64,000 nucleotides of DNA from the NCBI RefSeq assembly GCF_014638745.1, contig NZ_BMFO01000001.1:1-64000 (forward strand), in the 5' to 3' direction. Position numbers and translations under genes: made by a program. The notes under the pieces are model-generated. The model searched no databases and was not told where the DNA came from. It was given only the letters and a program-made list of their open reading frames with translations. Positions within the stretch are counted from its first letter, which is position 1, and each line of letters begins with the position of its first letter. The stretch comes from Arenimonas maotaiensis. GTDB taxonomy: Bacteria; Pseudomonadota; Gammaproteobacteria; Xanthomonadales; Xanthomonadaceae. Of the stretch, positions 1-64,000 are shown one piece after another.

Positions 1-62
1 TGACGTATCAAATTAACCGCTTCGCGTTTAAACTCTTCGCTGTACTTCTTTCGTTTTGCCAT
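1..62 (-). CDS. IS3-family transposase OrfA, N-terminal 20 residues only
   Basis: The reading frame starts with ATG at 60-62 and runs off the window. It encodes MAKRKKYSEEFKREAVNLIR, the typical beginning of the helix-turn-helix OrfA protein of IS3-family elements, which binds the element ends. A strong ribosome binding site (GGAGGAG) lies just upstream on the minus strand. Only the N-terminus is visible, so activity cannot be judged. Confidence 0.75.
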   Translation of the reverse strand, partial: MAKRKKYSEEFKREAVNLIR

Positions 63-107
63 GACACTCCTCCTGCCCCATTTTGAGGCTTTTTTGAAGT
101 GTCCGCA
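1..107 (-). mobile_element. End of an IS3-family insertion sequence (partial)
   Basis: The left window edge cuts an insertion sequence. Its transposase gene starts at 62 on the minus strand, and the likely element end lies near 96-107, where the minus strand reads TGCGGACACTTC, the kind of terminal inverted repeat seen in IS3-family elements. Right of this the sequence changes to a tyrosine recombinase fragment. The other end is outside the window, so the exact family and the target duplication cannot be checked. Confidence 0.7.
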
Positions 108-320
108 TTAACGGGGTAGAACCCCAAGGCATGGAGTCAAAATCTTGGACACGAGCAGGTGCTGACCACCTTCTTAAGTTATGGGAACGTCGAGTGTAGG
201 CGGCAAGGCGAAATCATCAAACAGCTCGGCAGGCCGAAGTTCGATCAAGCTCCGGATCCGGCGGCGTTTGCGCGGGCCGTGGCCCAAGCATTGCGATCAA
301 TGCCTGAGCTTGAAAGCTGA
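108..320 (+). pseudogene. Tyrosine recombinase (phage-type integrase), C-terminal fragment
   Basis: A plus-strand frame that opens after a TAG at 117-119 and ends with TGA at 318-320 encodes the last part of a tyrosine recombinase. It shows WSQNLGHE followed by VLTTFLSYG, that is, the late conserved His and the nucleophilic Tyr of this family, and then a basic tail. The core of the enzyme, including the conserved Arg residues, is missing and is replaced by the IS end at about 107, so this is a broken gene. It suggests that an integrative element once ended here. The frame is too short to be seen by size alone. Confidence 0.7.
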
Positions 321-532
321 TGAAAAAGGTGCGTAAATACATGCAGACGCAAATTATGAGAAAGCTGTTCATATATGGGGTAGCGATACAGAAGTGGGGG
401 CATATATGGGGACATATTTTCAAATCAATATTATGAAACGCTATATATAAAGCATCATAGGGCGCTATTCTAGTGAGGCCCGGGCACCATCAACCTCCGT
501 CGGGAGGTTTTTTGTTGTCCGCCGTCCGCGTT
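321..532. other. AT-rich gap with terminator, no gene seen
   Basis: This stretch between the recombinase fragment and the convergent glycosyltransferase-like gene is clearly AT-richer than what follows. Apart from the hairpin at 492-513 I see no convincing gene. Right before the hairpin stands CCCGGGCACCA, which resembles the 3' end of a tRNA and could be an attachment-site core, but no T-loop precedes it. Confidence 0.4.
492..513 (+). terminator. Rho-independent terminator
   Basis: The stem AACCTCC / GGAGGTT with a GTCG loop is followed by a T run. It lies between the island-edge sequence and the 3' end of the minus-strand gene at 533 and may work in both directions. Confidence 0.7.
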
Positions 533-2134
533 TCAGGATGGCCACTGCTCCCAGAAAACCGGCCAATGCGCCGGCATGCCGCCCGCCAACGCCGCGATGC
601 CGGGGTGCTCCGGCGGGATTCCGTTTCCGCGCCGCATGCCGTCCAACAGCGCCCAAGCCGATTCGATGGCGTGTGGCGATGGACTTCCAGCCGGACGAAA
701 TGCGACGCGTGCGTTTTCGGCCAATGCGTCGATGGATTCACCGTTGACGCCCCGATAGGCGGCTAGGTCGATGCCCGCCATGGCACCGAGCCGCGCCAGC
801 AGCAGCCAAACCGCGATGTTCTGCGGCGCGCCGGCCGCCGGTGGCGCCGCGCATTGCAGGACCAGACGCAAGGTGGCGTTGTGCAGCAGCCGGGCGGCGT
901 CTGCGTCACGGCGCAGGAACAGGGCCAGCGCTGTTTTCAGCAGGTGCGTGCGGGTTCCGGTCACGCCGCCGCCGCGGTTGGCGGCCTGGCCGGCAGGTGT
1001 TTCCTCCAGCGCCGTGAGCAGGGCGCCGAGCCGCTCCTTGATCCGGTCATAGTGCGTCTGCGATACCGTGCCGTCGGCCAACCAGGTTTCCGCCAGCAAC
1101 GGCAGCAGCAGCGTGTCCTCGGTGCCCGGCGGATTCATGATCGCGTGCGCGAGCCGTGCCTCCAAGGCCGCCGGCGTGGTGTGCAGCAGGGCGGGGTGCG
1201 CCGCCGGCAGGATCCACGGCGTCCGGCCGAGTTCGGCCATCCGCCGTTCGAGCAGATCGGCGTCGATGGCGGCGGTGAAATCGGCCACGCCCCGGAACCG
1301 GGCTTGGTGGCGGACGGACTCCTTGGTCTCGACCTCGGTTTCCGCGCCGCTCTGCAGGCGATAGAGCCGGCCGGCTTCGATGAAGCGTCCGGGCGCGACC
1401 GCCGTCAGCGGCGTCTCGTTTTCCCACGCCGCGGCGGTCCAGTTATGCCAAGGGCCGGGCGCCTGCAGCCGCGCCAGCAGCTCGGACTTGTCGCGGTGGC
1501 CGTAGCGCAGGCGCTCGTCGAAGCGGTCCGGCGCATCCCGGCGGAAGGCGATCTGCGGCTCCTGCATGTACTGCGAGGCATCCATTTCGCGGAAGCCCTC
1601 GTTGGCGTCAAGACGGTACATCGGAATCAGCGCATAGCACGCATCCGGCGCCTGTCGGAGGGCTTCCGTGAATTCCTGCCAATCGTCGGACTTGAAGAAC
1701 GTGCCGCCGTCCAGCGGCAACACCCAGTCGGCATCGCGGCGGCCGGCGTCGATCGCCGCGTTACGGGCCCGGTTCAGATTGATCGCGGCCAAGGATTTGT
1801 GCCGGTAGATCCACTCGTGGCGCAGCCGGGCCTGCATGGGCGGCAACGCCTGTCCGGCCGGCAGGGGCGGCAGGCCGCTACCGTCCAGGAAACTCCGGCG
1901 GTAGGTTTCCCAATCGAACGGTATGATCATGCAGGCATGTCCGGCCTGCTCGATCAGCTGCCGGCAGGCCCGCGACAGCGCGTCGTCGACGATGCCGTTG
2001 AGTATCCAACGTTTTTCGCAGCCCGGAAGGTCTTCCTCGTTGTCCAGCACGAAGCGCAGGTTTTCCAAGGTGTTTCGGCTGTCGTGGCGCGGCGGCAGGG
2101 GATTTCCGAGGATGCGATAGAGGACGACGTTCAA
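533..2134 (-). CDS. Glycosyltransferase-like protein of unknown specificity
   Basis: A 533-residue protein without signal peptide. The N-terminal part (about 1-210) looks like a GT-A type nucleotide-sugar fold: a short hydrophobic first strand, an RARNAAI segment at about 122-128 and a DGG at 142-144 after a hydrophobic strand (WVLPLDGG). This is where glycosyltransferases carry their acidic metal-binding motif. The C-terminal half (about 300-533) is rich in Ala and Leu and looks helical; I do not recognise it. The start is a TTG at 2134 with AGGA in front; no ATG fits better. It ends convergently at the terminator near 500. Function in surface polysaccharide decoration is an inference only. 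Confidence 0.55.
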   Translation of the reverse strand: MNVVLYRILGNPLPPRHDSRNTLENLRFVLDNEEDLPGCEKRWILNGIVDDALSRACRQLIEQAGHACMIIPFDWETYRRSFLDGSGLPPLPAGQALPPMQARLRHEWIYRHKSLAAINLNRARNAAIDAGRRDADWVLPLDGGTFFKSDDWQEFTEALRQAPDACYALIPMYRLDANEGFREMDASQYMQEPQIAFRRDAPDRFDERLRYGHRDKSELLARLQAPGPWHNWTAAAWENETPLTAVAPGRFIEAGRLYRLQSGAETEVETKESVRHQARFRGVADFTAAIDADLLERRMAELGRTPWILPAAHPALLHTTPAALEARLAHAIMNPPGTEDTLLLPLLAETWLADGTVSQTHYDRIKERLGALLTALEETPAGQAANRGGGVTGTRTHLLKTALALFLRRDADAARLLHNATLRLVLQCAAPPAAGAPQNIAVWLLLARLGAMAGIDLAAYRGVNGESIDALAENARVAFRPAGSPSPHAIESAWALLDGMRRGNGIPPEHPGIAALAGGMPAHWPVFWEQWPS

Positions 2135-2198
2135 TGCGGGATCCTGTGTAGGAGGCGCTGGTGACGCCCGGATTCGGGACGGTGGCCGATGTCGATAC

Positions 2199-2204
2199 TA
2201 TAAT
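2199..2204 (+). promoter_or_regulatory. Likely -10 element of the MBL hydrolase gene
   Basis: TATAAT stands 28 bases before the ATG at 2232, at a proper distance for a sigma70 -10 box with a short leader. No clear -35 box is visible. Confidence 0.45.
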
Positions 2205-2231
2205 CGAGGCAGGTTTCCGATAGGTATCCCC

Positions 2232-3110
2232 ATGTCCGAGTCCCTCCACGTCGACGCGTTCTTCGATTCCGCCACCGCCACCTTCAGCTATCTGCTGATG
2301 GATCCGGATACGCGCGCCGCCGCGGTGATCGACAGCGTGCTCGACTTCGACCCCAAATCCGGCCGGACCCGCACCGAATCGGCCGAGCGCATCCGCATGC
2401 GTGCGGCGGAGCTGCAGGCCGAGGTGCGGTGGCATCTGGAAACGCATGTGCACGCCGACCATCTGTCGGCGGCGCCGTATCTGAAACAGGCGCTCGGCGG
2501 CGACATCGCCATCGGCGACAAGGTGCTGGCGGTGCAGGAGACCTTCGGCCGGGTGTTCAATCTCGGTCCCGAATTCGCCCGCGACGGCCGCCAGTTCGAC
2601 CGCCTGCTGAAAGACGGCGAGCGCCTGGCGTTGGGGAGCCTGAGCATCGAGGTCATCGCCACGCCCGGGCATACGCCGGCCTGCCTGAGTTATTGTCTGC
2701 AAGCCGACGGCCTGCGGCATGTGTTCGTCGGCGATACGCTGTTCATGCCGGATTACGGCACCGCCCGCTGCGATTTCCCCGGCGGCGACGCCGCGACGCT
2801 ATACCGCTCGATCCAGCGCCTGTTGGCCCTGCCGCCGGAAACCCGGCTGTATCTCTGCCACGATTACCCGCCGGCCGGCCGCGGGCCGCAGCATCTGACC
2901 ACGGTGCAGGCCGAGCGCGACGGCAACATCCACGTGCGCGCTGGGGTGTCGGAAGCGGAATTCGCCGCGATGCGCAGCGCACGCGATGCGACGCTGGCGA
3001 TGCCGGCGCTGTTGCTGCCCTCGGTGCAGGTCAATATGCGCGCCGGCCATTTTCCCGAGCCGGAAGGCAACGGCGTCAGCTATCTGAAACTGCCGCTCAA
3101 CGCGCTGTAG
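2232..3110 (+). CDS. MBL-fold hydrolase, persulfide dioxygenase / ETHE1-like
   Basis: A 292-residue cytoplasmic metallo-beta-lactamase fold protein. The metal motif HxHxDH is at 72-77 (HVHADH), followed by the GHTPACLSY histidine region, the GDTLF aspartate and a late CHDYPP histidine. This arrangement matches the glyoxalase-II-like branch with persulfide dioxygenases (ETHE1, Blh). Such enzymes oxidise glutathione persulfide to sulfite with Fe(II) and O2. A sulfurtransferase partner is not seen here. Single gene, transcribed from its own promoter; its 3' end meets the M48 protease gene tail to tail (3 bases apart). ETHE1-like is the best call, generic thioesterase the alternative. Confidence 0.75.
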   Translation: MSESLHVDAFFDSATATFSYLLMDPDTRAAAVIDSVLDFDPKSGRTRTESAERIRMRAAELQAEVRWHLETHVHADHLSAAPYLKQALGGDIAIGDKVLAVQETFGRVFNLGPEFARDGRQFDRLLKDGERLALGSLSIEVIATPGHTPACLSYCLQADGLRHVFVGDTLFMPDYGTARCDFPGGDAATLYRSIQRLLALPPETRLYLCHDYPPAGRGPQHLTTVQAERDGNIHVRAGVSEAEFAAMRSARDATLAMPALLLPSVQVNMRAGHFPEPEGNGVSYLKLPLNAL

Positions 3111-3113
3111 GCC

Positions 3114-4358
3114 TTACAGCTCGAGCAAGCGCCGCTTGGCGGCCTCGCCGATCTCGCCGCCGCCTTGCGCGGCCTCGCGGTAATAGCCGATGGCGGCCTC
3201 GCGTCGGCCGCGTTGCCGCGAAATCTCGCCCAGCTGATAGGCGGCGATCTGCGTCGGCAGGATCTTGCGGCTGGCGAGCAGGTCGCTTTCGGCTTCGGTC
3301 AGTTTGCCCAGGTCCTGATGCACCAGGCCGCGCAACAGCAGCGGCCGGAAGAAACCGGGCGAGAGCGTGGCGGCTTTGCCGAACGCGGCCAGGCTGTCGC
3401 TCTTGCGGCCGAGCTTGTACTGGCTCTGGCCTTTCATTTCCCAGGCCAGGCCTTCCTTCGGCTGCAGGGCGATGGCGCGTTCGCTGCGGCTCAGCGCGGT
3501 CGCGAAGTCGGCTTTGCCGTAGGCGGCAATGGCTTCCTGCAGGGCGTCGAACGCGGGTTTGTCGGCACGCAGCGTGGCGGTGGCGGCGGCATAGGCCGGT
3601 TTGCCGCGCTCGCCGCCGGCGGGAAGCTGGGCCAGGCGCTTGCGGTTGGCGTCCACGCGTGCCTGCGACGGCGGATGCGAGGCGAACAGCGCCTGCAATC
3701 CACCGCTGCTGCGGCCCTGGGATTGCTGCAGGAAGATCTGCTGGATCTCGACCGCGGCCATCGGGTCGTAGCCGGCCGCCGACATCAATTTCATGCTGAC
3801 CGAGTCGGCCTGCAGTTCGTGGTCTCTGCTGTAATTGGCTTGGGTTCCGTACACCGCCAGGCCCGCGCCTTTCATCGCCAGGTCGCTGTACTGCGGCGCC
3901 TTGCTGCCGATGGCGATGCCGGCCAGGGCGCCGATCAGGCCGACGGTCTGGCTCTTCTTGCGCATGCGCATGGCGTGCCGGCGGGTGACGTGGCTGATCT
4001 CATGCGCCAGCACCGCCGCCAATTGCGCCTCATCCTCCATCACCAGCAGCAGACCGCGGTTGATGGCGATCTTGCCGCCCGGCAATGCCCAGGCGTTCAG
4101 TTCGCCGTTGTTGATGACGGTGAACGCGTAGGGCAGATCGGGGAATTCACTGGCCTTGGCCAGACGCTGGCCGACCTTGTCGACATAGGCCTGCAAGGCG
4201 GCATCGCGCAGGAACGGACCGCCCTGGCTCTGCAGGCTGGGCAGGTACTGCTGGCTGCCGATGGCGATTTCCTCGCGGGTCACCGGTTTCAGCTGGGCCG
4301 AGGCCGGCGTGGCCAAGGCCAAGGCGGCGACGCAGAACAGGGGCAGGGCGTATTTCAT
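3114..4358 (-). CDS. M48-family metalloprotease with TPR repeats, BepA-like
   Basis: A 414-residue periplasmic protein. A signal peptide ends at about residue 21 (ASA). The zinc motif HEISH is at 119-123, with the third ligand region HELQAD near 184. From about 265 to the end there are TPR-type helix pairs rich in Ala, Leu and Gly. This combination is that of BepA (YfgC), which degrades or assists stalled LptD and other outer-membrane proteins. The catalytic residues look complete, so it should be active. It is a single gene whose start at 4358 lies about 90 bases from the regulatory palindrome in front of the PuuB-like gene. Confidence 0.85.
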   Translation of the reverse strand: MKYALPLFCVAALALATPASAQLKPVTREEIAIGSQQYLPSLQSQGGPFLRDAALQAYVDKVGQRLAKASEFPDLPYAFTVINNGELNAWALPGGKIAINRGLLLVMEDEAQLAAVLAHEISHVTRRHAMRMRKKSQTVGLIGALAGIAIGSKAPQYSDLAMKGAGLAVYGTQANYSRDHELQADSVSMKLMSAAGYDPMAAVEIQQIFLQQSQGRSSGGLQALFASHPPSQARVDANRKRLAQLPAGGERGKPAYAAATATLRADKPAFDALQEAIAAYGKADFATALSRSERAIALQPKEGLAWEMKGQSQYKLGRKSDSLAAFGKAATLSPGFFRPLLLRGLVHQDLGKLTEAESDLLASRKILPTQIAAYQLGEISRQRGRREAAIGYYREAAQGGGEIGEAAKRRLLEL

Positions 4359-4449
4359 GTCGGAACTCCGTGGCGATGCCTTGATTTTACCCGCGTTGGC
4401 TTACAGCGCGATGAATCCGGCAGACTAGGCAATATTGGGCGATGATGCT

Positions 4450-4475
4450 ATATTTTCAACACCTTATGAAAATAT
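4450..4475. promoter_or_regulatory. Perfect inverted repeat, candidate operator of the PuuB-like gene
   Basis: ATATTTTCA (4450-4458) and TGAAAATAT (4467-4475) form 9-base arms around an 8-base spacer, ending 16 bases before the ATG at 4492. An AT-rich perfect palindrome at this place in otherwise GC-rich DNA is typical for a repressor operator. The regulator is not encoded in the neighbourhood. Confidence 0.6.
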
Positions 4476-4491
4476 TTGACTGGTCCGCCGA

Positions 4492-5766
4492 ATGAACAGC
4501 CAACACGCGCCTTCGTATTACGCCGCTTCCGGTTTGCCGCAACCGGAGCGTCCGCCGCTGCAGGGTCGCGTCGAGGCCGATGTCTGCATCGTCGGCGCCG
4601 GCTACACCGGTCTGTCGTCCGGCCTGCATCTGGCCGAAGCCGGCTTCAAAGTGGTGGTGCTGGAAGCCGCGAAAGTGGGCTGGGGCGCTTCCGGCCGCAA
4701 CGGCGGCCAGATCGTGCACAGCTACTCGCGCGACATCGACGTGATCGAACGCAACCACGGCAAGGCGGTGGCCGACGCCATGGGCAGCATGGCCTTCGAG
4801 GGCGCCCGCATCATCCGCGAACGCGTGGCCAAATACGGCATCGACTGCGACCTGAAGGACGGCGGCATCTACGCCGCCAAGACCCGCAAGAAGGTGGCCG
4901 GCCTGCACGAGCACAAAGAATTGTGGGAGAAATACGATTCGCTGAAGATGCAGCTGGTGGAAGGCGCCGACATCCAGAAGCACGTGCGCACCGACGAATA
5001 CGAGGCGATCCTGATCGACCCGACCGGCGGCCACATCCATCCGCTGAAGTTGGCCCAAGGCGAAGCCGCGGCGCTGGAATCGCTCGGCGGCGTGATCCAC
5101 GAACAGTCGCCGGTGACGCGCATCGAGCGCGGCGCCACGGCGGTGGTGCGCACCGCGCAGGGCGAAGTGCACGCCAAGACCGTGATCGTGGCCTGCAACG
5201 CCTACATCGGCGAGCTGGAGCCCAAGCTGAGCGCCAAGTCGATGCCCTGCGGCACGCAGGTGGTGGCGACCGCACCGCTGGCCAACTGGCAGGACGTGCT
5301 GCCCACCGACCACTGCGTGGAAGACACCAATTACCTGCTCGATTACTACCGGCTGTCGGCCGACAAGCGCCTGATCTTCGGCGGCGGCGTGGTGTACGGC
5401 GCGAAAGATCCGACCGACATCGAATCGCACATCCGGCCGAACCTGGAGCGCACCTTCCCGCAGCTGAAGGGCGTCAAGATCGATTACGCCTGGACCGGCA
5501 ATTTCCTGCTGACGCTGTCGCGCCTGCCGCAGGTGGGCCGGCTGGAATCCAACATCTATTACGCGCAAGGCTGCTCCGGCCACGGCGTGACCTACACGCA
5601 CATGATCGGCCGGGTGCTGTCGGAAGCCATCCGCGGCCAGCACGAACGCTTCGACGTGTTCGCCGGCCTGCCGCATTATCCGTTCCCCGGCGGCCGTCTG
5701 TTCCGCGTGCCGTTCACCGCACTCGGCGCGCTCTGGTACGACCTGCGCGACCGCCTCGGCGTCTGA
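4492..5766 (+). CDS. FAD-dependent amine oxidoreductase, gamma-glutamylputrescine oxidase-like
   Basis: A 424-residue DAO-family flavoprotein. The N-terminal dinucleotide motif (VCIVGAGYTG, about 31-40) with a following VVVLEA strand binds FAD. RNGGQIV (about 75) and the late GCSGHGVTYTHMIG segment are typical of the PuuB/OrdL group. Such enzymes oxidise gamma-glutamylputrescine or related N-substituted amino acids and release ammonia and peroxide. No other puu genes are next to it, so the substrate is open. The start at 4492 lies just behind the palindrome at 4450-4475, which suggests control by a dedicated repressor. Confidence 0.75.
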   Translation: MNSQHAPSYYAASGLPQPERPPLQGRVEADVCIVGAGYTGLSSGLHLAEAGFKVVVLEAAKVGWGASGRNGGQIVHSYSRDIDVIERNHGKAVADAMGSMAFEGARIIRERVAKYGIDCDLKDGGIYAAKTRKKVAGLHEHKELWEKYDSLKMQLVEGADIQKHVRTDEYEAILIDPTGGHIHPLKLAQGEAAALESLGGVIHEQSPVTRIERGATAVVRTAQGEVHAKTVIVACNAYIGELEPKLSAKSMPCGTQVVATAPLANWQDVLPTDHCVEDTNYLLDYYRLSADKRLIFGGGVVYGAKDPTDIESHIRPNLERTFPQLKGVKIDYAWTGNFLLTLSRLPQVGRLESNIYYAQGCSGHGVTYTHMIGRVLSEAIRGQHERFDVFAGLPHYPFPGGRLFRVPFTALGALWYDLRDRLGV

Positions 5767-5787
5767 TGCGCGGCCGCGGCGGGCGGC

Positions 5788-5793
5788 TATAAT
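5788..5793 (+). promoter_or_regulatory. Likely -10 element of the glutamate-synthase-like gene
   Basis: TATAAT stands 28 bases before the ATG at 5821, in the short gap behind the PuuB-like gene. A matching -35 box is not clear in this GC-rich gap. Confidence 0.4.
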
Positions 5794-5820
5794 CGAAGCC
5801 ATCGCAACCGGAGCGCCGTC

Positions 5821-7458
5821 ATGCCGTTGAACCGTTATTGGCTGTTCCTGCTGGTGCTGTCGGCCGCCTGCGGCTTCGGCCTGTTGGCTTGGCAGGGCAA
5901 TAGTTGGGCGCTATGGCCGGCGGTGATCGCCGCCGCATTCACCGTGCTCGGCATCGCCGATCTCAGCCAACGGCATTCGGCCCTGCGCCGCAATTACCCG
6001 CTGCTGGCGCATGGCCGTTTCCTGATCGAAGCCATCCGCCCGGAGCTGCGCCAGTATCTGTTCGAATCCGACACCGAGAAGGCGCCGTTCTCGCGCCAGC
6101 AGCGCTCGATCGTGTACCAGCGCGCCAAGCAGGAGCTCGACAAGCGCCCGTTCGGCACCCAGGGCGATGTGTACGCCGAACGCTACGAATGGATCAACCA
6201 CTCGCTGCAACCGGCGCCGCCGGCCACGGAACCGTTCCGCATCCGCATCGGCGGCGCGCGCTGCACGCAGCCCTATGACGCCGCGGTGTTCAACATCTCG
6301 GCGATGAGCTTCGGCGCGCTGTCGGCCAACGCCATCCGCGCACTGAACCTGGGCGCCAAGAAGGGCGGCTTCTACCATGACACCGGCGAAGGCTCGATTT
6401 CGCGCTACCACCTGGAGCACGGCGGCGATCTGGTCTGGGAAATCGGTTCCGGCTATTTCGGCTGCCGCACGGCCGACGGCGGTTTCGACCCCGAGCGTTT
6501 CCGCGCCAACGCCGCGCTGCCGTCGGTGAAGATGATCGAAGTGAAGCTGTCGCAGGGCGCCAAACCGGGGCAGGGCGGCATCCTGCCCGGCGCCAAGGTC
6601 ACGCCCGAGATCGCCGAAGCACGCGGCGTGCCGGTCGGCGTCGATTGCCTGTCACCGGCCGCGCATTCGGCCTTCGATTCGCCGCTGGGCCTGCTGCAGT
6701 TCGTGCAGCGCCTGCGCGAGCTGTCCGGCGGCAAGCCGGTGGGCTTCAAGCTGGCCGTGGGCCATGTCTGGGAATGGTTCGCCATCGCCAAGGCCATGCA
6801 GGAAAGCGGCCTGTTGCCGGACTTCATCGTGGTCGACGGCGGCGAGGGCGGCACCGGCGCCGCGCCGCTGGAGTTCACCGACCATGTGGGCATGCCGTTG
6901 CGCGAGGCGCTGATGCTGGTGCACCAGACCCTGGTCGGGCTCGATCTGCGCGGACAGATCAAGATCGGCGCGGCCGGCAAGATCATCACCGGTTTCGACA
7001 TGGCGCGCGTGCTGGCGCTGGGCGCCGACTGGTGCAACGCCGCGCGCGGCTTCATGTTCGCGGTCGGCTGCATTCAGTCGCAGAACTGCCACACCGGCCG
7101 TTGCCCCACCGGCGTGGCCACGCAGGACTCCGGCCGCCAGCGCGGGCTGGACCCCGGCGACAAATCCGAGCGCGTCTACCATTTCCAGAAGAACACGATG
7201 AAGGCCCTGGCCGACATCCTGGCCGCAGCCGGCCTGCGCCACCCGGACGAGCTCGGCCCCGAGCACATCATCCGCCGCATCGATCCGGAAAGCGTGCTGC
7301 CGCTGTCGCGGGTGTATCCGCAGATGCGGCCGGGCGAACTGCTGCAGGGCGGCGAACCCGAGCACCCCAGCCTGCGCCAGTACTGGCGCGAGGCCCGCGC
7401 CGATTCGTTCGCGCCGCCGGCCTCGTTGCTGAACCTGCGCCGCAGCAAATCGCGCTGA
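5821..7458 (+). CDS. FMN-binding glutamate synthase family protein
   Basis: A 545-residue protein. Two hydrophobic segments stand at the N-terminus (about 5-45). Then comes the FMN barrel of the glutamate synthase large subunit, with the glycine-rich GGEGGTGAAP segment and an Fe-S type cysteine group CIQSQNCHTGRCPTG near residue 420. The amidotransferase domain of true GltB is missing, so glutamine-dependent glutamate synthesis is not possible alone. This stand-alone FMN domain with membrane anchor is common in proteobacteria and has no firmly established substrate. It lies 54 bases behind the PuuB-like oxidase, but a separate -10 box suggests its own promoter. Confidence 0.8.
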   Translation: MPLNRYWLFLLVLSAACGFGLLAWQGNSWALWPAVIAAAFTVLGIADLSQRHSALRRNYPLLAHGRFLIEAIRPELRQYLFESDTEKAPFSRQQRSIVYQRAKQELDKRPFGTQGDVYAERYEWINHSLQPAPPATEPFRIRIGGARCTQPYDAAVFNISAMSFGALSANAIRALNLGAKKGGFYHDTGEGSISRYHLEHGGDLVWEIGSGYFGCRTADGGFDPERFRANAALPSVKMIEVKLSQGAKPGQGGILPGAKVTPEIAEARGVPVGVDCLSPAAHSAFDSPLGLLQFVQRLRELSGGKPVGFKLAVGHVWEWFAIAKAMQESGLLPDFIVVDGGEGGTGAAPLEFTDHVGMPLREALMLVHQTLVGLDLRGQIKIGAAGKIITGFDMARVLALGADWCNAARGFMFAVGCIQSQNCHTGRCPTGVATQDSGRQRGLDPGDKSERVYHFQKNTMKALADILAAAGLRHPDELGPEHIIRRIDPESVLPLSRVYPQMRPGELLQGGEPEHPSLRQYWREARADSFAPPASLLNLRRSKSR

Positions 7459-7463
7459 GCATC

Positions 7464-7492
7464 TTGCCTGCCGGCCGGCTTTCCCGTAAAAT
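7464..7492 (+). promoter_or_regulatory. Sigma70 promoter of tRNA-Val
   Basis: TTGCCT (7464-7469) and TAAAAT (7487-7492) are separated by 17 bases, and the tRNA begins 10 bases further on. Position and spacing fit a stable-RNA promoter. Confidence 0.6.
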
Positions 7493-7502
7493 GACGGCTC
7501 TT

Positions 7503-7577
7503 GGGCGATTAGCTCAGCGGTAGAGCATTGCCTTCACACGGCAAGGGTCGCAGGTTCGAACCCTGCATCGCCCACCA
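7503..7577 (+). tRNA. tRNA-Val (CAC)
   Basis: A complete cloverleaf with encoded CCA. The acceptor stem GGGCGAT pairs with ATCGCCC. The anticodon arm TTGCC-TTCACAC-GGCAA gives anticodon CAC. The T-arm contains GGTTCGAACCC. A strong terminator follows at 7585, so this is a single-gene unit. Confidence 0.95.
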
Positions 7578-7584
7578 AGACATG

Positions 7585-7610
7585 AAAAACCCCGCTTCGG
7601 CGGGGTTTTT
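7585..7610 (+). terminator. Terminator behind tRNA-Val, bidirectional
   Basis: AAAAACCCCGC and GCGGGGTTTTT flank a TTCG tetraloop. With A and T runs on both sides it can serve the tRNA on the plus strand and the Sel1 gene ending at 7635 on the minus strand. Confidence 0.9.
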
Positions 7611-7634
7611 CATTTTCAATGCGTCAAGACGTGC

Positions 7635-8720
7635 TCATTCCCGCACGATGGACTGTCCGAACTTCCACATCGCGCTCAGCTGCTCGGCTTCGGCGATCTC
7701 GTCCGCGTTCATGGTCTTGGCCAAGGCGTCGCGCGGCTTGCTGGCCGGGTAGTGGCCGCTCATGATGGCCACGTTGTACCAGGCGTAGGCCAGCACCGGA
7801 TCGCGCTTCACGCCGTCGCCTTTGGCGTACAGCTGGGCCAGCTCGAACTGCGCCGCCATCTGGCCCTGCGCGGCGGACTGGCCGAACCAGTGCGCGGCCT
7901 CGCTCACGCTGCGCGGCACGCCGTCGCCTTTCAGCAGCTTCATGCCCAGGTCGTACTGGCTGTCCTTGTCGCCCTGTTCGGCGCCCTTGCGGTACCAGGT
8001 CAGCGCCTGCTGCTTGTCTTCCTTCACGCCTTGGCCAGCGGCGTACATGAAACCGAGTGCGCTTTGTGAATAGGCATTGCCGGCGCTTGCTGCCTTGCCG
8101 AACCACTCGGCGGCCTTGGCGTAGTCCTGCGCCACATCGCGGCCGCGGTAGTATTTGATGGCCAGGAACATCTGCGAATTCACGTGGCCCTGTTCGGCGG
8201 CCAAGGTGTACCAATGCACGGCTGCGGTCGGGTCGCGCGGCGCTTTCTCGCCGCTGTCGTACAGCAGGGCGAGCTTGTATTGCGAGTGCAGATGGCCCTG
8301 CGCGCCGGCCTGTGCGTACCATTGCATGGCCTCGGGCACGTTCTCCGGCACGCCCTTGCCGGCGTAGTGCAGCTGGCCCACCTGATACTGCGCTTCGGCA
8401 TCGCCGAGCTTGGCTTTTTCCAGGTAAAGCGCCATCAGCCGCCGGTAGAGTTTCACGGCCTCGGCCGGATCCTTGCGCACCCCGATGCCGAATTCGTACA
8501 TATAGGCCAATTGCGCGATGGCCTGCGGATGGTTCTGCTTGGCCAAGGGCGTCAGCAGGCGCTCGGCGGCGGCATAGTCCTGATTGCGGTAGGCGAGCAG
8601 GGCCTGCTCGTAACCGCCGGCCTCGGGCGCGGCAGTCTTTCGCTTCCAGAATTGCGCCTCGGCCGCCGGCGACAGGGCAAAAAAAAGGGCCATCACAGCC
8701 CCGATACGAACGAATTTCAT
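7635..8720 (-). CDS. Secreted Sel1-repeat (tetratricopeptide-like) protein
   Basis: A 361-residue protein with an N-terminal signal peptide (about 1-22, ending AEA). It is built of roughly seven to eight Sel1 repeats of 36 residues with the pattern A..WY..AA.QG...AQ..LG..Y..G.G (for example AMQWYAQAGAQGHLHSQYKL). Such proteins are alpha-solenoid adaptors in the periplasm or envelope. There is no enzymatic domain. It is a single gene between two terminated units, and the partner is unknown. Start ATG at 8720. Confidence 0.8.
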   Translation of the reverse strand: MKFVRIGAVMALFFALSPAAEAQFWKRKTAAPEAGGYEQALLAYRNQDYAAAERLLTPLAKQNHPQAIAQLAYMYEFGIGVRKDPAEAVKLYRRLMALYLEKAKLGDAEAQYQVGQLHYAGKGVPENVPEAMQWYAQAGAQGHLHSQYKLALLYDSGEKAPRDPTAAVHWYTLAAEQGHVNSQMFLAIKYYRGRDVAQDYAKAAEWFGKAASAGNAYSQSALGFMYAAGQGVKEDKQQALTWYRKGAEQGDKDSQYDLGMKLLKGDGVPRSVSEAAHWFGQSAAQGQMAAQFELAQLYAKGDGVKRDPVLAYAWYNVAIMSGHYPASKPRDALAKTMNADEIAEAEQLSAMWKFGQSIVRE

Positions 8721-8778
8721 ACGGTTATTTTAGGTAAAGCGCCCCAAGGGATTGTAAAGATTCCGTTCGGGGCGGCGT

Positions 8779-9624
8779 TCAGGCGATCTGGTCGGCGGCG
8801 AAACGGCCGTCCAGATAGTCCATGGCGTCCAGCGGCGGCAGCAGGCTGGCCTTTTCGAAGGCATCGGCGGCGGCCTGCTCGTCGTCTTCGTCCAGCAGCA
8901 ACAGCATCTGCGCGTGTTCCACATGCACGATCGGCATCTTCGGCGCCAGCTTCAGCGCCGTGGCCATATGCTGTTCCGCCTGTTTACGCTTGGCGCCGTA
9001 GGTCAGCCCGCCCAGCGTGGAGCCCACCTTGTTGACGATTTCGGCGTGCCACAGCGCGCTGGCCAGATGCGCCTCGGCGTGTTTCGGATCCAGCGCGATG
9101 CAGGCGTCCAGCGCGCTCTTGATCTTGCCGGCCAGCCCGATCTTCAACGCCTTGGCGATCGACAGGCCCTGGCCGTAGCGGCCGTAACCGAATGCCATGC
9201 GGTAGTGGCTGTTGGCTTCCTTGGGCAGGGCCGCCACCGCCGTTTCGCCCAACTGCGCCACTTCCTCGAAGCGCGCCAGGCGTTCGGCATCCTTCTTCAC
9301 CAAGTACGTGGTGTGGATGCCCAAGGCCTTGGCCGCCACGCTGACGCCCACCGGCCCGAGCGCCACGCCGGTTTCATACGCGTGCTGGAAATCGCCGCTG
9401 TGGAAGGCGCGCCAGGCGTCCTGCAGGGTTTCGGCCAACTCGGCGGCCGACAGGCCTTTCGGCGCGGTCTTGCCGGCCACTTTCAGCAGGGCGGCGGCGC
9501 GTTTTTCGTCGGGGTAAGGTTCGCCGTCGCCGGTGTGCAGGGCTTTCCAGTGGGTCTGCAGCAGCGTGCCGCTGAAATCGAAGCGCTTGCCGGTGGCGGC
9601 CCAGGCGGTTTTCTTTGCGGCCAT
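8779..9624 (-). CDS. Conserved TPR-like hypothetical protein
   Basis: A 281-residue protein, probably cytoplasmic (no signal peptide). The start ATG at 9624 (MAAKKTAW) is preferred. A longer open frame to 9813 exists but overlaps the next gene completely, and its translation is Arg-rich shadow. The region about 100-275 looks like degenerate TPR helices (ALDACIALDPKHAEAHLASA is a good TPR-like stretch). The function is not known. It lies 11 bases behind the DUF1244 gene and is probably co-transcribed with it. Confidence 0.65.
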   Translation of the reverse strand: MAAKKTAWAATGKRFDFSGTLLQTHWKALHTGDGEPYPDEKRAAALLKVAGKTAPKGLSAAELAETLQDAWRAFHSGDFQHAYETGVALGPVGVSVAAKALGIHTTYLVKKDAERLARFEEVAQLGETAVAALPKEANSHYRMAFGYGRYGQGLSIAKALKIGLAGKIKSALDACIALDPKHAEAHLASALWHAEIVNKVGSTLGGLTYGAKRKQAEQHMATALKLAPKMPIVHVEHAQMLLLLDEDDEQAAADAFEKASLLPPLDAMDYLDGRFAADQIA

Positions 9625-9635
9625 ACGTGTGCTCC

Positions 9636-9941
9636 TCAGCCGTGACGGCGTTGCGCGGCCTCGAAGGCCGCCAGTTGTTCGGGGCTGGCCTCGCGCTGGT
9701 GGCGGGCCTTCCAGTCGGCGAACGGCATGCCGTACACGGCTTCGCGCGCGGCGTCTTTGTCCATCGCAATGCCGCGCTCGACGGCGGCGTCCTGATACCA
9801 CTGCGCCAGGCAATTGCGGCAGAAGCCGGCCAGGATCATCAGGTCGATGTTCTGCACGTCCGGCCGTTCCTGCATCAGATGGTCGCGCAGGCGGCGGAAG
9901 GCGGCGGCTTCGAGTTCGGTGCGGGTGGCGTCGGGCAGCAT
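9636..9941 (-). CDS. DUF1244 family protein
   Basis: A small protein of 101 residues with the conserved centre [12 protein letters not shown] and the sequence [13 protein letters not shown], which mark the DUF1244 family. The CRNC cysteine pair suggests metal or redox chemistry, but no function is established to my knowledge. The start is ATG 9941 (MLPDATR). The upstream part of the open frame overlaps folD and is not coding. It is divergent from folD, with 58 bases between the starts. Confidence 0.75.
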
Positions 9942-9999
9942 GGCGTTCACTCGGAAGATACGGGATAATAGCGTATCACCCCCATCGGATCGGGCGCAC

Positions 10000-10860
10000 A
10001 TGACGGCACAGGTACTCGACGGCAAACGCATCGCGGATACCCTTCTGGACGATCTGGCCGTGCGTGTGCAGGCCCGGGTCGAATCCGGCCGCTCCCGGCC
10101 GGGTCTGGCGGTGGTGCTGGTCGGCAACGACCCGGCCTCCAGCGTGTACGTGCGCAACAAGCGCCGGGCCTGCGAGCGGGTCGGCATCCAGGCCTACGAT
10201 TACGACCTGCACGCCGACACCACCGACGCCGAGCTGACCGCCCTGATCGACCAGCTCAACGCCGACCCCAAGATCCACGGCATTCTGGTGCAGTTGCCGC
10301 TGCCGGGCGGCCGCGACGGCACCTGGCTGATCGATCGCATCGACCCGGCCAAGGACGTGGACGGCTTCCACCCGGCCAACGTCGGCCGCTTGGCGCTGCG
10401 CCAGTTCGGCCTGCGGCCGTGCACGCCGCGCGGCATCACCACCTTGCTGGCGTATACCGACCAGCCGATCCGTGGCCGCAACGCAGTGGTGGTCGGCGTC
10501 AGCAACCACGTCGGCCGGCCGATGGTGCTGGAGCTGCTGATCGCCGGCTGCACGGTCACCGCCTGCCATAAGTTCACCCCGAAAGACGTGCTGGAAGCGC
10601 ATGTCCGCCAGGCCGACGTGCTGGTGGTGGCGGTCGGCAAGCCATCCATGATTCCCGGCGAGTGGGTCAAGCCGGGCGCGGTGGTCATCGACGTCGGCAT
10701 CAACCGCCTGGACGATGGCCGCCTGTGCGGGGATGTGGAATACGCCGCGGCCGCCGAGCGCGCCAGCTGGATCACCCCGGTGCCGGGCGGGGTGGGGCCG
10801 ATGACGGTCGCCACCCTGATGCAGAACACCCTGGAAGCCTGCGAGGCGCTCGACCGCTGA
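10000..10860 (+). CDS. folD: Methylenetetrahydrofolate dehydrogenase / cyclohydrolase
   Basis: A 286-residue protein, the normal length for FolD. It shows [14 protein letters not shown] with the catalytic Lys/Tyr region, the PxPLP-like motif VQLPLPGG, the KDVDGFHP segment, and the nucleotide fold [13 protein letters not shown] followed by [13 protein letters not shown]. It interconverts 5,10-methylene-THF and 10-formyl-THF in the cytoplasm with NADP. A Ser-Asn pair replaces the usual RS at the VVVG(R)S site (GVSNHVG), a small deviation in the cofactor loop worth noting. The ATG at 10000 is preferred over the longer upstream frame, which overlaps DUF1244. Confidence 0.93.
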
Positions 10861-12378
<1,518 letters not shown>

Positions 12379-12379
12379 C

Positions 12380-13948
12380 ATGACCGACATCCACAGCGAC
12401 AAGATCCTGATCCTCGATTTCGGCGCGCAGTACACCCAGTTGATCGCTCGCCGCATCCGCGAGGCCGGCGTGTACTGCGAGATCTGGGCCTGGGACCACA
12501 ACCCGGCCGACATCGCCGCGTACGCGCCGAAGGGCATCATCCTGTCCGGCGGTCCGGAATCGACCACCGAAGCCGGTTCGCCGCGCGCGCCCCAGGAAGT
12601 GTTCGCGCAGAACGTGCCGGTGCTCGGCATCTGTTACGGCATGCAGACGATGGCGATGCAGTTCGGCGGCTTGGTCGAATCCGGCCACCACCGCGAATTC
12701 GGCGCCGCCGTGGTCAATGTCGACCGTCCCTGCGCCTTGCTGGAAGGCATCAACGATGCTACCGGCCAACCGCCGCGGCTGAACGTCTGGATGAGCCACG
12801 GCGACCGCGTGACCCGCGTGCCGGACGGCTTCACCGTGACCGCCTCGACCGACACCGTGCCGATTGTGGCCATGGCCGACGAGCGTCGCCGCTACTACGG
12901 CGTGCAGTTCCATCCGGAAGTGACCCACACCCAATCCGGCGAAGCCCTGCTGGCGCGCTTCGTGAAGGACATCTGCGGCTGCCGCGCGCTGTGGACCGCG
13001 GCCAACATCATCGACGACCAGATCGCGCGCGTGCGCGCCCAGGTCGGCGATGACGAGGTGCTGCTCGGCCTGTCCGGCGGCGTCGATTCCTCGGTGGTGG
13101 CGGCGCTGCTGCACAAGGCCATCGGCGACAAACTCACCTGCGTATTCGTCGATACCGGCCTCCTGCGCTGGCAGGAAGGCGACCAAGTCATGGCCATGTT
13201 CGCCGAGCACATGGGCGTCAAGGTCATCCGCGTCAATGCCGCCGAGCGCTATTTCGCCGCGCTCAAGGGCGTCGACGAACCGGAAGCCAAGCGCAAGATC
13301 ATCGGCCGCCTGTTCGTCGAGATCTTCGAAGAGGAATCGGCCAAGCTGTCGAACGTGAAGTGGCTGGCGCAAGGCACCATCTACCCGGACGTGATCGAAT
13401 CGGCCGGCAGCAAGACCGGCAAGGCGCACGTGATCAAATCGCACCATAACGTCGGCGGCCTGCCCGAGCACATGAAGCTCGGCCTGGTCGAGCCGCTGCG
13501 CGAGTTGTTCAAGGACGAGGTGCGCCGCATCGGCGTGGAACTCGGTCTGCCGCCGCACATGGTGTACCGCCATCCGTTCCCGGGCCCGGGCCTGGGCGTG
13601 CGCATCCTGGGCGAGGTCAAGGCCGAATACGCCGAACTGCTGGCCAAGGCCGACGCCATCTTCATCGACGAATTGCGCAAATCCGGCTGGTACGACAAGA
13701 CCTCGCAGGCCTTCGCGGTGTTCCTGCCGGTGAAGTCGGTCGGTGTGGTCGGCGACGCCCGCGCCTACGAATGGGTCATCGCCCTGCGTGCGGTGGAGAC
13801 CGTGGATTTCATGACCGCGCATTGGGCGCATCTGCCGTATGAGCTGCTCGGCACGGTGTCCAACCGCATCATCAACGAGTTGAAAGGCGTTTCCCGCGTG
13901 GTGTACGACATCTCGGGCAAGCCGCCGGCCACCATTGAATGGGAATGA
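12380..13948 (+). CDS. guaA: GMP synthase (glutamine-hydrolysing)
   Basis: A 522-residue two-domain enzyme. The class I glutamine amidotransferase (about 1-205) has the nucleophile in GICYGMQ and the His-Glu pair in QFHPEVTHT. The ATP pyrophosphatase domain has the P-loop LSGGVDSSV near 230, and the C-terminal dimerisation domain contains [12 protein letters not shown] and ends with KPPATIEWE. It converts XMP to GMP. The stop overlaps the start of tadA, so the operon continues. Confidence 0.97.
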
Positions 13949-14421
13949 TGGGCGGCTTCAGCGCCGAGGATGACGCCTTCATGCGCCGCGCCTTGGCGCA
14001 GGCGCAGGCCGCCGAGGCGGTGGATGAAGTGCCGGTCGGCGCGGTGCTGGTGTCCGCCGAGGGCGAGGTGCTGGCCGAGGGCCACAACCTGACCATCCGC
14101 CACAGCGATCCGTGCGCGCATGCCGAAATCAACGTGCTGCGCGAGGCCGGACGCAAGATCGGCAATTACCGCCTGCTCGACACCACGCTGTATGTAACGT
14201 TAGAGCCCTGCGCCATGTGCGCCATGGCCCTGGTGCATGCGCGGGTGAAACGGGTGGTGTACGCCGCCAGCGACCCCAAGACCGGCGCCTGCGGTTCGGT
14301 GTTCGATCTGCTGGAAGACGCGCGCCACAACCACCGGGTGCTCGGGCAGGGCGGCTTGCTGGGCGAGGAGGCCGGCGCGCAACTGAGCGCCTACTTCAAG
14401 GCCAAGCGCCGGCGCGATTAG
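13945..14421 (+). CDS. tadA: tRNA-specific adenosine deaminase
   Basis: About 158 residues. The zinc deaminase motifs are HAEINVL (catalytic Glu) and PCAMC (two zinc Cys), and the protein ends with a basic tail. It deaminates A34 of tRNA-Arg(ACG) to inosine. Three ATGs at 13939, 13945 and 13948 are possible. I take 13945, but all overlap the guaA stop, so translation is coupled. It is the last gene of the guaBA operon; its stop meets the DUF2721 gene tail to tail. Confidence 0.9.
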
Positions 14422-14861
14422 GCCATTTCGTCGCGGATTTCGGCTTCGAAGCTGCGTACCGCGGCCAGCACTTCGCGCCCCAGATAGAACGCCGCGCCGA
14501 GCAGGAAGGCCATGCCCAGCAGACCCATCACGGTCGGCAACAAGGGGATGCGTTGGCCGCTGAGCGCGTCCACCGCCAAGGCCAGGCTGGTGCCGATGAA
14601 CGAGCCGAGCGCGCAGTAAAGGAACAGGCAGGCGCGCAGCAGGAAGTTGCTGCGGCGGCGGTGGCGCAGGATCTGGTTCTCCAGCGCCGCATGGCCGCGT
14701 TCGCCGGCGTTCCACAGCGTGAGCAGAATGCGCAGGCGGTCGACCACCCGCGCCAGGCGGTTGTTGGCCGACAGCAGCAGCGAGCCGGTGGCGGCCATCA
14801 ACAAGGCCGGCGCCAGCATGGCGGTCAGGACGGCGTAATGGCTGTCGATAGCAGGCGTCAT
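14418..14861 (-). CDS. DUF2721 family membrane protein
   Basis: A 147-residue protein with three hydrophobic segments, one at the N-terminus (about 15-35, [17 protein letters not shown]) and two around 75-130. The cytoplasmic helix [16 protein letters not shown] between them is typical of DUF2721. The function is unknown. The start is ATG 14861 (MTPAIDS); the codons further up overlap the orn promoter. It overlaps the last bases of tadA on the other strand. Confidence 0.7.
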
Positions 14862-14889
14862 CGCGGGGCTCGTGCGGGATTTGCTACAG

Positions 14890-14895
14890 TATAAA
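14890..14895 (+). promoter_or_regulatory. Likely -10 element of orn
   Basis: TATAAA 20 bases before the orn start, in a short divergent gap with the DUF2721 gene. Confidence 0.4.
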
Positions 14896-14914
14896 CAGAC
14901 TTGAGGAGACACCG

Positions 14915-15481
14915 ATGTCCGACGACCGTAAACAACGCCTGATCTGGATCGACTGCGAAATGACCGGGCTGGTGCCGGAGCGCGACGACTTGCTGGAGAT
15001 CGCGGCGGTGGTCACCGATGCCGAACTCAACATCCTCGCGCGCAGCCCGGAATTCGCCATCCGCCAGCCGTTGGCCGTGCTGGAGGCGATGGACGACTGG
15101 AACCGCAACACCCACAGCCGCTCCGGACTCTGGCAGCGGGTGCTGGAAAGCCCCTATACCGCCGCCCAGGCCGAAGCGCATATGATCGCGTTCCTGGCTG
15201 AGTGGGTCGACGCCAACTGCTCGCCGATGTGCGGCAATTCGATCGGCCAGGACCGCCGCTTCCTGGCCCGGTTGATGCCGCGCCTGGAAGCCTATTTCCA
15301 TTACCGCAACATCGATGTCTCGACGCTGAAAGAGCTTTGCCGGCGCTGGAATCCGGCCTTGCTGGACGGCTTCAGCAAGCAGGGCGCGCATACCGCCTTG
15401 GCCGATATCGAGGAGTCGGTGGCCGAACTGGCCTATTACCGCCGCTTCATGGGCGCCCTGGCCGGAACCGCATCATCCTGA
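14915..15481 (+). CDS. orn: Oligoribonuclease
   Basis: A 188-residue 3'-5' exonuclease of the DEDDh family that degrades dinucleotides and finishes RNA and pGpG turnover. Visible are WIDCEMTGL (first acidic pair), [10 protein letters not shown] (second Asp), and the late [10 protein letters not shown] with the His and last Asp. ATG 14915 with GAGGAG in front. Single gene, ended by the hairpins after 15481. Confidence 0.95.
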
Positions 15482-15530
15482 TGTAGGGGCGAACGGTGTG
15501 TTCGCCCTGATGCGGTGACGCGCAGGACAT

Positions 15531-15560
15531 GAAAAAAGCACGCCGAGGCGTGCTTTTTTC
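15531..15560. terminator. Bidirectional terminator between orn and ppsA
   Basis: GAAAAAAGCACGCC and its complement GGCGTGCTTTTTTC around a GA loop. It ends orn on the plus strand and ppsA on the minus strand. A second hairpin without T run lies just before it (15485-15508). Confidence 0.9.
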
Positions 15561-15580
15561 GTAACGCGCGGCGAGATGTA

Positions 15581-17956
15581 TCAGCCGCCGGCCTTGAGTT
15601 TGGCCAAGCGCAGCCAGGTGTCGACCACGGTGTCCGGATTCAGCGACACCGATTCGATGCCTTCCTGCAGCAGCCAGTCGGCCAGGTCCGGGTGGTCGGA
15701 CGGGCCTTGGCCGCAGATGCCGACGTACTTGCCGCGGGCCTTGGCGGTCTTGATCGCCATCGACAGCAGTTTCTTCACCGCCGGGTCGCGTTCGTCGAAC
15801 AGGTGCGCCACGATCGCCGAGTCGCGGTCCAGGCCGAGGGTCAGCTGGGTCAGGTCGTTGGAACCGATCGAGAAGCCGTCGAAGATGTCGAGGAACTCGT
15901 CGGCCAGCAGGGCGTTGGACGGCACTTCGCACATCATGATCACCTTCAAGCCGTGCTCGCCGCGCTTCAGGCCGTTCTTCTCGAGTTCGGCGATGACCTG
16001 GCGACCTTCTTCCAGCGTACGCACGAACGGAATCATGATCCAGCAGTTGCTCAGGCCCATGTCCTCGCGCACTTTCTTGACCGCCTGGCATTCCAGCGCG
16101 AAGCAGTCGCGGAAGCTGTCGCTGATGTAGCGCGAGGCGCCGCGGAAACCGATCATCGGGTTTTCCTCGTGCGGCTCGTACTGCTGGCCGGCGATCAGGT
16201 TGGCGTATTCGTTCGACTTGAAGTCGGACAGGCGCACGATCACCGTCTCCGGCGCGAACGCCGCCGACAGGGTGGCGATGCCTTCGGCCAGACGGTCGAC
16301 GTAGAACGACACCGGATCGGCGTAGCCGGCCATCAGCGGCCGGATCTGGGCCTTGATCGCCTCCGGCTGGTTGTCGAAGTCGAGCAGGGCCTTCGGGTGC
16401 ACGCCGATCTGGCGGGCGATGATGAATTCCAGCCGGGCCAGGCCGATGCCTTGGTTCGGCAGTTGCCCGAAGTCGAACGCGCGTTCGGGGTTGCCGACGT
16501 TCATCATGATCTTCAGCGGCGCCGGCGGCATGTTGTCGAGGTCGGTGACGATCTTCTCGAACGGCAGCAGGCCGTCGTAGATGTAGCCGGTGTCGCCCTC
16601 GGCGCAGCTGACGGTGACGTCGGCGCCGTCGGTGATGCGTTCCATGGCGTCGCCGCAGCCGACCACGGCCGGCACGCCGAGTTCACGGGCGATGATGGCG
16701 GCATGGCAGGTGCGGCCGCCGCGGTTGGTGACGATGGCCGAGGCGCGCTTCATGATCGGTTCCCAGTCCGGGTCGGTCATGTCGGCCACCAGCACGTCGC
16801 CGGCCTGCAGCTTGTCCATCTCGGCGATGCTGCGGATGACGCGGGCCTTGCCGGAGCCGATCTTGTGGCCGATGGAACGGCCCTCGACCAGCACGGTGCC
16901 GCGGCGCTCGAGCAGATAGCGTTCGATCTGGGTGGCGTGCGCGCGCGACTTCACCGTTTCCGGACGGGCCTGCACGATGTACAGCTTGCCGGTGATGCCG
17001 TCCTTGGCCCATTCGATGTCCATCGGGCGCTGGTAATGCTGTTCGATCACCAGGGCCTGGCGCGAGAGCTCCTCGACGTCGGCGTCGGTGATCGAGAAAC
17101 GGGCCTGCAGTTCGGCCGGGGTCGACTCGTTCCTGACCCGCTCGCCAGGCGCGTCGGAATACACCATGCGGATGGCCTTGCTGCCGAGCGTGCGGCGCAG
17201 GATGGCCGGGCGCTCGGCGCGCAGGTTGGGCTTGTACACGTAGAACTCGTCCGGGTTGACCGCGCCCTGCACGACGTTCTCGCCCAATCCGTAGCTGGAG
17301 GTCACGAACACCGCGTCGCGGAAACCGGATTCGGTGTCGAGGGTGAACAGCACGCCGGAGGCGCCGACGTCGGAGCGCACCATCAGCTGCACGCCGGCCG
17401 AGAGGAACACATCCTCGTGCTTGAAGCCGTGGTGCACGCGGTAGGCGATGGCGCGGTCGTTGTACAGCGAGGCGAACACCTCCTTGACCTTGGCGACCAC
17501 GTCCTCGACGCCGGTGACGTTCAGGAAGGTCTCCTGCTGGCCGGCGAAGCTGGCGTCCGGCAGGTCTTCGGCGGTGGCCGAGGAACGCACCGCGACCGAG
17601 ACCTCGGCGGAGCCGGCGCGGCGGCACAGTTCGGCGTAGGCCTCGCGGATGGCGGCGTCCAGCGCCGGCTGCAGCGGCGCGTCCATCACCCATTGGCGGA
17701 TTTCCTTGCCGACCGCCATCAGGGTGCCGACGTCGTCCACGTCCAGGCCGTCCAAGCGCTGGTAGATGCGCTGGGTCAGGTTGTTGAACGCGATGAATTC
17801 CTCGAACGCGTCGGCGGTGGTGGCGAAGCCGCCGGGCACCGAGACGCCGAGCTGGCTCAGGTGGCCGATCATCTCGCCCAGCGACGAGTTCTTGCCGCCG
17901 ACCTGCGCCAGGTCGGAGAGGCGGAGGTGATCCAACCAGAGAATCTGCGTAGTCAA
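15581..17956 (-). CDS. ppsA: Phosphoenolpyruvate synthase
   Basis: A 791-residue enzyme that makes PEP from pyruvate and ATP in gluconeogenesis. N-terminal ATP-grasp domain (about 1-340), phosphohistidine domain with GGRTCHAAI (about 425), and a C-terminal barrel with [10 protein letters not shown] and the late [14 protein letters not shown]. The start is taken as TTG 17956 behind GGAGCAG. This gives [16 protein letters not shown] at the N-terminus and the usual length; the longer open frame to 18073 is not conserved. A -10 box lies at 17988-17993. It is divergent to its regulator ppsR. Confidence 0.95.
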
Positions 17957-17987
17957 GGCCTGCTCCCGATGCGTTTTGCGGAGCCAT

Positions 17988-17993
17988 ATTATA
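17988..17993 (-). promoter_or_regulatory. Likely -10 element of ppsA
   Basis: TATAAT on the minus strand, 32 bases before the TTG start of ppsA, in the divergent ppsA/ppsR gap. Confidence 0.5.
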
Positions 17994-18071
17994 GCCCATC
18001 GCCATGGCCCGGGCCGGCGATTTCCGGCGCCGCCGAAATCGGGCACAATGACCGAAACGACAGGAGTTCCC

Positions 18072-18884
18072 ATGCGTCCGGTTTTCTACGTATCCGACGG
18101 CACCGGCATCACCACCGAAACCATCGGACACAGCGTCCTGGCCCAGTTCGAGGGCATCCAGCACCAGGCCCGGCGCCTGCCGTTCGTGGACAGCATGGAC
18201 AAGGCCATGCATACCGCCGGCATCATCGAGGCCGAACAGGAGCGCAGCGGCCAGCGCGCCATCGTATTCACCAGCCTGGTCGATGCCGGCGCCAGCGCGG
18301 TCATCGCCGAAACCGGCGCGCTGGTGCTGGACGTGCTCGGCCCGTTCGTGCATCCGCTGGAGCACGAACTGGGCGTGGTGCGCAAGCCGCGGGTCGGCGG
18401 CGCGCACGCGCTGGTCGATTACAAGGCCTACGAGGAGCGCATCAACGCTACCAACTTCGCGTTGACCCACGACGACGGCATCAGCTACAACTACGCCAAT
18501 GCCGACCTGATTCTGGTCGGGGTGTCGCGCTCGGGCAAGACGCCGACCTGCCTGTACATGGCGCTGCATTACGGGGTGAAGGCGGCCAATTACCCCTTGA
18601 CCGAGGAAGACCTGCACGGCGAGGGGTTGCCCAAGCGCCTGCAGCCATTCCGGCACAAGCTGTTCGGGCTGACCATCGATCCGGTCCGTCTGCAGCAGAT
18701 CCGCCAGGAGCGCAAGCCGGGCTCGAAATACGCGACCATCGAGCAGTGCCGGCGGGAGGTCAGCCGTGCCGAGGAGCTGTTCCGCAGCATCCGCCTGCCG
18801 CACCTGTCGACCACCAACACCTCGATCGAGGAGATATCCAGCAAGATCCTGTCGCAGCTGGGCATCCAGAACCAGTTGTACTGA
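18072..18884 (+). CDS. ppsR: PEP synthase regulatory protein (kinase/pyrophosphorylase)
   Basis: A 270-residue DUF299 protein that inactivates PpsA by ADP-dependent phosphorylation of a Thr and reactivates it by phosphorolysis. The P-loop-like motif [15 protein letters not shown] is at about 155, and the family start [17 protein letters not shown] is complete. Divergent neighbourhood with ppsA confirms the role. ATG 18072 with AGGAG in front; the DUF1249 gene begins 2 bases after the stop. Confidence 0.95.
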
Positions 18885-18886
18885 GC

Positions 18887-19378
18887 ATGCGTGCGCCCGA
18901 CAACGCCGACCTGTACCGACGCCTCAACCGCTTCACCTGGTTGATGGACCTGTACACCGACAACTTCCTGCGTCTGCAGGCGATGGCGGAGTTCGACGCG
19001 CTTTCAGCCGGCGTTTACCTGTCCGAAGGGCGGGACGGCCTGCGGCTGCGGCTGGAGGTGTTGGAGCGTCACGCCTATACCATCGAATGCAAGCTCAGCT
19101 ACACCCTGCGCGATTCCCGTACCGGCGCCCTGGATCCCTCGGCCATGATCCGGGTATACCTGGATTCGCGCCAGTGCGAGGTCAGCCATTGCTATGTCGG
19201 CCGGCGCTGGCAGGACGTGCTGGGCGTGCACCCGAGCACGGAGCGCATGGTTTCGCACCGCCTGCGCATGAACGGATTCCTCAACAAATGGCTGCAGTAC
19301 CTCAAGCAGCAGGGGCACGGCCGTGGCGGCTGGCGTCGGGAGGAGGGCGTGCCGGAGCCGGCGGCCGACGTCATGTAA
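18887..19378 (+). CDS. DUF1249 family protein
   Basis: A 163-residue protein without membrane segments. The N-terminus YRRLNRFTWLMDLY is followed by a beta-rich region and a C-terminal helix (FLNKWLQYLKQQGHG), as in DUF1249 (YqiB-like) proteins. The function is unknown. It follows ppsR with only 2 bases between, so the two are co-transcribed. Confidence 0.8.
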   Translation: MRAPDNADLYRRLNRFTWLMDLYTDNFLRLQAMAEFDALSAGVYLSEGRDGLRLRLEVLERHAYTIECKLSYTLRDSRTGALDPSAMIRVYLDSRQCEVSHCYVGRRWQDVLGVHPSTERMVSHRLRMNGFLNKWLQYLKQQGHGRGGWRREEGVPEPAADVM

Positions 19379-19396
19379 ATTTTTTTTCGAACGGGC

Positions 19397-19425
19397 TTGA
19401 CGCAAATTTAAAACCTCCCTATAAT
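19397..19425 (+). promoter_or_regulatory. Strong sigma70 promoter of the tRNA-Ala/tRNA-Glu unit
   Basis: TTGACG (19397-19402) and a perfect TATAAT (19420-19425) with a 17-base spacer. tRNA-Ala begins 20 bases behind the -10 box. Confidence 0.8.
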
Positions 19426-19444
19426 TTCAACTCTCACAGCACGT

Positions 19445-19520
<76 letters not shown>

Positions 19521-19543
19521 ATGTGAAAAATTTTAGGCTTGCT

Positions 19544-19619
19544 GTCCCCATCGTCTAGAGGCCTAGGACATTGCCCTTTCACGGCAACGACCGGGGTTCG
19601 AATCCCCGTGGGGACGCCA
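19544..19619 (+). tRNA. tRNA-Glu (TTC)
   Basis: 76 bases ending GCCA. Acceptor GTCCCCA / TGGGGAC; anticodon arm TTGCC-CTTTCAC-GGCAA gives TTC; T-arm GGTTCGAATCC. Lies 23 bases behind tRNA-Ala in the same transcript. Confidence 0.95.
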
Positions 19620-19628
19620 CAAATAAGG

Positions 19629-19653
19629 AACCCGCCGCAAGGCGGGTTTTTTA
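19629..19653 (+). terminator. Terminator of the tRNA operon
   Basis: AACCCGCC-GCAA-GGCGGGTT followed by T. Also well placed to end the convergent minus-strand operon finishing at 19681. Confidence 0.85.
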
Positions 19654-19680
19654 TTGCGTCCGATCCGGCTGACGGCGCGC

Positions 19681-20892
19681 TCAGGATTCCGAGCGCGCGA
19701 CTTTGCTGGTTACCGTCAAATCGGCGGTGACGTTGCCGAGGGTGGCGAACACGTCGGGAATCATGTCGACCGCCACCAGCAGGCCCATGGGCTCGACCGG
19801 CAGGCCGGCGGCCTGCACCACCGGCAGGTTGGTGCCCATGAAGATGGCGCTGCCCGGCAGGCCGACCGAACCGATGGAGATCACCACCGCCAGCGCCACG
19901 CACAGGGCGGTGGTGGCCAGCGACAGGTCGATGCCGTAGGCCCAGGCGATGAACGAGGCCACGCCTAGGTACTGGATGGGGCTGGTGATGCGGAACAGCG
20001 AAACCGCCAAAGGCAATACCAGGCCGGTGACATGCCGTGGATAGTCCAAGGCGCCCGCGCTTTCCACCATGGCCGGCAGGGTGGCCACCGAAGATTGCGT
20101 GCTCATCGCCACCACCTGCGCCGGCAGGATGGCTTTGGCGTACCGCCGTAGCGGCTCGCCGTCGCCGATGCGGGCGACGCCGTACAGGATGCCGGTGATG
20201 GCCAGATACAGCAGGCACAGCATGCTGATGTAGATGCCGAGCGCCTGTACCACGCTGGCGCCGGCCTGCGCGCTGATCGGCAGGATCAGCGCGAATACGC
20301 CGAGCGGGCCGGTCAGCAGGATCCAATGCACCATGCGGATCACGGTATCGGCGATGGCCTGGAAGAAATCCACGATCAGCCGGCGCCGGGCGGCTTCGAT
20401 TTGGGTCAAGGCGAAGGCGAACAGCAGGGTGAACGCCACCATCGGTACGATGGCGTTGGCCGAGGCCGCAGCGATGACGTTGATCGGAATCAGGCTGGCG
20501 GTCCAATCGCCGGCCGGCGGCGGCAAGGCCGGGCTGGCGGCCGATTGCAGCACCGTCATCAGAGCCGGATCATGCGGCATCAGGCCGAGCAGCAACGGCG
20601 CCGCGATGGCGGTGCCGAGACCGGCCAATGCCAACAGGGTCAGGATCCACAGCAGGGCCTTGCGCGCGATGCGGCCGGAGGTGGCGACATCGTTGGCTTG
20701 GTTGATGCCGACCACCAACAGGGACGCGACCAGCGGCACGATGCACATCTGCAGGGCGTTCAACCACAGCCGGCCGATCGGTTGCGCGATGGCGCTGACC
20801 GGCGCGGCGGCGTCCGGCGCGAACCGGCTGAGGCCAAGACCAGCGACGATGCCGAGCAACAGGCCGAGGAAGACACGGGTGGAAGCGGACAT
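19681..20892 (-). CDS. Dicarboxylate/amino acid:cation symporter (GltP/DctA family)
   Basis: A 403-residue membrane protein. It has about eight hydrophobic segments, re-entrant loops with conserved serines (AMSTQSSVATLP), and the cation/substrate segments GTNLPVV and DMIPDVFATLGNV. The family imports glutamate, aspartate or C4-dicarboxylates with Na+ or H+. It is the last gene of a five-gene operon and starts 2 bases behind the L,D-transpeptidase-fold gene. With epimerase and peptidase genes upstream, uptake of glutamate or a related murein product is a sensible inference. Confidence 0.85.
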   Translation of the reverse strand: MSASTRVFLGLLLGIVAGLGLSRFAPDAAAPVSAIAQPIGRLWLNALQMCIVPLVASLLVVGINQANDVATSGRIARKALLWILTLLALAGLGTAIAAPLLLGLMPHDPALMTVLQSAASPALPPPAGDWTASLIPINVIAAASANAIVPMVAFTLLFAFALTQIEAARRRLIVDFFQAIADTVIRMVHWILLTGPLGVFALILPISAQAGASVVQALGIYISMLCLLYLAITGILYGVARIGDGEPLRRYAKAILPAQVVAMSTQSSVATLPAMVESAGALDYPRHVTGLVLPLAVSLFRITSPIQYLGVASFIAWAYGIDLSLATTALCVALAVVISIGSVGLPGSAIFMGTNLPVVQAAGLPVEPMGLLVAVDMIPDVFATLGNVTADLTVTSKVARSES

Positions 20893-20894
20893 GC

Positions 20895-21647
20895 TCAGGG
20901 ATTCCTTTCGGGTAATTGCCAGTCCGCCTGCAGGCGGCGGTATTCGGATTCGGGCAGCAGCACCAGCACCGGCCGGCGGCTACGGTCGAGCCAGGCGAGC
21001 AGGGCGTCCATCTCGGTTTCCGGCATGGCGGTGCAGCCGGCGGTCGGTGTGCCCGGCGCGCGCCAGAGATGCGCGAAGATGCAGCTGCCGGCGCCGCTCA
21101 CGTTGTTCGGATTATGCGCGATGACGAAGCCTTTGGCGTACACCCTGTCGCCGTCGCGGTGCAGGTCGCGCCGCATCGGTTCGCTGGAACCGGCCACCGC
21201 CGCGTCGCCCACGTCGTCGGTGGAGACGATGCGGTTGTACAGCGGCGAATCGTTCACGTCCACGCACCAGTCGCTTTCGGTCATCGGCTGATAACCCAAG
21301 GCGGTGGCGTTGGCCGGCGCATAGCCGAAGGCGCTGCCGAGTTCGAACACGCCGGCCGGCGCTTTGCCGTCGCCTTCACGCTTCTGGGGGCCGTCTTGCG
21401 GCGGATGCAGGCCCAGCCCCCAGGCCGAACCCTGCGTGCCGACGCTGACCGCGAATGCGGGACGGACCGCGCGCCACGCGCCGTCGATGCGTTCAAAGGC
21501 CTGTAGACGGCCGCCCGTCGCCTGCCAGTCGGCAGTGGTCACCATCAACAGTTGCGTGCTGTCGTCCGGAATTACGGAAGATGCGGCATCGGCACGATTG
21601 CCGGTTAGGGTGGCCATCAGCAGCAGAATCGGAAGCAGGGCGTTCAT
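20895..21647 (-). CDS. L,D-transpeptidase-fold (YkuD-like) exported protein
   Basis: A 250-residue protein with a signal peptide (about 1-20). The catalytic block runs from SCIFAHLW with its His to TPTAGCTAM with the nucleophilic Cys, the YkuD / murein L,D-transpeptidase pattern. It acts on peptidoglycan stem peptides in the periplasm as transpeptidase or L,D-carboxypeptidase. I choose ATG 21647, which overlaps the epimerase stop by the ATGA pattern; the upstream TTG at 21659 is less likely. Translational coupling ties it to the murein-peptide operon. Confidence 0.8.
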   Translation of the reverse strand: MNALLPILLLMATLTGNRADAASSVIPDDSTQLLMVTTADWQATGGRLQAFERIDGAWRAVRPAFAVSVGTQGSAWGLGLHPPQDGPQKREGDGKAPAGVFELGSAFGYAPANATALGYQPMTESDWCVDVNDSPLYNRIVSTDDVGDAAVAGSSEPMRRDLHRDGDRVYAKGFVIAHNPNNVSGAGSCIFAHLWRAPGTPTAGCTAMPETEMDALLAWLDRSRRPVLVLLPESEYRRLQADWQLPERNP

Positions 21648-22744
21648 CAGGACAACCAAGTGATATGGGAAACGGCGGTGATGCCCAGGCCGGGGCGGTC
21701 GTCGACCGTGATCACAGCATCTTCGAAACGGGTATTGCCGTCAATCGGATCGAACGCACCCAGGCTCGGGCCGTCCAAGTCGATCTTGCCGATGACATCG
21801 GTGCGGGCGATGGCCAGATGCGCGGCGGCGGCGGCGCTGATGCCGCCCTCCAGCATGCAGCCCATCATGCAGGTCTTGCCGCGGCTGGCGCACAGCTCGG
21901 CGATGGCGAGGGCCTGCGACAGGCCGCCGGCCTTCATCAGCTTGATGTTGATCAGGTCGGCGGCGTCGCGGTCGAGCAAGGCGCGGGCCTGTTCGAGGTC
22001 GAAGGCGCTTTCATCGGCCAGCAGCGGCGTGCGCAGACCGGCGGCCTTGATGGCGCATAGGCCGTCGAGGTCGGCGGCCGGTACCGGTTGCTCGATCAGC
22101 TCGAATCCGGCCCCGGCCGTATCCAGCGCACGCAGCACGGCGACGGTCTGCGCCGCATCCCAGCCTTGGTTGGCATCGATGCGCAGGGCGGCGCGGCCGG
22201 CCACCGCGGCGTGGATGGCGAGCAGGCGGGCGACGTCGGTGTCCGGCTGCTTGCCGACCTTGATCTTCAGCGCCCGGAAGCCGCGGGCGATGGCGGCCTC
22301 GCAGTCGGCGATCATGGTGGCGGTGTCGTTGACGCTGATGGTGAGGTCGGTTTCCAGCCGTGGCGTGCCGCCGCCCAAGGCCTGGTAGAGGGGTAACCCA
22401 AGCGATTGCGCATGAAGGTCGTACAGCGCGATTTCGGCCGCGGCCTTGGCGCTGCGGATGCCCGGCAGAGCGTCCTGCACCAACCGGCAATTGCCGTCCA
22501 GTTCGGCGACATCGCGGCCGAGCAGGGCAGGGCCGATACGCTGACGCAAGGCCTGCAGGATGTTTTCCAGACTGTCACCGGTGATGGCTACGGTCGGCGG
22601 CGCTTCGCCATAGCCGGATAGGCCGTCGTCGGTATCGAGCCGGATCACGGCGTCCTCGATGCAGTCGACCGTACGCAAGGCGGTCTTGAACGGCGTACGC
22701 AGCGGAATGCGCAACACGCCGAGATGGAAGCCCGAGATGCGCAT
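21647..22744 (-). CDS. Dipeptide (L-Ala-D/L-Glu) epimerase, enolase superfamily
   Basis: A 365-residue enzyme of the muconate-lactonising subgroup. The capping domain (about 1-120) is followed by a barrel with the lysine motif LKIKVGK (about 155) and the metal ligands in RIDANQGW, ELIEQPV and LLADES. The second Lys is in NIKLMKAGG. The family typically epimerises L-Ala-D-Glu from murein to L-Ala-L-Glu so that it can be cleaved. The start ATG 22744 overlaps the stop of the NlpC/P60 gene (ATGA). The longer open frame to 22915 is shadow. Confidence 0.85.
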   Translation of the reverse strand: MRISGFHLGVLRIPLRTPFKTALRTVDCIEDAVIRLDTDDGLSGYGEAPPTVAITGDSLENILQALRQRIGPALLGRDVAELDGNCRLVQDALPGIRSAKAAAEIALYDLHAQSLGLPLYQALGGGTPRLETDLTISVNDTATMIADCEAAIARGFRALKIKVGKQPDTDVARLLAIHAAVAGRAALRIDANQGWDAAQTVAVLRALDTAGAGFELIEQPVPAADLDGLCAIKAAGLRTPLLADESAFDLEQARALLDRDAADLINIKLMKAGGLSQALAIAELCASRGKTCMMGCMLEGGISAAAAAHLAIARTDVIGKIDLDGPSLGAFDPIDGNTRFEDAVITVDDRPGLGITAVSHITWLS

Positions 22745-24138
22745 CAGCCGCCGTCCGACAGGATGCGCTGCACCGCAGTGACCGCGTCGGCATACAGGCG
22801 CTGTTCGGACAGCGCCATGGCCAGCAGCGGCGTGACGCCGACGCCGTTCATCGGCAGGGCGGTGAACCGGCCGTCGACCATCAGCGCGCTGCGGTGCGCG
22901 TCGTGGATGACCCAAGGGCCGAATTCATCGTGACCGACCACCAGCATCACATGGCCGGGAATGAACACCAAGTCGCCGATGCGCAACTGCTTCAGGCGCG
23001 CCAGGCGTTCGGCTCGGCCGAGTTCCGGCCCGTAGGCGATGCGTTCGAATACCGGGGTGCGGGCCTGGTCGCCGGTGTTGCGCGGCAACCGGATGCCGAG
23101 CGAACGGTAGATTTCGGACACGAAACCGCTGCAGTCGCGGCCTTGGTAATCATGGCCCCAGCCGTAGCGCTCGCCGAGGAATTTGAAGGCCTGACGGATG
23201 AGGTTGGCCTGACTGGCGGGCAAAGGGCCGGCGGCGGTGTCGGCCGCGCGCGGAATCAGCGCTGGTTTGATGTGGAGCATTCCGTTGTCCAGCCGTAGCG
23301 GTACATCGATGATCCAGGCGCCCAGGGCGCCTTGGCCGTTGACCGGCTTGGACAGCGGCCAGTCAGTGCGTAGCGGGAAGCTGGCGCCCATGTCGAGGCG
23401 CAGCTCGGACACTTCCTCGGCATAGGGGTGATACACCGTGCGTACCTGGCTGCCGGTGATGTGGCGCCGCGGTTGGCGAGCGGCATAGCGCATCACCTCG
23501 GCGCGCCCGGCGATGCCGACCGCATCCGTTTCGACCCAGCCGGCGTAATTCTCGGCCTGTACGAACAGCCATCGGCCATCGCGCGATTCGTGCAGCACCG
23601 CCACCGGCGTGCCCGGGAACAGGGCCGATTCCTGCAGGCGGTCGATGTCGATGCCGCCGTTGCGGTCGAACGCGCGTTGCGCGCTCGGCAGCCGGCGCAC
23701 GGCGGCGCGTTTCACCACCAGCCCGAACAGGCGGTCATCGGCGGCCTCAATGCGCTCCAGCGCGCGGTTATCCAGCCAGGCGTCGATCTCGGCCTGTGCG
23801 ATTTCGGTATCCGCGTTCCTGAACAGCGGCGTATTCAGGCGCCCGGTCAGCGTTTCGATGCGTCGGCGGATGTCTTCGGGCGGCAGCGAAGCCGGCCAGG
23901 ACGGCCAATGCACCATGCTCGGTTCGGTGCGCAGCAGGCGCTCGTTGCGTTCCGCGATGGTTTGCGCCGAAATCAATACACGCTCGCCGGACGACGCACG
24001 CGACAGCCAATAGCCCGGCGCCAGGCGTTCCGGCGTCAGGCCGATCCGGGCCCAGTCCGGTTCGGCGCGTTCGGCCGCGCCGAGACCCAGGCTCAGACCA
24101 GCCAGAAACAATAGACAGAGATGGCGCAAAGACGTCAT
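22744..24138 (-). CDS. Exported SH3 and NlpC/P60 peptidase (YkfC-like)
   Basis: A 464-residue protein with signal peptide (about 1-20). The middle part (about 180-290) resembles SH3 domains. The C-terminal NlpC/P60 domain has the nucleophile in YQGRDCSGFVSEIY, the His in FIPGHVMLVVG and the polar third residue in VIHDAHR. YkfC-like enzymes cut gamma-D-Glu-L-diamino acid bonds in free murein peptides. The start is ATG 24138; the larger open frame reaching 25341 overlaps the DUF819 gene and is not real. Its place directly before the dipeptide epimerase repeats the ykf gene logic of Bacillus. Confidence 0.85.
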   Translation of the reverse strand: MTSLRHLCLLFLAGLSLGLGAAERAEPDWARIGLTPERLAPGYWLSRASSGERVLISAQTIAERNERLLRTEPSMVHWPSWPASLPPEDIRRRIETLTGRLNTPLFRNADTEIAQAEIDAWLDNRALERIEAADDRLFGLVVKRAAVRRLPSAQRAFDRNGGIDIDRLQESALFPGTPVAVLHESRDGRWLFVQAENYAGWVETDAVGIAGRAEVMRYAARQPRRHITGSQVRTVYHPYAEEVSELRLDMGASFPLRTDWPLSKPVNGQGALGAWIIDVPLRLDNGMLHIKPALIPRAADTAAGPLPASQANLIRQAFKFLGERYGWGHDYQGRDCSGFVSEIYRSLGIRLPRNTGDQARTPVFERIAYGPELGRAERLARLKQLRIGDLVFIPGHVMLVVGHDEFGPWVIHDAHRSALMVDGRFTALPMNGVGVTPLLAMALSEQRLYADAVTAVQRILSDGG

Positions 24139-24140
24139 GA

Positions 24141-25301
24141 TCAGGGTCCGATGGATTGCAGCAACGCAGACAGCAGGATACCGCCGCCGGTGCCCAGCAC
24201 ATAGCCCAGCATCGCCAACAGCACGCCGACCGGGACCAGCACCGGCGCGTAGGCGGCCGCCAGCAACGGCGTGGACGCTACGCCGCCGACGCAGGCCAGC
24301 GAGGAAATGCCGCACAGCGCCAGGTCGAAGCGAAACAGGCGGGCGCACACGAGCAGGATCATGCCGTGCAGCAACAGCACCAGCAAGCCGGTCAGCAGGA
24401 ACAGCGGTGCCGAACTCAGTCCGCGGAAGTCCGCTTGCGACGCGATCGTGGCCACGATCACGGCCAACAGCGCCGAGGCCATCGGCATCGAACCCGGCAA
24501 CCGCCGCAGGGGCGTGAAGGAAATCAGCAGGCCGATGGCCGTCGCCCACAGCATGGTCCACGAGGCGTTGCCGAGCATTGCCGTCGGCGGCATGGCGCCG
24601 GCCAAGGCACGCGCGCCCTGTCCAAGCAGCACGGCGCCGCCGAGCCAGAGCAACAAGGCGCCCATGTCCGGGCGTATCGCCGATGTCCCCGCGTCGGAAA
24701 TCGAGCCGGCGATGTCTTCGGCCAACGGCCGCGCCCGCAGTTTCGCGTTCGCCACCGCCTGCAAAGGCACGCTGGCGAACAGCGCCAGCACCCAGAACGA
24801 GTAGCACAGCGAATCGATCAACAAGGCATTCGCCAGGGCGTTCGGGCTGGCATTGATGGCCTGCGACACCGCGACCAGATTGGCGGTGCCACCGATCCAG
24901 CCGCCGGACACCGAACCCAGTGTCTGCCAGGCATCGGCGGGCAGCAAGGGCCGCATCAGCAGGAACACGGCCACGATGGCGGCGTATATCGACAGGCAGG
25001 CGCACAGGAATCCGGCCAGGATGCGCGGGCCCAGACGCAGGATGGCCCGGATGTCGCAGTTGGCCAGCAGCAGCACCATCAGGGCGGGTAGGGCGGCGTC
25101 CAACAGGGTTTGCCGCGTATCGGCCAGGGCCTGGTTGTGTTGCCAGACACCCAGTGCCGACAGAGCCGTCATCAGCAGATAGGTCAACACCACGGCCGGC
25201 AATACCTTGAATATCCGCCAGGGCAGGCGCGTTTCCAGGAACGGAAACAGGCCGGCGCACAGCAGAAGCGCCGCAAGGTAGATCCAAGGCGATTCGATCA
25301 T
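24141..25301 (-). CDS. DUF819 family membrane protein (YjcL-like)
   Basis: A 386-residue protein with about ten transmembrane helices and conserved SGGWIGGTANLVAVS and the late CVGGVASTPLLAAAYAP glycine-rich repeat, typical of DUF819. The duplicated glycine-rich loops suggest a transporter. The start is ATG 25301 (MIESPWIYLA). It is the first gene of the murein-peptide operon (2 bases before the next start), so transport of a murein fragment or of its amino acids is inferred, not shown. Confidence 0.75.
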   Translation of the reverse strand: MIESPWIYLAALLLCAGLFPFLETRLPWRIFKVLPAVVLTYLLMTALSALGVWQHNQALADTRQTLLDAALPALMVLLLANCDIRAILRLGPRILAGFLCACLSIYAAIVAVFLLMRPLLPADAWQTLGSVSGGWIGGTANLVAVSQAINASPNALANALLIDSLCYSFWVLALFASVPLQAVANAKLRARPLAEDIAGSISDAGTSAIRPDMGALLLWLGGAVLLGQGARALAGAMPPTAMLGNASWTMLWATAIGLLISFTPLRRLPGSMPMASALLAVIVATIASQADFRGLSSAPLFLLTGLLVLLLHGMILLVCARLFRFDLALCGISSLACVGGVASTPLLAAAYAPVLVPVGVLLAMLGYVLGTGGGILLSALLQSIGP

Positions 25302-25512
25302 GGAACGCTTTTTGCTTGAGTTGGCCTTCGAGTATAGGCAATGTCGCCGTTGGATCCCGCTTTTGGCCAAATTTTCGCCATATTCCGGTAGGTTTTAGTC
25401 GAAAGTACCATTGACCGCCGTTTGCCGGTCATGGTAAAAACTATAAGAACTATTAATCGCTTGTTTCTAATATACGATTCAGCCATAAACAACCACAATA
25501 GAGAGAGGGTTC
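25302..25512. promoter_or_regulatory. AT-rich divergent promoter region
   Basis: This 211-base gap between the DUF819 operon and the TonB receptor contains AT-rich stretches, among them TTGACC at 25411 and TATAAG at 25442. Their spacing is too large for one sigma70 promoter, so I do not assign boxes. Divergent control of operon and receptor is possible. Confidence 0.35.
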
Positions 25513-28491
25513 ATGAGCAATAAACGGGCTTTGCGTAAAAATATCCTGTCGGCGGCCTTGGGCGGCTGCCTGCTGTCTTTGATGCCGGTCGGCGCCACAC
25601 TGGCGGCCAGCAACGACGGTGCTTTGATCGGCCGCACCGCATCCGGCACCACCGTGGTCGCGACCAATCTGGAGAACGGCCTGGAGCGTACGGTGACCGC
25701 CGATGAAAGCGGCAACTACCGCTTCCCGTTCCTGCCGGTCGGCACTTACCGCATTGAAGTCCGCAAAGACGGCCAGGTCGTGCAGAAAGCCGAGCAGGTC
25801 CGCATCAGCCTGGGCAACGCCACCCGCCTCAATATCGGCGCCGAATCCGGCGTGATCGACACCGTGCAGGTGCGCGGCACCGCCGTGGTGTCGCCGATCG
25901 ACGTCAGCTCGGTCGAATCCGCCAGCAACTTCACCGCCGAAGAAATCCAGCGTCTGCCGGTCGAACGCGACGCCGGCGCCGTGGCCCTGCTCACCCCGGG
26001 CGTGGGCAAGGGCGACAAGGACCTCGGCGGCTTCTCCTTCGGCGGATCCTCGGTCGCCGAGAACACCGTCTTCATCAACGGCCTGAACGTCACCGACTTC
26101 TCCAACCGGATCGGCAACTCGGCCGTGCCGTACGCCTTCTACAAGGAATTCCAGGTCAAGACCGGCGGCTATTCCGTCGAGTTCGGCCGCACCACCGGCG
26201 GCGTGATCAACGCCGTGACCAAGTCCGGCTCGAACGAGTTCAAGTACGGCGCCGAAGTGGTCTGGGAACCGTCGTTCATGCAGACCGCCGGCACCGACCG
26301 CTACGACACCGACGGCAACCTGGCCTACAGCTTCAGCCGCGACAAGTCGACCGACACCAACCTGAACCTGTACGCCTCGGGCGCCATCGTGCAGGACAAG
26401 CTGTTCTTCTACGGCCTGTATGAAGCCCGCAATTTCAGCGGCCAGACCCTGACCGGTGATGCCGGCGAGCAGTACACTCCGCAGGCCGATGACGCGTTCT
26501 GGGGCGTCAAGCTCGACTGGCACGTCAACGACAAGAACCTGGTGGAGCTGCTGGCGTTCTCCGACAAGAACACCGAGGAAAGCAGGCAGTACGAGTACGA
26601 CCTCGATACCGGCCGCGGCGACTACCTGAACACCGCCTACACCTACAGCGGCGGCACCAACTGGGCGCTGACCTGGACCAGCTACCTGACCGAGAACCTG
26701 TCCGGCAAGTTCCTGTACGGCCGCAACGAGCGCGACCGTACCCGCAACAGCCTGAACGACATCAACTGCAACTACATCCGCGACCGCCACAACCTGGATT
26801 ACGGCCGCTATCCGGGCTGCACCAGCGAAGACCAGGTGCTGGCGCATGTGGACGAACGCGAAGCCATGCGCATGGACTTCGAGTGGAACCTCGACCGCCA
26901 CCTGGTGCGCTTCGGCCTGGACCGCGAGAACAACGTGTCCGATTACCGTGAGTACAACCCGGGTCCCGGCGGCATCGCCTACACCATCCGCGACACCGAT
27001 CCGGGCACCCAGCTGACCAACGGCGGCATCGTGCCGGCCGGCATCTTCGGCGTCGTGTCCGCCAACCTGTATGAGGTCAGCGGCCAGTTCGAGACCGTCA
27101 ACTCCGCGTTCTACGTCGAGGACAACTGGTCGGTCACCGACAACCTGGTGCTGAACCTGGGCCTGCGTTCGGAGGCCTTCGACAACAAGGACGCCGAAGG
27201 CAACAGCTTCATCAAGATGGACAATATGCTGGCCCCGCGCTTCGGCTTTTCCTGGGATATGAACGGCGACAGTTCGGTCAAGATCTTCGGTAACGTCGGC
27301 CGCTACTTCCTGCCGGTCGCCAACGTGATCAACGTCAAACTGGCCGGCGGCCTGCTCAGCCAGACCACATACTACGCCTTCGAGGAGGAGTGGGATTCGT
27401 TCACTTACAACGGTTCGACCTACTACAAGCCGGTGCTCGGCGCGCAGATCGGTCCGGTCGACAACACCTACGGCGACGGCTCGGTCGGCGACCTGCGCGG
27501 CAAGGTCGACTCCGACCTGGATCCGGTATTCCAGGACGAGCTGATCCTGGGCTTCCAGAAGCAGATCGACGACAAGTGGTCGTGGGGCGTGCGCGGCACC
27601 TACCGCAAGCTCAACAACGCGATCGAGGACATCACGCTGACCGCCAACAGCTACTGCGACGGTTTCGAGCAGGTGGTGATGGCCAACCCGGGCAAGGTGC
27701 TGACCGTCTACACCGACACCGACTGCGACGGCGAGAACGACGGCTTCGACACGATCGACACCAGCACCGAAGGCTGGGCCCTGTATGACGACAACGGCGA
27801 CTACGTCGGCCAGCGCGGCTGGGACAAGCCCAAGCGCAGCTACAGCTCGCTGGAATTCGTGCTCGACCGCGCCTGGGACGACAAGTGGTCGTTCAACGGT
27901 TCGTACACCTTGGCGTTCAGCAAGGGCAACTACGAAGGTCCGGCCAACTCCGATCTGCCGAGCGGCGACCAGACCGGCCGCACCTATGCGTTCGACAATC
28001 CGTACGTCAACCTGAACGGCTACGGCTACCTGCCGAACGACCGCCGTCACACCCTGAAGCTGCGCGGCAGCTACGCGTTCAACGACAACTGGTCGGTCGG
28101 CTCCAGCATGACCGTGCAGTCGGGCCGCCCGATCAACGGCTTCGGCGCCGGCAACCCGTTCGACGGCACCGACCTGTACAGCTTCTACCAGTGCGTGCAG
28201 AACTGCGAAGACGATCCGAGCCAACGCGTGTACGTGCTGAACAAGCGCGGCGCCTTCGGCCGCACGCCGTGGACCGTCGACCTGAACGCCAGCGTCACCT
28301 ACGAGCGCAAGATCGGCGACGGCGACTTCCGCGCCAATCTGGCGATTTACAACCTGCTGAACATGGAGCGTGTCACCCAGGTGTCGGAAACCCTGCAGTA
28401 CTACATCGGCGACGACGAGCCCGAGTTCGCCCGCGGTACCGCGTGGCAGAAGCCGCGCTACGCCCAGCTGACCATGAGCATCGACTTCTGA
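25513..28491 (+). CDS. TonB-dependent receptor, Oar-like with carboxypeptidase-regulatory domain
   Basis: A 992-residue outer-membrane receptor. Signal peptide about 1-32, then a CarboxypepD-regulatory beta-sandwich (about 35-110, ending in SGNYRFPFLPVGTYR), then the plug with TGGYSVEFGRTTGGVINAV, and a long barrel that ends in the aromatic MSIDF. It imports a large substrate with TonB energy. Such Oar-like receptors are numerous in Xanthomonadales. It lies divergent to the murein-peptide operon and just before a D-Ala-D-Ala dipeptidase, so a peptide or glycopeptide cargo is possible. RBS GAGAGAGGG before ATG 25513. Confidence 0.9.
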   Translation: MSNKRALRKNILSAALGGCLLSLMPVGATLAASNDGALIGRTASGTTVVATNLENGLERTVTADESGNYRFPFLPVGTYRIEVRKDGQVVQKAEQVRISLGNATRLNIGAESGVIDTVQVRGTAVVSPIDVSSVESASNFTAEEIQRLPVERDAGAVALLTPGVGKGDKDLGGFSFGGSSVAENTVFINGLNVTDFSNRIGNSAVPYAFYKEFQVKTGGYSVEFGRTTGGVINAVTKSGSNEFKYGAEVVWEPSFMQTAGTDRYDTDGNLAYSFSRDKSTDTNLNLYASGAIVQDKLFFYGLYEARNFSGQTLTGDAGEQYTPQADDAFWGVKLDWHVNDKNLVELLAFSDKNTEESRQYEYDLDTGRGDYLNTAYTYSGGTNWALTWTSYLTENLSGKFLYGRNERDRTRNSLNDINCNYIRDRHNLDYGRYPGCTSEDQVLAHVDEREAMRMDFEWNLDRHLVRFGLDRENNVSDYREYNPGPGGIAYTIRDTDPGTQLTNGGIVPAGIFGVVSANLYEVSGQFETVNSAFYVEDNWSVTDNLVLNLGLRSEAFDNKDAEGNSFIKMDNMLAPRFGFSWDMNGDSSVKIFGNVGRYFLPVANVINVKLAGGLLSQTTYYAFEEEWDSFTYNGSTYYKPVLGAQIGPVDNTYGDGSVGDLRGKVDSDLDPVFQDELILGFQKQIDDKWSWGVRGTYRKLNNAIEDITLTANSYCDGFEQVVMANPGKVLTVYTDTDCDGENDGFDTIDTSTEGWALYDDNGDYVGQRGWDKPKRSYSSLEFVLDRAWDDKWSFNGSYTLAFSKGNYEGPANSDLPSGDQTGRTYAFDNPYVNLNGYGYLPNDRRHTLKLRGSYAFNDNWSVGSSMTVQSGRPINGFGAGNPFDGTDLYSFYQCVQNCEDDPSQRVYVLNKRGAFGRTPWTVDLNASVTYERKIGDGDFRANLAIYNLLNMERVTQVSETLQYYIGDDEPEFARGTAWQKPRYAQLTMSIDF

Positions 28492-28513
28492 TTCCTGTTA
28501 ACGGTTAGAATCA

Positions 28514-28549
28514 ACGCCTCGGGGCATCTCGCCCCGGGGCGTTTTTTTT
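28514..28549 (+). terminator. Terminator behind the TonB receptor
   Basis: A long GC stem (ACGCCTCGGGGC / GCCCCGGGGCGT) followed by eight T. It separates the receptor from the dipeptidase gene. Confidence 0.9.
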
Positions 28550-28562
28550 GGAGAGGCGAGGG

Positions 28563-29237
28563 ATGTGGTACCCGGTATTGGCACGCGCCGCCGTCTTGGC
28601 GTCAGCGGCAGGCGGCATGGCGGCGGCGGAATCCGGCATCTTGGCCGACGTGCGGACCTTCGCGCCGGGCATCATGCTGGATATCCGCTACGCCACGGCC
28701 GACAACTTCACAGGGCGTCCGGTGCCGGGCTATGCGGCCGCCAAGTGCCTGTTGCACCGCCCGGTGGCTGAGGCCTTGGCGCGGGTGGAGCAGGGGCTGC
28801 GCGGGCAGGGCATGGCGCTGGCGGTGTACGACTGCTACCGGCCGACCGTTTCGGTGGCCGCGTTCATGGCCTGGGCCAAGGATGCCGACCAATCGACCAA
28901 GGCCGCGTATTACCCGGAGCTGGACAAATCGGTACTGGTGCCCGATTACATCGCCGAGAAATCCGGCCATAGCAAAGCCGCGACCGTCGATGTCGGACTG
29001 TTGGACTGCCGCACCGGAACCTGCCGGCCGTTCGACATGGGCACGGCCTTCGATTATTTCGGGCCGCGCGCCAACACCGGCTATCCGCAACTCGGTCCAG
29101 CGCAGCGCGCCAACCGGACGGTGCTGCTGGCCGCGATGGCGGCCGAAGGCTTCGAGAATTACCCCATGGAGTGGTGGCACTTCACGTGGAGAGCCGGTGA
29201 ATTGCCCGATACGGCTTACGCGTTTCCGATTGAATAA
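28563..29237 (+). CDS. D-alanyl-D-alanine dipeptidase (M15, VanX/DdpX family)
   Basis: A 224-residue exported enzyme (hydrophobic N-terminus, about 1-20). The zinc site is visible as SGHSKAATVDVG (His and Asp) and EWWHF (catalytic Glu and last His). It cleaves D-Ala-D-Ala, which fits with the murein-salvage genes nearby. VanX-type resistance is unlikely, because vanH/vanA genes are absent. ATG 28563 is preferred over the TTG in the terminator T run. It overlaps the end of the truncated oxidoreductase on the other strand by about 20 bases. Confidence 0.88.
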   Translation: MWYPVLARAAVLASAAGGMAAAESGILADVRTFAPGIMLDIRYATADNFTGRPVPGYAAAKCLLHRPVAEALARVEQGLRGQGMALAVYDCYRPTVSVAAFMAWAKDADQSTKAAYYPELDKSVLVPDYIAEKSGHSKAATVDVGLLDCRTGTCRPFDMGTAFDYFGPRANTGYPQLGPAQRANRTVLLAAMAAEGFENYPMEWWHFTWRAGELPDTAYAFPIE

Positions 29238-29578
29238 TCCGAGAGCAGCTGGTCGTTTTCCAGGATCTGCATGCCCGCTCGGCTGTTCAAGGCGCTTTCC
29301 AGCATCGCCTTCGCTACCGTGCGCGTGCTGACCGGACGATAGCGCGCGGGAATCAGGCTTCCCAGCCGCTTGCCGAGCCAAAGTCCGGCCTGTTCGCCCG
29401 GGCGTCGTTCCGGGCGCGGGCCGCCGTCGAGCAGCGACGGCCGCACCAGTGTCAAGGCCGAAAAGCCCATGGCCGCCAACGCCTGTTCGGTTTCGCCCTT
29501 GGTCTTGAGATAGAAGTTCGCCGAGTCGGGATCGGCGCCCAATGAGGAGTTCAGCACGAACCGGGCCACATTGATTTA
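29216..29578 (-). pseudogene. NAD(P)-binding oxidoreductase (SDR-type), N-terminally truncated
   Basis: About 118 residues that correspond to the C-terminal half of the HTATIP2/NAD(P)H-binding oxidoreductase family: RFVLNSSLGAD, the YxxxK-like FYLKTKGE, and VRPSLLDGG. The nucleotide-binding N-terminal half is missing. Upstream of residue V1 the frame meets a TAA within three codons, and the GC content drops sharply there. The gene was cut at about 29,570-29,580, which marks the left border of the anaerobic island. Confidence 0.75.
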
Positions 29579-29966
29579 CAACACTTCATTCAAGCCTAGG
29601 TCGGGCAGGGATTAAAAGATCAACGTCTGGTTGGGCCGCGGACTCAACCGTAGCGTCCATCTGTTGAATCCGCAACTGAGTGCATTCAGCCGAAACCGGC
29701 AACCGATTCAAGATTTACAGGCACTACAGGCGATTGCGCCTTTCGTATCGGAAATACCGGCTTAGGGAGCCGGCGTTTGACATAAGTCAATATAAGCGGC
29801 CTCAGAAGCCAATAAGATGGGGCAACCAATAATGCTGATACGAGTTCAATTTATTTACTTTGGTGCAGGTTGGCCCGGCACTTCACGGAGTCGTGCCCCG
29901 TCGTCATTTTATGCGGAGTACGAGGTTCTGCTTTTCGAACACCTTTAGGGACTTTGAAATCTCGCC
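29579..29966. other. Island border region with gene remnant and FNR promoter
   Basis: The gap of almost 400 bases holds a short plus-strand frame (about 29,617-29,765) ending GLNRSVHLLNPQLSAFS...FVSEIPA, which looks like the C-terminus of a lost gene that I cannot name. It also holds the FNR box at 29777-29790 and a leader to the regulator gene. I see no complete gene. Confidence 0.45.
29777..29790. promoter_or_regulatory. FNR/DNR box before the regulator gene
   Basis: TTGACATAAGTCAA is a perfect TTGAC-N4-GTCAA palindrome. About 30 bases behind its centre lies AATAAGAT, a usable -10 box, so the site would sit near -41.5 as in class II activation. The regulator is then probably autoregulated. 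Confidence 0.8.
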
Positions 29967-30713
29967 ATGACAATGACTTCAAATATCAAAGTATCCACAT
30001 TGATGGATGATGGCGATGAAATGCATTTCTGCACGACGTGTGCATTTTCACAGGCTTGCCAATCACAAGGCTATGATAAAGCGACGCTTCGGAAACTGCA
30101 TATATTGGTTGAGCACATTGGTCCGATTAAGCAAGGTGAATATATTTTTCGGGAAGGCGAAGATTTCAATGCCATCGCTGCTGTGCAGGAAGGAACTGTC
30201 AAAACCTGTATTTTCGACGCCGAGAACACTGAAAAAGTTCTGGGTTTTTTTCTGCCAGGCGAAGTAATAGGGTTGAACGCCATCCACAATTCAAAATATC
30301 CGTGCGATGCGGTAGCGCTGGATACTGTGATGCTATGTCGCTTTTCATTTCAGAAAATGGCCCTGTTGGCATCCCAAATGCCAGGCTTGCAAACGCAGCT
30401 ATTCCGTTTGTTATCCCGGGATATTGGAAAGGCAGCATTGCTGACAGGAGATTACCGGGCAGAACAGCGGACGGCGGCTTTTTTGGTAACGCTTTCCAGG
30501 CGCCACGCCCAGAGTGGTCTCTCTGCAACGTCTTTCTGTCTCGCCATGAGCCGCACAGACATTGCCAATTATTTGCGACTCGCTCCCGAAACCCTGAGTC
30601 GCGTTTTTAAGCGATTTCAATCTGAAAAGCTGATTCGGGCGTCGCGTCGCGAAAGTGAACTCTGCGAGTTAGCATCGTTGGAAAAGCTGGCCATGCCAAT
30701 ACTAAGAAATTGA
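29967..30713 (+). CDS. fnr: FNR-type oxygen-sensing transcription regulator
   Basis: A 248-residue Crp/Fnr protein. Cysteines 22, 25 and 31 near the N-terminus and Cys113 in the cyclic-nucleotide-like barrel match the four [4Fe-4S] ligands of FNR, so it senses O2 and is not a cluster-free DNR. The C-terminal helix-turn-helix has ETLSRVFKRF, with the E-SR residues that read TTGAT half sites. It should activate the many boxes in this island. It has its own FNR box. Anr is another common name for this protein in pseudomonads. Confidence 0.9.
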   Translation: MTMTSNIKVSTLMDDGDEMHFCTTCAFSQACQSQGYDKATLRKLHILVEHIGPIKQGEYIFREGEDFNAIAAVQEGTVKTCIFDAENTEKVLGFFLPGEVIGLNAIHNSKYPCDAVALDTVMLCRFSFQKMALLASQMPGLQTQLFRLLSRDIGKAALLTGDYRAEQRTAAFLVTLSRRHAQSGLSATSFCLAMSRTDIANYLRLAPETLSRVFKRFQSEKLIRASRRESELCELASLEKLAMPILRN

Positions 30714-31051
30714 GTGATCGGCATCTCAAACCCCGAATGCAAAAGCTCCCGAACATGTTCATTTCATTTCCGTCAACACAGCCCTGTATCCAATGAATGC
30801 GTGCCCTTGCATATAGCGGTAGCCATCTAGTTCAGGCATCTGGCTTTTGATCTGCATCAAAGCACTATTTACTGAAAGCCTTGATACTTTCGGGCATGAG
30901 GAAATCATAGCTGCCGCTATCGAACTCTGGCTGGTCAGGGGATGGCTTTTCGAATCCCCATCCTGACCGGAAATATCGCTTTGACCTGATCGAAGTCAAC
31001 GAAATCGGCGTGTTGTTCTAAAACGCTACAGAAAACGGGAGTTTGATTCAC
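30714..31051. other. Regulatory gap before the decarboxylase operon
   Basis: This 338-base gap contains no gene that I can support. It holds a perfect FNR box at 30847-30860 and a weaker match (TTGACCTGATCGAA) at 30981-30994, which lies closer to the start codon and would also be in promoter distance. Confidence 0.55.
30847..30860. promoter_or_regulatory. FNR box before the tyrosine-decarboxylase-like operon
   Basis: TTGATCTGCATCAA is the perfect E. coli-type FNR consensus. A TGATAC sequence about 30 bases downstream of its centre could be the -10 box. Confidence 0.8.
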
Positions 31052-33004
31052 ATGAGTAATGCCAGTATTTATCCCTACTTTCTGGGGCCTTATGGCGAGA
31101 ACAATGACTTGCTGGAAAAGCTGGTCGTGGAGTTCTTGCGCGACCACGTGTATTGGCGACGCAACCTCTATCCCGATGACCCGCCTGCAATTCCGACCCG
31201 AGCCTCGGATACCCCGGAATTCATGGAATTTGAAGCTCGTCTGCGTCGGGAATTGCACTCGCTATCGGCGGCATTGAAACGTTCGGTACCGTTCCATAGT
31301 CCGCGTTATCTGGGCCATATGGTGTCGGATGTCTTGCTGCCTGGGCTTGCTGCCCAGTTTTTGACCTTGCCGTATAACCCAAACAACGTCAGTGTGGATG
31401 CGGCACCGGTAACCGTCGATCTGGAAATAAAAACGGGTTTGCAACTGGCACGCATGCTCGGATTTTCGACCGATACGACGAAAGCCGATTGTTCTTTTGG
31501 CCATTTGACTTCGGGCGGCACGGTCGCCAATTATCAGGCGCTACGTCTGGCGATGGCGCTGAAAGCCTTTCCGGTCGCCTTGCTTGCTGCCAATCCGCCG
31601 GGTTTATCTTTGCCGGAAGATGATTGGCAGGCCTACAACCTCACGCCCGATCAATCGATTGCGCTGTTAAGCAACTGGCATCATTGGCTTGATCAACAAT
31701 CGATCGCAGATAAACAGCATTACATGAGACGCCTGCACGTGGAGCGGATTGAAACGCGTGGACTCTGTGACTTTTTTACAACGCATCTCGACTTGGTGGT
31801 TCCCAGTGTGTTGGCGCCGATAACCGCGCATTACTCCTGGAGCAAGGGCGTCAAATTGCTCGGCCTGGGACGTCAGCAATTGATGCCGGTGCCAGTGCGC
31901 GGCATGCGCATGAACTGCGATGCACTGCATGACATTATTGAGAACCATCTGAAACAACAAAAGCCGATACTGATGGCTGTCGGTGTGCTGGGTAGCACGG
32001 AATTCGGCACCATCGATCCGCTACATGAGCTGCTTCGTGAAAGAGATTGGGCAGCCAAGCATGGCATAGGCTTCTCGGTGCATGTGGATGCGGCGTGGGG
32101 TGGCTATCTGGCGACGTTATTTCGCCAGGAAGATGGCGGTATTCGGCCGCGCGAAGAAGTTTGTTCCGAATTTAGCCGCTTCCCGGACACCGAAGTCTAT
32201 TCGGCATTCGAGGCGCTCGGTCATGTCGATTCGGTGACGGTAGATCCGCACAAGTTGGGTTATATCCCCTACGGAGCAGGTGCCTTTATTTGTCGTGATC
32301 AGCGTGGCATGGAATTGTTGGCAGAAGAGGCGGACTACGTTTTTTCGGTCAATAAAAATGATGACTATTTCAAACGTTACCGGCAACTTGGACGTTACAT
32401 TCCAGAAGGGTCGAAATCCGGTGCCATCGCCGCGGCTGTTTACGTGACGCATAGCGTGATGCCGCTGGACCACAGGCATTTCGGTAAATTGCCGCGGGAA
32501 AGTATTTTAGCCGCCGAAGTTTTCCAGCAGGCAATCCAGGATTTCTCCCGGCGCGTTTCAAATCGCCTGATCTGTTACGTGCCGTTTGAGCCCGATAGTA
32601 ATTTAGTCTGTCTGGCACTTAATCCCGTCGGCAATCGCGATATCGCCACGATGAATAATTTTGTTCGCGGCCTGCATGATATTTTGCGTTGCGACCCCGG
32701 GGTGCCATTGCAAAGACGCGAATATTTCGGATCGATTACCACGCTCAGGCCCAATACGATGGGGCCCGAGGACAGCCGGCGAATTTATGACGCATTGGGC
32801 CTGGATTTGATCGCCGATGAGCGAGGAAACATGCCGGAAGATAGTCTGGTCATTTTGCGTCACACGCTGATGAACCCTTTCATGATCGACAGCGAAAACG
32901 ATGTCAGTTATATCGAAGGCTATTTTGATTTCCTGGAGAGAAATATCGATGCATTGCTAGATACAAATAACTCCCGTCCAATGACTGTTCTAGTTACGCC
33001 ATGA
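31052..33004 (+). CDS. PLP-dependent decarboxylase, tyrosine decarboxylase-like
   Basis: A 650-residue group II amino acid decarboxylase. HVDAAWGGY contains the PLP-contacting Asp, and VDPHKLGYIPYGAGAF contains the Schiff-base Lys at about 401. The N-terminus (GENNDLLEKLVVEFL...W) and the EGSKSGA segment resemble the long (about 620 aa) tyrosine decarboxylases of Enterococcus and Lactobacillus. Substrate by homology is tyrosine or another aromatic amino acid; glutamate cannot be excluded. The start is ATG 31052 with GGGAG in front. ATGA overlap with the next gene shows an operon. Tyramine formation uses up protons, but why it is coupled with quinone genes is open. Confidence 0.75.
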   Translation: MSNASIYPYFLGPYGENNDLLEKLVVEFLRDHVYWRRNLYPDDPPAIPTRASDTPEFMEFEARLRRELHSLSAALKRSVPFHSPRYLGHMVSDVLLPGLAAQFLTLPYNPNNVSVDAAPVTVDLEIKTGLQLARMLGFSTDTTKADCSFGHLTSGGTVANYQALRLAMALKAFPVALLAANPPGLSLPEDDWQAYNLTPDQSIALLSNWHHWLDQQSIADKQHYMRRLHVERIETRGLCDFFTTHLDLVVPSVLAPITAHYSWSKGVKLLGLGRQQLMPVPVRGMRMNCDALHDIIENHLKQQKPILMAVGVLGSTEFGTIDPLHELLRERDWAAKHGIGFSVHVDAAWGGYLATLFRQEDGGIRPREEVCSEFSRFPDTEVYSAFEALGHVDSVTVDPHKLGYIPYGAGAFICRDQRGMELLAEEADYVFSVNKNDDYFKRYRQLGRYIPEGSKSGAIAAAVYVTHSVMPLDHRHFGKLPRESILAAEVFQQAIQDFSRRVSNRLICYVPFEPDSNLVCLALNPVGNRDIATMNNFVRGLHDILRCDPGVPLQRREYFGSITTLRPNTMGPEDSRRIYDALGLDLIADERGNMPEDSLVILRHTLMNPFMIDSENDVSYIEGYFDFLERNIDALLDTNNSRPMTVLVTP

Positions 33005-34098
33005 ATCCATTCATGGCCACTTGTTTTGAGAATAGGGCATGGGTGCACAGCGCCATTGCCTGCCTCGAGCAAGAAGCCGCACGCTCGGCCGATACGCATT
33101 TATTGAAACTGGATATGGCCGGTTTTCCCGGCATCCATTTTTATTTCAAGGACGAGTCATCACATCCTACAGGTAGTCTTAAACATCGTTTGGCGCGTTC
33201 GCTTTTTCTGTACGCACTTTGCAATGGTCGTTTGCAGGAAGGTCAATCAGTCATTGATGCGTCTTCCGGAAGCACCGCGATTTCGGAAGCCTGGTTCGCA
33301 CGTCTGCTAGGTCTGCGTTTTACCGCCGTCATGCCCGAGTGCACGACACCGCGAAAAATCAGTGTGTTGCAATCACTCGGGGCAGAGTGTGATTTGGTGC
33401 CGGCCGGTGTCGACACCAGCGAGCATGCGCGAGAACGTGCAAGAGCAGAAGGCGTCTGTTATCTCGATCAATTCGGTCTTGCCGAACGTGCGACCGATTG
33501 GCGCGGTAATAATAATATTGCCGAGTCGATTCTCACGCAGATGCAAAAAGAATCGAACCCGATACCGACCTGGATAGTCTGCGGAGCCGGTACTGGCGGC
33601 ACATCGGCCACAATCGGGCGTTACCTTCGCTATCGGCGATTGCCGACGCTCTTATGCGTGGCGGAACCGATTGGCGGTGCGTTTGCACAGGCTTGGCAGA
33701 CCAGAGCCATCACCGAAACGAAGCCTTGCAATACGATTATTGAAGGCATTGGCCGCAGCCATATCGAGCCGGGTTTCATGTTCGACGTGGTGGATAAAAT
33801 CATCGAAGTCGCCGACGTCGATTCCTGCGCTGCCGCCTGGTTGCTGGAAGATATTCTTGGCCGATGTTACGGTGGTTCCTCGGGCACCAATCTGATTGCC
33901 TGTTTGCAATTGGCTACCGCGATGCGAGATCGCGGTGAAACCGGCAGCATCGTGAGTTTGCTGTGTGATCGGGGAGAGCGTTACGCCGAGACGCTATTTG
34001 AGAGAACGTGGTTGGCACAACACGATATCGTGCTTGACGACGCCCTTGGCGAGCTGCGCCAATATCTCGGACAAGACGATGGCATGATTAAACGCTGA
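33001..34098 (+). CDS. PLP-dependent cysteine synthase-family enzyme, Cds1-like
   Basis: A 365-residue fold type II PLP enzyme. The Lys that binds PLP is K61 in HPTGSLKHRLARS, the phosphate and substrate loop is SSGSTA, and GAGTGGTSATIGRY is the glycine loop. The sequence KDESSHPTGSLKHRLARSLF resembles Cds1, the L-cysteine desulfhydrase described in mycobacteria, more than CysK/CysM. It may release sulfide from cysteine, for instance for Fe-S proteins such as UbiU, UbiV, NadA and NarH. It overlaps the decarboxylase stop (ATGA) and is translationally coupled with it. Confidence 0.7.
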   Translation: MNPFMATCFENRAWVHSAIACLEQEAARSADTHLLKLDMAGFPGIHFYFKDESSHPTGSLKHRLARSLFLYALCNGRLQEGQSVIDASSGSTAISEAWFARLLGLRFTAVMPECTTPRKISVLQSLGAECDLVPAGVDTSEHARERARAEGVCYLDQFGLAERATDWRGNNNIAESILTQMQKESNPIPTWIVCGAGTGGTSATIGRYLRYRRLPTLLCVAEPIGGAFAQAWQTRAITETKPCNTIIEGIGRSHIEPGFMFDVVDKIIEVADVDSCAAAWLLEDILGRCYGGSSGTNLIACLQLATAMRDRGETGSIVSLLCDRGERYAETLFERTWLAQHDIVLDDALGELRQYLGQDDGMIKR

Positions 34099-34150
34099 GC
34101 GGGAATTCGAAATCCATTTTTAACCACAGCACTTTTAAAATTGATGACTT

Positions 34151-34561
34151 ATGGAAATGAAAACATTTAACGATCTTCTGGCGGCGGCGATTCAACAATC
34201 CGAACCGCAACGGCTTCTGTTTGTGTTTGCAAAAGCCGAATTGCCACGCGATGCAACTGACGAGGAAAAGCAACGTTTCGAGCGCGGTGAAGGCGGCGCG
34301 CTCGCACCGGTGGTTTGCGTGGACAAACGTCCCGAGGAGATCGAAAGTTTTACCGCATTGATAGAAGAATCGGCACAGACCGGACAAAGCTGGGACATTC
34401 TTTTCGTGTCGGCAATGAATGGTCGCGGAGGCCACGCTCCCAACGCCGATGAAGCGGTGCAGCCTTTGAAAATGATGGTCGAAACCATCAAGAGCGGCCG
34501 CATTGCACAATTCCTGACGGTTGATCGTGACGGTCAACTTGTCCAGTTAACACGAGAGTAG
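34151..34561 (+). CDS. Conserved small protein of unknown function
   Basis: A 136-residue soluble protein: LLFVFAKAELP, an acidic linker, APVVCVDKRPEEI, WDILFVSAMNGRGG and a C-terminal FLTVDRDG strand. Similar proteins in pseudomonads are, as I recall, often labelled ribonucleotide reductase subunit alpha, but no catalytic residue of that enzyme is present and the length is far too short, so that name should not be used. It lies 52 bases behind the Cds1-like gene and 7 bases before the prephenate dehydrogenase fusion, inside the FNR-driven unit. Confidence 0.6.
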   Translation: MEMKTFNDLLAAAIQQSEPQRLLFVFAKAELPRDATDEEKQRFERGEGGALAPVVCVDKRPEEIESFTALIEESAQTGQSWDILFVSAMNGRGGHAPNADEAVQPLKMMVETIKSGRIAQFLTVDRDGQLVQLTRE

Positions 34562-34568
34562 CTCACGA

Positions 34569-35618
34569 ATGTTGCAGGACATCCAGATTGGATTTCTTGG
34601 CTACGGCCGTTTTGGCGCTGCATTCGCTGCACTGATGGACGAACGCGGCTATCCGTGGCGCGCCTGGGATCCTGTCGCTGCAGTACCGGAAGCACACGCC
34701 ACTGCCGACGCGGATGCTCTGGTGACCAGCTCCAATTTAATTGTCATCGCGGTACCAGTAAGTTCCTTTGAAACCGTGTTGCGTGATTTGCGTCCCAAGT
34801 TAAGCGCCAGGCATCGTGTGATGGATGTTTGCAGTGTTAAACAAGGCCCGTGCAAATTGATGGATGAAATATTGGGCACAGACATCGGGCATGTTGGTTG
34901 CCATCCACTATTCGGCCCGCTCAGCATCGCGCGGGCAGAACCATTGCGAACGGTGTTGTGTCCCAGTGAACTGCATCCTGAAACGGCACGACTCGTCAGG
35001 GTCTTGTTCGAATCGCTGGGTAGCGAGGTGCGAGAGCAGGAGCCGAGCAGTCATGACCGATACATGGCATTGACGCATGCGATGGCTTTTTTTATTGCGC
35101 GTGGATTGCTTGATTTAGGGGTAGATAAGGATTTGCATTGGGCACCACCAAGCTTCGCGGCGTTGGCTGCGTCGATCGCAGCCGTTCGCTCCGATGCGGG
35201 GCACTTATTCAATGCCATCCAATTGGAAAATCCTTATGCTGCAGCCACAAGGCAGGGATTGATTGAGTCGCTGACTTTGATCGATCAGCGCTTGTCGAAA
35301 GCCCCCGACCATGGCGCGTCAATGACCGAAATGAATATTCCCGATTTCGGCCAACCGACACCGGCACTGCGAGAAGTCCGTGAGCACATCGACGAGTTGG
35401 ATCACGAATTGATTGCGTTATTGCAACGACGCAGCGAGCTTAGTGCCCGTGCAGGTCATGCCAAGCGTGCTGTCGGCTCCCCTGTTCTTGATCCGGGTCG
35501 TGAAGTCGAATTAATGCGGCAACGCGGTGATTGGGCAGAGCAGAGTGGCTTGCCTTCGGATGTCGTACAAGCCATTTTTCGCCAGATAATGGCGATGAGC
35601 CGACGCGTTCAAGTCTAA
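34569..35618 (+). CDS. Prephenate dehydrogenase - chorismate mutase fusion (reversed TyrA order)
   Basis: 349 residues. The N-terminal NAD domain has GFLGYGRFG (8-16); the dehydrogenase shows DVCSVKQGP, the catalytic His in CHPLFGP (H112) and an Arg (about R228) that matches the substrate Arg. The C-terminal part (about 265-349) is an AroQ-type chorismate mutase with R271, R287/288, K299, R311-E312 and Q339 in place. E. coli TyrA has the opposite order, mutase first. It makes prephenate from chorismate and can oxidise it to 4-hydroxyphenylpyruvate. It directly precedes ubiU, about 90 bases away, which suggests a link of prephenate to anaerobic quinone synthesis. Confidence 0.82.
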   Translation: MLQDIQIGFLGYGRFGAAFAALMDERGYPWRAWDPVAAVPEAHATADADALVTSSNLIVIAVPVSSFETVLRDLRPKLSARHRVMDVCSVKQGPCKLMDEILGTDIGHVGCHPLFGPLSIARAEPLRTVLCPSELHPETARLVRVLFESLGSEVREQEPSSHDRYMALTHAMAFFIARGLLDLGVDKDLHWAPPSFAALAASIAAVRSDAGHLFNAIQLENPYAAATRQGLIESLTLIDQRLSKAPDHGASMTEMNIPDFGQPTPALREVREHIDELDHELIALLQRRSELSARAGHAKRAVGSPVLDPGREVELMRQRGDWAEQSGLPSDVVQAIFRQIMAMSRRVQV

Positions 35619-35639
35619 ATCGGTCGCAAAATAAATTGC

Positions 35640-35653
35640 TTGACTTAGATCAG
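35640..35653. promoter_or_regulatory. Imperfect FNR box before ubiUV
   Basis: TTGACTTAGATCAG differs from the palindrome in its last base. It lies 55 bases before the ubiU ATG. About 30 bases behind it stands GAATTAT, a weak -10 box. Confidence 0.6.
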
Positions 35654-35707
35654 AGCAAAAGCCATTGCCGAAAGCGAGAATTATCCAAACTGTTCTGGAG
35701 AATTCCC

Positions 35708-36706
35708 ATGCAATTGGTATGTCCTGCCGGTAACTTGCCGGCACTGCAGGCAGCGGTCGATGCCGGTGCAAATGCGGTGTATGTCGGGTTTCGTGATCAG
35801 ACCAATGCACGTGCTTTTCCAGGCCTGAATTTCAGCGATGCAGATTTGCGCCAGGGCATCGACTTCGCCCATAAAAATAATTGCAAAGTTTACGTGGCAT
35901 TGAATACCTATCCCGATAGTGCACGCATCGGCGAATGGCAGCAGGCAGTGGATCGGGCTGCCTCTTTTGGTGTAGATGCCATTATCGCAGCCGAAATGTC
36001 GGTACTCGATTATGCGGCACGCATGCATCCGGAAATGCCACGTCATCTTTCGGTACAAGGTTCGGCAACAACGGCGCCGGCATTGCGTTATGCCTATGAG
36101 CGCTTTGGCATTAGTCGCGCCGTTCTGCCACGAGTATTGTCCGTGCAGCAAGTCGAGCGCCTATGCCAGACATCACCAGTGCCGCTGGAAGTATTCGCAT
36201 TTGGCAGCCTGTGCATCATGGTGGAAGGACGCTGTCAGCTTTCAAGTTATGTCACTGGTGCCTCGCCGAATCGACATGGTGTCTGTTCACCGGCTCGATT
36301 TGTTCGTTGGGACGAATACGATGACGGTTCTCGCAGCGTGCGTTTGAATGATGTTTTGATCGATCGTTTCAAGAAAGACGAACCGGCAGGTTACCCCACT
36401 GTCTGCAAAGGACGCTTCGCGGTCGGCGATGAAATATTTCATGCGATGGAAGAACCCACCAGCCTGAATACGCTCGAACTATTACCCAGACTCAAACAAG
36501 CCGGCGTCGTCGCGCTAAAAATCGAAGGTCGTCAGCGCGGCGTTGCGTATGTCAGCTCGGTGACCCGCATCTGGCGAGCCGCCATTGATAAACTGGAAGC
36601 AAATCCTGGCAGGTGGGCGGTAGAGCCGAATTGGCAATCTGTGCTATCGGCGCATGCCGAAGGCCACCAAACTACCTTGGGCCCCTATCACAGGGCATGG
36701 CACTAA
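35708..36706 (+). CDS. ubiU: O2-independent ubiquinone hydroxylase subunit UbiU (U32 family)
   Basis: A 332-residue U32 'peptidase' family protein that is not a peptidase. Cysteines 169, 176, 193 and 233 match the four [4Fe-4S] ligands of E. coli UbiU; the N-terminus MQLVCPAGNLPALQAAVDAG is the family start. With UbiV it hydroxylates the quinone ring in the absence of O2. The ATG at 35708 with GGAG in front is preferred over the longer frame, which overlaps the mutase gene. ubiV follows after 26 bases. Confidence 0.93.
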   Translation: MQLVCPAGNLPALQAAVDAGANAVYVGFRDQTNARAFPGLNFSDADLRQGIDFAHKNNCKVYVALNTYPDSARIGEWQQAVDRAASFGVDAIIAAEMSVLDYAARMHPEMPRHLSVQGSATTAPALRYAYERFGISRAVLPRVLSVQQVERLCQTSPVPLEVFAFGSLCIMVEGRCQLSSYVTGASPNRHGVCSPARFVRWDEYDDGSRSVRLNDVLIDRFKKDEPAGYPTVCKGRFAVGDEIFHAMEEPTSLNTLELLPRLKQAGVVALKIEGRQRGVAYVSSVTRIWRAAIDKLEANPGRWAVEPNWQSVLSAHAEGHQTTLGPYHRAWH

Positions 36707-36732
36707 TGCTCACGATCACAGAGGCACCCATA

Positions 36733-37617
36733 ATGAAACTGAGTTTAGGTCCATTGCAGTATTTTTGGTCGCGGGAACGTACGCTGGCTTTTTATCGGGA
36801 AGCCGTCCAGTGGCCGGTGGATATTATTTATCTCGGCGAAACCGTTTGCAGCAAACGACGGGAACTGACCACGCGTGACTGGATTGCACTGGCGGAAGAA
36901 TTGGCAGCTCATGGCAAGCAAGTCGTATTGTCTTCGCTGGCATTGATCGAAGCGGAATCGGAACTCAGTGTTCTGCATCGCTTAATCGACCATGATCTTT
37001 TCTGGATCGAAGCCAACGACATGTCGGCGGTACAGCTATGTCGTGAAAAGATAGTGCCTTTTGTTGCCGGGCCTTCGTTGAATGTCTATAACCACCGGGC
37101 ACTGGCAATGCTGGTGGAAGACGGGCTAAGGCGTTGGGTTCCGGGTGTTGAACAAGGCCGCGAATTGATCAAGGAACTTCGCGAGGCAACGGACGCCGAT
37201 GGACAAGCCATGCCCGAGCTGGAAGTCATCGCTTGGGGGCGGTTGCCGTTGTCCTATTCGGCTCGCTGCTTTACGGCGCGCTCACTCGATATTGCAAAAG
37301 ACCAGTGTCAGTTTCGCTGCATTGATTATCCCGATGGTTTGCGACTCACGACACGCGAGGATCAGGCCTTTCTCAGGATTAACGGCATCCAGATACAGGG
37401 AGAAGAAATCACCGATCTCGGGCCCGAGTTGCCGGAATTACGAACGCTAGGCGTCGATATTCTTCGCCTTTATCCGCAAGTCAACGGAATGAAGGAAGTC
37501 GTCACACATTTCGATCTGGCCAGACATTCTCCAACCGCACCACCGCGAATCGGCATGCGAAACGGTTATTGGTATGGCGAGCCGGGCATGCGCATGTCCG
37601 CAAGGCAAAACGACTGA
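36733..37617 (+). CDS. ubiV: O2-independent ubiquinone hydroxylase subunit UbiV (U32 family)
   Basis: A 294-residue U32 protein. MKLSLGPLQYFW, GETVCSKRR (C39), YSARCFTARS (C179) and KDQCQFRC (C192, C196) give the four cluster cysteines of UbiV at nearly the same numbers as in E. coli. It forms the UbiUV complex needed for ubiquinone synthesis under nitrate respiration. ATG 36733 is chosen by this alignment; two in-frame ATGs upstream (36697, 36709) would add about 10 residues. It ends convergent to nadB. Confidence 0.93.
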   Translation: MKLSLGPLQYFWSRERTLAFYREAVQWPVDIIYLGETVCSKRRELTTRDWIALAEELAAHGKQVVLSSLALIEAESELSVLHRLIDHDLFWIEANDMSAVQLCREKIVPFVAGPSLNVYNHRALAMLVEDGLRRWVPGVEQGRELIKELREATDADGQAMPELEVIAWGRLPLSYSARCFTARSLDIAKDQCQFRCIDYPDGLRLTTREDQAFLRINGIQIQGEEITDLGPELPELRTLGVDILRLYPQVNGMKEVVTHFDLARHSPTAPPRIGMRNGYWYGEPGMRMSARQND

Positions 37618-37654
37618 AACGAATTTAATCTTTTGCTTGAATTTTTCGTGCGTA

Positions 37655-39115
37655 TCAATGCGTGTTTAATGCGAATTTTTTATCGATGTCTACCGACTCT
37701 GCCCACCAATGTGCCCCAAGGTTTTCTCGTCGATGCAGTGCTGCCTGCAATAGACAAATGGCGAGTTGTTGGCGCCAACCTATGTCTTTACCGAACTGTT
37801 GGAGTTCAGCCAAAGCCTTTTGTATATCAGTTGCCTGACGTACAGGGCCGAGTGTTTGCCAAAGTCGTTGGCGCCAATAGTGCTGGACTGACGGCGAGGT
37901 TTCCAATCCACGCTCGGCAAAACAATAAGTGCCGCATGTGTTCGACGATACATTTTCCTGCTTGATTCGCATGGCCAATCTACGACCGTAAGTCACCCCT
38001 TCAAGCAGCGAATTGCTGGCTAAGCGATTGGCACCATGCACGCCGTTGCAGGCGACTTCGCCAACGGCCCACAAACCAGGCACAGTGGTGCGCCCATCCA
38101 GATTAGTAGCCAGTCCTCCCATATGAAAATGTGCGGCCGGGGTCACCGGCATGGGCTCCAGACGCGGGTCGATACCGTGCGCAAGACAACTGGCCAAGAC
38201 GGTCGGAAACCGTTGAGGCCATGCATCACCCAGATGCTGGGCATGCAGGAAAGTATTGCCGCCTTTCGTCAAAATTTTCCAGACCACACGTGCGACCAGA
38301 TCGCGTGGTGCAAGATCTGCCATCGGATGGCGTCCCGTCATGAAGGCTCGACCGTGTTCATCGCGAAGAATAGCGCCAGCACCGCGCAACGCTTCCGTCA
38401 GCAAAGGCAATTGAAAATTCGTGCCGAGTGCCAGAGCCGTTGGATGGAATTGGATGAACTCGAGATCACGCACTGCTGCACCCGCCGCAAGACCCAAAGC
38501 CAAACCGACACCCTCGGCACCGGGCGGATTGCTGGTCGCCGAAAACAAGGCTCCCAATCCACCGGTTGCCAACACGACATCATTGGCTTCGTGAATTTCG
38601 GTATCGCCTGTTTTGTTTTTTGCGCGTACACCGGCAATGGAATTACCGCGCAAGAGCAGGGCATCGACATCGGTTTCGGAATGCCAGTGAATATGGCTCG
38701 CCTGTTTTACCTTGCCGACCAAGGCTTGCATGAATGCACGACCACTGGCATCGCCACCGGCATGGGCGATGCGGGCAAATTCATGGCCGCCTTCGCGTGC
38801 CAAGTGAAAATCGTCGCCCTCTCGATCGAACAGCACGCCTTGATTACCTAGCCAGTTCAATGCATCTGCTGCCTGTTCTACCAGATAGCGAACTGCCGGT
38901 TTTGAGTTGTGAAAAGAACCCGATCGCATCGTATCGAACAGATGCGAGCAAGTGCTGTCATTCGGTCCGACCGCTGCCGCTATACCGCCCTGAGCCAAAA
39001 CACTGGCGCTGTCCTGGCTGTCCGGTGCACGACTCAGCAGGCACACCTGACGCGGTGCAGCTGCCAGTGCTGTCGTCAATCCTGCAATTCCGCTTCCGAC
39101 GATAATCAGCGGCAT
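37655..39115 (-). CDS. nadB: L-aspartate oxidase
   Basis: A 486-residue flavoprotein that makes iminoaspartate in NAD synthesis; in anoxia it can use fumarate instead of O2. FAD motif IIVGSGIAGL at the N-terminus, LAQGGIAAA, the active-site block FIQFHPTAL, and RHPMADLAPRDLVAR with the substrate Arg and His. ATG 39115 (MPLIIVGSG) is preferred; a GTG at 39133 would overlap nadA. Last gene of the operon that begins with DUF2249. nadC is not in the window. Confidence 0.92.
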   Translation of the reverse strand: MPLIIVGSGIAGLTTALAAAPRQVCLLSRAPDSQDSASVLAQGGIAAAVGPNDSTCSHLFDTMRSGSFHNSKPAVRYLVEQAADALNWLGNQGVLFDREGDDFHLAREGGHEFARIAHAGGDASGRAFMQALVGKVKQASHIHWHSETDVDALLLRGNSIAGVRAKNKTGDTEIHEANDVVLATGGLGALFSATSNPPGAEGVGLALGLAAGAAVRDLEFIQFHPTALALGTNFQLPLLTEALRGAGAILRDEHGRAFMTGRHPMADLAPRDLVARVVWKILTKGGNTFLHAQHLGDAWPQRFPTVLASCLAHGIDPRLEPMPVTPAAHFHMGGLATNLDGRTTVPGLWAVGEVACNGVHGANRLASNSLLEGVTYGRRLAMRIKQENVSSNTCGTYCFAERGLETSPSVQHYWRQRLWQTLGPVRQATDIQKALAELQQFGKDIGWRQQLAICLLQAALHRRENLGAHWWAESVDIDKKFALNTH

Positions 39116-39125
39116 GGTTTCGCGC

Positions 39126-40151
39126 TTACACACGATCCTGACGACCTACCTGCAGCATTCGGTCGAGTGCTCGTCGTGCCCGTGATGCAACGTCGGCGGG
39201 AACCGTGACTTCATGACGCAGGTCGCGCAGACAATTGAAAATATTGGGCAGCGTGATTTGCTTCATGTGCGGACACAGGTTGCAGGGCTGCACGAATTCT
39301 ATCTGCGGAAATTTCGTCCGCAGATTATCGGCCATCGAACATTCGGTGATCAGTGCAACACGATCAGGTTTTACTTTTTCCAGCCATTGGCTCATCGCGC
39401 TGGTGGAACCGACAAAATCAGCCTCTGCCAATACTTCGGGTGAACATTCCGGATGTGCGATCAGTTTCGCGTTGAAGCGTTCGCGTGCATGCCGCATTTG
39501 CTGTGCAGTGAAAATTTCGTGTACTTCGCAGGTGCCGTTCCATAACACCAGTTCCACATTCGTCTGTGCGGCGACATAAGCACCGAGGAATCGATCAGGT
39601 ATGAAAATCACCTTTTTACTTCCCATCGCTTCGACCACTTGCAAGGCATTGGCCGAGGTACAGCAGGCGTCGGACTCGGCTTTTACGTCTGCCGTGGTGT
39701 TGACATAGCTCACGACGGGAACACCCGGGTGCATCGCACGCAAGCGTCGAACATCGGCTGCGGTTATCGATGACGCCAGCGAACAGCCTGCATGCAAATC
39801 GGGAATCAGGACGGTCCGATCCGGTGCCAGGATCTTCGCCGTCTCTGCCATGAAATACACTCCGCAAATCACGATTAATTCTGCGCTACAAGATGCGGCG
39901 GCTTGTGCAAGCGACAGCGAATCACCGGTGACATCGGCCACGCCATGAAAAATTTCCGGTGACTGGTAACTGTGCGCCATGATGACTGCGCCGCGCTGTT
40001 CCTTGAGCCTGAGGATGGCATCGATCCAGGGCAGATGCATCGGCCATTCCAGACACGGCACCAAGCCTTCGAGGCGGGTACCGAGTTCGGCATAGTCTAT
40101 TTCCAGCTGGTCGCTCCATTGCGGTGGAGAAATTTCAATATTGCTTGTCAT
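39126..40151 (-). CDS. nadA: Quinolinate synthase
   Basis: A 341-residue [4Fe-4S] enzyme that condenses iminoaspartate with dihydroxyacetone phosphate. Visible are AHSYQSPEI, GVYFMAETAKIL, the Cys of HAGCSLA, WNGTCEVHE and CNLCPHMK, which include the three cluster Cys, and GSTSAMSQW. ATG 40151 is preferred; the frame extends upstream without homology. It stands directly before nadB, behind the chorismate mutase-UbiT gene. NadA is very O2-labile, which fits the FNR operon. Confidence 0.92.
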   Translation of the reverse strand: MTSNIEISPPQWSDQLEIDYAELGTRLEGLVPCLEWPMHLPWIDAILRLKEQRGAVIMAHSYQSPEIFHGVADVTGDSLSLAQAAASCSAELIVICGVYFMAETAKILAPDRTVLIPDLHAGCSLASSITAADVRRLRAMHPGVPVVSYVNTTADVKAESDACCTSANALQVVEAMGSKKVIFIPDRFLGAYVAAQTNVELVLWNGTCEVHEIFTAQQMRHARERFNAKLIAHPECSPEVLAEADFVGSTSAMSQWLEKVKPDRVALITECSMADNLRTKFPQIEFVQPCNLCPHMKQITLPNIFNCLRDLRHEVTVPADVASRARRALDRMLQVGRQDRV

Positions 40152-40197
40152 GGTGAGATGTCGAATGATTTGATATTGCAGAAGTGGAATCGAGAAT

Positions 40198-41091
40198 CTA
40201 ATTCGATGCCGTTCTGTTTTGATATGCCGTGCGTGCAGCCAGAGCCAGATCGGTGCCACGTTGCATGGCTATGCGAAGCCCCAACGGAATTTCCTGCCAA
40301 GGCAATTGGTCCAGTAAATTGCGGGCCGTAAGACCCAGTTCAGTATCGCCGGTAAGAACCAGTCGACGTTGGAAAAACAAGGTGTCTGCATCTTCCCGGC
40401 GACTGGCCAGCAACATTAAATCGGTTGCAGTACCGCGGACGGTGGCCTCTGCAATTTCGTCCCGCGCACAGACACGCATTCGGCCTTCGCGCAGTACCAC
40501 TACCCAGCGAAGATCCAGATCGCTCACTTCGATGCCGAGTCTTCGGTCGGACAGCATTTCGAGTGCGCCTTTTTCTATCGGTGCGCTCAATACGCGCTGC
40601 ATTGCCGCTTCGAACAATTTCACTTGCCAGACAATCGGGATCCGTCGCAAAAAAGGCGACAAGCGGGAAGGAGGTGGCAGCAGGCGAAGCCAGCGGGAAT
40701 AAGAAGAAAATCGGGTTTGGCTATTCATGGTGTTTGCGAGCATGCCTGTAATAGGAGGGAGAGCGCCCTGATCTGTATCAACTACAACAAACTCGTCGGA
40801 CACCTGCGACAAGCCTTGCTGCCGGCAGGCATCCTGGATGAGTGCAGACATCAGGCGATCACTGCTCGCTGGCGGAAGACCAAAGCGATTGCCGAGTCGC
40901 CGTGCGCGCCGGAGCACTTCGCGTTCGCGGTCCGGATCGCGGATCGGCACGCCCTTTTCCTGCTTTATTCGTGCCGCCAGTGAAACCAATCGTCGTCGGG
41001 CAACAATCAGTGTCAACAACGCATCGTCGACGCCATCAATCATTCGACGTACGCCGATCAGCGCGCCATGCGATGTTTCAGTTTTTGTCAT
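40198..41091 (-). CDS. ubiT: Chorismate mutase - UbiT (SCP2) fusion protein
   Basis: A 297-residue protein with two clear parts. Residues about 10-93 are an AroQ chorismate mutase: R15, R32-34, K43, the DPDRERE block (52-58) and Q91/92 correspond to the E. coli active-site residues, so it should be active. After a linker (about 95-140), residues 145-290 are an SCP2 lipid-binding domain like UbiT, with FLRRIPIVWQVKLFEAAMQ and the beta-strand region GALEMLSDRRLGIEVSD. UbiT binds lipid intermediates for UbiUV. E. coli UbiT is only about 174 aa and has no mutase. The fusion would bring prephenate to the quinone complex. ATG 41091 overlaps the DGC gene; a GTG at 41103 is possible. Confidence 0.8.
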   Translation of the reverse strand: MTKTETSHGALIGVRRMIDGVDDALLTLIVARRRLVSLAARIKQEKGVPIRDPDREREVLRRARRLGNRFGLPPASSDRLMSALIQDACRQQGLSQVSDEFVVVDTDQGALPPITGMLANTMNSQTRFSSYSRWLRLLPPPSRLSPFLRRIPIVWQVKLFEAAMQRVLSAPIEKGALEMLSDRRLGIEVSDLDLRWVVVLREGRMRVCARDEIAEATVRGTATDLMLLASRREDADTLFFQRRLVLTGDTELGLTARNLLDQLPWQEIPLGLRIAMQRGTDLALAARTAYQNRTASN

Positions 41092-41482
41092 GATGCTTTT
41101 CACTGTGTAATGCCGAATCCGTCAAACGTTCGGCGATCGGAACAATATGGTGGTCGTAAATGGCGTGAGCCTGGGCCGGATCGAAATCGACATGCTTGCG
41201 TTTTTTTACTTCGAATTCGGAAAGCACGATGTGACGATCGGGTGTCACACCAACTTGCGAAAGGCAGGCAGAGGCGCAGGCAAGAATGCAGCCATCCAGT
41301 GCAATGATGGGACGATGGCTGCGCGCCGTGTTGACCAGTCCGGTGACGCCGCCACCGACACCGGCGATGCAGGACATTTCCGCTTTGCCTTGTCGGTCCA
41401 GCCACAGCGCCATCTGGTTTGCCATTTGAGCCGCGCTTGAGCAACCGGAACAGGCGTACACCAGTGGAAGCTTCTTTTTCAT
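41078..41482 (-). CDS. DGC-domain putative zinc-binding protein
   Basis: A 134-residue cysteine-rich protein: YACSGCSSAAQMANQMA (C11, C14), a MSCIAGVGGG loop, and LDGCILACASACLSQ with the DGC signature. The family is called putative zinc-binding; metal binding is likely from the cysteines, the role is unknown. ATG 41482 with GGGAG 8 bases upstream is the clear start. It overlaps the genes before and after by a few bases, so it is part of one transcript from the FNR box at 43105. Confidence 0.7.
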   Translation of the reverse strand: MKKKLPLVYACSGCSSAAQMANQMALWLDRQGKAEMSCIAGVGGGVTGLVNTARSHRPIIALDGCILACASACLSQVGVTPDRHIVLSEFEVKKRKHVDFDPAQAHAIYDHHIVPIAERLTDSALHSEKHHDKN

Positions 41483-42780
41483 GTGCGCACTCCCTGCGAA
41501 CCGATTTTTCCACCGGCAAATTTTCGAGTTCGAAACTGCAGCGACAGGATCTCGAACATCGCCAGTCCATGTGCCGATGCCAGTAAAAGACCTGCTAGGT
41601 TCACGCTGGTTGAATTCGGCCAAATCACCGCAGCTGGAAGCGCAAGGGCAGACAATACAAAGAAGATAAAAATGCGTTGTTTGCGATATTCGGGAAACAG
41701 ACCATCGACGCTTTGCAATCTGCTGCCTTGATGGCGTTGCCGTTGCAACTTCAGCCAGGCAATGAAGGGTGCAATTTCAAGCAACATGCCGAGCACCAAC
41801 GATGGCAGGCCGATACCGATGGCTAACACACCGGCGAGGATCGTTTTGTAAGGTGTCGACACACACAGGACAGTCAAGACAGCCATCAGCAACGACAACG
41901 ATCCGAGACACCAGAAACCAATCAGTGTCCGGTTGCGACGGTGCGGAGCGCGCCATTGAAAGAAAATAATTGCGGTTGCGAATGCGGCAACGGGCAACAC
42001 GAGTAATTTCGTGAGCGTGTCGCCATCTATAATATTTCCGAAGCGTAAAACGACACCGGACACCAGCAGGCAGATCAATGCAATGATCCAGTATCGAAGA
42101 AATTGGTTTGGCAGTGCTATCGTTCCCTGAAGCATCGGCATGATCACGCTGCCGACGCAGCCGCACAGCAGTACAACGCCGCCAAGCAGTCCGATGGCGG
42201 CGTGGATATCGGTCAACCGCTGCATCGGCATGGCGATGATTCCGGCAAGTCCCAGCGTGAGTAACAAGCCAAGCACTGCCGTCAGCAACAGGCAGACGAG
42301 TACCATGCAAATGCCGATTCGCAACCAGGTTTGCTTGTCATCGAAACGCATCGCGAGCAAACATCCGATGGCATGAAAACCGATTGAAAATGCCAGCAAT
42401 AAACCGGACCACGGAATCAACCAGGGCCAATAAAGTATTCCTGCGAGTAATCCGATCAGGGCAAGATTGAAAATAATCGGCAATTGCAAACTTAATGCGT
42501 TTGACGGCGCCAAACGTACGCCGGCCGCGACCGGCAGAAACTGCAGCAGACTGCCGAGCATCGCGTTGCCCAATATTCCGAGTGTGATCATATGGGTAAG
42601 CGCAACGGTGTTCAGCGCCCAACGACTGATGAATAAAGTCGAGCCGTCGTGCAGGATCAAAAATGCTGTAACCAAGCCCCATACCGGCACCATGCCGAGG
42701 TAGCGCATCGGCAGTTCCACCGACGGGGCATGATCAACGGCCAGTGCAGTCATCGGGAGAAAATATTTGTACCCAGGCAT
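41479..42780 (-). CDS. Polytopic membrane protein, NnrS / heme-copper-oxidase-like
   Basis: A 433-residue protein with about 12 transmembrane helices. Conserved His stand in ALTHMITLGILGNAMLG, GFHAIGCL, DIHAAIGLL and SAHGLAMFE. They resemble the helix pattern of NnrS and of subunit I of cytochrome oxidases, but no complete copper/heme site can be claimed. Such genes occur in denitrification clusters and are linked to NO stress. The start may be 42780 or ATG 42753; both overlap the DUF2249 gene. It is hydrophobic throughout, with a short basic C-terminus. Confidence 0.55.
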   Translation of the reverse strand: MPGYKYFLPMTALAVDHAPSVELPMRYLGMVPVWGLVTAFLILHDGSTLFISRWALNTVALTHMITLGILGNAMLGSLLQFLPVAAGVRLAPSNALSLQLPIIFNLALIGLLAGILYWPWLIPWSGLLLAFSIGFHAIGCLLAMRFDDKQTWLRIGICMVLVCLLLTAVLGLLLTLGLAGIIAMPMQRLTDIHAAIGLLGGVVLLCGCVGSVIMPMLQGTIALPNQFLRYWIIALICLLVSGVVLRFGNIIDGDTLTKLLVLPVAAFATAIIFFQWRAPHRRNRTLIGFWCLGSLSLLMAVLTVLCVSTPYKTILAGVLAIGIGLPSLVLGMLLEIAPFIAWLKLQRQRHQGSRLQSVDGLFPEYRKQRIFIFFVLSALALPAAVIWPNSTSVNLAGLLLASAHGLAMFEILSLQFRTRKFAGGKIGSQGVRT

Positions 42781-43048
42781 CGCCGGCAGGAGAGTCGATC
42801 ACGACGACTCGATAACCACGGGCATCGAGCAAATCCAGCAGCGGTTGTGGGTGACAAGGCGTCCGCGCCAATAGAGATTTGCCCTCGGGAAGGGTTTCCA
42901 GTGCTTCAAGAATACGATGCATTGGCTCGGGTGCAGGCAGATGCCGCAGATCAAGCTTGATGGCACTTTCGCTTTTGACAAACGGGGCTTTGGAGCCGTC
43001 TGCCCATTGCACGGGGTTGGCGCCGAATGGCGAGGAACAAGGAGGCAT
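42734..43048 (-). CDS. DUF2249 family protein
   Basis: A 104-residue soluble protein. The DUF2249 core is IKLDLRHLPAPEPMHRIL followed by LPEGKSLLARTPCHPQPLL, a TusA-like alpha/beta fold with HxP near the C-terminal helix. DUF2249 genes accompany nitrate and NO respiration genes in many bacteria; the function is not known. ATG 43048 has AAGG in front. First gene of an operon of six: DUF2249, NnrS-like, DGC, CM-UbiT, nadA, nadB. The FNR box 43105-43118 is 57 bases upstream. Confidence 0.72.
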   Translation of the reverse strand: MPPCSSPFGANPVQWADGSKAPFVKSESAIKLDLRHLPAPEPMHRILEALETLPEGKSLLARTPCHPQPLLDLLDARGYRVVVIDSPAGDAWVQIFSPDDCTGR

Positions 43049-43104
43049 AAGTAGCACCTTGGTGGGACCAGCTGGCAGTATCAGCCCGATGTCGGGTCAT
43101 TGCA

Positions 43105-43118
43105 TTGACAAGGATCAA
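43105..43118. promoter_or_regulatory. FNR box of the DUF2249-ubiT-nadAB operon
   Basis: TTGACAAGGATCAA, a full FNR-type match. On the minus strand TGATACT lies about 30 bases behind its centre as -10 box (near 43,078-43,084), which puts the site at about -41.5 with a leader of about 22 bases. Confidence 0.8.
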
Positions 43119-43144
43119 GTCCTGCGAATTCCCGTCGCGGCCAC

Positions 43145-43158
43145 TTGATCCAAGTCAA
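43145..43158. promoter_or_regulatory. FNR box of the ubiD-methyltransferase unit
   Basis: TTGATCCAAGTCAA, the second full FNR match in this divergent gap, 26 bases from the first. By position it serves ubiD on the plus strand. The -10 box there is not obvious. Confidence 0.75.
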
Positions 43159-43284
43159 TGATCCCGTATCCGGTCTGAGCGACCATGTCGGCATGTTAAT
43201 CATCAAGAAAAACTGCGCTCTTTTCGGGACATCCGTTCCCGAAGTAACTTCGCGATTCAACTTGTATTCCTGGACCTTATCGCG

Positions 43285-44772
43285 ATGAGTTTCCATGACC
43301 TGCGTTCATTTCTTTCCCGGCTGGAAACAAGCGGCCAGTTAAAACACGTCGACGAGCCTGTCAGTTCCCATCTGGAATCCACGGCATTGAGTCTGTTGTC
43401 GCTTCGTGCCGGTGGTCCGGCCTTGCTGATGGCAGCGAATACCGAATCACCACAACGCTATCTCGGCAATCTATTCGGACATCGAAACCGTATCGAAGCG
43501 GTGTTGTCAGGCAGGCCGTTGTCGTCATTGCGCGAACTCGGCGAATTGCTGGCGGCATTGAAGGAACCACGTTGGCCGGGTAGTTTGCGCGAAGCCTTGC
43601 ATAGCTGGCCGGAACTCGCACAGCTCGCCCATGTCGCACCTCGTACCGTGCGCGATGCAGACTTCAATGACGAAGTGATTGAAGCGAATGATATCGATTT
43701 GTCACGATTGCCGATTCAGCATTGTTGGCCTGAAGATGCGGCCAAATTGATTACGCTGGGCTTGGTGATTACCCGCGGCACCCGAAAGCCCAGACAGAAC
43801 ATTGCGGTGTACCGACAGCAAGTCATAGGCCGCAACAAAGTCATCATGCGCTGGTTATCGCATCGTGGCGGTGCACTGGATTTTGCCGATTGGCAGGCAA
43901 CGCATCCGGATAAACCCTTTCCGATCGTCGTCGCGATTGGAGCCGATCCTGCAACAACGTTGGCCGCGGTGGCGCCGGTTCCGGATACTTTGTCGGAATT
44001 TGAATTCGCCGGATTATTGCGCGGTGAACGCAGTCGCGTTTGGCGAAGTGCATTGACCGGGCTCGATGCGCCGTCGGGGGCGGAAATTTTGCTGGAAGGA
44101 TTTATTTATCCCGGTGACACGGCGCTGGAAGGTCCTTTCGGCGATCACACCGGTTATTACAACGCGCAAGCAATGTTTCCAGTGATGACCATCGAGCGCA
44201 TGCGTTTGCGTCGTGATGCCATTTATCAAGGCAGTTACATGGGCCGTGCGCCGCATGACGAACCTTCGGTGCTCGCACTCGCACTGAATGAATTATTCGT
44301 TCCGATTCTGCGAAAGGTGTTTCCCGAGATTGTCGATTTTTTTCTGCCGCCGGAAGCATGCTCTTACCGAATCGCGGTAGTAAGCATTCGCAAGCAATAC
44401 GCCGGTCATGCGCGTCGGGTGATGATGGGAATCTGGTCGTATTTGCGCCAGTTCACCTATACCAAATTCATCATCATCGTCGATGAGGACATTGATGCAC
44501 GCGACTGGTCACAAGTGCTGTGGGCTTTATCCACTCGCGTCGATCCGGCACGCGATAGCATGCTGGTCGAAAATACGCCGATCGATTATCTGGATTTCGC
44601 CAGTCCCGAGCCGGGGCTCGGCTCAAAATTGGGTTTGGATGCGACCCGGAAATGGCCTGGCGAAACCACGCGCGAATGGGGCAGGGTGATTGTGTCCGAC
44701 CCGGCGGTGGAAAAGCGTATGCAGTCGCTATGGCAAACGCTTCGAAATAATCATGAGGAAACGGATCGTTAA
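43285..44772 (+). CDS. ubiD: UbiD-type 4-hydroxy-3-polyprenylbenzoate decarboxylase
   Basis: A 495-residue prFMN-dependent decarboxylase that follows E. coli UbiD closely over the whole length: IAVYRQQVIGRNKVIMRWLSHRGG in pieces, GADPATTLAAVAPVPDTLSE, EGPFGDHTGYYN with the Glu/Asp/His of the active site, and ENTPIDYLDFASP near the end. It removes the carboxyl group of the ring in ubiquinone synthesis and does not need O2. UbiX, which makes prFMN, is not in the window. Lower GC and the FNR box suggest an anaerobic second copy beside a core ubiD elsewhere. Confidence 0.9.
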   Translation: MSFHDLRSFLSRLETSGQLKHVDEPVSSHLESTALSLLSLRAGGPALLMAANTESPQRYLGNLFGHRNRIEAVLSGRPLSSLRELGELLAALKEPRWPGSLREALHSWPELAQLAHVAPRTVRDADFNDEVIEANDIDLSRLPIQHCWPEDAAKLITLGLVITRGTRKPRQNIAVYRQQVIGRNKVIMRWLSHRGGALDFADWQATHPDKPFPIVVAIGADPATTLAAVAPVPDTLSEFEFAGLLRGERSRVWRSALTGLDAPSGAEILLEGFIYPGDTALEGPFGDHTGYYNAQAMFPVMTIERMRLRRDAIYQGSYMGRAPHDEPSVLALALNELFVPILRKVFPEIVDFFLPPEACSYRIAVVSIRKQYAGHARRVMMGIWSYLRQFTYTKFIIIVDEDIDARDWSQVLWALSTRVDPARDSMLVENTPIDYLDFASPEPGLGSKLGLDATRKWPGETTREWGRVIVSDPAVEKRMQSLWQTLRNNHEETDR

Positions 44773-44891
44773 ATTTCAAAAAACTATGGCACCTTGGGTA
44801 TCCAACTGGTCGTCATGACGCTTTGCCGAATATACGCCCGGAACCCATGTCGACCGCCAATTAAAAAATACCGGAAATCGAATCTAAAAAC

Positions 44892-45953
44892 ATGAAAAAC
44901 AAAACATTTGCCAAGCCGCTACCTGCGATCGATGCACGCTTTGAAGCGCAAAAAATCGCATTTGGCCCCGTGGTTTTCCAATGCGTACGGATTGCCATGA
45001 AGTGGGGCTTGCTGGAAAGCATTGATCGTTCTCCGAGCGGTCAATCGATCGAAGAGCTCGCTGCATTCCATCAGAGAAGCGAATATGCCGTCAGTGTTTT
45101 GCTGGAGAGTTGTCTGAGCGCCGGCGTCGTCGGCAGAAAGGAAGATCGCTATTACCTGGAAAAGATCGGCGACTTCATGCTACGGGATCCTATGACCCGG
45201 GTGAATTTCAATTTCACCCAGGAAATATGCTATCAGGGTATGTTCGAGCTGGAGTCTGCATTGGCCGAAGGCAGACCTGCCGGACTGAAATGCCTGGGCG
45301 AATGGGAAACGATATATCGCGGGTTGAGTTCCTTGCCGGAAGTGGCCAAGTCGGCCTGGTTCGAGTTCGATCATCATTATTCCGATTCGGCATTTACGTT
45401 GGTGTTGCCAATTGTATTTTCGAGCCAGCCCACGACATTGATGGACATTGGCGCCAATACCGGAAAATGGGCGCAACGATGTCTTGATTTCAATCCGATG
45501 GTCCGGATGACTCTGGTCGATCTGCCCGAACAAATGTCGATTGCACGCGGCAATTTGGCAAGCCAGTCGGATCGGGTTGATTTTTACGAAGCGGATATGT
45601 TGAATCCCGATACTCCGTTTCCAGCCGGTCAAGATGTCATATGGATGAGCCAGCTCCTCAGCTGCTTCAGCAAGCAGTCAATTCTGGAAATATTCCGGCG
45701 TGTTAAGACCAGTTTAAATTCCAACGGCTGCGTTTACGTGCTGGATACTTTTTGGGACAGCCAGCGGCACGACATCGCGGCTTATTGCATTATCAATACA
45801 TCGCCATATTTCGCGGCCCTCGCCAATGGCGTAAGCACAATGTATCAATCACAAGAATACATCCAGCTCGCTAATCAAGCGGGTTTGCAGCTCGTCGATA
45901 TTCGCGATGACATAGGCCTGAGCCATAGTTTGCTGAAATTTGTTCATGCATGA
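44892..45953 (+). CDS. SAM-dependent O-methyltransferase, plant-OMT-like fold
   Basis: A 353-residue class I methyltransferase. An N-terminal helical dimerisation part (about 15-110) with a winged helix is followed by the SAM motif MDIGANTGKW at about 184-193. Then come LVDLP, the catalytic-site region WMSQLLSCFS, and a C-terminal QLVDIRDDI. Two-domain methyltransferases of this kind usually methylate phenols, quinols or polyketides. It stands 119 bases behind ubiD with no FNR box of its own, so it may be in the same unit and methylate a quinone intermediate. It is not similar to UbiG or UbiE. Confidence 0.65.
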   Translation: MKNKTFAKPLPAIDARFEAQKIAFGPVVFQCVRIAMKWGLLESIDRSPSGQSIEELAAFHQRSEYAVSVLLESCLSAGVVGRKEDRYYLEKIGDFMLRDPMTRVNFNFTQEICYQGMFELESALAEGRPAGLKCLGEWETIYRGLSSLPEVAKSAWFEFDHHYSDSAFTLVLPIVFSSQPTTLMDIGANTGKWAQRCLDFNPMVRMTLVDLPEQMSIARGNLASQSDRVDFYEADMLNPDTPFPAGQDVIWMSQLLSCFSKQSILEIFRRVKTSLNSNGCVYVLDTFWDSQRHDIAAYCIINTSPYFAALANGVSTMYQSQEYIQLANQAGLQLVDIRDDIGLSHSLLKFVHA

Positions 45954-45971
45954 GGATGTCAGGCTTCTGGA

Positions 45972-46409
45972 TTAGTCGGATGTTTCCACAATGATCTTGA
46001 GCTCGAATTTACCCGAGAGCGAATTCGAAATCAGACAACCGGCCTCGGCTTTATACAGGGCTTTTTCAGCCGCTTCGACATTACCGTCTGCAGGAATGCG
46101 GAGTCTGGCCTGAATCGTGAATGCAACGAATTTCGATGCGCCTTGTTCGCGTTCGAGAGTCCCTTCTACCTCACAAGCCAACGTTTGCCAGGAAAGTTTC
46201 GAAGCCCCCGCGACCGCACGAAAGGTCAGGATGAAACAATCGGCAATGGCGCCTACGAGCAGGGTTTCTGGCGACCAACGATCACCCGGCCCATCGAATT
46301 CGAGCGGAGGCGCAGTATTCAGTGGCGCGAGGCCGGCGCTAGAAAGCAGAACTTCGCCTTCTGGGCCTGCTGATGCCGCGACTTGATAGTGATGCGGAAA
46401 TGCTTTCAT
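45972..46409 (-). CDS. OsmC-family protein
   Basis: A 145-residue protein. The two OsmC cysteines are in GAIADCFILTF (C58) and EAGCLISNS; the beta-rich N-terminus LLSSAGLAPL and ETLLVGA are typical. OsmC proteins reduce organic hydroperoxides or handle other thiol-reactive compounds. ATG 46409 has GGAG 7 bases before; the TTG at 46415 is less likely. It follows the HMA-like gene after about 40 bases and is probably controlled by the same FNR box at 46805. Confidence 0.8.
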   Translation of the reverse strand: MKAFPHHYQVAASAGPEGEVLLSSAGLAPLNTAPPLEFDGPGDRWSPETLLVGAIADCFILTFRAVAGASKLSWQTLACEVEGTLEREQGASKFVAFTIQARLRIPADGNVEAAEKALYKAEAGCLISNSLSGKFELKIIVETSD

Positions 46410-46449
46410 TGCCAAACTCCGATGAAGTCAATTAACTAATAGAATAGTG

Positions 46450-46701
46450 TCAGGAACAGCCGCCGCAACAGGTACTACCGCCCTGTTTGTGGCCAATCTC
46501 AGACTGCACCGAGAAACTGGCCTCACAACCGGCGTTGCGAAGCACTTCGATGATCTGCGGAACCGATAATCGGGAATTAATGTGAATCTGCCGGGTCTCC
46601 GCATCTACAAGTGTTTCAGATGAACCATCGAGTGCCCGCATCCAGCGAATAATTGCTTCGGACATTGGCTCGGAAATCGGGTTTTTTACCAGGAATTGCA
46701 T
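46450..46701 (-). CDS. Small HMA-like protein with C-terminal CCGGC tail
   Basis: 83 residues. The pattern of a beta-alpha-beta-beta-alpha-beta fold (IIRWMRALDGSSETLVDAET ... SVPQIIEVLRNAGCEASF) is that of heavy-metal-associated domains, but the usual CxxC of the first loop is missing. Instead the C-terminal tail ends with STCCGGCS, a possible metal or cluster donor. ATG 46701. It is the first gene behind the FNR box 46805-46818. It may be a metal or sulfur carrier; this is inference. Confidence 0.55.
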   Translation of the reverse strand: MQFLVKNPISEPMSEAIIRWMRALDGSSETLVDAETRQIHINSRLSVPQIIEVLRNAGCEASFSVQSEIGHKQGGSTCCGGCS

Positions 46702-46804
46702 GGTCTTTTCTCCTGAGATGTGAGGTCAATGACGACGGGAATACCTTTCCGGCTTCCTGTCACCACTACTGACATCATGCTAGCGACGAATTCATGGCGA
46801 CACC

Positions 46805-46818
46805 TTGACGCTGGTCAA
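46805..46818. promoter_or_regulatory. FNR/DNR box of the HMA-like/osmC unit
   Basis: TTGACGCTGGTCAA, a perfect palindrome 104 bases before the ATG of the minus-strand gene at 46701. Confidence 0.75.
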
Positions 46819-46882
46819 GGGGATCCTGATTCACCGTGGTTTGGTGCCCGCTCAGAGATATGTTTAATCGGGTTAGCCATCT

Positions 46883-46896
46883 TTGACTTAGGTCAA
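46883..46896. promoter_or_regulatory. FNR/DNR box of the 111-residue membrane protein
   Basis: TTGACTTAGGTCAA, a perfect palindrome. TAGGAT at 46919-46924 lies in exact class II distance, which predicts transcription from about 46,931. Confidence 0.8.
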
Positions 46897-46954
46897 GAAG
46901 TACATCGTGGGGCAGGGCTAGGATGGTGGAAACTTAGACTTGCTGGAGAAACCT

Positions 46955-47290
46955 ATGAACATGGAATCAGCAACATTGGATCGCAGAGGTAATACGCGGC
47001 TTTGGCTTGTCTTCTGGATTTACGGAGTGCTCATCAGTCACCTGATGTTCGGGGCGATACTCTATTTTTATCATCAAGTCGGGACACCATCACTCATTGC
47101 ATTGTTAGCCCTCTTCGTCGCGTATACCGCCTGGATTATGCATGCGGTTTGGATCAACGCTTTCAATGTACAGAACGTGGTTTACGGTCAGATAGCCCGG
47201 GCACTAACGGTGGCGTGGGCAATCAATTCGGTAATGGTCTCGGGCTTCCTGCTTCTAGGTCATTTAGGCTCGGTCACGTTGCCGATCTAA
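46955..47290 (+). CDS. Small membrane protein, FNR-controlled, unknown function
   Basis: 111 residues with three transmembrane segments (about 19-40, 45-66 and 82-105). Between the second and third stands HAVWINAFNVQNV. I know no family name for it. ATG 46955 has GGAG 7 bases in front; the TTG at 46940 is probably leader. It has its own excellent FNR promoter, so it should be strongly induced in anoxia. It ends convergent to the carbonic anhydrase gene, 11 bases away. Confidence 0.6.
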   Translation: MNMESATLDRRGNTRLWLVFWIYGVLISHLMFGAILYFYHQVGTPSLIALLALFVAYTAWIMHAVWINAFNVQNVVYGQIARALTVAWAINSVMVSGFLLLGHLGSVTLPI

Positions 47291-47301
47291 AGCACGAAGG
47301 A

Positions 47302-47925
47302 TTATTGCGCAGGCGGGGTTTCAAAAAAATCCACCTCGCCGGTATCGAGTGAATAATCGGCACCGACGATCAGTAGTCCCTTTTCTTTGCGCATCCGATT
47401 GATAAAATCCGAATCCTGAATTAGTCGTTGCATCGTGTGGCGGACGTTTGCCCGGACGGCATATTGCGTTCGTTCTGGGCAATCACCTTTTTCCAGCAAT
47501 GGTGTGTCGGTAAGCGAGGGCATGATCCGATCGACAATGGCATGCAGAGCTGGAGACACATCGCCGGGACAATCTATGGCATCCAGTGTCGCTTGAACGG
47601 CCCCGCAGTTGGAATGACCCAAAACAACCACCAGCCGAACGCCAAAACGCTCCACGGCAAATTCGACGCTGCCGATTTGCGAGGGTGCGGCAATATTGCC
47701 TGCTACCCTGATGACGAATAAATCTCCCAGCCCCTGATCGAAAATAAATTCGGCCGGTGCCCGTGAATCGGAGCACCCCAGAATGACCGCGAACGGTTCC
47801 TGTGCCTTGGCGTGCTCGGCCCGTCGAGCATGGCTCAGCAAAGCCTCCAGGCTGATGACGTGATCAACAAAGCGTCGATTGCCTTCACGCAGTTTTTCCA
47901 GTGCTTCGATTCCGGATTTAGGCAT
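47302..47925 (-). CDS. Beta-class carbonic anhydrase
   Basis: A 207-residue enzyme that interconverts CO2 and bicarbonate. Zinc ligands and dyad: C51 and D53-R55 in CSDSRAP, and H104, C107 in GHSNCGAV. The N-terminus lacks a signal peptide, so it is cytoplasmic. It stands 15 bases behind narK1 as the last gene of the nar operon, an uncommon partner. It may balance CO2/pH during nitrate respiration or supply bicarbonate to carboxylases. Confidence 0.92.
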   Translation of the reverse strand: MPKSGIEALEKLREGNRRFVDHVISLEALLSHARRAEHAKAQEPFAVILGCSDSRAPAEFIFDQGLGDLFVIRVAGNIAAPSQIGSVEFAVERFGVRLVVVLGHSNCGAVQATLDAIDCPGDVSPALHAIVDRIMPSLTDTPLLEKGDCPERTQYAVRANVRHTMQRLIQDSDFINRMRKEKGLLIVGADYSLDTGEVDFFETPPAQ

Positions 47926-47940
47926 GGTTTGTTATTCGTA

Positions 47941-49254
47941 TCAGTGCACGTCCCGGGCTGCCATAATTTCCGGCAGATCGGTGTCGCGGAAGCTTTGCGG
48001 ATGCTGTGCAACGTCCATACGCCGAATGGCAAAGTGCATCCAAACCAGGGCCGTCGACACCAGAACAAACAGCAACATAAAACAACTTGTCCAAACGCCG
48101 ATAAGATCGTTCAGGACACCGAAGGTAATCGGCAGGATAAAACCGCCAAGACCACCGATCATGCCGACCAGACCACCGACCGCACCGACATTATTCGGGT
48201 AATAAACCGGGATGTGTTTATAGACTGCGGCTTTGCCCAGCGACATGAAAAAACCAAGAACAAAAACGATCACCATGAAAGGCACCACGCCGACGGCCAG
48301 CGTAAATTCAATCGGCCCCTTGATCCCCGACACGATATAGCTGGTTGACGGATACGACAGTAAAAAAGTACAGACAACCGAGACACTCAGGGTCCAGTAC
48401 ATGACCCTGCGGGCACCGATCTTGTCGGATAACCAGCCGCCGACTACGCGAAACAGACTGGCGGGAATGGAATAACACGCGGCAATGACACCGGCGGTTT
48501 TGATGTCGAGTCCGTAGGCACCGGTGAGGTAACGCGGCAACCAGAGTGCCAATGCAACGAAAGCACCAAAGACGAAAAAGTAATACAGACCGAAGCGCCA
48601 TACCTGGATGTTTTTCAGCGGCGCCATTTGTTGCTTGAACGACACCGGCTTTACGCCCGCTTTACGGCGCGTAGCAAGGCCGGGATCATCTTTGGTGATG
48701 AAATAAAAGAGGACGGCGGTGATCGCCAACCCAACCGACCAAACCTGGGCAACGGCATGCCAGCCATAGGCCACCATCACCATCGGAGCCAGTAGTTTGG
48801 TAACGGCTGATCCGATATTGCCGGCACCAAAAATGCCCAGTGCCGTTCCTTGTTTTTCCGCCGGAAACCATTTGGAAACGTAAGCAATGCCAACCGCAAA
48901 CGAACCACCAGCGATACCCACGGCCAATGCAGCGAACAGAAAACCGATATAGGTATTAGCAGCCGTCAGCATCCAGGTTGCCGCCGCGCCGGCCAGCATG
49001 ACCAGAGTGAAAACGATGCGTCCGCCGTATTGTTCGGTCCAGATGCCCAGAAACAGGCGAATCATCGAGCCCGTCAGAATGGGCGTTGCGACCAGCAAAC
49101 CAAATTCGGTGTCATTGAGTCCAAGATCCTTTTTAATCTGGATGCCGATGATCGAAAAAATCGTCCAAACCGCAAAGCACACGGTGAATGCAAACGTGCT
49201 GGCCCACAACGCTGTTCGCTGTTGTCCCTGAGTCACTGTTGTTGTGTTCTGCAT
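47941..49254 (-). CDS. narK: Nitrate/nitrite transporter, NarK1-type MFS
   Basis: A 437-residue MFS protein with 12 helices. The nitrate signature stands in helix 5 (GAGNIGSAVTKL) and again in helix 11 (VGAVGGLVGMIGGLGGF). The Arg residues that bind nitrate are in helices 2 and 8 (TGSMIRLFLG, and PASLFRVVGGWL). The NarK1 group is seen as the nitrate/proton symporter. It is part of the nar operon, 63 bases behind ppiC. Confidence 0.9.
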   Translation of the reverse strand: MQNTTTVTQGQQRTALWASTFAFTVCFAVWTIFSIIGIQIKKDLGLNDTEFGLLVATPILTGSMIRLFLGIWTEQYGGRIVFTLVMLAGAAATWMLTAANTYIGFLFAALAVGIAGGSFAVGIAYVSKWFPAEKQGTALGIFGAGNIGSAVTKLLAPMVMVAYGWHAVAQVWSVGLAITAVLFYFITKDDPGLATRRKAGVKPVSFKQQMAPLKNIQVWRFGLYYFFVFGAFVALALWLPRYLTGAYGLDIKTAGVIAACYSIPASLFRVVGGWLSDKIGARRVMYWTLSVSVVCTFLLSYPSTSYIVSGIKGPIEFTLAVGVVPFMVIVFVLGFFMSLGKAAVYKHIPVYYPNNVGAVGGLVGMIGGLGGFILPITFGVLNDLIGVWTSCFMLLFVLVSTALVWMHFAIRRMDVAQHPQSFRDTDLPEIMAARDVH

Positions 49255-49317
49255 CTTTACGGCCCCGTTATTTTTTCAAGAGATTGAATGCTTGAGCACT
49301 GTTTTAGGTAATTCGCT

Positions 49318-50226
49318 TCAGGCAGTGAGTGCTTCGAGTTCTGCCAGACCGATCACCGGATAGCGCGAAATCAAAATCTGCAGATACTGATGCAGTGCAT
49401 TTTGTTTAACTTGCAGCTCTAGATAACCGGCAATTTTTCCCGCGCAATCGTCATAGCTCATGGGTTCGCCATGTGAAATTTCGTCGACACGGACGACATG
49501 GTGCCCCCAGCGCGATTCGATCGTCATTGCCACCAAACCTTCGCGCAGCATGAATAGCTGCCGATCAAATTCCGGCGTCGTTTGACCGCGGACAATCCAG
49601 CCCAGATCACCGCCTTCATCGCGAGAAGGGCAGGATGAATGTCGCATTGCATATTCGGTGAAACGTTCCGGAAATTCTTTCAGTTCGGAAATCAAACGCT
49701 CACCCAGGTCGCGGGCATCGTAACGGCCCTTGATGTCATCGGCCGATGCTGCCAGCAGGATATGATGAACATGGTATTGGTCGGGGGTATGCAGGCGTTC
49801 GCGATTACTTTCGTAATAATGGCGACATGCATTTTCGTCCGGTTCGGGCGTTGGTACTTCCTGCTCGATCAAAAGACGGATCGCGGCTTCTTCAAGTGTT
49901 TCGGAATCCAAAGGTTCGACGTTGGCAGCGATACCCAGTCGTTCTATTTCCTGAAGTAATAACTCACGCACCACCAGGGCACGTGCTGCATCGGCACGCG
50001 CCGTATGCGGATTGTCGGCACGATGGTGCTGCATTTCCCGGGCGATTTCGGCTTCATCGATTTCTCTGTCGCCCACCTTTAGAAAAACCGGTGGCCGAGC
50101 GGGAATCGGTGCGCTGGCATCATGCGCATCATGCGAGTGATCGTGTGCTGTCTCACTGGCACGCGCAGCGGCATCCGACAAGGCGCCGGAATCCATCACT
50201 ATCGGAATAATACGAGGCTTGTTCAT
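49318..50226 (-). CDS. Parvulin-type peptidyl-prolyl isomerase of the nar operon
   Basis: A 302-residue protein, without signal peptide. A His-rich stretch (HDHSHDAHD, about 28-36) is followed by a helical NifM/SurA-like region (about 45-145) and a parvulin domain (about 149-250: YHVHHILL, GGDLGWIVRG, GHHVVRVDE). PpiC-like genes follow narI in several denitrifiers and probably help to fold nitrate reductase or to load its metal. It begins 2 bases behind narI. The His-rich part may bind Ni or Zn. Confidence 0.8.
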   Translation of the reverse strand: MNKPRIIPIVMDSGALSDAAARASETAHDHSHDAHDASAPIPARPPVFLKVGDREIDEAEIAREMQHHRADNPHTARADAARALVVRELLLQEIERLGIAANVEPLDSETLEEAAIRLLIEQEVPTPEPDENACRHYYESNRERLHTPDQYHVHHILLAASADDIKGRYDARDLGERLISELKEFPERFTEYAMRHSSCPSRDEGGDLGWIVRGQTTPEFDRQLFMLREGLVAMTIESRWGHHVVRVDEISHGEPMSYDDCAGKIAGYLELQVKQNALHQYLQILISRYPVIGLAELEALTA

Positions 50227-50228
50227 AA

Positions 50229-50930
50229 CTATTTCCCGTGATAATCGAGCGGTGCCTGACGTTTACGGACCACCTGATATGGCCTGCGCAAATAGGCCAC
50301 GGGCAGACTCCAGATGTGGACGAGGCGAGTGAAGGGGAAAATCAGAAACAGGGTCAAGCCAAGAAACACGTGGGCTTTGAAAATCCAGTGGGCATCCAGC
50401 ATGAAATCGGCGGCGCCCAGACGGAACGTTACGATGTGCTGCGCCCATTCACCGAGTTTGATCATCTGGCCGCCATCCATATGGCCGGACGAAACGAAGA
50501 TGGACGACAGACCCAGTAATAATTGTGCGTACAACAGCACTAGTACGAGCAAATCACGCGGGCTACCGGTCGCACGCACTCGTGGGTTAAAAAGACGACG
50601 CAATAATAAAATCGTAATGCCGATCAGACACACGACACCGAAAATTCCACCGGCCACCATCGCCAGTAATTGTTTCTGGCCTGCGGTAATGAAAGACTCG
50701 TAAACAAAATGCGGAGTCAGCAGACCGACTAAATGGCCGCCAAGAATGGCTAGCACACCCAAATGGAACCAGTTGCTTCCGAGGCGCATCCATTTGCCCG
50801 AGAGCAATTGGCTTGAACCGGTGCGCCAACTGTAGGCATCGTGATCAAAACGCATCCAGCTGCCAATCGCAAACACTGCAAGGGCAATGTAGGGATAAAT
50901 CTGGAAAAAGAAAGTATTGAGAAAATTCAT
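50229..50930 (-). CDS. narI: Respiratory nitrate reductase gamma subunit
   Basis: A 233-residue membrane protein with five helices that carries two b-type hemes and takes electrons from quinol. Histidine residues stand in HLGVLAILGGHLVGLLTPHF and in AHVFLGLTLF and RLVHIW. The length is normal. The start overlaps the narJ stop (ATGA). It ends before the ppiC gene. Confidence 0.95.
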   Translation of the reverse strand: MNFLNTFFFQIYPYIALAVFAIGSWMRFDHDAYSWRTGSSQLLSGKWMRLGSNWFHLGVLAILGGHLVGLLTPHFVYESFITAGQKQLLAMVAGGIFGVVCLIGITILLLRRLFNPRVRATGSPRDLLVLVLLYAQLLLGLSSIFVSSGHMDGGQMIKLGEWAQHIVTFRLGAADFMLDAHWIFKAHVFLGLTLFLIFPFTRLVHIWSLPVAYLRRPYQVVRKRQAPLDYHGK

Positions 50931-51613
50931 GGGGTCACCTGCTTGTCGGTCATCTTTACGCCGGTCGGTAATCGCTGGTTAGGGAGGCAATTTTCTGAGG
51001 GTGCTTCATTGCCGAAACGCACGGCTTCTTCTTCCCACACCTGATCCATTACTTCGGGAGTGTCATCGCGTGCTTCGGTGGCCACCTTGCGGCGAATGAC
51101 GGTCAGATCGACTTCGCCGTGGCCAATTTCTATGAGTATTTCAAACAGCAAGGCATAGGGGCTTTGCCTTTCGCCGGCTCTGGCGGCCAGCAGCTCGAGA
51201 ATCGGACCAGTATGTTTTAACCAATCGATCACTTCTTCCACAGGTCGTTGCGAAAGATATTCCAGCACCAGTGGCAAATAATCCGGCAGTTCCCGCGTTG
51301 CAATTTCGAAACCGTTTTTTTGATAGGTTTCCATCAAATCGACCATGGCTTGGCCACGATCACGTGACTCGCCATGAATGTGCTCGAACAACAACAGGCT
51401 CATCGAGCGACCACGGTCGAACAGGGCCAACCAGGCTTCCTGCGCATCCATTGTGGCCTGGTCCGTCAAGTCGGCAACGAAACTTCGCAGTTTCAAACCG
51501 CGTGCTGCCGGCAGTTGGCATTCGGTGGCCGCAGACAATAGCTCGTCGCGATGCTGCCAAAGATCGTCGGCCGGATAATCGAGAAGAACGCTGATTAGTT
51601 TGAGCGATTTCAT
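50927..51613 (-). CDS. narJ: Nitrate reductase assembly chaperone
   Basis: A 228-residue cytoplasmic TorD-type chaperone that keeps NarGH apo until the Mo cofactor is inserted. Helical: LLDYPADDLW at the N-terminus and the conserved LSLLLFEHIHGESRDRGQAM in parts near the middle (MSLLLFEHIHGES). ATGA overlap with both neighbours. Confidence 0.93.
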   Translation of the reverse strand: MKSLKLISVLLDYPADDLWQHRDELLSAATECQLPAARGLKLRSFVADLTDQATMDAQEAWLALFDRGRSMSLLLFEHIHGESRDRGQAMVDLMETYQKNGFEIATRELPDYLPLVLEYLSQRPVEEVIDWLKHTGPILELLAARAGERQSPYALLFEILIEIGHGEVDLTVIRRKVATEARDDTPEVMDQVWEEEAVRFGNEAPSENCLPNQRLPTGVKMTDKQVTP

Positions 51614-53157
51614 GCTTTTTCCCTGTCCGTGACCTGGCGATTGGGTGGCACGTGGTAAGTCTGTGTCGAACGGCCACCGAAGAGTGCTTCCGCCGGCGAC
51701 GATGGACTACAACCGTTGCCGAAAGTGAAACCGCAACCACCGCGTTCACCAAAAGCATCATTGGCATATTCGCGATGTGCCGTCGGGATCACGAAGCGAT
51801 CTTCGTAATTGGCGATGGCAAGATAGCGATACATTTCTTCGGCCTGCTTCACGGTGAGACCGGCTTGCTTGAGTATTTCGATATCTTCAACACCGTCGAC
51901 ATTCATCGCACGACGCCAGGCGCGCATCGCCAACAAGCGTTCCATTGCGAGAATCACCGGAGCTTCATCGCCGGCCGTCAACAAGTTGGCAAGATAGCGA
52001 ACCGGAATACGCAATGATTTGACGTCCGGAATTTCACCGTTCATGCCCACCTTGCCGGCATCGGCGGCGGACTGGACTGGCGACAATGGTGGTACATACC
52101 AGACCATCGGCAACGTACGGTATTCGGGATGCAGCGGCAGCGCGAGTTTCCAGTCGATCGCCAGTTTGTAGACCGGCGATTCCTTCGCGGCATCCAACCA
52201 GTTTTGTGGAATGCCTTCTGCACGCGCCGCTTCAATTACCCGGGGATCGTTCGGGTCAAGGAAGATATCCAGATGTGCCTTATACAAATCTTTTTCCGAA
52301 GGCACCGAAACGGCGGCTTCGATTTGATCTGCGTCGTACAACAAAACACCGAGATAACGGATTCGACCGACACAGGTTTCCGAGCACACCGTCGGCTCGC
52401 CCATTTCGATACGTGGATAGCAGAAGATGCATTTTTCTGACTTTCCGCTTTTCCAGTTGTAGTAAATCTTTTTGTACGGACACGCCGAAACGCACATGCG
52501 CCAACCGCGACATTTGTCCTGGTCGATCAGTACGATACCGTCTTCCTCGCGTTTGTAGATGGCGCCGCTCGGGCAGGCCGCGACGCATGCCGGATTGAGG
52601 CAGTGCTCGCATAGACGAGGCAGATACATCATGAAGGTCTTCTCGAACGCACCGTAGATTTCGCGCTGCATACTGTCGAAGTTTGAATCCTTGCTGCGCT
52701 TCGCGAATTCGGTGCCGAGAATTTCTTCCCAGTTCGGACCCCAGTGGATTTTCTGCATGCGCTCGCCGGTAATCAGCGAACGCGGTCTCGCAGTCGGCTG
52801 ATGATTTCCTTCGGGTGCCTGATGCAGATGCTGGTAATCGAAATCAAACGGCTCGTAATAATCGTCAATCTGCGGCAAATCCGGATTGGCGAAAATTTTC
52901 GAGAGGATACGCCAGCGACCGCCGGCTTTTAGTTGCAAACGGCCGCGATCGTTACGTATCCAGCCGCCGTTCCATTTCTGCTGGTTTTCCCATTCTTTCG
53001 GATAGCCGACCCCAGGCTTGGTTTCAACGTTATTGAACCAGGCATACTCGACGCCTTCGCGCGAGGTCCAAACGTTTTTGCAAGTGATGGAGCAGGTGTG
53101 GCAACCGATGCATTTATCGAGATTGAGTACCATCGCTATTTGGGCACGTACTTTCAT
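51610..53157 (-). CDS. narH: Respiratory nitrate reductase beta subunit
   Basis: A 515-residue iron-sulfur protein. Cluster groups: CIGCHTCSITC, CEHCLNPACVAACP, and CRGWRMCVSACP with the Trp that marks the [3Fe-4S] site, then CIFCYPR. It carries electrons from NarI hemes to NarG. ATG 53157 (MKVRAQIAMVLNLDKC) overlaps the narG stop (ATGA); the frame extends 15 residues upstream without homology. Confidence 0.96.
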   Translation of the reverse strand: MKVRAQIAMVLNLDKCIGCHTCSITCKNVWTSREGVEYAWFNNVETKPGVGYPKEWENQQKWNGGWIRNDRGRLQLKAGGRWRILSKIFANPDLPQIDDYYEPFDFDYQHLHQAPEGNHQPTARPRSLITGERMQKIHWGPNWEEILGTEFAKRSKDSNFDSMQREIYGAFEKTFMMYLPRLCEHCLNPACVAACPSGAIYKREEDGIVLIDQDKCRGWRMCVSACPYKKIYYNWKSGKSEKCIFCYPRIEMGEPTVCSETCVGRIRYLGVLLYDADQIEAAVSVPSEKDLYKAHLDIFLDPNDPRVIEAARAEGIPQNWLDAAKESPVYKLAIDWKLALPLHPEYRTLPMVWYVPPLSPVQSAADAGKVGMNGEIPDVKSLRIPVRYLANLLTAGDEAPVILAMERLLAMRAWRRAMNVDGVEDIEILKQAGLTVKQAEEMYRYLAIANYEDRFVIPTAHREYANDAFGERGGCGFTFGNGCSPSSPAEALFGGRSTQTYHVPPNRQVTDREKA

Positions 53158-56100
53158 CGTGAAGCCTCCTCGGTTGCAGGTACTGCTTCGCCGTCGTGCC
53201 ACTCGATTTTGTCCATTTTGCGGACGATGACGAATTCATCACGGTTGGTACCGGTGGTGCCGTAATAGTTAAAGCCATAGGCAAACTGCGCATAGCCACC
53301 AATCATGTGGGTGGGTTTGACCACGACGCGAGTGACCGAGTTGTGGATGCCGCCACGGGTGCCGGTGATTTCCGCTCCGGGCGTGTTGATGATGCGTTCC
53401 TGTGCGTGGTACATCATCGCCATACCGTTCATCACGCGCTGGCTAACCACGGCACGCGCGGCAATTGCACCGTTGACGTTGAACAGTTCGATCCAGTCGT
53501 TGTCTTCGATGCCGGCGCTTTTCGCGTCATCTTCCGACAGCCAGACAATCGGTCCGCCACGCGAAAGCGTTTGCATAATCAAGTTGTCGGAGTAGGTGCT
53601 GTGAATGCCCCATTTCTGATGCGGCGTAATCCAGTTCAACACGATTTCCTTGTTGCCGTTTGGTTTGGCCCCCAGCATCGGCGCGATGGTTTTCGTGTTG
53701 ACCGGTGGACGGTAACCCATCAGGCCTTCACCGAAGGCGATCGTCCATTCGTGATCCATGTAGAACTGTTGGCGACCGGTGATCGTGCGCCATGGAATGA
53801 GTTCGTGCACATTGGTATAACCGGCGTTGTAGCTGACGTGTTCGTCTTCTAGGCCCGACCAGATCGGCGATGAAATAATCTTGCGTGGCTGCGCCTGGAC
53901 ATCGCGGAAACGAATCGCCTCGTGTTCTTTGCCGACGGCGAGATGACTGTGATCGCGGCCGGTGAAAGTACTCAGAGATTCCCATGCCTTGACGGCCACA
54001 TGGCCGTTAGTTTCTGGAGCAAGATGCAAGATGACTTCGCAGGCATCGATCGCGCTTTCGATTTGTGGCCGGCCTTTGCTGACGCCTTCGGCGGTCACCT
54101 TGTGATTCAGTTCGCCGAGGAATTTCACTTCATCCAACGTGTCCCAGCTCATGCCCTTGCCGCCATTACCCTGAGTGTCGAGCAGGGGACCAAGTGAAGT
54201 GAATTTTTTGTACAAGTTCGGGTAGTCACGTTCGACGACGACCATCGATGGCATCGTCTTGCCGGGAATCGCTTCGCACTCGCCTTTTTTCCAGTCGGTG
54301 ACACCGAAAGGCATCGCCAATTCATTCGGTGTGTCGTGCAGGACGGGTACCAGCACCAAATCTTTCTCGACACCCAGTACGCCCGGTGCAAATTCGCTGA
54401 CGGTGCGTGCGATGCCCTTGAAAATATCCCAGTCGCTGCGTGCTTCCCATGCCGGATCGACCGCTTTGGAAAGCGGATGAATGAAGGGATGCATGTCCGA
54501 AGTATTGAGATCGTTTTTTTCGTACCAGGTAGCGGTTGGCAATACGATGTCGGAATACAACGCCGTGGTGCACATGCGGAAATCGAGCGTGACCAGCAAA
54601 TCAAGTTTGCCTTCGGTGGCTTCGTCATGCCATTTCACATCTTGCGGTTTGGTGGCACCGCGCTCACCCAGATCTTTTCCTTGCAAGCCGTGGCGCGTGC
54701 CCAGCAAATGTTTGAGCATGTACTCGTGACCCTTGCCCGAAGAGCCCAATAAATTGGAGCGCCAAATGAACATATTGCGCGGAAAGTTTTCCGGTGCATC
54801 GGGGTCGGCGTACGCAAAATCCAATTCGCCTGATTTGAATTGAGCCACTGCATGTTTCACCGGATCGATTCCCTTGGCTTCGGCTTCGCGAACGAATGTC
54901 AGCGGATTCATGTTCAACTGCGGTGCCGACGGCAACCAACCCATGCGAACGGCACGCAAATTGAAGTCGACCAGACTGCCGGAATATTTCTTTGGATCCG
55001 CCAGTGGCGAAATGATTTCGGAAACATCGAGTTTTTCATAACGCCATTGATCGGAGTTGAAATAGAAAAACGAGGTGCCATTCATTTGACGCGGTGGTTT
55101 GCTCCAGTCCAGACCGAACGCAAGTGGTGTCCAGCCCGATTGCGGACGTAATTTTTCCTGGCCGACGTAGTGCGCCCAGCCACCGCCGGTTTGTCCGACG
55201 CAGCCGCACATGATCAGCATATTGATCAGGCCGCGATAATTCATATCGTTGTGATACCAGTGATTCATCGCGGCACCGACGATAATCATGCTGCGACCAC
55301 GCGTCTTGTCGGCGTTGCGGGCAAATTCGCGGGCGATCTGGATGACATCGGCACGTGGTACGCCGGTAATTTTTTCCTGCCATGCCGGTGTACCCGGCAC
55401 ATTGTCGTCGTAATTATCGGTGACGTAGCCGCCGCCGAAACCGCGATCCAGACCGTATTGCGCCAGTGTCAGATCATAGACGCTGGCGACCAAGCAATCC
55501 TTGCCGTCGGCAGTTTTAATGCGACGAACTGGAATATTGCGTTTGAGAACATCCTCGTGTTTGCTGGAAGTCCATTTTTCGTGTTCAACACCACCGAAGT
55601 AGGGGAAGCTAACTTCGACCATGTCGTCATTAGCATCGGCCAGACTCAGGCGCAGACGCGTATCGCGGCCGGAGCTATCTTTCTCTTCGATATTCCATTT
55701 GCCTTTTTCGCCCCAGCGGAAACCGACAGAGCCGTTGGGAACTGTCAATGCGCCCGTGATTTCATCGAAGGCCAATGTTTTCCATTCGGGATTATTGCTT
55801 TCACCCATGCCACCATCGAGATCGGAGGCACGCAGGAATCGTCCTGCGACATAGCTGCCGTCATCACGTGCATCGAGTCGCACCAGCATCGGCATGTCTG
55901 AATACTGGCGGCAGTAATCCAGAAAATACGTCGATGGATTATCAAGATGGAATTCGCGCAGGATCACATGACCAAAGGCGAACGCCAATGCGGCATCAGT
56001 ACCTTGCTTGGGATGCAGCCAGATATCCGTGAGTTTTGCGACTTCCGAATAATCGGGAGTAATGGCGACCGTTTTGGTGCCGTTGTAGCGTGCTTCGGTA

Positions 56101-56900
56101 AAAAAGTGGGCATCGGGTGTGCGCGTTTGCGGCACATTGGAACCCCAAGCAATGATGTAGCGGCTGTTGTACCAATCGGCGGATTCCGGCACATCGGTTT
56201 GCTCGCCCCAAACTTGTGGCGAAGCCGGTGGTAAATCGCAATACCAGTCATAAAAACTCAGGCATGCACCGCCCAGTAATGACAGATACCGTGCGCCGGC
56301 GGCATAACTCACCATCGACATGGCGGGGATCGGCGAAAATCCGACTACGCGGTCGGGTCCGAATTTTTTAGTCGTAAATAAATTCGCGGCGGCAATCATT
56401 TCATTGGCTTCATCCCAATTGACGCGTACAAAACCACCCATGCCGCGCTTGGACTTGTAGCTTTTTGCTTTTTCCTTATCACCGACGATGCTGCCCCAGG
56501 CATCGACCGGCGACATGGATCGACGTGCTTCGCGCCAAAGCTTGAGCAGGGCACTGCGCATCAACGGATACTTCACCCGATTGGCGCTGTAGAGATACCA
56601 GGAATAACTGGCACCGCGTGGGCAGCCGCGCGGTTCGTGATTTGGCAAATCCGGACGCGTACGCGGGTAGTCGGTTTGCTGGGTTTCCCAGGTCACCAAA
56701 CCATTTTTTACATAGACTTTCCAGCTACAGGAACCAGTGCAATTTACACCGTGCGTAGAGCGTACGATTTTGTCGTATTGCCAACGTTGGCGATAACTGT
56801 CTTCCCAGCTGCGATCTTCGGTACGGGTGGCGCCATGGCCATCGGAAAACGGCTCTGCTGCAGGCTTGAGGAAGTTGAGACGGTCGAGGAAATAACTCAT
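53154..56900 (-). CDS. narG: Respiratory nitrate reductase alpha subunit
   Basis: A 1248-residue molybdenum enzyme, membrane-bound on the cytoplasmic side, which reduces nitrate to nitrite. The FS0 cluster ligands H50, C54 and C58 match E. coli H49, C53, C57; WYCDLPPASP carries the Mo-binding Asp. The rest follows the family to the end (GGYAQFAYGFNYYGTTGTNRD in parts). ATG 56900 (MSYFLDRL) with GGAG 8 bases upstream fits the family start; a GTG 9 bases upstream is possible. narK2 lies 61 bases upstream. Confidence 0.97.
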   Translation of the reverse strand: MSYFLDRLNFLKPAAEPFSDGHGATRTEDRSWEDSYRQRWQYDKIVRSTHGVNCTGSCSWKVYVKNGLVTWETQQTDYPRTRPDLPNHEPRGCPRGASYSWYLYSANRVKYPLMRSALLKLWREARRSMSPVDAWGSIVGDKEKAKSYKSKRGMGGFVRVNWDEANEMIAAANLFTTKKFGPDRVVGFSPIPAMSMVSYAAGARYLSLLGGACLSFYDWYCDLPPASPQVWGEQTDVPESADWYNSRYIIAWGSNVPQTRTPDAHFFTEARYNGTKTVAITPDYSEVAKLTDIWLHPKQGTDAALAFAFGHVILREFHLDNPSTYFLDYCRQYSDMPMLVRLDARDDGSYVAGRFLRASDLDGGMGESNNPEWKTLAFDEITGALTVPNGSVGFRWGEKGKWNIEEKDSSGRDTRLRLSLADANDDMVEVSFPYFGGVEHEKWTSSKHEDVLKRNIPVRRIKTADGKDCLVASVYDLTLAQYGLDRGFGGGYVTDNYDDNVPGTPAWQEKITGVPRADVIQIAREFARNADKTRGRSMIIVGAAMNHWYHNDMNYRGLINMLIMCGCVGQTGGGWAHYVGQEKLRPQSGWTPLAFGLDWSKPPRQMNGTSFFYFNSDQWRYEKLDVSEIISPLADPKKYSGSLVDFNLRAVRMGWLPSAPQLNMNPLTFVREAEAKGIDPVKHAVAQFKSGELDFAYADPDAPENFPRNMFIWRSNLLGSSGKGHEYMLKHLLGTRHGLQGKDLGERGATKPQDVKWHDEATEGKLDLLVTLDFRMCTTALYSDIVLPTATWYEKNDLNTSDMHPFIHPLSKAVDPAWEARSDWDIFKGIARTVSEFAPGVLGVEKDLVLVPVLHDTPNELAMPFGVTDWKKGECEAIPGKTMPSMVVVERDYPNLYKKFTSLGPLLDTQGNGGKGMSWDTLDEVKFLGELNHKVTAEGVSKGRPQIESAIDACEVILHLAPETNGHVAVKAWESLSTFTGRDHSHLAVGKEHEAIRFRDVQAQPRKIISSPIWSGLEDEHVSYNAGYTNVHELIPWRTITGRQQFYMDHEWTIAFGEGLMGYRPPVNTKTIAPMLGAKPNGNKEIVLNWITPHQKWGIHSTYSDNLIMQTLSRGGPIVWLSEDDAKSAGIEDNDWIELFNVNGAIAARAVVSQRVMNGMAMMYHAQERIINTPGAEITGTRGGIHNSVTRVVVKPTHMIGGYAQFAYGFNYYGTTGTNRDEFVIVRKMDKIEWHDGEAVPATEEASR

Positions 56901-56961
56901 TGCCAGCACTCCGAAAATATAAAATTAAATTGCGTATTCACCATCAAATGCATAACTGCTC

Positions 56962-58362
56962 TCAGCAAGGGTAGGGGGCACGTTTGCGGTAATACCACCA
57001 CCAGGTAATGGCGATGCAGGTAAAGTAAAAAACGATGAAGGCATACAGCGCTGCTTGCGGCCCACCAGTCAATGCGATCGAGCTGCCGTAGCTCTTCGGA
57101 ATAAAAAATCCGCCGTAGGCACCGATGGCCGAACTGAAGCCAATGGTGGCGGCCGATTCGATTCCTGCATTGCGCATCGAAGCGGTTTTTTCTTCCTGTG
57201 TTCTATTGGAAGATTTACGATCATGAAACGCCCGGAAAATAATCGGAATCATGCGGAAGGTGGATGCATTACCGATGCCCGACAGGATGAACAAGGCCAT
57301 GAAGCTGATCAGGAAGCCAGTGAAATTTCCTCCTTGGCCGTCGACGGGCAGAAAATGCAGTACACCGAATACGCCTGCCACCATCAATACAAACACCCAG
57401 AACGTCAGCATGGCACCGCCGGTTTTATCGGACAGCCAACCACCAACGGGGCGCGCCAACGCACCTACCAAGGGACCAAGAAACGCATAAGTCAGCGCAT
57501 TGATTTCCGGAAATTGGGTTTTGATCAACATAGGAAAGCCCGCCGAAAAGCCGATAAACGAACCAAACGTACCCATATACAACCAGCACATCAGCCAATT
57601 CTGGCTGCGACTGAAAATGACTGATTGTTCGGAAAATTTCGAGCGCGCCGTCGTCAAATCATTCATGCCAAACCAGGCGGCCAGGGTGGACACCAACAGG
57701 AATGGAAGCCACAAGTAACCGGCATTTTGTAAATACATTTCCTTGCCATCGGCTGTGAGTTGCGGATGACCGGCTACGGCGCCGAAGATACCCATCGAGA
57801 TCACCATCGGGATGAGAAATTGCGTTGCCGAAACCCCGAGATTTCCCAGGCCGGCATTCATACCCAAGGCATAGCCTTGTTTGGACTTGGGATAGAAGAA
57901 AGAAATGTTCGACATGCTCGAGGCAAAGTTGCCGCCGCCGAAGCCGCACAAAATCGCGATGGCGACAAAGTGCCAGTAGGGAGTGGCGGTATCTTGCACG
58001 GCGATTCCGAGCCAGACCGCCGGAATCATCAGGGATGCGGTGGATATTGCTGTCCAGCGTCGACCACCCACCATCGATACCAAATAGGAGTAGAAAATTC
58101 GCAGGGTGGCACCGGACAAACCTGGTAAAGCGGTCAGCCAGAAAAGTTGATCGTCGGTAAAATGAAACCCGACATCTTTCAACTTGATCGCGACGGCCGA
58201 AAACATCATCCATACAGCAAATGCCAGCAATAAGGCCGGAATAGAAATCCAGAGATTTCGACTGGCTATTCGGTTGCCGTCGGATTTCCAGAAATCCGCG
58301 TCTTCCGGTCGCCAATCATTGAGTAGCTGACCTTCAGCCTTGGTCGGCACGATACTAGCCAT
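56962..58362 (-). CDS. narK2: Nitrate/nitrite transporter, NarK2-type MFS
   Basis: A 466-residue MFS protein with 12 helices. Nitrate signatures are in GFGGGNFASSMSNISFF (helix 4-5) and GAYGGFFIPKSYG (helix 11), and the conserved Arg in ATLRIFYSYLV and ARPVGGWLSD. The N-terminus is long (about 35 residues before helix 1), as in NarK2/NarU forms. The NarK2 group is seen as nitrate/nitrite antiporter. ATG 58362 (MASIVP) is preferred. First gene of the nar operon, with the FNR box 67 bases upstream. Confidence 0.9.
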   Translation of the reverse strand: MASIVPTKAEGQLLNDWRPEDADFWKSDGNRIASRNLWISIPALLLAFAVWMMFSAVAIKLKDVGFHFTDDQLFWLTALPGLSGATLRIFYSYLVSMVGGRRWTAISTASLMIPAVWLGIAVQDTATPYWHFVAIAILCGFGGGNFASSMSNISFFYPKSKQGYALGMNAGLGNLGVSATQFLIPMVISMGIFGAVAGHPQLTADGKEMYLQNAGYLWLPFLLVSTLAAWFGMNDLTTARSKFSEQSVIFSRSQNWLMCWLYMGTFGSFIGFSAGFPMLIKTQFPEINALTYAFLGPLVGALARPVGGWLSDKTGGAMLTFWVFVLMVAGVFGVLHFLPVDGQGGNFTGFLISFMALFILSGIGNASTFRMIPIIFRAFHDRKSSNRTQEEKTASMRNAGIESAATIGFSSAIGAYGGFFIPKSYGSSIALTGGPQAALYAFIVFYFTCIAITWWWYYRKRAPYPC

Positions 58363-58428
58363 GAAACACCCCAAATAGAATAGAAATTCAATTGAAGCGA
58401 ATTATTTCATTGCTTAAATTTAAATGAC

Positions 58429-58442
58429 TTGACCTGAGTCAA
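58429..58442. promoter_or_regulatory. FNR/DNR box of the nar operon
   Basis: TTGACCTGAGTCAA, a perfect palindrome in a very AT-rich gap. On the minus strand AATAAT (about 58,400-58,407) is in place for a -10 box, so the start of transcription is near 58,394 with a leader of about 30 bases. No NarL heptamer cluster is obvious. Confidence 0.82.
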
Positions 58443-58484
58443 TTCGATCAGCTAAAATCAGGAACAGGCTAAATCAAACCGAAA

Positions 58485-58838
58485 TTATGGTTTTTTCGTG
58501 GCTCTACCACGTTTTTTGACGCTGTCCCGCACATCCACTTCAAATTGGACTGTTAAGGGCAGATTGCCTGTATCGCCCAGGGCGAAAGTCAGAGCATCGC
58601 GGCATGGCAATCGTTCGACATACGCCTCGACAATGGCTTTTGGCAAGATCAGACACCAGGTCAACGCGGTAGTCTCCAAAGCAGCCGAATCGGCAATGAT
58701 CAACCTGAGTGACTGCATAAATTGCTCGCCGTTCGGCAGCTGCAGCGTGTTCACCAGTAACTCTTCACTCAATAGCGTTGCAAGTTCATTTTCATCAATG
58801 CGAAAACGAAGGTTTTGTTCCTGTATTTGCAATTTCAT
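58485..58838 (-). CDS. Conserved small protein at the end of the moa operon
   Basis: A 117-residue soluble protein beginning MKLQIQEQNLRFRIDENEL, with a predicted beta-rich N-terminus and a strongly basic tail (KKRGRATKKP). I do not recognise a domain. It stands 32 bases behind moaE and ends before the nar promoter, so it is probably co-transcribed with the molybdopterin genes and may help cofactor delivery. This is inference by position only. Confidence 0.55.
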   Translation of the reverse strand: MKLQIQEQNLRFRIDENELATLLSEELLVNTLQLPNGEQFMQSLRLIIADSAALETTALTWCLILPKAIVEAYVERLPCRDALTFALGDTGNLPLTVQFEVDVRDSVKKRGRATKKP

Positions 58839-58870
58839 CAGAAAACTCCAAAAAACATTCCTGCAAAGAG

Positions 58871-59362
58871 TTAGTGCCCGACAACGAGGTCGTAGTTAGG
58901 CTGCGCATGCTGATGAACCTCGCAAAGAGAGCAGCCTTCACTCCACTCGCTATTGCCATCTTCATAGTGTTCCTGTTTCCAGATCGGCGCCTGGTGCTTG
59001 ACCTTCTCGATGATGCTACGGCATGCACGAAAAGCCTCGTCACGATGCGGGCTGCCTACGGCAACGACTACCGCAAGATCGCCGATACTTAGGCGCCCCT
59101 TGGCATGGGTGACAAATATTTTCAGTTTTCCGTCGAATTCACGCAGTGTATCCAACGCAATTTCATTGAAAATATTTACCGCCAGGACATCAAACAAATC
59201 ATAGCTGACGCCGGTAACGCGACGGCCGTGATTCATGTCGCGTACGCGGCCAACAAACATGGCAATACCGCCAAAACCCGGATCCGAAACAAATTCAAGA
59301 GCAGCCGATACATCCAGACGTTCGTGTTGAATATCCACTACTACGCAATGCATTTTTTCCAT
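58871..59362 (-). CDS. moaE: Molybdopterin synthase catalytic subunit
   Basis: A 163-residue protein that transfers two sulfurs from MoaD to precursor Z. FVGRVRDMNHGRRVTGVSYD, HAKGRLSIGDLAVVVAVGSPHRDEAF (in parts) and IWKQEHYEDG with the catalytic Lys are present. The C-terminal tail contains CSLC. The start is ATG 59362 behind GGAGG (5 bases); ATG 59374 would overlap moaD. Confidence 0.93.
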   Translation of the reverse strand: MEKMHCVVVDIQHERLDVSAALEFVSDPGFGGIAMFVGRVRDMNHGRRVTGVSYDLFDVLAVNIFNEIALDTLREFDGKLKIFVTHAKGRLSIGDLAVVVAVGSPHRDEAFRACRSIIEKVKHQAPIWKQEHYEDGNSEWSEGCSLCEVHQHAQPNYDLVVGH

Positions 59363-59363
59363 T

Positions 59364-59624
59364 TCAACCTCCATTGACCGGTGGCAATACCGCCATCCGG
59401 CCATCGGAAGGAATCACTTCGCGATCACGCAAAATAGTGGTCTCGCTGGCGAAAGCGGAATGCCTTACCAATCCGGGACGATATTTCGGCCAATGCTGCT
59501 GTCCGTAACCATCGAGTGCCAAGCGTAAATCCGCTACCCGTGCGCCATCGGGTAATTCCAGTTCGATCTGGCCAGCCGGTTCAAAGTCCTGAAAGGCGGC
59601 AAATAATTTCAGATGAATCTTCAT
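59364..59624 (-). CDS. moaD: Molybdopterin synthase sulfur carrier subunit
   Basis: An 86-residue ubiquitin-like protein ending in the essential Gly-Gly (VLPPVNGG), which is thiocarboxylated for sulfur transfer. The N-terminus MKIHLKLFAAFQDF is the first beta hairpin. ATGA overlap with moeA; moaE follows after one base. Confidence 0.92.
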   Translation of the reverse strand: MKIHLKLFAAFQDFEPAGQIELELPDGARVADLRLALDGYGQQHWPKYRPGLVRHSAFASETTILRDREVIPSDGRMAVLPPVNGG

Positions 59625-60877
59625 GGTGACAACTCTCTCGAAAAAGGAAATTCAAGGTGACCCAGGCCATACACTTCCACCAGACTTTCTGCAGAAATAT
59701 GTTCGGCTTCTTCAGGTAACACCACCCAGGCATTGGACTGCAGCATCGGACGAATTCGGAATGACTCCTGGCCCGACAAAACTTCTGCAAAGAGACGACC
59801 GTTCTCGTCAACCTGCAATCCGGCTTTTTGATGAAAGCGGAAACCAGGTTTTTTTTTCATCGCTGTTTTTATCGGTACTAGCAAAGAACGTTCAGGCAGC
59901 AAACCGGTCATTGCACGAATCGCCGTTTCGACGAAAAAACGCAGGCCTACAGCACTTGATACCGGATTACCCGGCAAGCCGAAATACAACTGGCCTCCTG
60001 CCAGCCGGGCAAACAGCAATGGTTTTCCGGGGCGAATGGCGACTTTATGAAAAAGAATTTTGGCGTTTTCCCGTAGCAAGGTATCGGGCACAAAATCGTA
60101 ACGGCCCATCGACACGGCACCGGTGCTCATAACGATGTCAGGTACAAACTCAAGTGATCTGTTCAGAGCGGCAATGAATACTTCCGGTTCATCGCTGACG
60201 GTTTGGACATGTACGACTCTTGCACCGGCGGCGGCGAGACGTGCCGCCAGAAACGGTCCGTTGGAATTGCGGATTTGGCCTTCAATCAAGACTTGGTCTA
60301 CATCATCCACAAGTTCGCGTCCGGTGCAGATCAGTGCTACTCGCGGCTCGCGAATAGCCTGCACATGAGATATGCCCAGTCCCGCCAGCAACATGACATG
60401 CTGCGCTGCTAGACGCTCTCCAGCCTGCATCGCGATATCGCCATGGGCAATATCTTCGCCTGTCCGGCGAACATGCTGGCCCGGCAATGCAATGTCCGTG
60501 CTTTCAATGCGCGCAGGACGACCATCGGGATGAAGTTGTGTGATGCGAACTTGTTCAATGGGGATGACGGCATCGTAACCATCCGGAATGCGAGCTCCTG
60601 TCATGATTTCCCAACAGCCGGTAGTAGCCTGACTAATGCCGTCGCCCGCAGCTTGTTCGCCAAGAACATCCCACGCGCTTCCTACAGGCACTGGAACACC
60701 TTTGCTTGCAATCGCGAAGCCATCCATTGCAGTGTTATCAAAGGAGGGCAGGTTGATGGGGCTTGTCACCGGTTCGGCAAGGACACGACCGAGGGCTTGT
60801 CCAGATCGAATGGATTCGGTCGGCAAGCAATGCACTTGCTCGGCGATAATTCCCTGTGCTTCACGATAGCTGATCAT
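59621..60877 (-). CDS. moeA: Molybdopterin molybdenumtransferase
   Basis: A 418-residue protein that inserts molybdate into adenylylated molybdopterin. NTAMDGFAI, the EIMTGARIPDGYDAV loop, STGAVSMGRYDFV and YFGLPGNPVSSAVG are the MoeA motifs. ATGA overlap with the moaC-mogA gene. MogA function, needed before it, is supplied by the fused domain next door. Confidence 0.94.
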   Translation of the reverse strand: MISYREAQGIIAEQVHCLPTESIRSGQALGRVLAEPVTSPINLPSFDNTAMDGFAIASKGVPVPVGSAWDVLGEQAAGDGISQATTGCWEIMTGARIPDGYDAVIPIEQVRITQLHPDGRPARIESTDIALPGQHVRRTGEDIAHGDIAMQAGERLAAQHVMLLAGLGISHVQAIREPRVALICTGRELVDDVDQVLIEGQIRNSNGPFLAARLAAAGARVVHVQTVSDEPEVFIAALNRSLEFVPDIVMSTGAVSMGRYDFVPDTLLRENAKILFHKVAIRPGKPLLFARLAGGQLYFGLPGNPVSSAVGLRFFVETAIRAMTGLLPERSLLVPIKTAMKKKPGFRFHQKAGLQVDENGRLFAEVLSGQESFRIRPMLQSNAWVVLPEEAEHISAESLVEVYGLGHLEFPFSRELSP

Positions 60878-61887
60878 GCGTGTGCTTCTCCTGCCACCAT
60901 CGCCATCGCATGGGCCAATATCGGGCCGAGAATATCCATGCCCTGAGCAACGGCTTTAGGGCTGCCGGGCAGGGCGATGACCAGCATGTCATTGAGCAGA
61001 ACGGCCTCTGCACGACTCAGCCAGGCAAGTGACGTGTAATGCTGGCTTTGCGAACGAAACATTTCACCCAGGCCCGGTACGTGACGTGCGTCCAGTGTTT
61101 GAAGTGCTTCGAGCGTCAAATCACGCGGCCCCAATCCGGTGCCACCGGTACACAATACGAGTTGGATAGATTGCGTCGATAAATCCCGTAAACGACTGGC
61201 CAAAGGCTCGATACCATCGGGAAGAATTTCCGTGTGACTAATCTCGGCTCCCAGCCCGATTAATCGTTCAGCCAATATCGGCCCCGAAAGATCGGCATAT
61301 TCTCCGCTATGGGCGCGATCGCTCAAGGTCAAAACGGCGGCACGAATATTTTTAAGCTGGTGATTGTTTTTGGGTCGAAACAGTTCGTGTTCGGCGCTTG
61401 TCATGGGTTCGGGATGGCACCACAAACCGCTTTTCCCGCCTTCCTTGAACAGCAGGCGGATAGCGCTTATCTGCAGGGCAGGTTCGATCGGCTTGGAGAG
61501 ATCGTACAAGGTCAACAAAGCGGCGCTGGTACCTGCCAGCGCTTCCATCTCGACGCCGGTGCGTGCTTCCGTGCTTGCTTCGCAATACACACGTATCGAA
61601 AAACTTTCCCGAATGGGTTGGCAGCGCACCTGTACATATTCCAATGCCAGCGGGTGACACAAGGGTAATAACAGCGCTGCATTTTTAGCGCCTTGAATGC
61701 CGGCGATTTCCGCCATTGCGATGGGATCGCCTTTCGGCATTTTCTTGTCCAGTAGCATCGTAAAAGCGAGCTCGCCGAGTGAAATTTCACCGCAGGCAAC
61801 TGCGCGTCTCGCCGTCGGTCGTTTACGACGAATGTCGGCCATCTGAAAATTGCCGATCATTGCTTCCGTTGAATTTTGTCGAGTCAC
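60874..61887 (-). CDS. moaCB: Bifunctional MoaC - MogA/MoaB fusion
   Basis: 337 residues. The N-terminal MoaC (about 1-155) has KKMPKGDPI, LCHPLALEYV and MEALAGTSAALLTLYD. It forms cyclic pyranopterin from the MoaA product. The C-terminal MogA/MoaB domain (about 170-337) has VLTLSDRA, LCTGGTGLGPRD and LPGSPKAV. It adenylates molybdopterin. The start is GTG 61887 behind GGAGG with 5 bases spacing; the TTG at 61908 would overlap moaA. Fusions of this kind are known in several proteobacteria. The moaA stop lies one base before the start. Confidence 0.9.
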   Translation of the reverse strand: MTRQNSTEAMIGNFQMADIRRKRPTARRAVACGEISLGELAFTMLLDKKMPKGDPIAMAEIAGIQGAKNAALLLPLCHPLALEYVQVRCQPIRESFSIRVYCEASTEARTGVEMEALAGTSAALLTLYDLSKPIEPALQISAIRLLFKEGGKSGLWCHPEPMTSAEHELFRPKNNHQLKNIRAAVLTLSDRAHSGEYADLSGPILAERLIGLGAEISHTEILPDGIEPLASRLRDLSTQSIQLVLCTGGTGLGPRDLTLEALQTLDARHVPGLGEMFRSQSQHYTSLAWLSRAEAVLLNDMLVIALPGSPKAVAQGMDILGPILAHAMAMVAGEAHA

Positions 61888-61888
61888 T

Positions 61889-62872
61889 TCATCCTCCAAT
61901 GGATGCAAGATGCGGCGTCAGTCCGGTATCACCCATGTGCAAACCGTGTCCTGCCTGTTTGAGCCCAAGTTGTTTGGCAATGGTGGCGAGCAATTCGGCT
62001 TGCTGGTCGTCACACTGCAATAAATTTCGCAGCGGGATACCAATTTGTCCGAATAGACAGAGCCGCAGATCGCCGGCGGACGTGACGCGCAATCGATTGC
62101 AACCGGCACAAAAATCCCGCGAGTAGGGCGCAATGATGCCGATGCGTCCGCGATAGTCGGCATGACCATACTCGCGTGCCGGACCAGCATCGGCGGCGCG
62201 TGGCAGCAGTCGCCAGCCCGATTGTTCAAGCTGCTGTTCGAGTATTTCGGCCCGTAAATGATGCTGGTGGAAATAATCCAGATTGTCGCCGGTCTGCATC
62301 AGCTCGATGAATCGCAAACTAATTCTGCGATCACGCAGATAATCGAGCCAGACGGGTAATTGAGCGTCATTGAGATCACGCAACAAAACGGCATTCAACT
62401 TGACCGATAGCAGGTTGCTTTCAAGGGCGGTCTCGACGCCGGCCAAGATGGAGTTGAGTTGATCATGTCCGGTGATTTTCTTGAAGCAATCGCGGTCCAG
62501 GCTATCCACGCTGACGTTTAAGGCAGTCAGACCGGCGTCACACCAATCCCGAATTCGTTTTTGCAATAAACAACCATTGGTCGTGACTGCCACTTTTTCA
62601 ACACCGGTGGTATTGACTGCCACGCGAATAATATCGGTCAGGTCGCGGCGCAGACTGGGCTCGCCGCCGGTCAGCCTGACTTTTTGCATACCGAGTGTCG
62701 CGAAAGCACCGAGCAGGCGAGCAATTTCATCAATGTCGAGATTTTTTGGCCGGCCGGGTACCGCCTGATAACCCTTCGGCAAGCAATAACTGCAATGATA
62801 ATTGCAGGCCTCGATGACCGATAAACGCAGGTACGGAAACCTGCGACCAAATCGGTCGATTAGTGAACCCAT
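61889..62872 (-). CDS. moaA: GTP 3',8-cyclase (radical SAM)
   Basis: A 327-residue radical SAM enzyme, first step of molybdenum cofactor synthesis. The first cluster is C23, C27, C30 (CNYHCSYC); the C-terminal cluster Cys are in FCAGCNRLRV and LRLCLFG; the protein ends with the Gly-Gly needed for GTP conversion. ATG 62872 (MGSLIDRFG) has AAAGGAG in front. First gene of the moa operon, with an FNR box and a possible cofactor-sensing leader upstream. Confidence 0.95.
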   Translation of the reverse strand: MGSLIDRFGRRFPYLRLSVIEACNYHCSYCLPKGYQAVPGRPKNLDIDEIARLLGAFATLGMQKVRLTGGEPSLRRDLTDIIRVAVNTTGVEKVAVTTNGCLLQKRIRDWCDAGLTALNVSVDSLDRDCFKKITGHDQLNSILAGVETALESNLLSVKLNAVLLRDLNDAQLPVWLDYLRDRRISLRFIELMQTGDNLDYFHQHHLRAEILEQQLEQSGWRLLPRAADAGPAREYGHADYRGRIGIIAPYSRDFCAGCNRLRVTSAGDLRLCLFGQIGIPLRNLLQCDDQQAELLATIAKQLGLKQAGHGLHMGDTGLTPHLASIGG

Positions 62873-63021
62873 CGATGTACTCCTTTCCAAACACGGGAGG
62901 CCGTGACGTTTCCATCACCGCCCTGGTGGTCAACATGACCACGGTCGGCATGCCAGTTCATTTCGAAACACAGGCTTGCCGTCTCGGAGGCGAATACCGA
63001 ATCGCAAGATCCGGATATTTC
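62873..63021 (-). promoter_or_regulatory. Structured moaA leader, candidate Moco RNA riboswitch
   Basis: The leader of about 150 bases between the predicted start of transcription and moaA can fold well. On the minus strand, GTGGTCA and TGACCAC form a perfect 7-base-pair hairpin. Before it stand CGCCTCCGAGACGGC and after it GATGGAAACGTCACGGCCTCCC, similar to the elements I remember from the Moco RNA motif of moaA leaders. The ribosome binding site follows within 15 bases, so masking it is possible. The match is from memory and needs a covariance search. Confidence 0.4.
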
Positions 63022-63056
63022 AGTCGCAATTCTATCGATGTGTTTTTGTCGAAGCT

Positions 63057-63070
63057 TTGATCCAAATCAA
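63057..63070. promoter_or_regulatory. FNR box of the moa operon
   Basis: TTGATCCAAATCAA, a perfect FNR palindrome 185 bases before moaA. For a class II promoter transcription would begin near 63,022. Confidence 0.78.
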
Positions 63071-63126
63071 GATTGGGAGCGATCTGGCTTACTAATCCTG
63101 TTTATATATTCAAAGTCCGCTGACTG

Positions 63127-63714
63127 TCAGGTGAGGATTAGTTTGCAACCGGCGATGAGTAATACGACCGCCAGAAATCGCTTTATTTGTAGCGGATTGA
63201 AGCGACGACTCCCAAGATAGGAGCCAATAATGCCGCCGAAACCGGCTGCAACAACCAGTACCAGTGCAAATGCAGGAAATTGCCGTGTACTACTGATATT
63301 GCCGAGAAGGCCTGCAATGGAATTCACCAAAATGAAGAGGGCAGAAACCGCAGCAGCGTTTCTTGCCGTGGCCCAGTTCATTATGAGCAACAGGGGCGTC
63401 AGAAAAATTCCACCACCCGTGCCTGTCAGCCCGGATAAAAAGCCAATACCACCGCCAATGACGAGGGCCAGGCTGCGTGGTGGGGCTTTCGGATCGTTTT
63501 CTATCGGCGGTCGCATAAAAAAATGCGCAGCTGAATAAAGCAGAACAATACCCAGCACCAGCTTGAGTATTTCAGCCGGCAAACTGATGTAGCCGCCGAG
63601 AAAGGCAAGTGGTATCGACAAGATCGAAAATGGCCAGAATAAGCGCCAGGAGAAGTGGCCAGCGCGCCAGAACTGCAAGACGCCAATGGATGCAACCAGA
63701 ATATATTGCGGCCT
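63127..63714 (-). pseudogene. TauE/SafE-type membrane permease, N-terminally truncated
   Basis: About 190 residues with five to six helices: QFWRAGHFSWRLFWPF, FLGGYISLPAE, GGGIGFLSGLTGTGGGIFLTP, and a C-terminal GGIIGSYLGSRRFN with KRFLAVVLLIAGCKLIL. These are the second half and centre of TauE/SafE (DUF81) sulfite or anion exporters, which normally have about 250 residues. The first two helices are missing: before about 63,715 the frame turns into Arg/His-rich non-membrane sequence, and no ATG fits. The gene appears cut there, at the right border of the island. Confidence 0.65.
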
Positions 63715-64000
63715 TGCTGGATCATGGCGATGTCGCCGTGATGGAAAGTGAAGTGCTGCCGGAAATGCAGATCCTCGTCGATATACCAGAGCCCAGGCCT
63801 GACTGGCTTATCAAACCGTTAGTTTCACTTTATCAGACTTGGAATACGTGGCTGCTGCATACGTTGCTGAGATCAGAATGCCGGAAGCGCCAGAGCGAGC
63901 AATACTGTTAGTGGCGTTAGCAGTCGCGAAGCCAAACGCGGAACGTGCTGCACGGGCAAGCATAATGACCATTCAGCCATTGTGTAATGGGCGAGAAATC
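63715..64000 (+). other. Sequence beyond the island border, gene remnant not identified
   Basis: From about 63,696 the plus strand reads EYIAALLDHGDVAVMESEVL ... PEPRPDWLIKPLVSLYQTWNTW and stops at 63,909-63,911. The composition looks like a true protein, but the part in front is the antisense of the permease, so this is at best a C-terminal fragment. A second open frame (about 63,806-64,000) runs off the window. I recognise neither. Confidence 0.35.

Follow-up and report, generated by a model that had tools for sequence, protein, structure and literature searches.

A chorismate mutase-UbiT fusion in Lysobacterales points to a dedicated prephenate supply for O2-independent ubiquinone synthesis

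Bacteria of the order Lysobacterales, to which Arenimonas belongs, encode a protein in which an AroQ-type chorismate mutase (CM) is joined to UbiT. This CM-UbiT fusion is real, widespread and selected in the order, and comparative genomics makes it likely that it acts as a bifunctional protein of O2-independent ubiquinone synthesis, whose active CM would be dedicated to prephenate for UbiU and UbiV (UbiUV). Such a dedicated supply is well supported because the two parts share a reading frame, the catalytic residues are kept, dN/dS ratios and linkage to ubiUV agree with it, some hosts apparently lack PheA and TyrA, and further CM genes adjoin ubiT elsewhere. According to a passage of PMC11574389, which cites Ferizhendi et al. 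(PNAS 2024, e2321242121), the hydroxyl group in anaerobic ubiquinone synthesis comes from prephenate, a possibility that an excerpt of a 2023 mBio paper (PMC10470549) had raised and that the initial annotation also mentioned. The view of that annotation that the mutase would make prephenate for UbiUV is strengthened, as a dedicated supply, by frame, residues, dN/dS and ubiUV linkage. Two points in it need correction: the identity of the donor, as given in that passage of PMC11574389, was already published and does not depend on the fusion, and UbiT is probably also produced without the mutase.

The fusion gene lies in the window, by which we mean the whole 64-kb stretch of DNA analyzed, and has the following parts.

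40198..41091, minus strand: CM-UbiT fusion protein, 297 aa from the ATG at 41091 or 301 aa from a GTG at 41103
40816..41052, minus strand: AroQ chorismate mutase (CM) domain, aa 14-92 (Pfam match, catalytic residues, Foldseek match to 1ecm)
40294..40650, minus strand: UbiT/SCP2 domain, aa 148-266 (NF047962, Foldseek match to UbiJ-SCP2 6h6p)

Both domains exceed their Pfam cut-offs in the same frame of the minus-strand open reading frame 40198-41103: CM_2 (PF01817) scores 64.2 bits in the first half against a gathering cut-off of 27, and SCP2 scores 62 bits in the second half against 21.3. The second half also reaches 130.2 bits with the NCBIfam UbiT equivalog NF047962 (cut-off 46.9), so that the Pfam and NCBIfam matches confirm the earlier reading of a CM and an SCP2/UbiT domain in a single 297-residue protein. 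Isochorismate pyruvate lyase (PRK07075) was rejected as an identity of the CM half, with 29.9 bits for NF005475 against a cut-off of 126, and UbiJ was rejected for the second half on the UbiT equivalog score and the ubiUV linkage. Elsewhere in the same genome, a second SCP2 gene reaches no more than 22.2 bits against the UbiT profile; we infer from the adjoining ABC1 (UbiB-type) gene that it is ubiJ. Domain modelling, as had been proposed, gave an AlphaFold2 model of the fusion (36 input sequences; mean pLDDT 81.7, pTM 0.55) with the AroQ three-helix fold (helices 3-46, 53-69 and 74-91), residues 96-126 at low confidence, and a UbiT domain at 131-296; the two halves are joined by a flexible linker. 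Foldseek matches the modelled CM half to 1ecm, the E. coli chorismate mutase, with an rmsd of 0.9 and a target TM of 0.84-0.88; for the UbiT half it finds UbiJ-SCP2 6h6p (target TM 0.74, rmsd 2.9).

We examined 106 loci (24 + 80 + 2), nearly all of them from Lysobacterales. The 80 loci were chosen for likeness: they came from a scan of named genomes with an alignment of 20 fusions, from which the best 80 of 289 relatives, ranked by similarity, were taken, and this set is therefore biased to fusions. The search across genomes for CM-SCP2 fusions, suggested at the outset, found CM sharing a frame with UbiT in 102 of the 106 loci, from isolates as well as metagenome-assembled genomes (MAGs), with 80 of these loci being the best of 289 relatives. 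The 102 loci represent 88 distinct sequences, since a number of the relatives' genomes recur among the named ones; several genomes of the window's genus, for instance, have fusion DNA identical to that of Arenimonas records. The identical sequences L012 and L089 contain two N. All 85 distinct linkers are open in the fusion frame, compared with 24 of 85 in each other frame. Among 61 relatives, UbiT exceeds the cut-off in 24 and the remaining 37 have no such UbiT. A CM directly precedes UbiT in 21 of the 24 UbiT genomes, in 20 of them within one frame, and three (G060, G053 and G044, all inside the order) have no CM before UbiT. In genome G003 (L019), CM and UbiT occupy separate frames that overlap; this is the sole such case among the 106 loci and reflects either an assembly frameshift or a real split. 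In Dyella jiangningensis (CP007444.1), two loci about 5 Mb apart (L054 and L055) do not differ in fusion DNA or in gene order, either through duplication or as an assembly artefact.

The named set, being the best 80 of 289, comprises Lysobacterales genera, unassigned Gammaproteobacteria, Proteobacteria and Pseudomonadota, and one Erythrobacter MAG. Erythrobacter is an alphaproteobacterium, and the CM-UbiT contig labelled Erythrobacter sp. (L109) may result from misbinning or transfer. In a class sample of 274 genomes, the fusion was present only in three members of the window's own family (G000, G036 and G224) among the matches listed. A phylum sample, in which 59 ubiT neighbourhoods picked for family spread were scanned, added two more fusions, both again from the window's family, and no CM near ubiT in the remaining 57 neighbourhoods (among the matches listed). 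Thus, with the by-name exception of the Erythrobacter contig, no fusion outside Lysobacterales was found in the 274-genome class sample or the 57 phylum-sample neighbourhoods, among the matches listed. Domain databases may well already include the CM-SCP2 architecture.

The CM half retains most of its active site. We take the catalytic residues of the E. coli enzyme (EcCM) to be R11, R28, K39, D48, R51, E52, S84 and Q88. The window copy has R15, R32, K43, D52, R55, E56 and Q92 as the equivalents of R11, R28, K39, D48, R51, E52 and Q88, and A88 at the position of S84; the complete set of active-site residues initially reported thus stands for seven of the EcCM equivalents and fails at S84. Among 85 distinct CM halves (a set including the best 80 of 289 relatives), no exception occurs at the equivalents of R11, R28, K39, R51 and E52, while 84 copies retain Q88 and 81 retain D48; the S84 position holds alanine in 75, glycine in nine and serine in one. 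Conservation across these 85 copies is much higher at the eight catalytic positions than at the remaining 84 (p 5e-6). Over 57 close and overlapping pairs, the UbiT part has a median dN/dS of 0.12 (n = 56), the CM half one of 0.19 (n = 55) and the linker one of 0.57 (n = 54); judged from these ratios, the CM half is under purifying selection.

The genomic context connects the fusion with the hydroxylase genes and with sites resembling those of FNR.

35708..36706, plus strand: ubiU, NF047963 at 528 bits (cut-off 440)
36733..37617, plus strand: ubiV, NF047965 at 355 bits (cut-off 275)
43285..44772, plus strand: UbiD-family decarboxylase, TIGR00148 at 463 bits (cut-off 244.85) and PRK10922 at 678 bits, under its cut-off of 788
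43105..43118, minus strand: FNR-like box (9 of 10), upstream of the cluster DUF2249, NnrS-like, DGC, CM-UbiT, nadA, nadB
43145..43158, minus strand: second FNR-like box (9 of 10), in the same intergenic region, before DUF2249
30847..30860, plus strand: perfect FNR box, ahead of the plus-strand cluster whose last genes are PDH-CM, ubiU and ubiV
35640..35653, plus strand: FNR-like box (8 of 10) between PDH-CM and ubiU, in a region whose genes also contain 8 of 10 boxes
63057-63070, plus strand: second perfect FNR box of the window, TTGATCCAAATCAA

The genes ubiU and ubiV, placed by the initial annotation in the same island, pass their equivalog cut-offs and lie 2.6-4.5 kb from CM-UbiT on the opposite strand. 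Co-occurrence, which it had advised checking, holds beyond the window: both genes are found within 10 kb of the fusion in 46 of the 51 named loci whose flanks each extend for 9 kb or more, and in the available stretch of 13 of the 29 named loci with shorter flanks (best 80 of 289 in both cases). On the minus strand, the gene order is DUF2249, an NnrS-like membrane protein, a DGC-domain protein, CM-UbiT, nadA and nadB; NnrS-like is our reading of a protein with no Pfam or NCBIfam match, and nadB scores just below its cut-offs. Nine sites with at most one mismatch from TTGAT-N4-ATCAA occur in the 64-kb window, versus 1.75 expected, and none of 100 shuffles reaches nine. Two of the nine are the 9 of 10 boxes upstream of the minus-strand cluster, in agreement with the FNR-driven operon predicted earlier, and one is inside the fusion linker.

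The own genome of the window (2.16 Mb, completeness 100) has three CM_2 domains, in CM-UbiT, in a PheA-type protein on contig 4, and in a prephenate-dehydrogenase-like protein, PDH-CM, which is encoded directly before ubiU.

34569..35618, plus strand: prephenate-dehydrogenase-like protein with a C-terminal CM (PDH-CM), PF02153 at 51.7 bits and PF01817 at 79.9 bits
35376-35612, plus strand: CM part of PDH-CM, with all eight EcCM residues kept

All eight EcCM residues are retained in the eight CMs of PDH-CM type that were found in seven genomes. A T-protein identity was rejected for PDH-CM: NF008400 gives 114.2 bits against a cut-off of 273, and the CM is C-terminal, unlike the N-terminal CM of the T-protein. 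The order PDH-CM, ubiU recurs in G005 (L223), and in G023 (L224) PDH-CM lies about 5 kb before ubiU. Between the perfect FNR box at 30847 and PDH-CM, three closely packed genes (31043-34561, plus strand) encode a tyrosine-decarboxylase-like protein (324 bits, below its cut-off of 905), a Cds1-like PLP protein (443 bits, below 600) and an unknown 136-aa protein. The genome also has a second TyrA, with an ACT domain, at C1:145177, which scores only 32.8 bits with the TyrA Pfam profile. In nine loci (L045, L047, L054, L055, L070, L078, L087, L088 and L107), a TyrA-like gene, cut by the stretch end in L045 and L088, lies in the island near ubiD and matches the dehydrogenase part of PDH-CM only, not its C-terminal CM.

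Three genomes that carry the fusion, G012, G021 and G029 (completeness 99, 100 and 99), have no other CM_2 match, and neither a prephenate dehydratase nor an AroH-type CM was found in these drafts. PDH_N matches in G012, G029 and G240 were rejected as TyrA, with NAD_binding_2 and NAD_binding_11, of the 3-hydroxyisobutyrate/6-phosphogluconate dehydrogenase families, scoring far above PDH_N; the G029 match stood at the cut-off in the profile scan, and the G021 match resembles these three by eye. It should be noted that the absences of PheA, TyrA and CM rest on draft genomes, and that a divergent TyrA could be missed because a single Pfam profile was used, with which even the second TyrA of the window's genome reaches just 32.8 bits. 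The other 18 of the 21 genomes with a CM before UbiT have at least one further CM_2, and PheA was confirmed in the three of them that were tested (G000, G004 and G015). Retention of CM-UbiT where PheA and TyrA appear to be lost is the pattern that a dedicated prephenate supply would predict. Two further genomes, G024 (completeness 85) and G028, have no dehydratase, TyrA or any CM and also lack a UbiT above the cut-off, which fits this pattern weakly, because 37 of the 61 genomes have no UbiT above the cut-off.

Outside the order, we scanned the 72 gammaproteobacterial ubiT neighbourhoods, among the class-sample matches listed, whose UbiT part scored at least about 47 bits. Each covers between 3 and 16.5 kb, contig ends truncate some of them, and the lowest-scoring ones may hold something other than UbiT. 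A standalone CM lies directly beside ubiT in four of the 72 (G099, G207, G293 and G240, from four families), and a scan with own-built profiles found no CM elsewhere in these stretches (both among the matches listed). The CMs of G099, G207 and G293 were already visible in the class-sample list and that of G240 was unexpected; G293 and G240 entered the comparison via their CM. All four pass the Pfam CM cut-off and keep R11, R28, K39, R51 and E52, and their activity is less sure because the Q88 equivalent is absent in all and D48 in all except G240. No prephenate dehydratase was found in the four genomes, a family present in 14 of 14 control genomes, and neither TyrA nor another CM was found in G293 and G240; G207 keeps a CM-prephenate dehydrogenase, and G099 keeps a prephenate dehydrogenase and a second CM frame. 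A single origin of all CM-ubiT links is not favored by a CM tree of 49 rows, in which the 23 CM-UbiT rows form one branch (94/85) with the standalone CMs outside it, but this tree has only 85 columns, 18 open forks and an unsettled bootstrap. Overall, a CM is nearby in only four of 129 ubiT neighbourhoods outside the order (among the matches listed), and most UbiUV users therefore seem to manage with a housekeeping CM.

The linker of the fusion itself carries a candidate promoter.

40768..40781, minus strand: FNR-type box TTGATACAGATCAG, within the linker coding sequence, encoding D-T-D-Q
40739..40744, minus strand: -10-like hexamer CATGCT of the presumed embedded promoter (position taken from the segment profile)
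40726..40728, minus strand: internal in-frame ATG (Met122), 46 nt beyond the box centre; translation from here would give a free UbiT of 176 aa

In 55 of the 102 loci, including the window, the linker contains an FNR-type box that matches 8 or more of the 10 bases, compared with none of the 102 for control segments of equal length in the UbiT body; by distinct linkers, the count is 46 of 85 (both sets include the best 80 of 289). Among 45 distinct segments, an in-frame ATG follows the box centre at 46 nt in 32, at 43 nt in 12 and at neither distance in one. A -10-like NATGAT is located 30-35 nt after the box centre, and A31 and T35 are found in all 32 segments with the ATG at 46. Class II FNR promoters have the box about 41.5-42.5 nt upstream of the transcript start, together with a -10 element. 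The layout in the linker would correspond to such a promoter with an almost leaderless message, and the box and start codon at fixed spacing suggest that free UbiT, without the mutase, is probably also made in box-bearing loci, the window included. A linker box is missing from 47 loci. In 18 of these, a box matching 8 or more of 10 bases precedes the CM by no more than 350 nt, and the other 29 carry no box at either site; since such an upstream box also accompanies the linker box in 10 of 55 loci, chance may account for some of the 18. Four distinct loci without a linker box (L112, L113, L114 and L115) have a linker devoid of ATG, GTG and TTG and an 8 of 10 box upstream of CM, so that they seem to make UbiT solely as the fusion.

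Given the linker promoter, a large share of UbiT may function apart from any CM, which counts against a dedicated supply. On this ground, one may suppose that the CM is active and that the fusion serves co-regulation only, with the mutase feeding a general anoxic prephenate pool (for Phe, Tyr and the PDH-like protein) and the linker-made free UbiT doing the quinone work. The linker boxes in 55 of 102 loci and the start codon that follows them in frame after 46 or 43 nt, seen in 44 of the 45 distinct segments, would suit this explanation, as would the TyrA-like genes found in the island of eight of the 51 fully flanked loci (best 80 of 289). We nevertheless consider it unlikely, given that the fusion is kept in three genomes where PheA and TyrA were not found and that UbiT seemingly exists only as the fusion in the four loci lacking linker start codons.

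A second alternative directs the prephenate mainly to tRNA and rRNA hydroxylation (TrhP, RlhA) or to CmoA, making the UbiT linkage incidental. An excerpt of PMC6599085 confirms the earlier statement that TrhP needs prephenate in E. coli, where CmoA also uses or needs it; however, the fusion to UbiT and the CM genes adjoining ubiT point to ubiquinone. A weaker argument against it is that the two CM_2-less genomes of the 61, G024 and G028, have no UbiT above the cut-off, as likewise 35 of the other 59. We regard this alternative as very improbable. AroQ mutases are dimers, and the CM half could in principle be a dead fold serving UbiT as a dimerization module, yet such a scaffold would not need conserved catalytic residues, which occupy six of the ten best-conserved positions in that half; the chance of this is slighter still. 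An assembly or sequencing error joining two genes, named at the outset as what would undo the finding and suggested by the overlapping frames of G003, is refuted by the joined frame common to 102 of 106 loci from isolates and MAGs (80 of them the best of 289).

Compared with E. coli UbiT (YhbT; PMC6747719 and PMC10470549, in excerpt), the fusion is alike in its SCP2 domain, which passes the UbiT equivalog cut-off, in adjacency to ubiUV and in FNR-type sites, and the predicted internal product of 176 aa is close to the 174 aa given for the E. coli protein in that part of PMC6747719. It differs in its N-terminal chorismate mutase and in the promoter motif embedded in its coding sequence. The same 2019 paper (PMC6747719, in excerpt) describes a UbiT-UbiU fusion in Zymomonas mobilis, which likewise joins UbiT to a pathway partner in one polypeptide; there the partner is a hydroxylase subunit, whereas here it is an enzyme that should make the co-substrate. 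The AroQ domain of PheA and TyrA (1ecm) has the same fold and, except for S84, the same catalytic residues, but its fusion partner is a dehydratase or dehydrogenase from amino-acid synthesis, not a quinone lipid carrier. TrhP and UbiUV, as presented in passages of PMC6599085 and PMC11574389, share the same chemistry, with prephenate needed and no O2; in those systems prephenate comes from a free-standing housekeeping CM (PheA and TyrA in the case of E. coli TrhP), whereas here a CM is physically tied to the pathway. The CM-UbiT fusion looks undescribed in the literature searched, where we found no mention of it, although the PNAS 2024 paper may mention it; the main text of a 2024 ISME paper (PMC11707229) lacks the terms 'chorismate mutase', 'fusion' and 'fused'.

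In the dedicated supply that we favor, the AroQ half, a dimer by homology, would convert chorismate to prephenate, the UbiT half would bind the hydrophobic ring intermediates and carry them to UbiU-UbiV, and these would use prephenate as the hydroxyl donor. The fusion would thereby place the supply of the donor inside the pathway, independent of the amino-acid enzymes PheA and TyrA. At low O2, an FNR-type regulator would raise CM-UbiT from promoters upstream of the gene cluster and, in roughly every second locus, the window among them, would also raise free UbiT from the linker promoter. A further-reaching model, to which we assign roughly even chances, presents CM-UbiT as the delivery unit of a prephenate-generating quinone metabolon, in which lipid and oxygen donor would come from one polypeptide by physical channelling, the gene-within-gene FNR promoter would set the ratio of mutase-bearing to free UbiT, and lineages losing PheA and TyrA would keep or acquire a ubiT-linked mutase.

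The CM-UbiT fusion provides genomic evidence, independent of the work in E. coli, for a prephenate supply within O2-independent ubiquinone synthesis, and suggests that donor and lipid may come from one protein. With a mutase separable from lipid binding, it is a ready test system for oxygen acquisition by U32 hydroxylases. The hosts seemingly without PheA and TyrA are natural cases where the amino-acid roles of prephenate have fallen away, and if the metabolon model is true, evolution itself would show the need for prephenate apart from amino acids.
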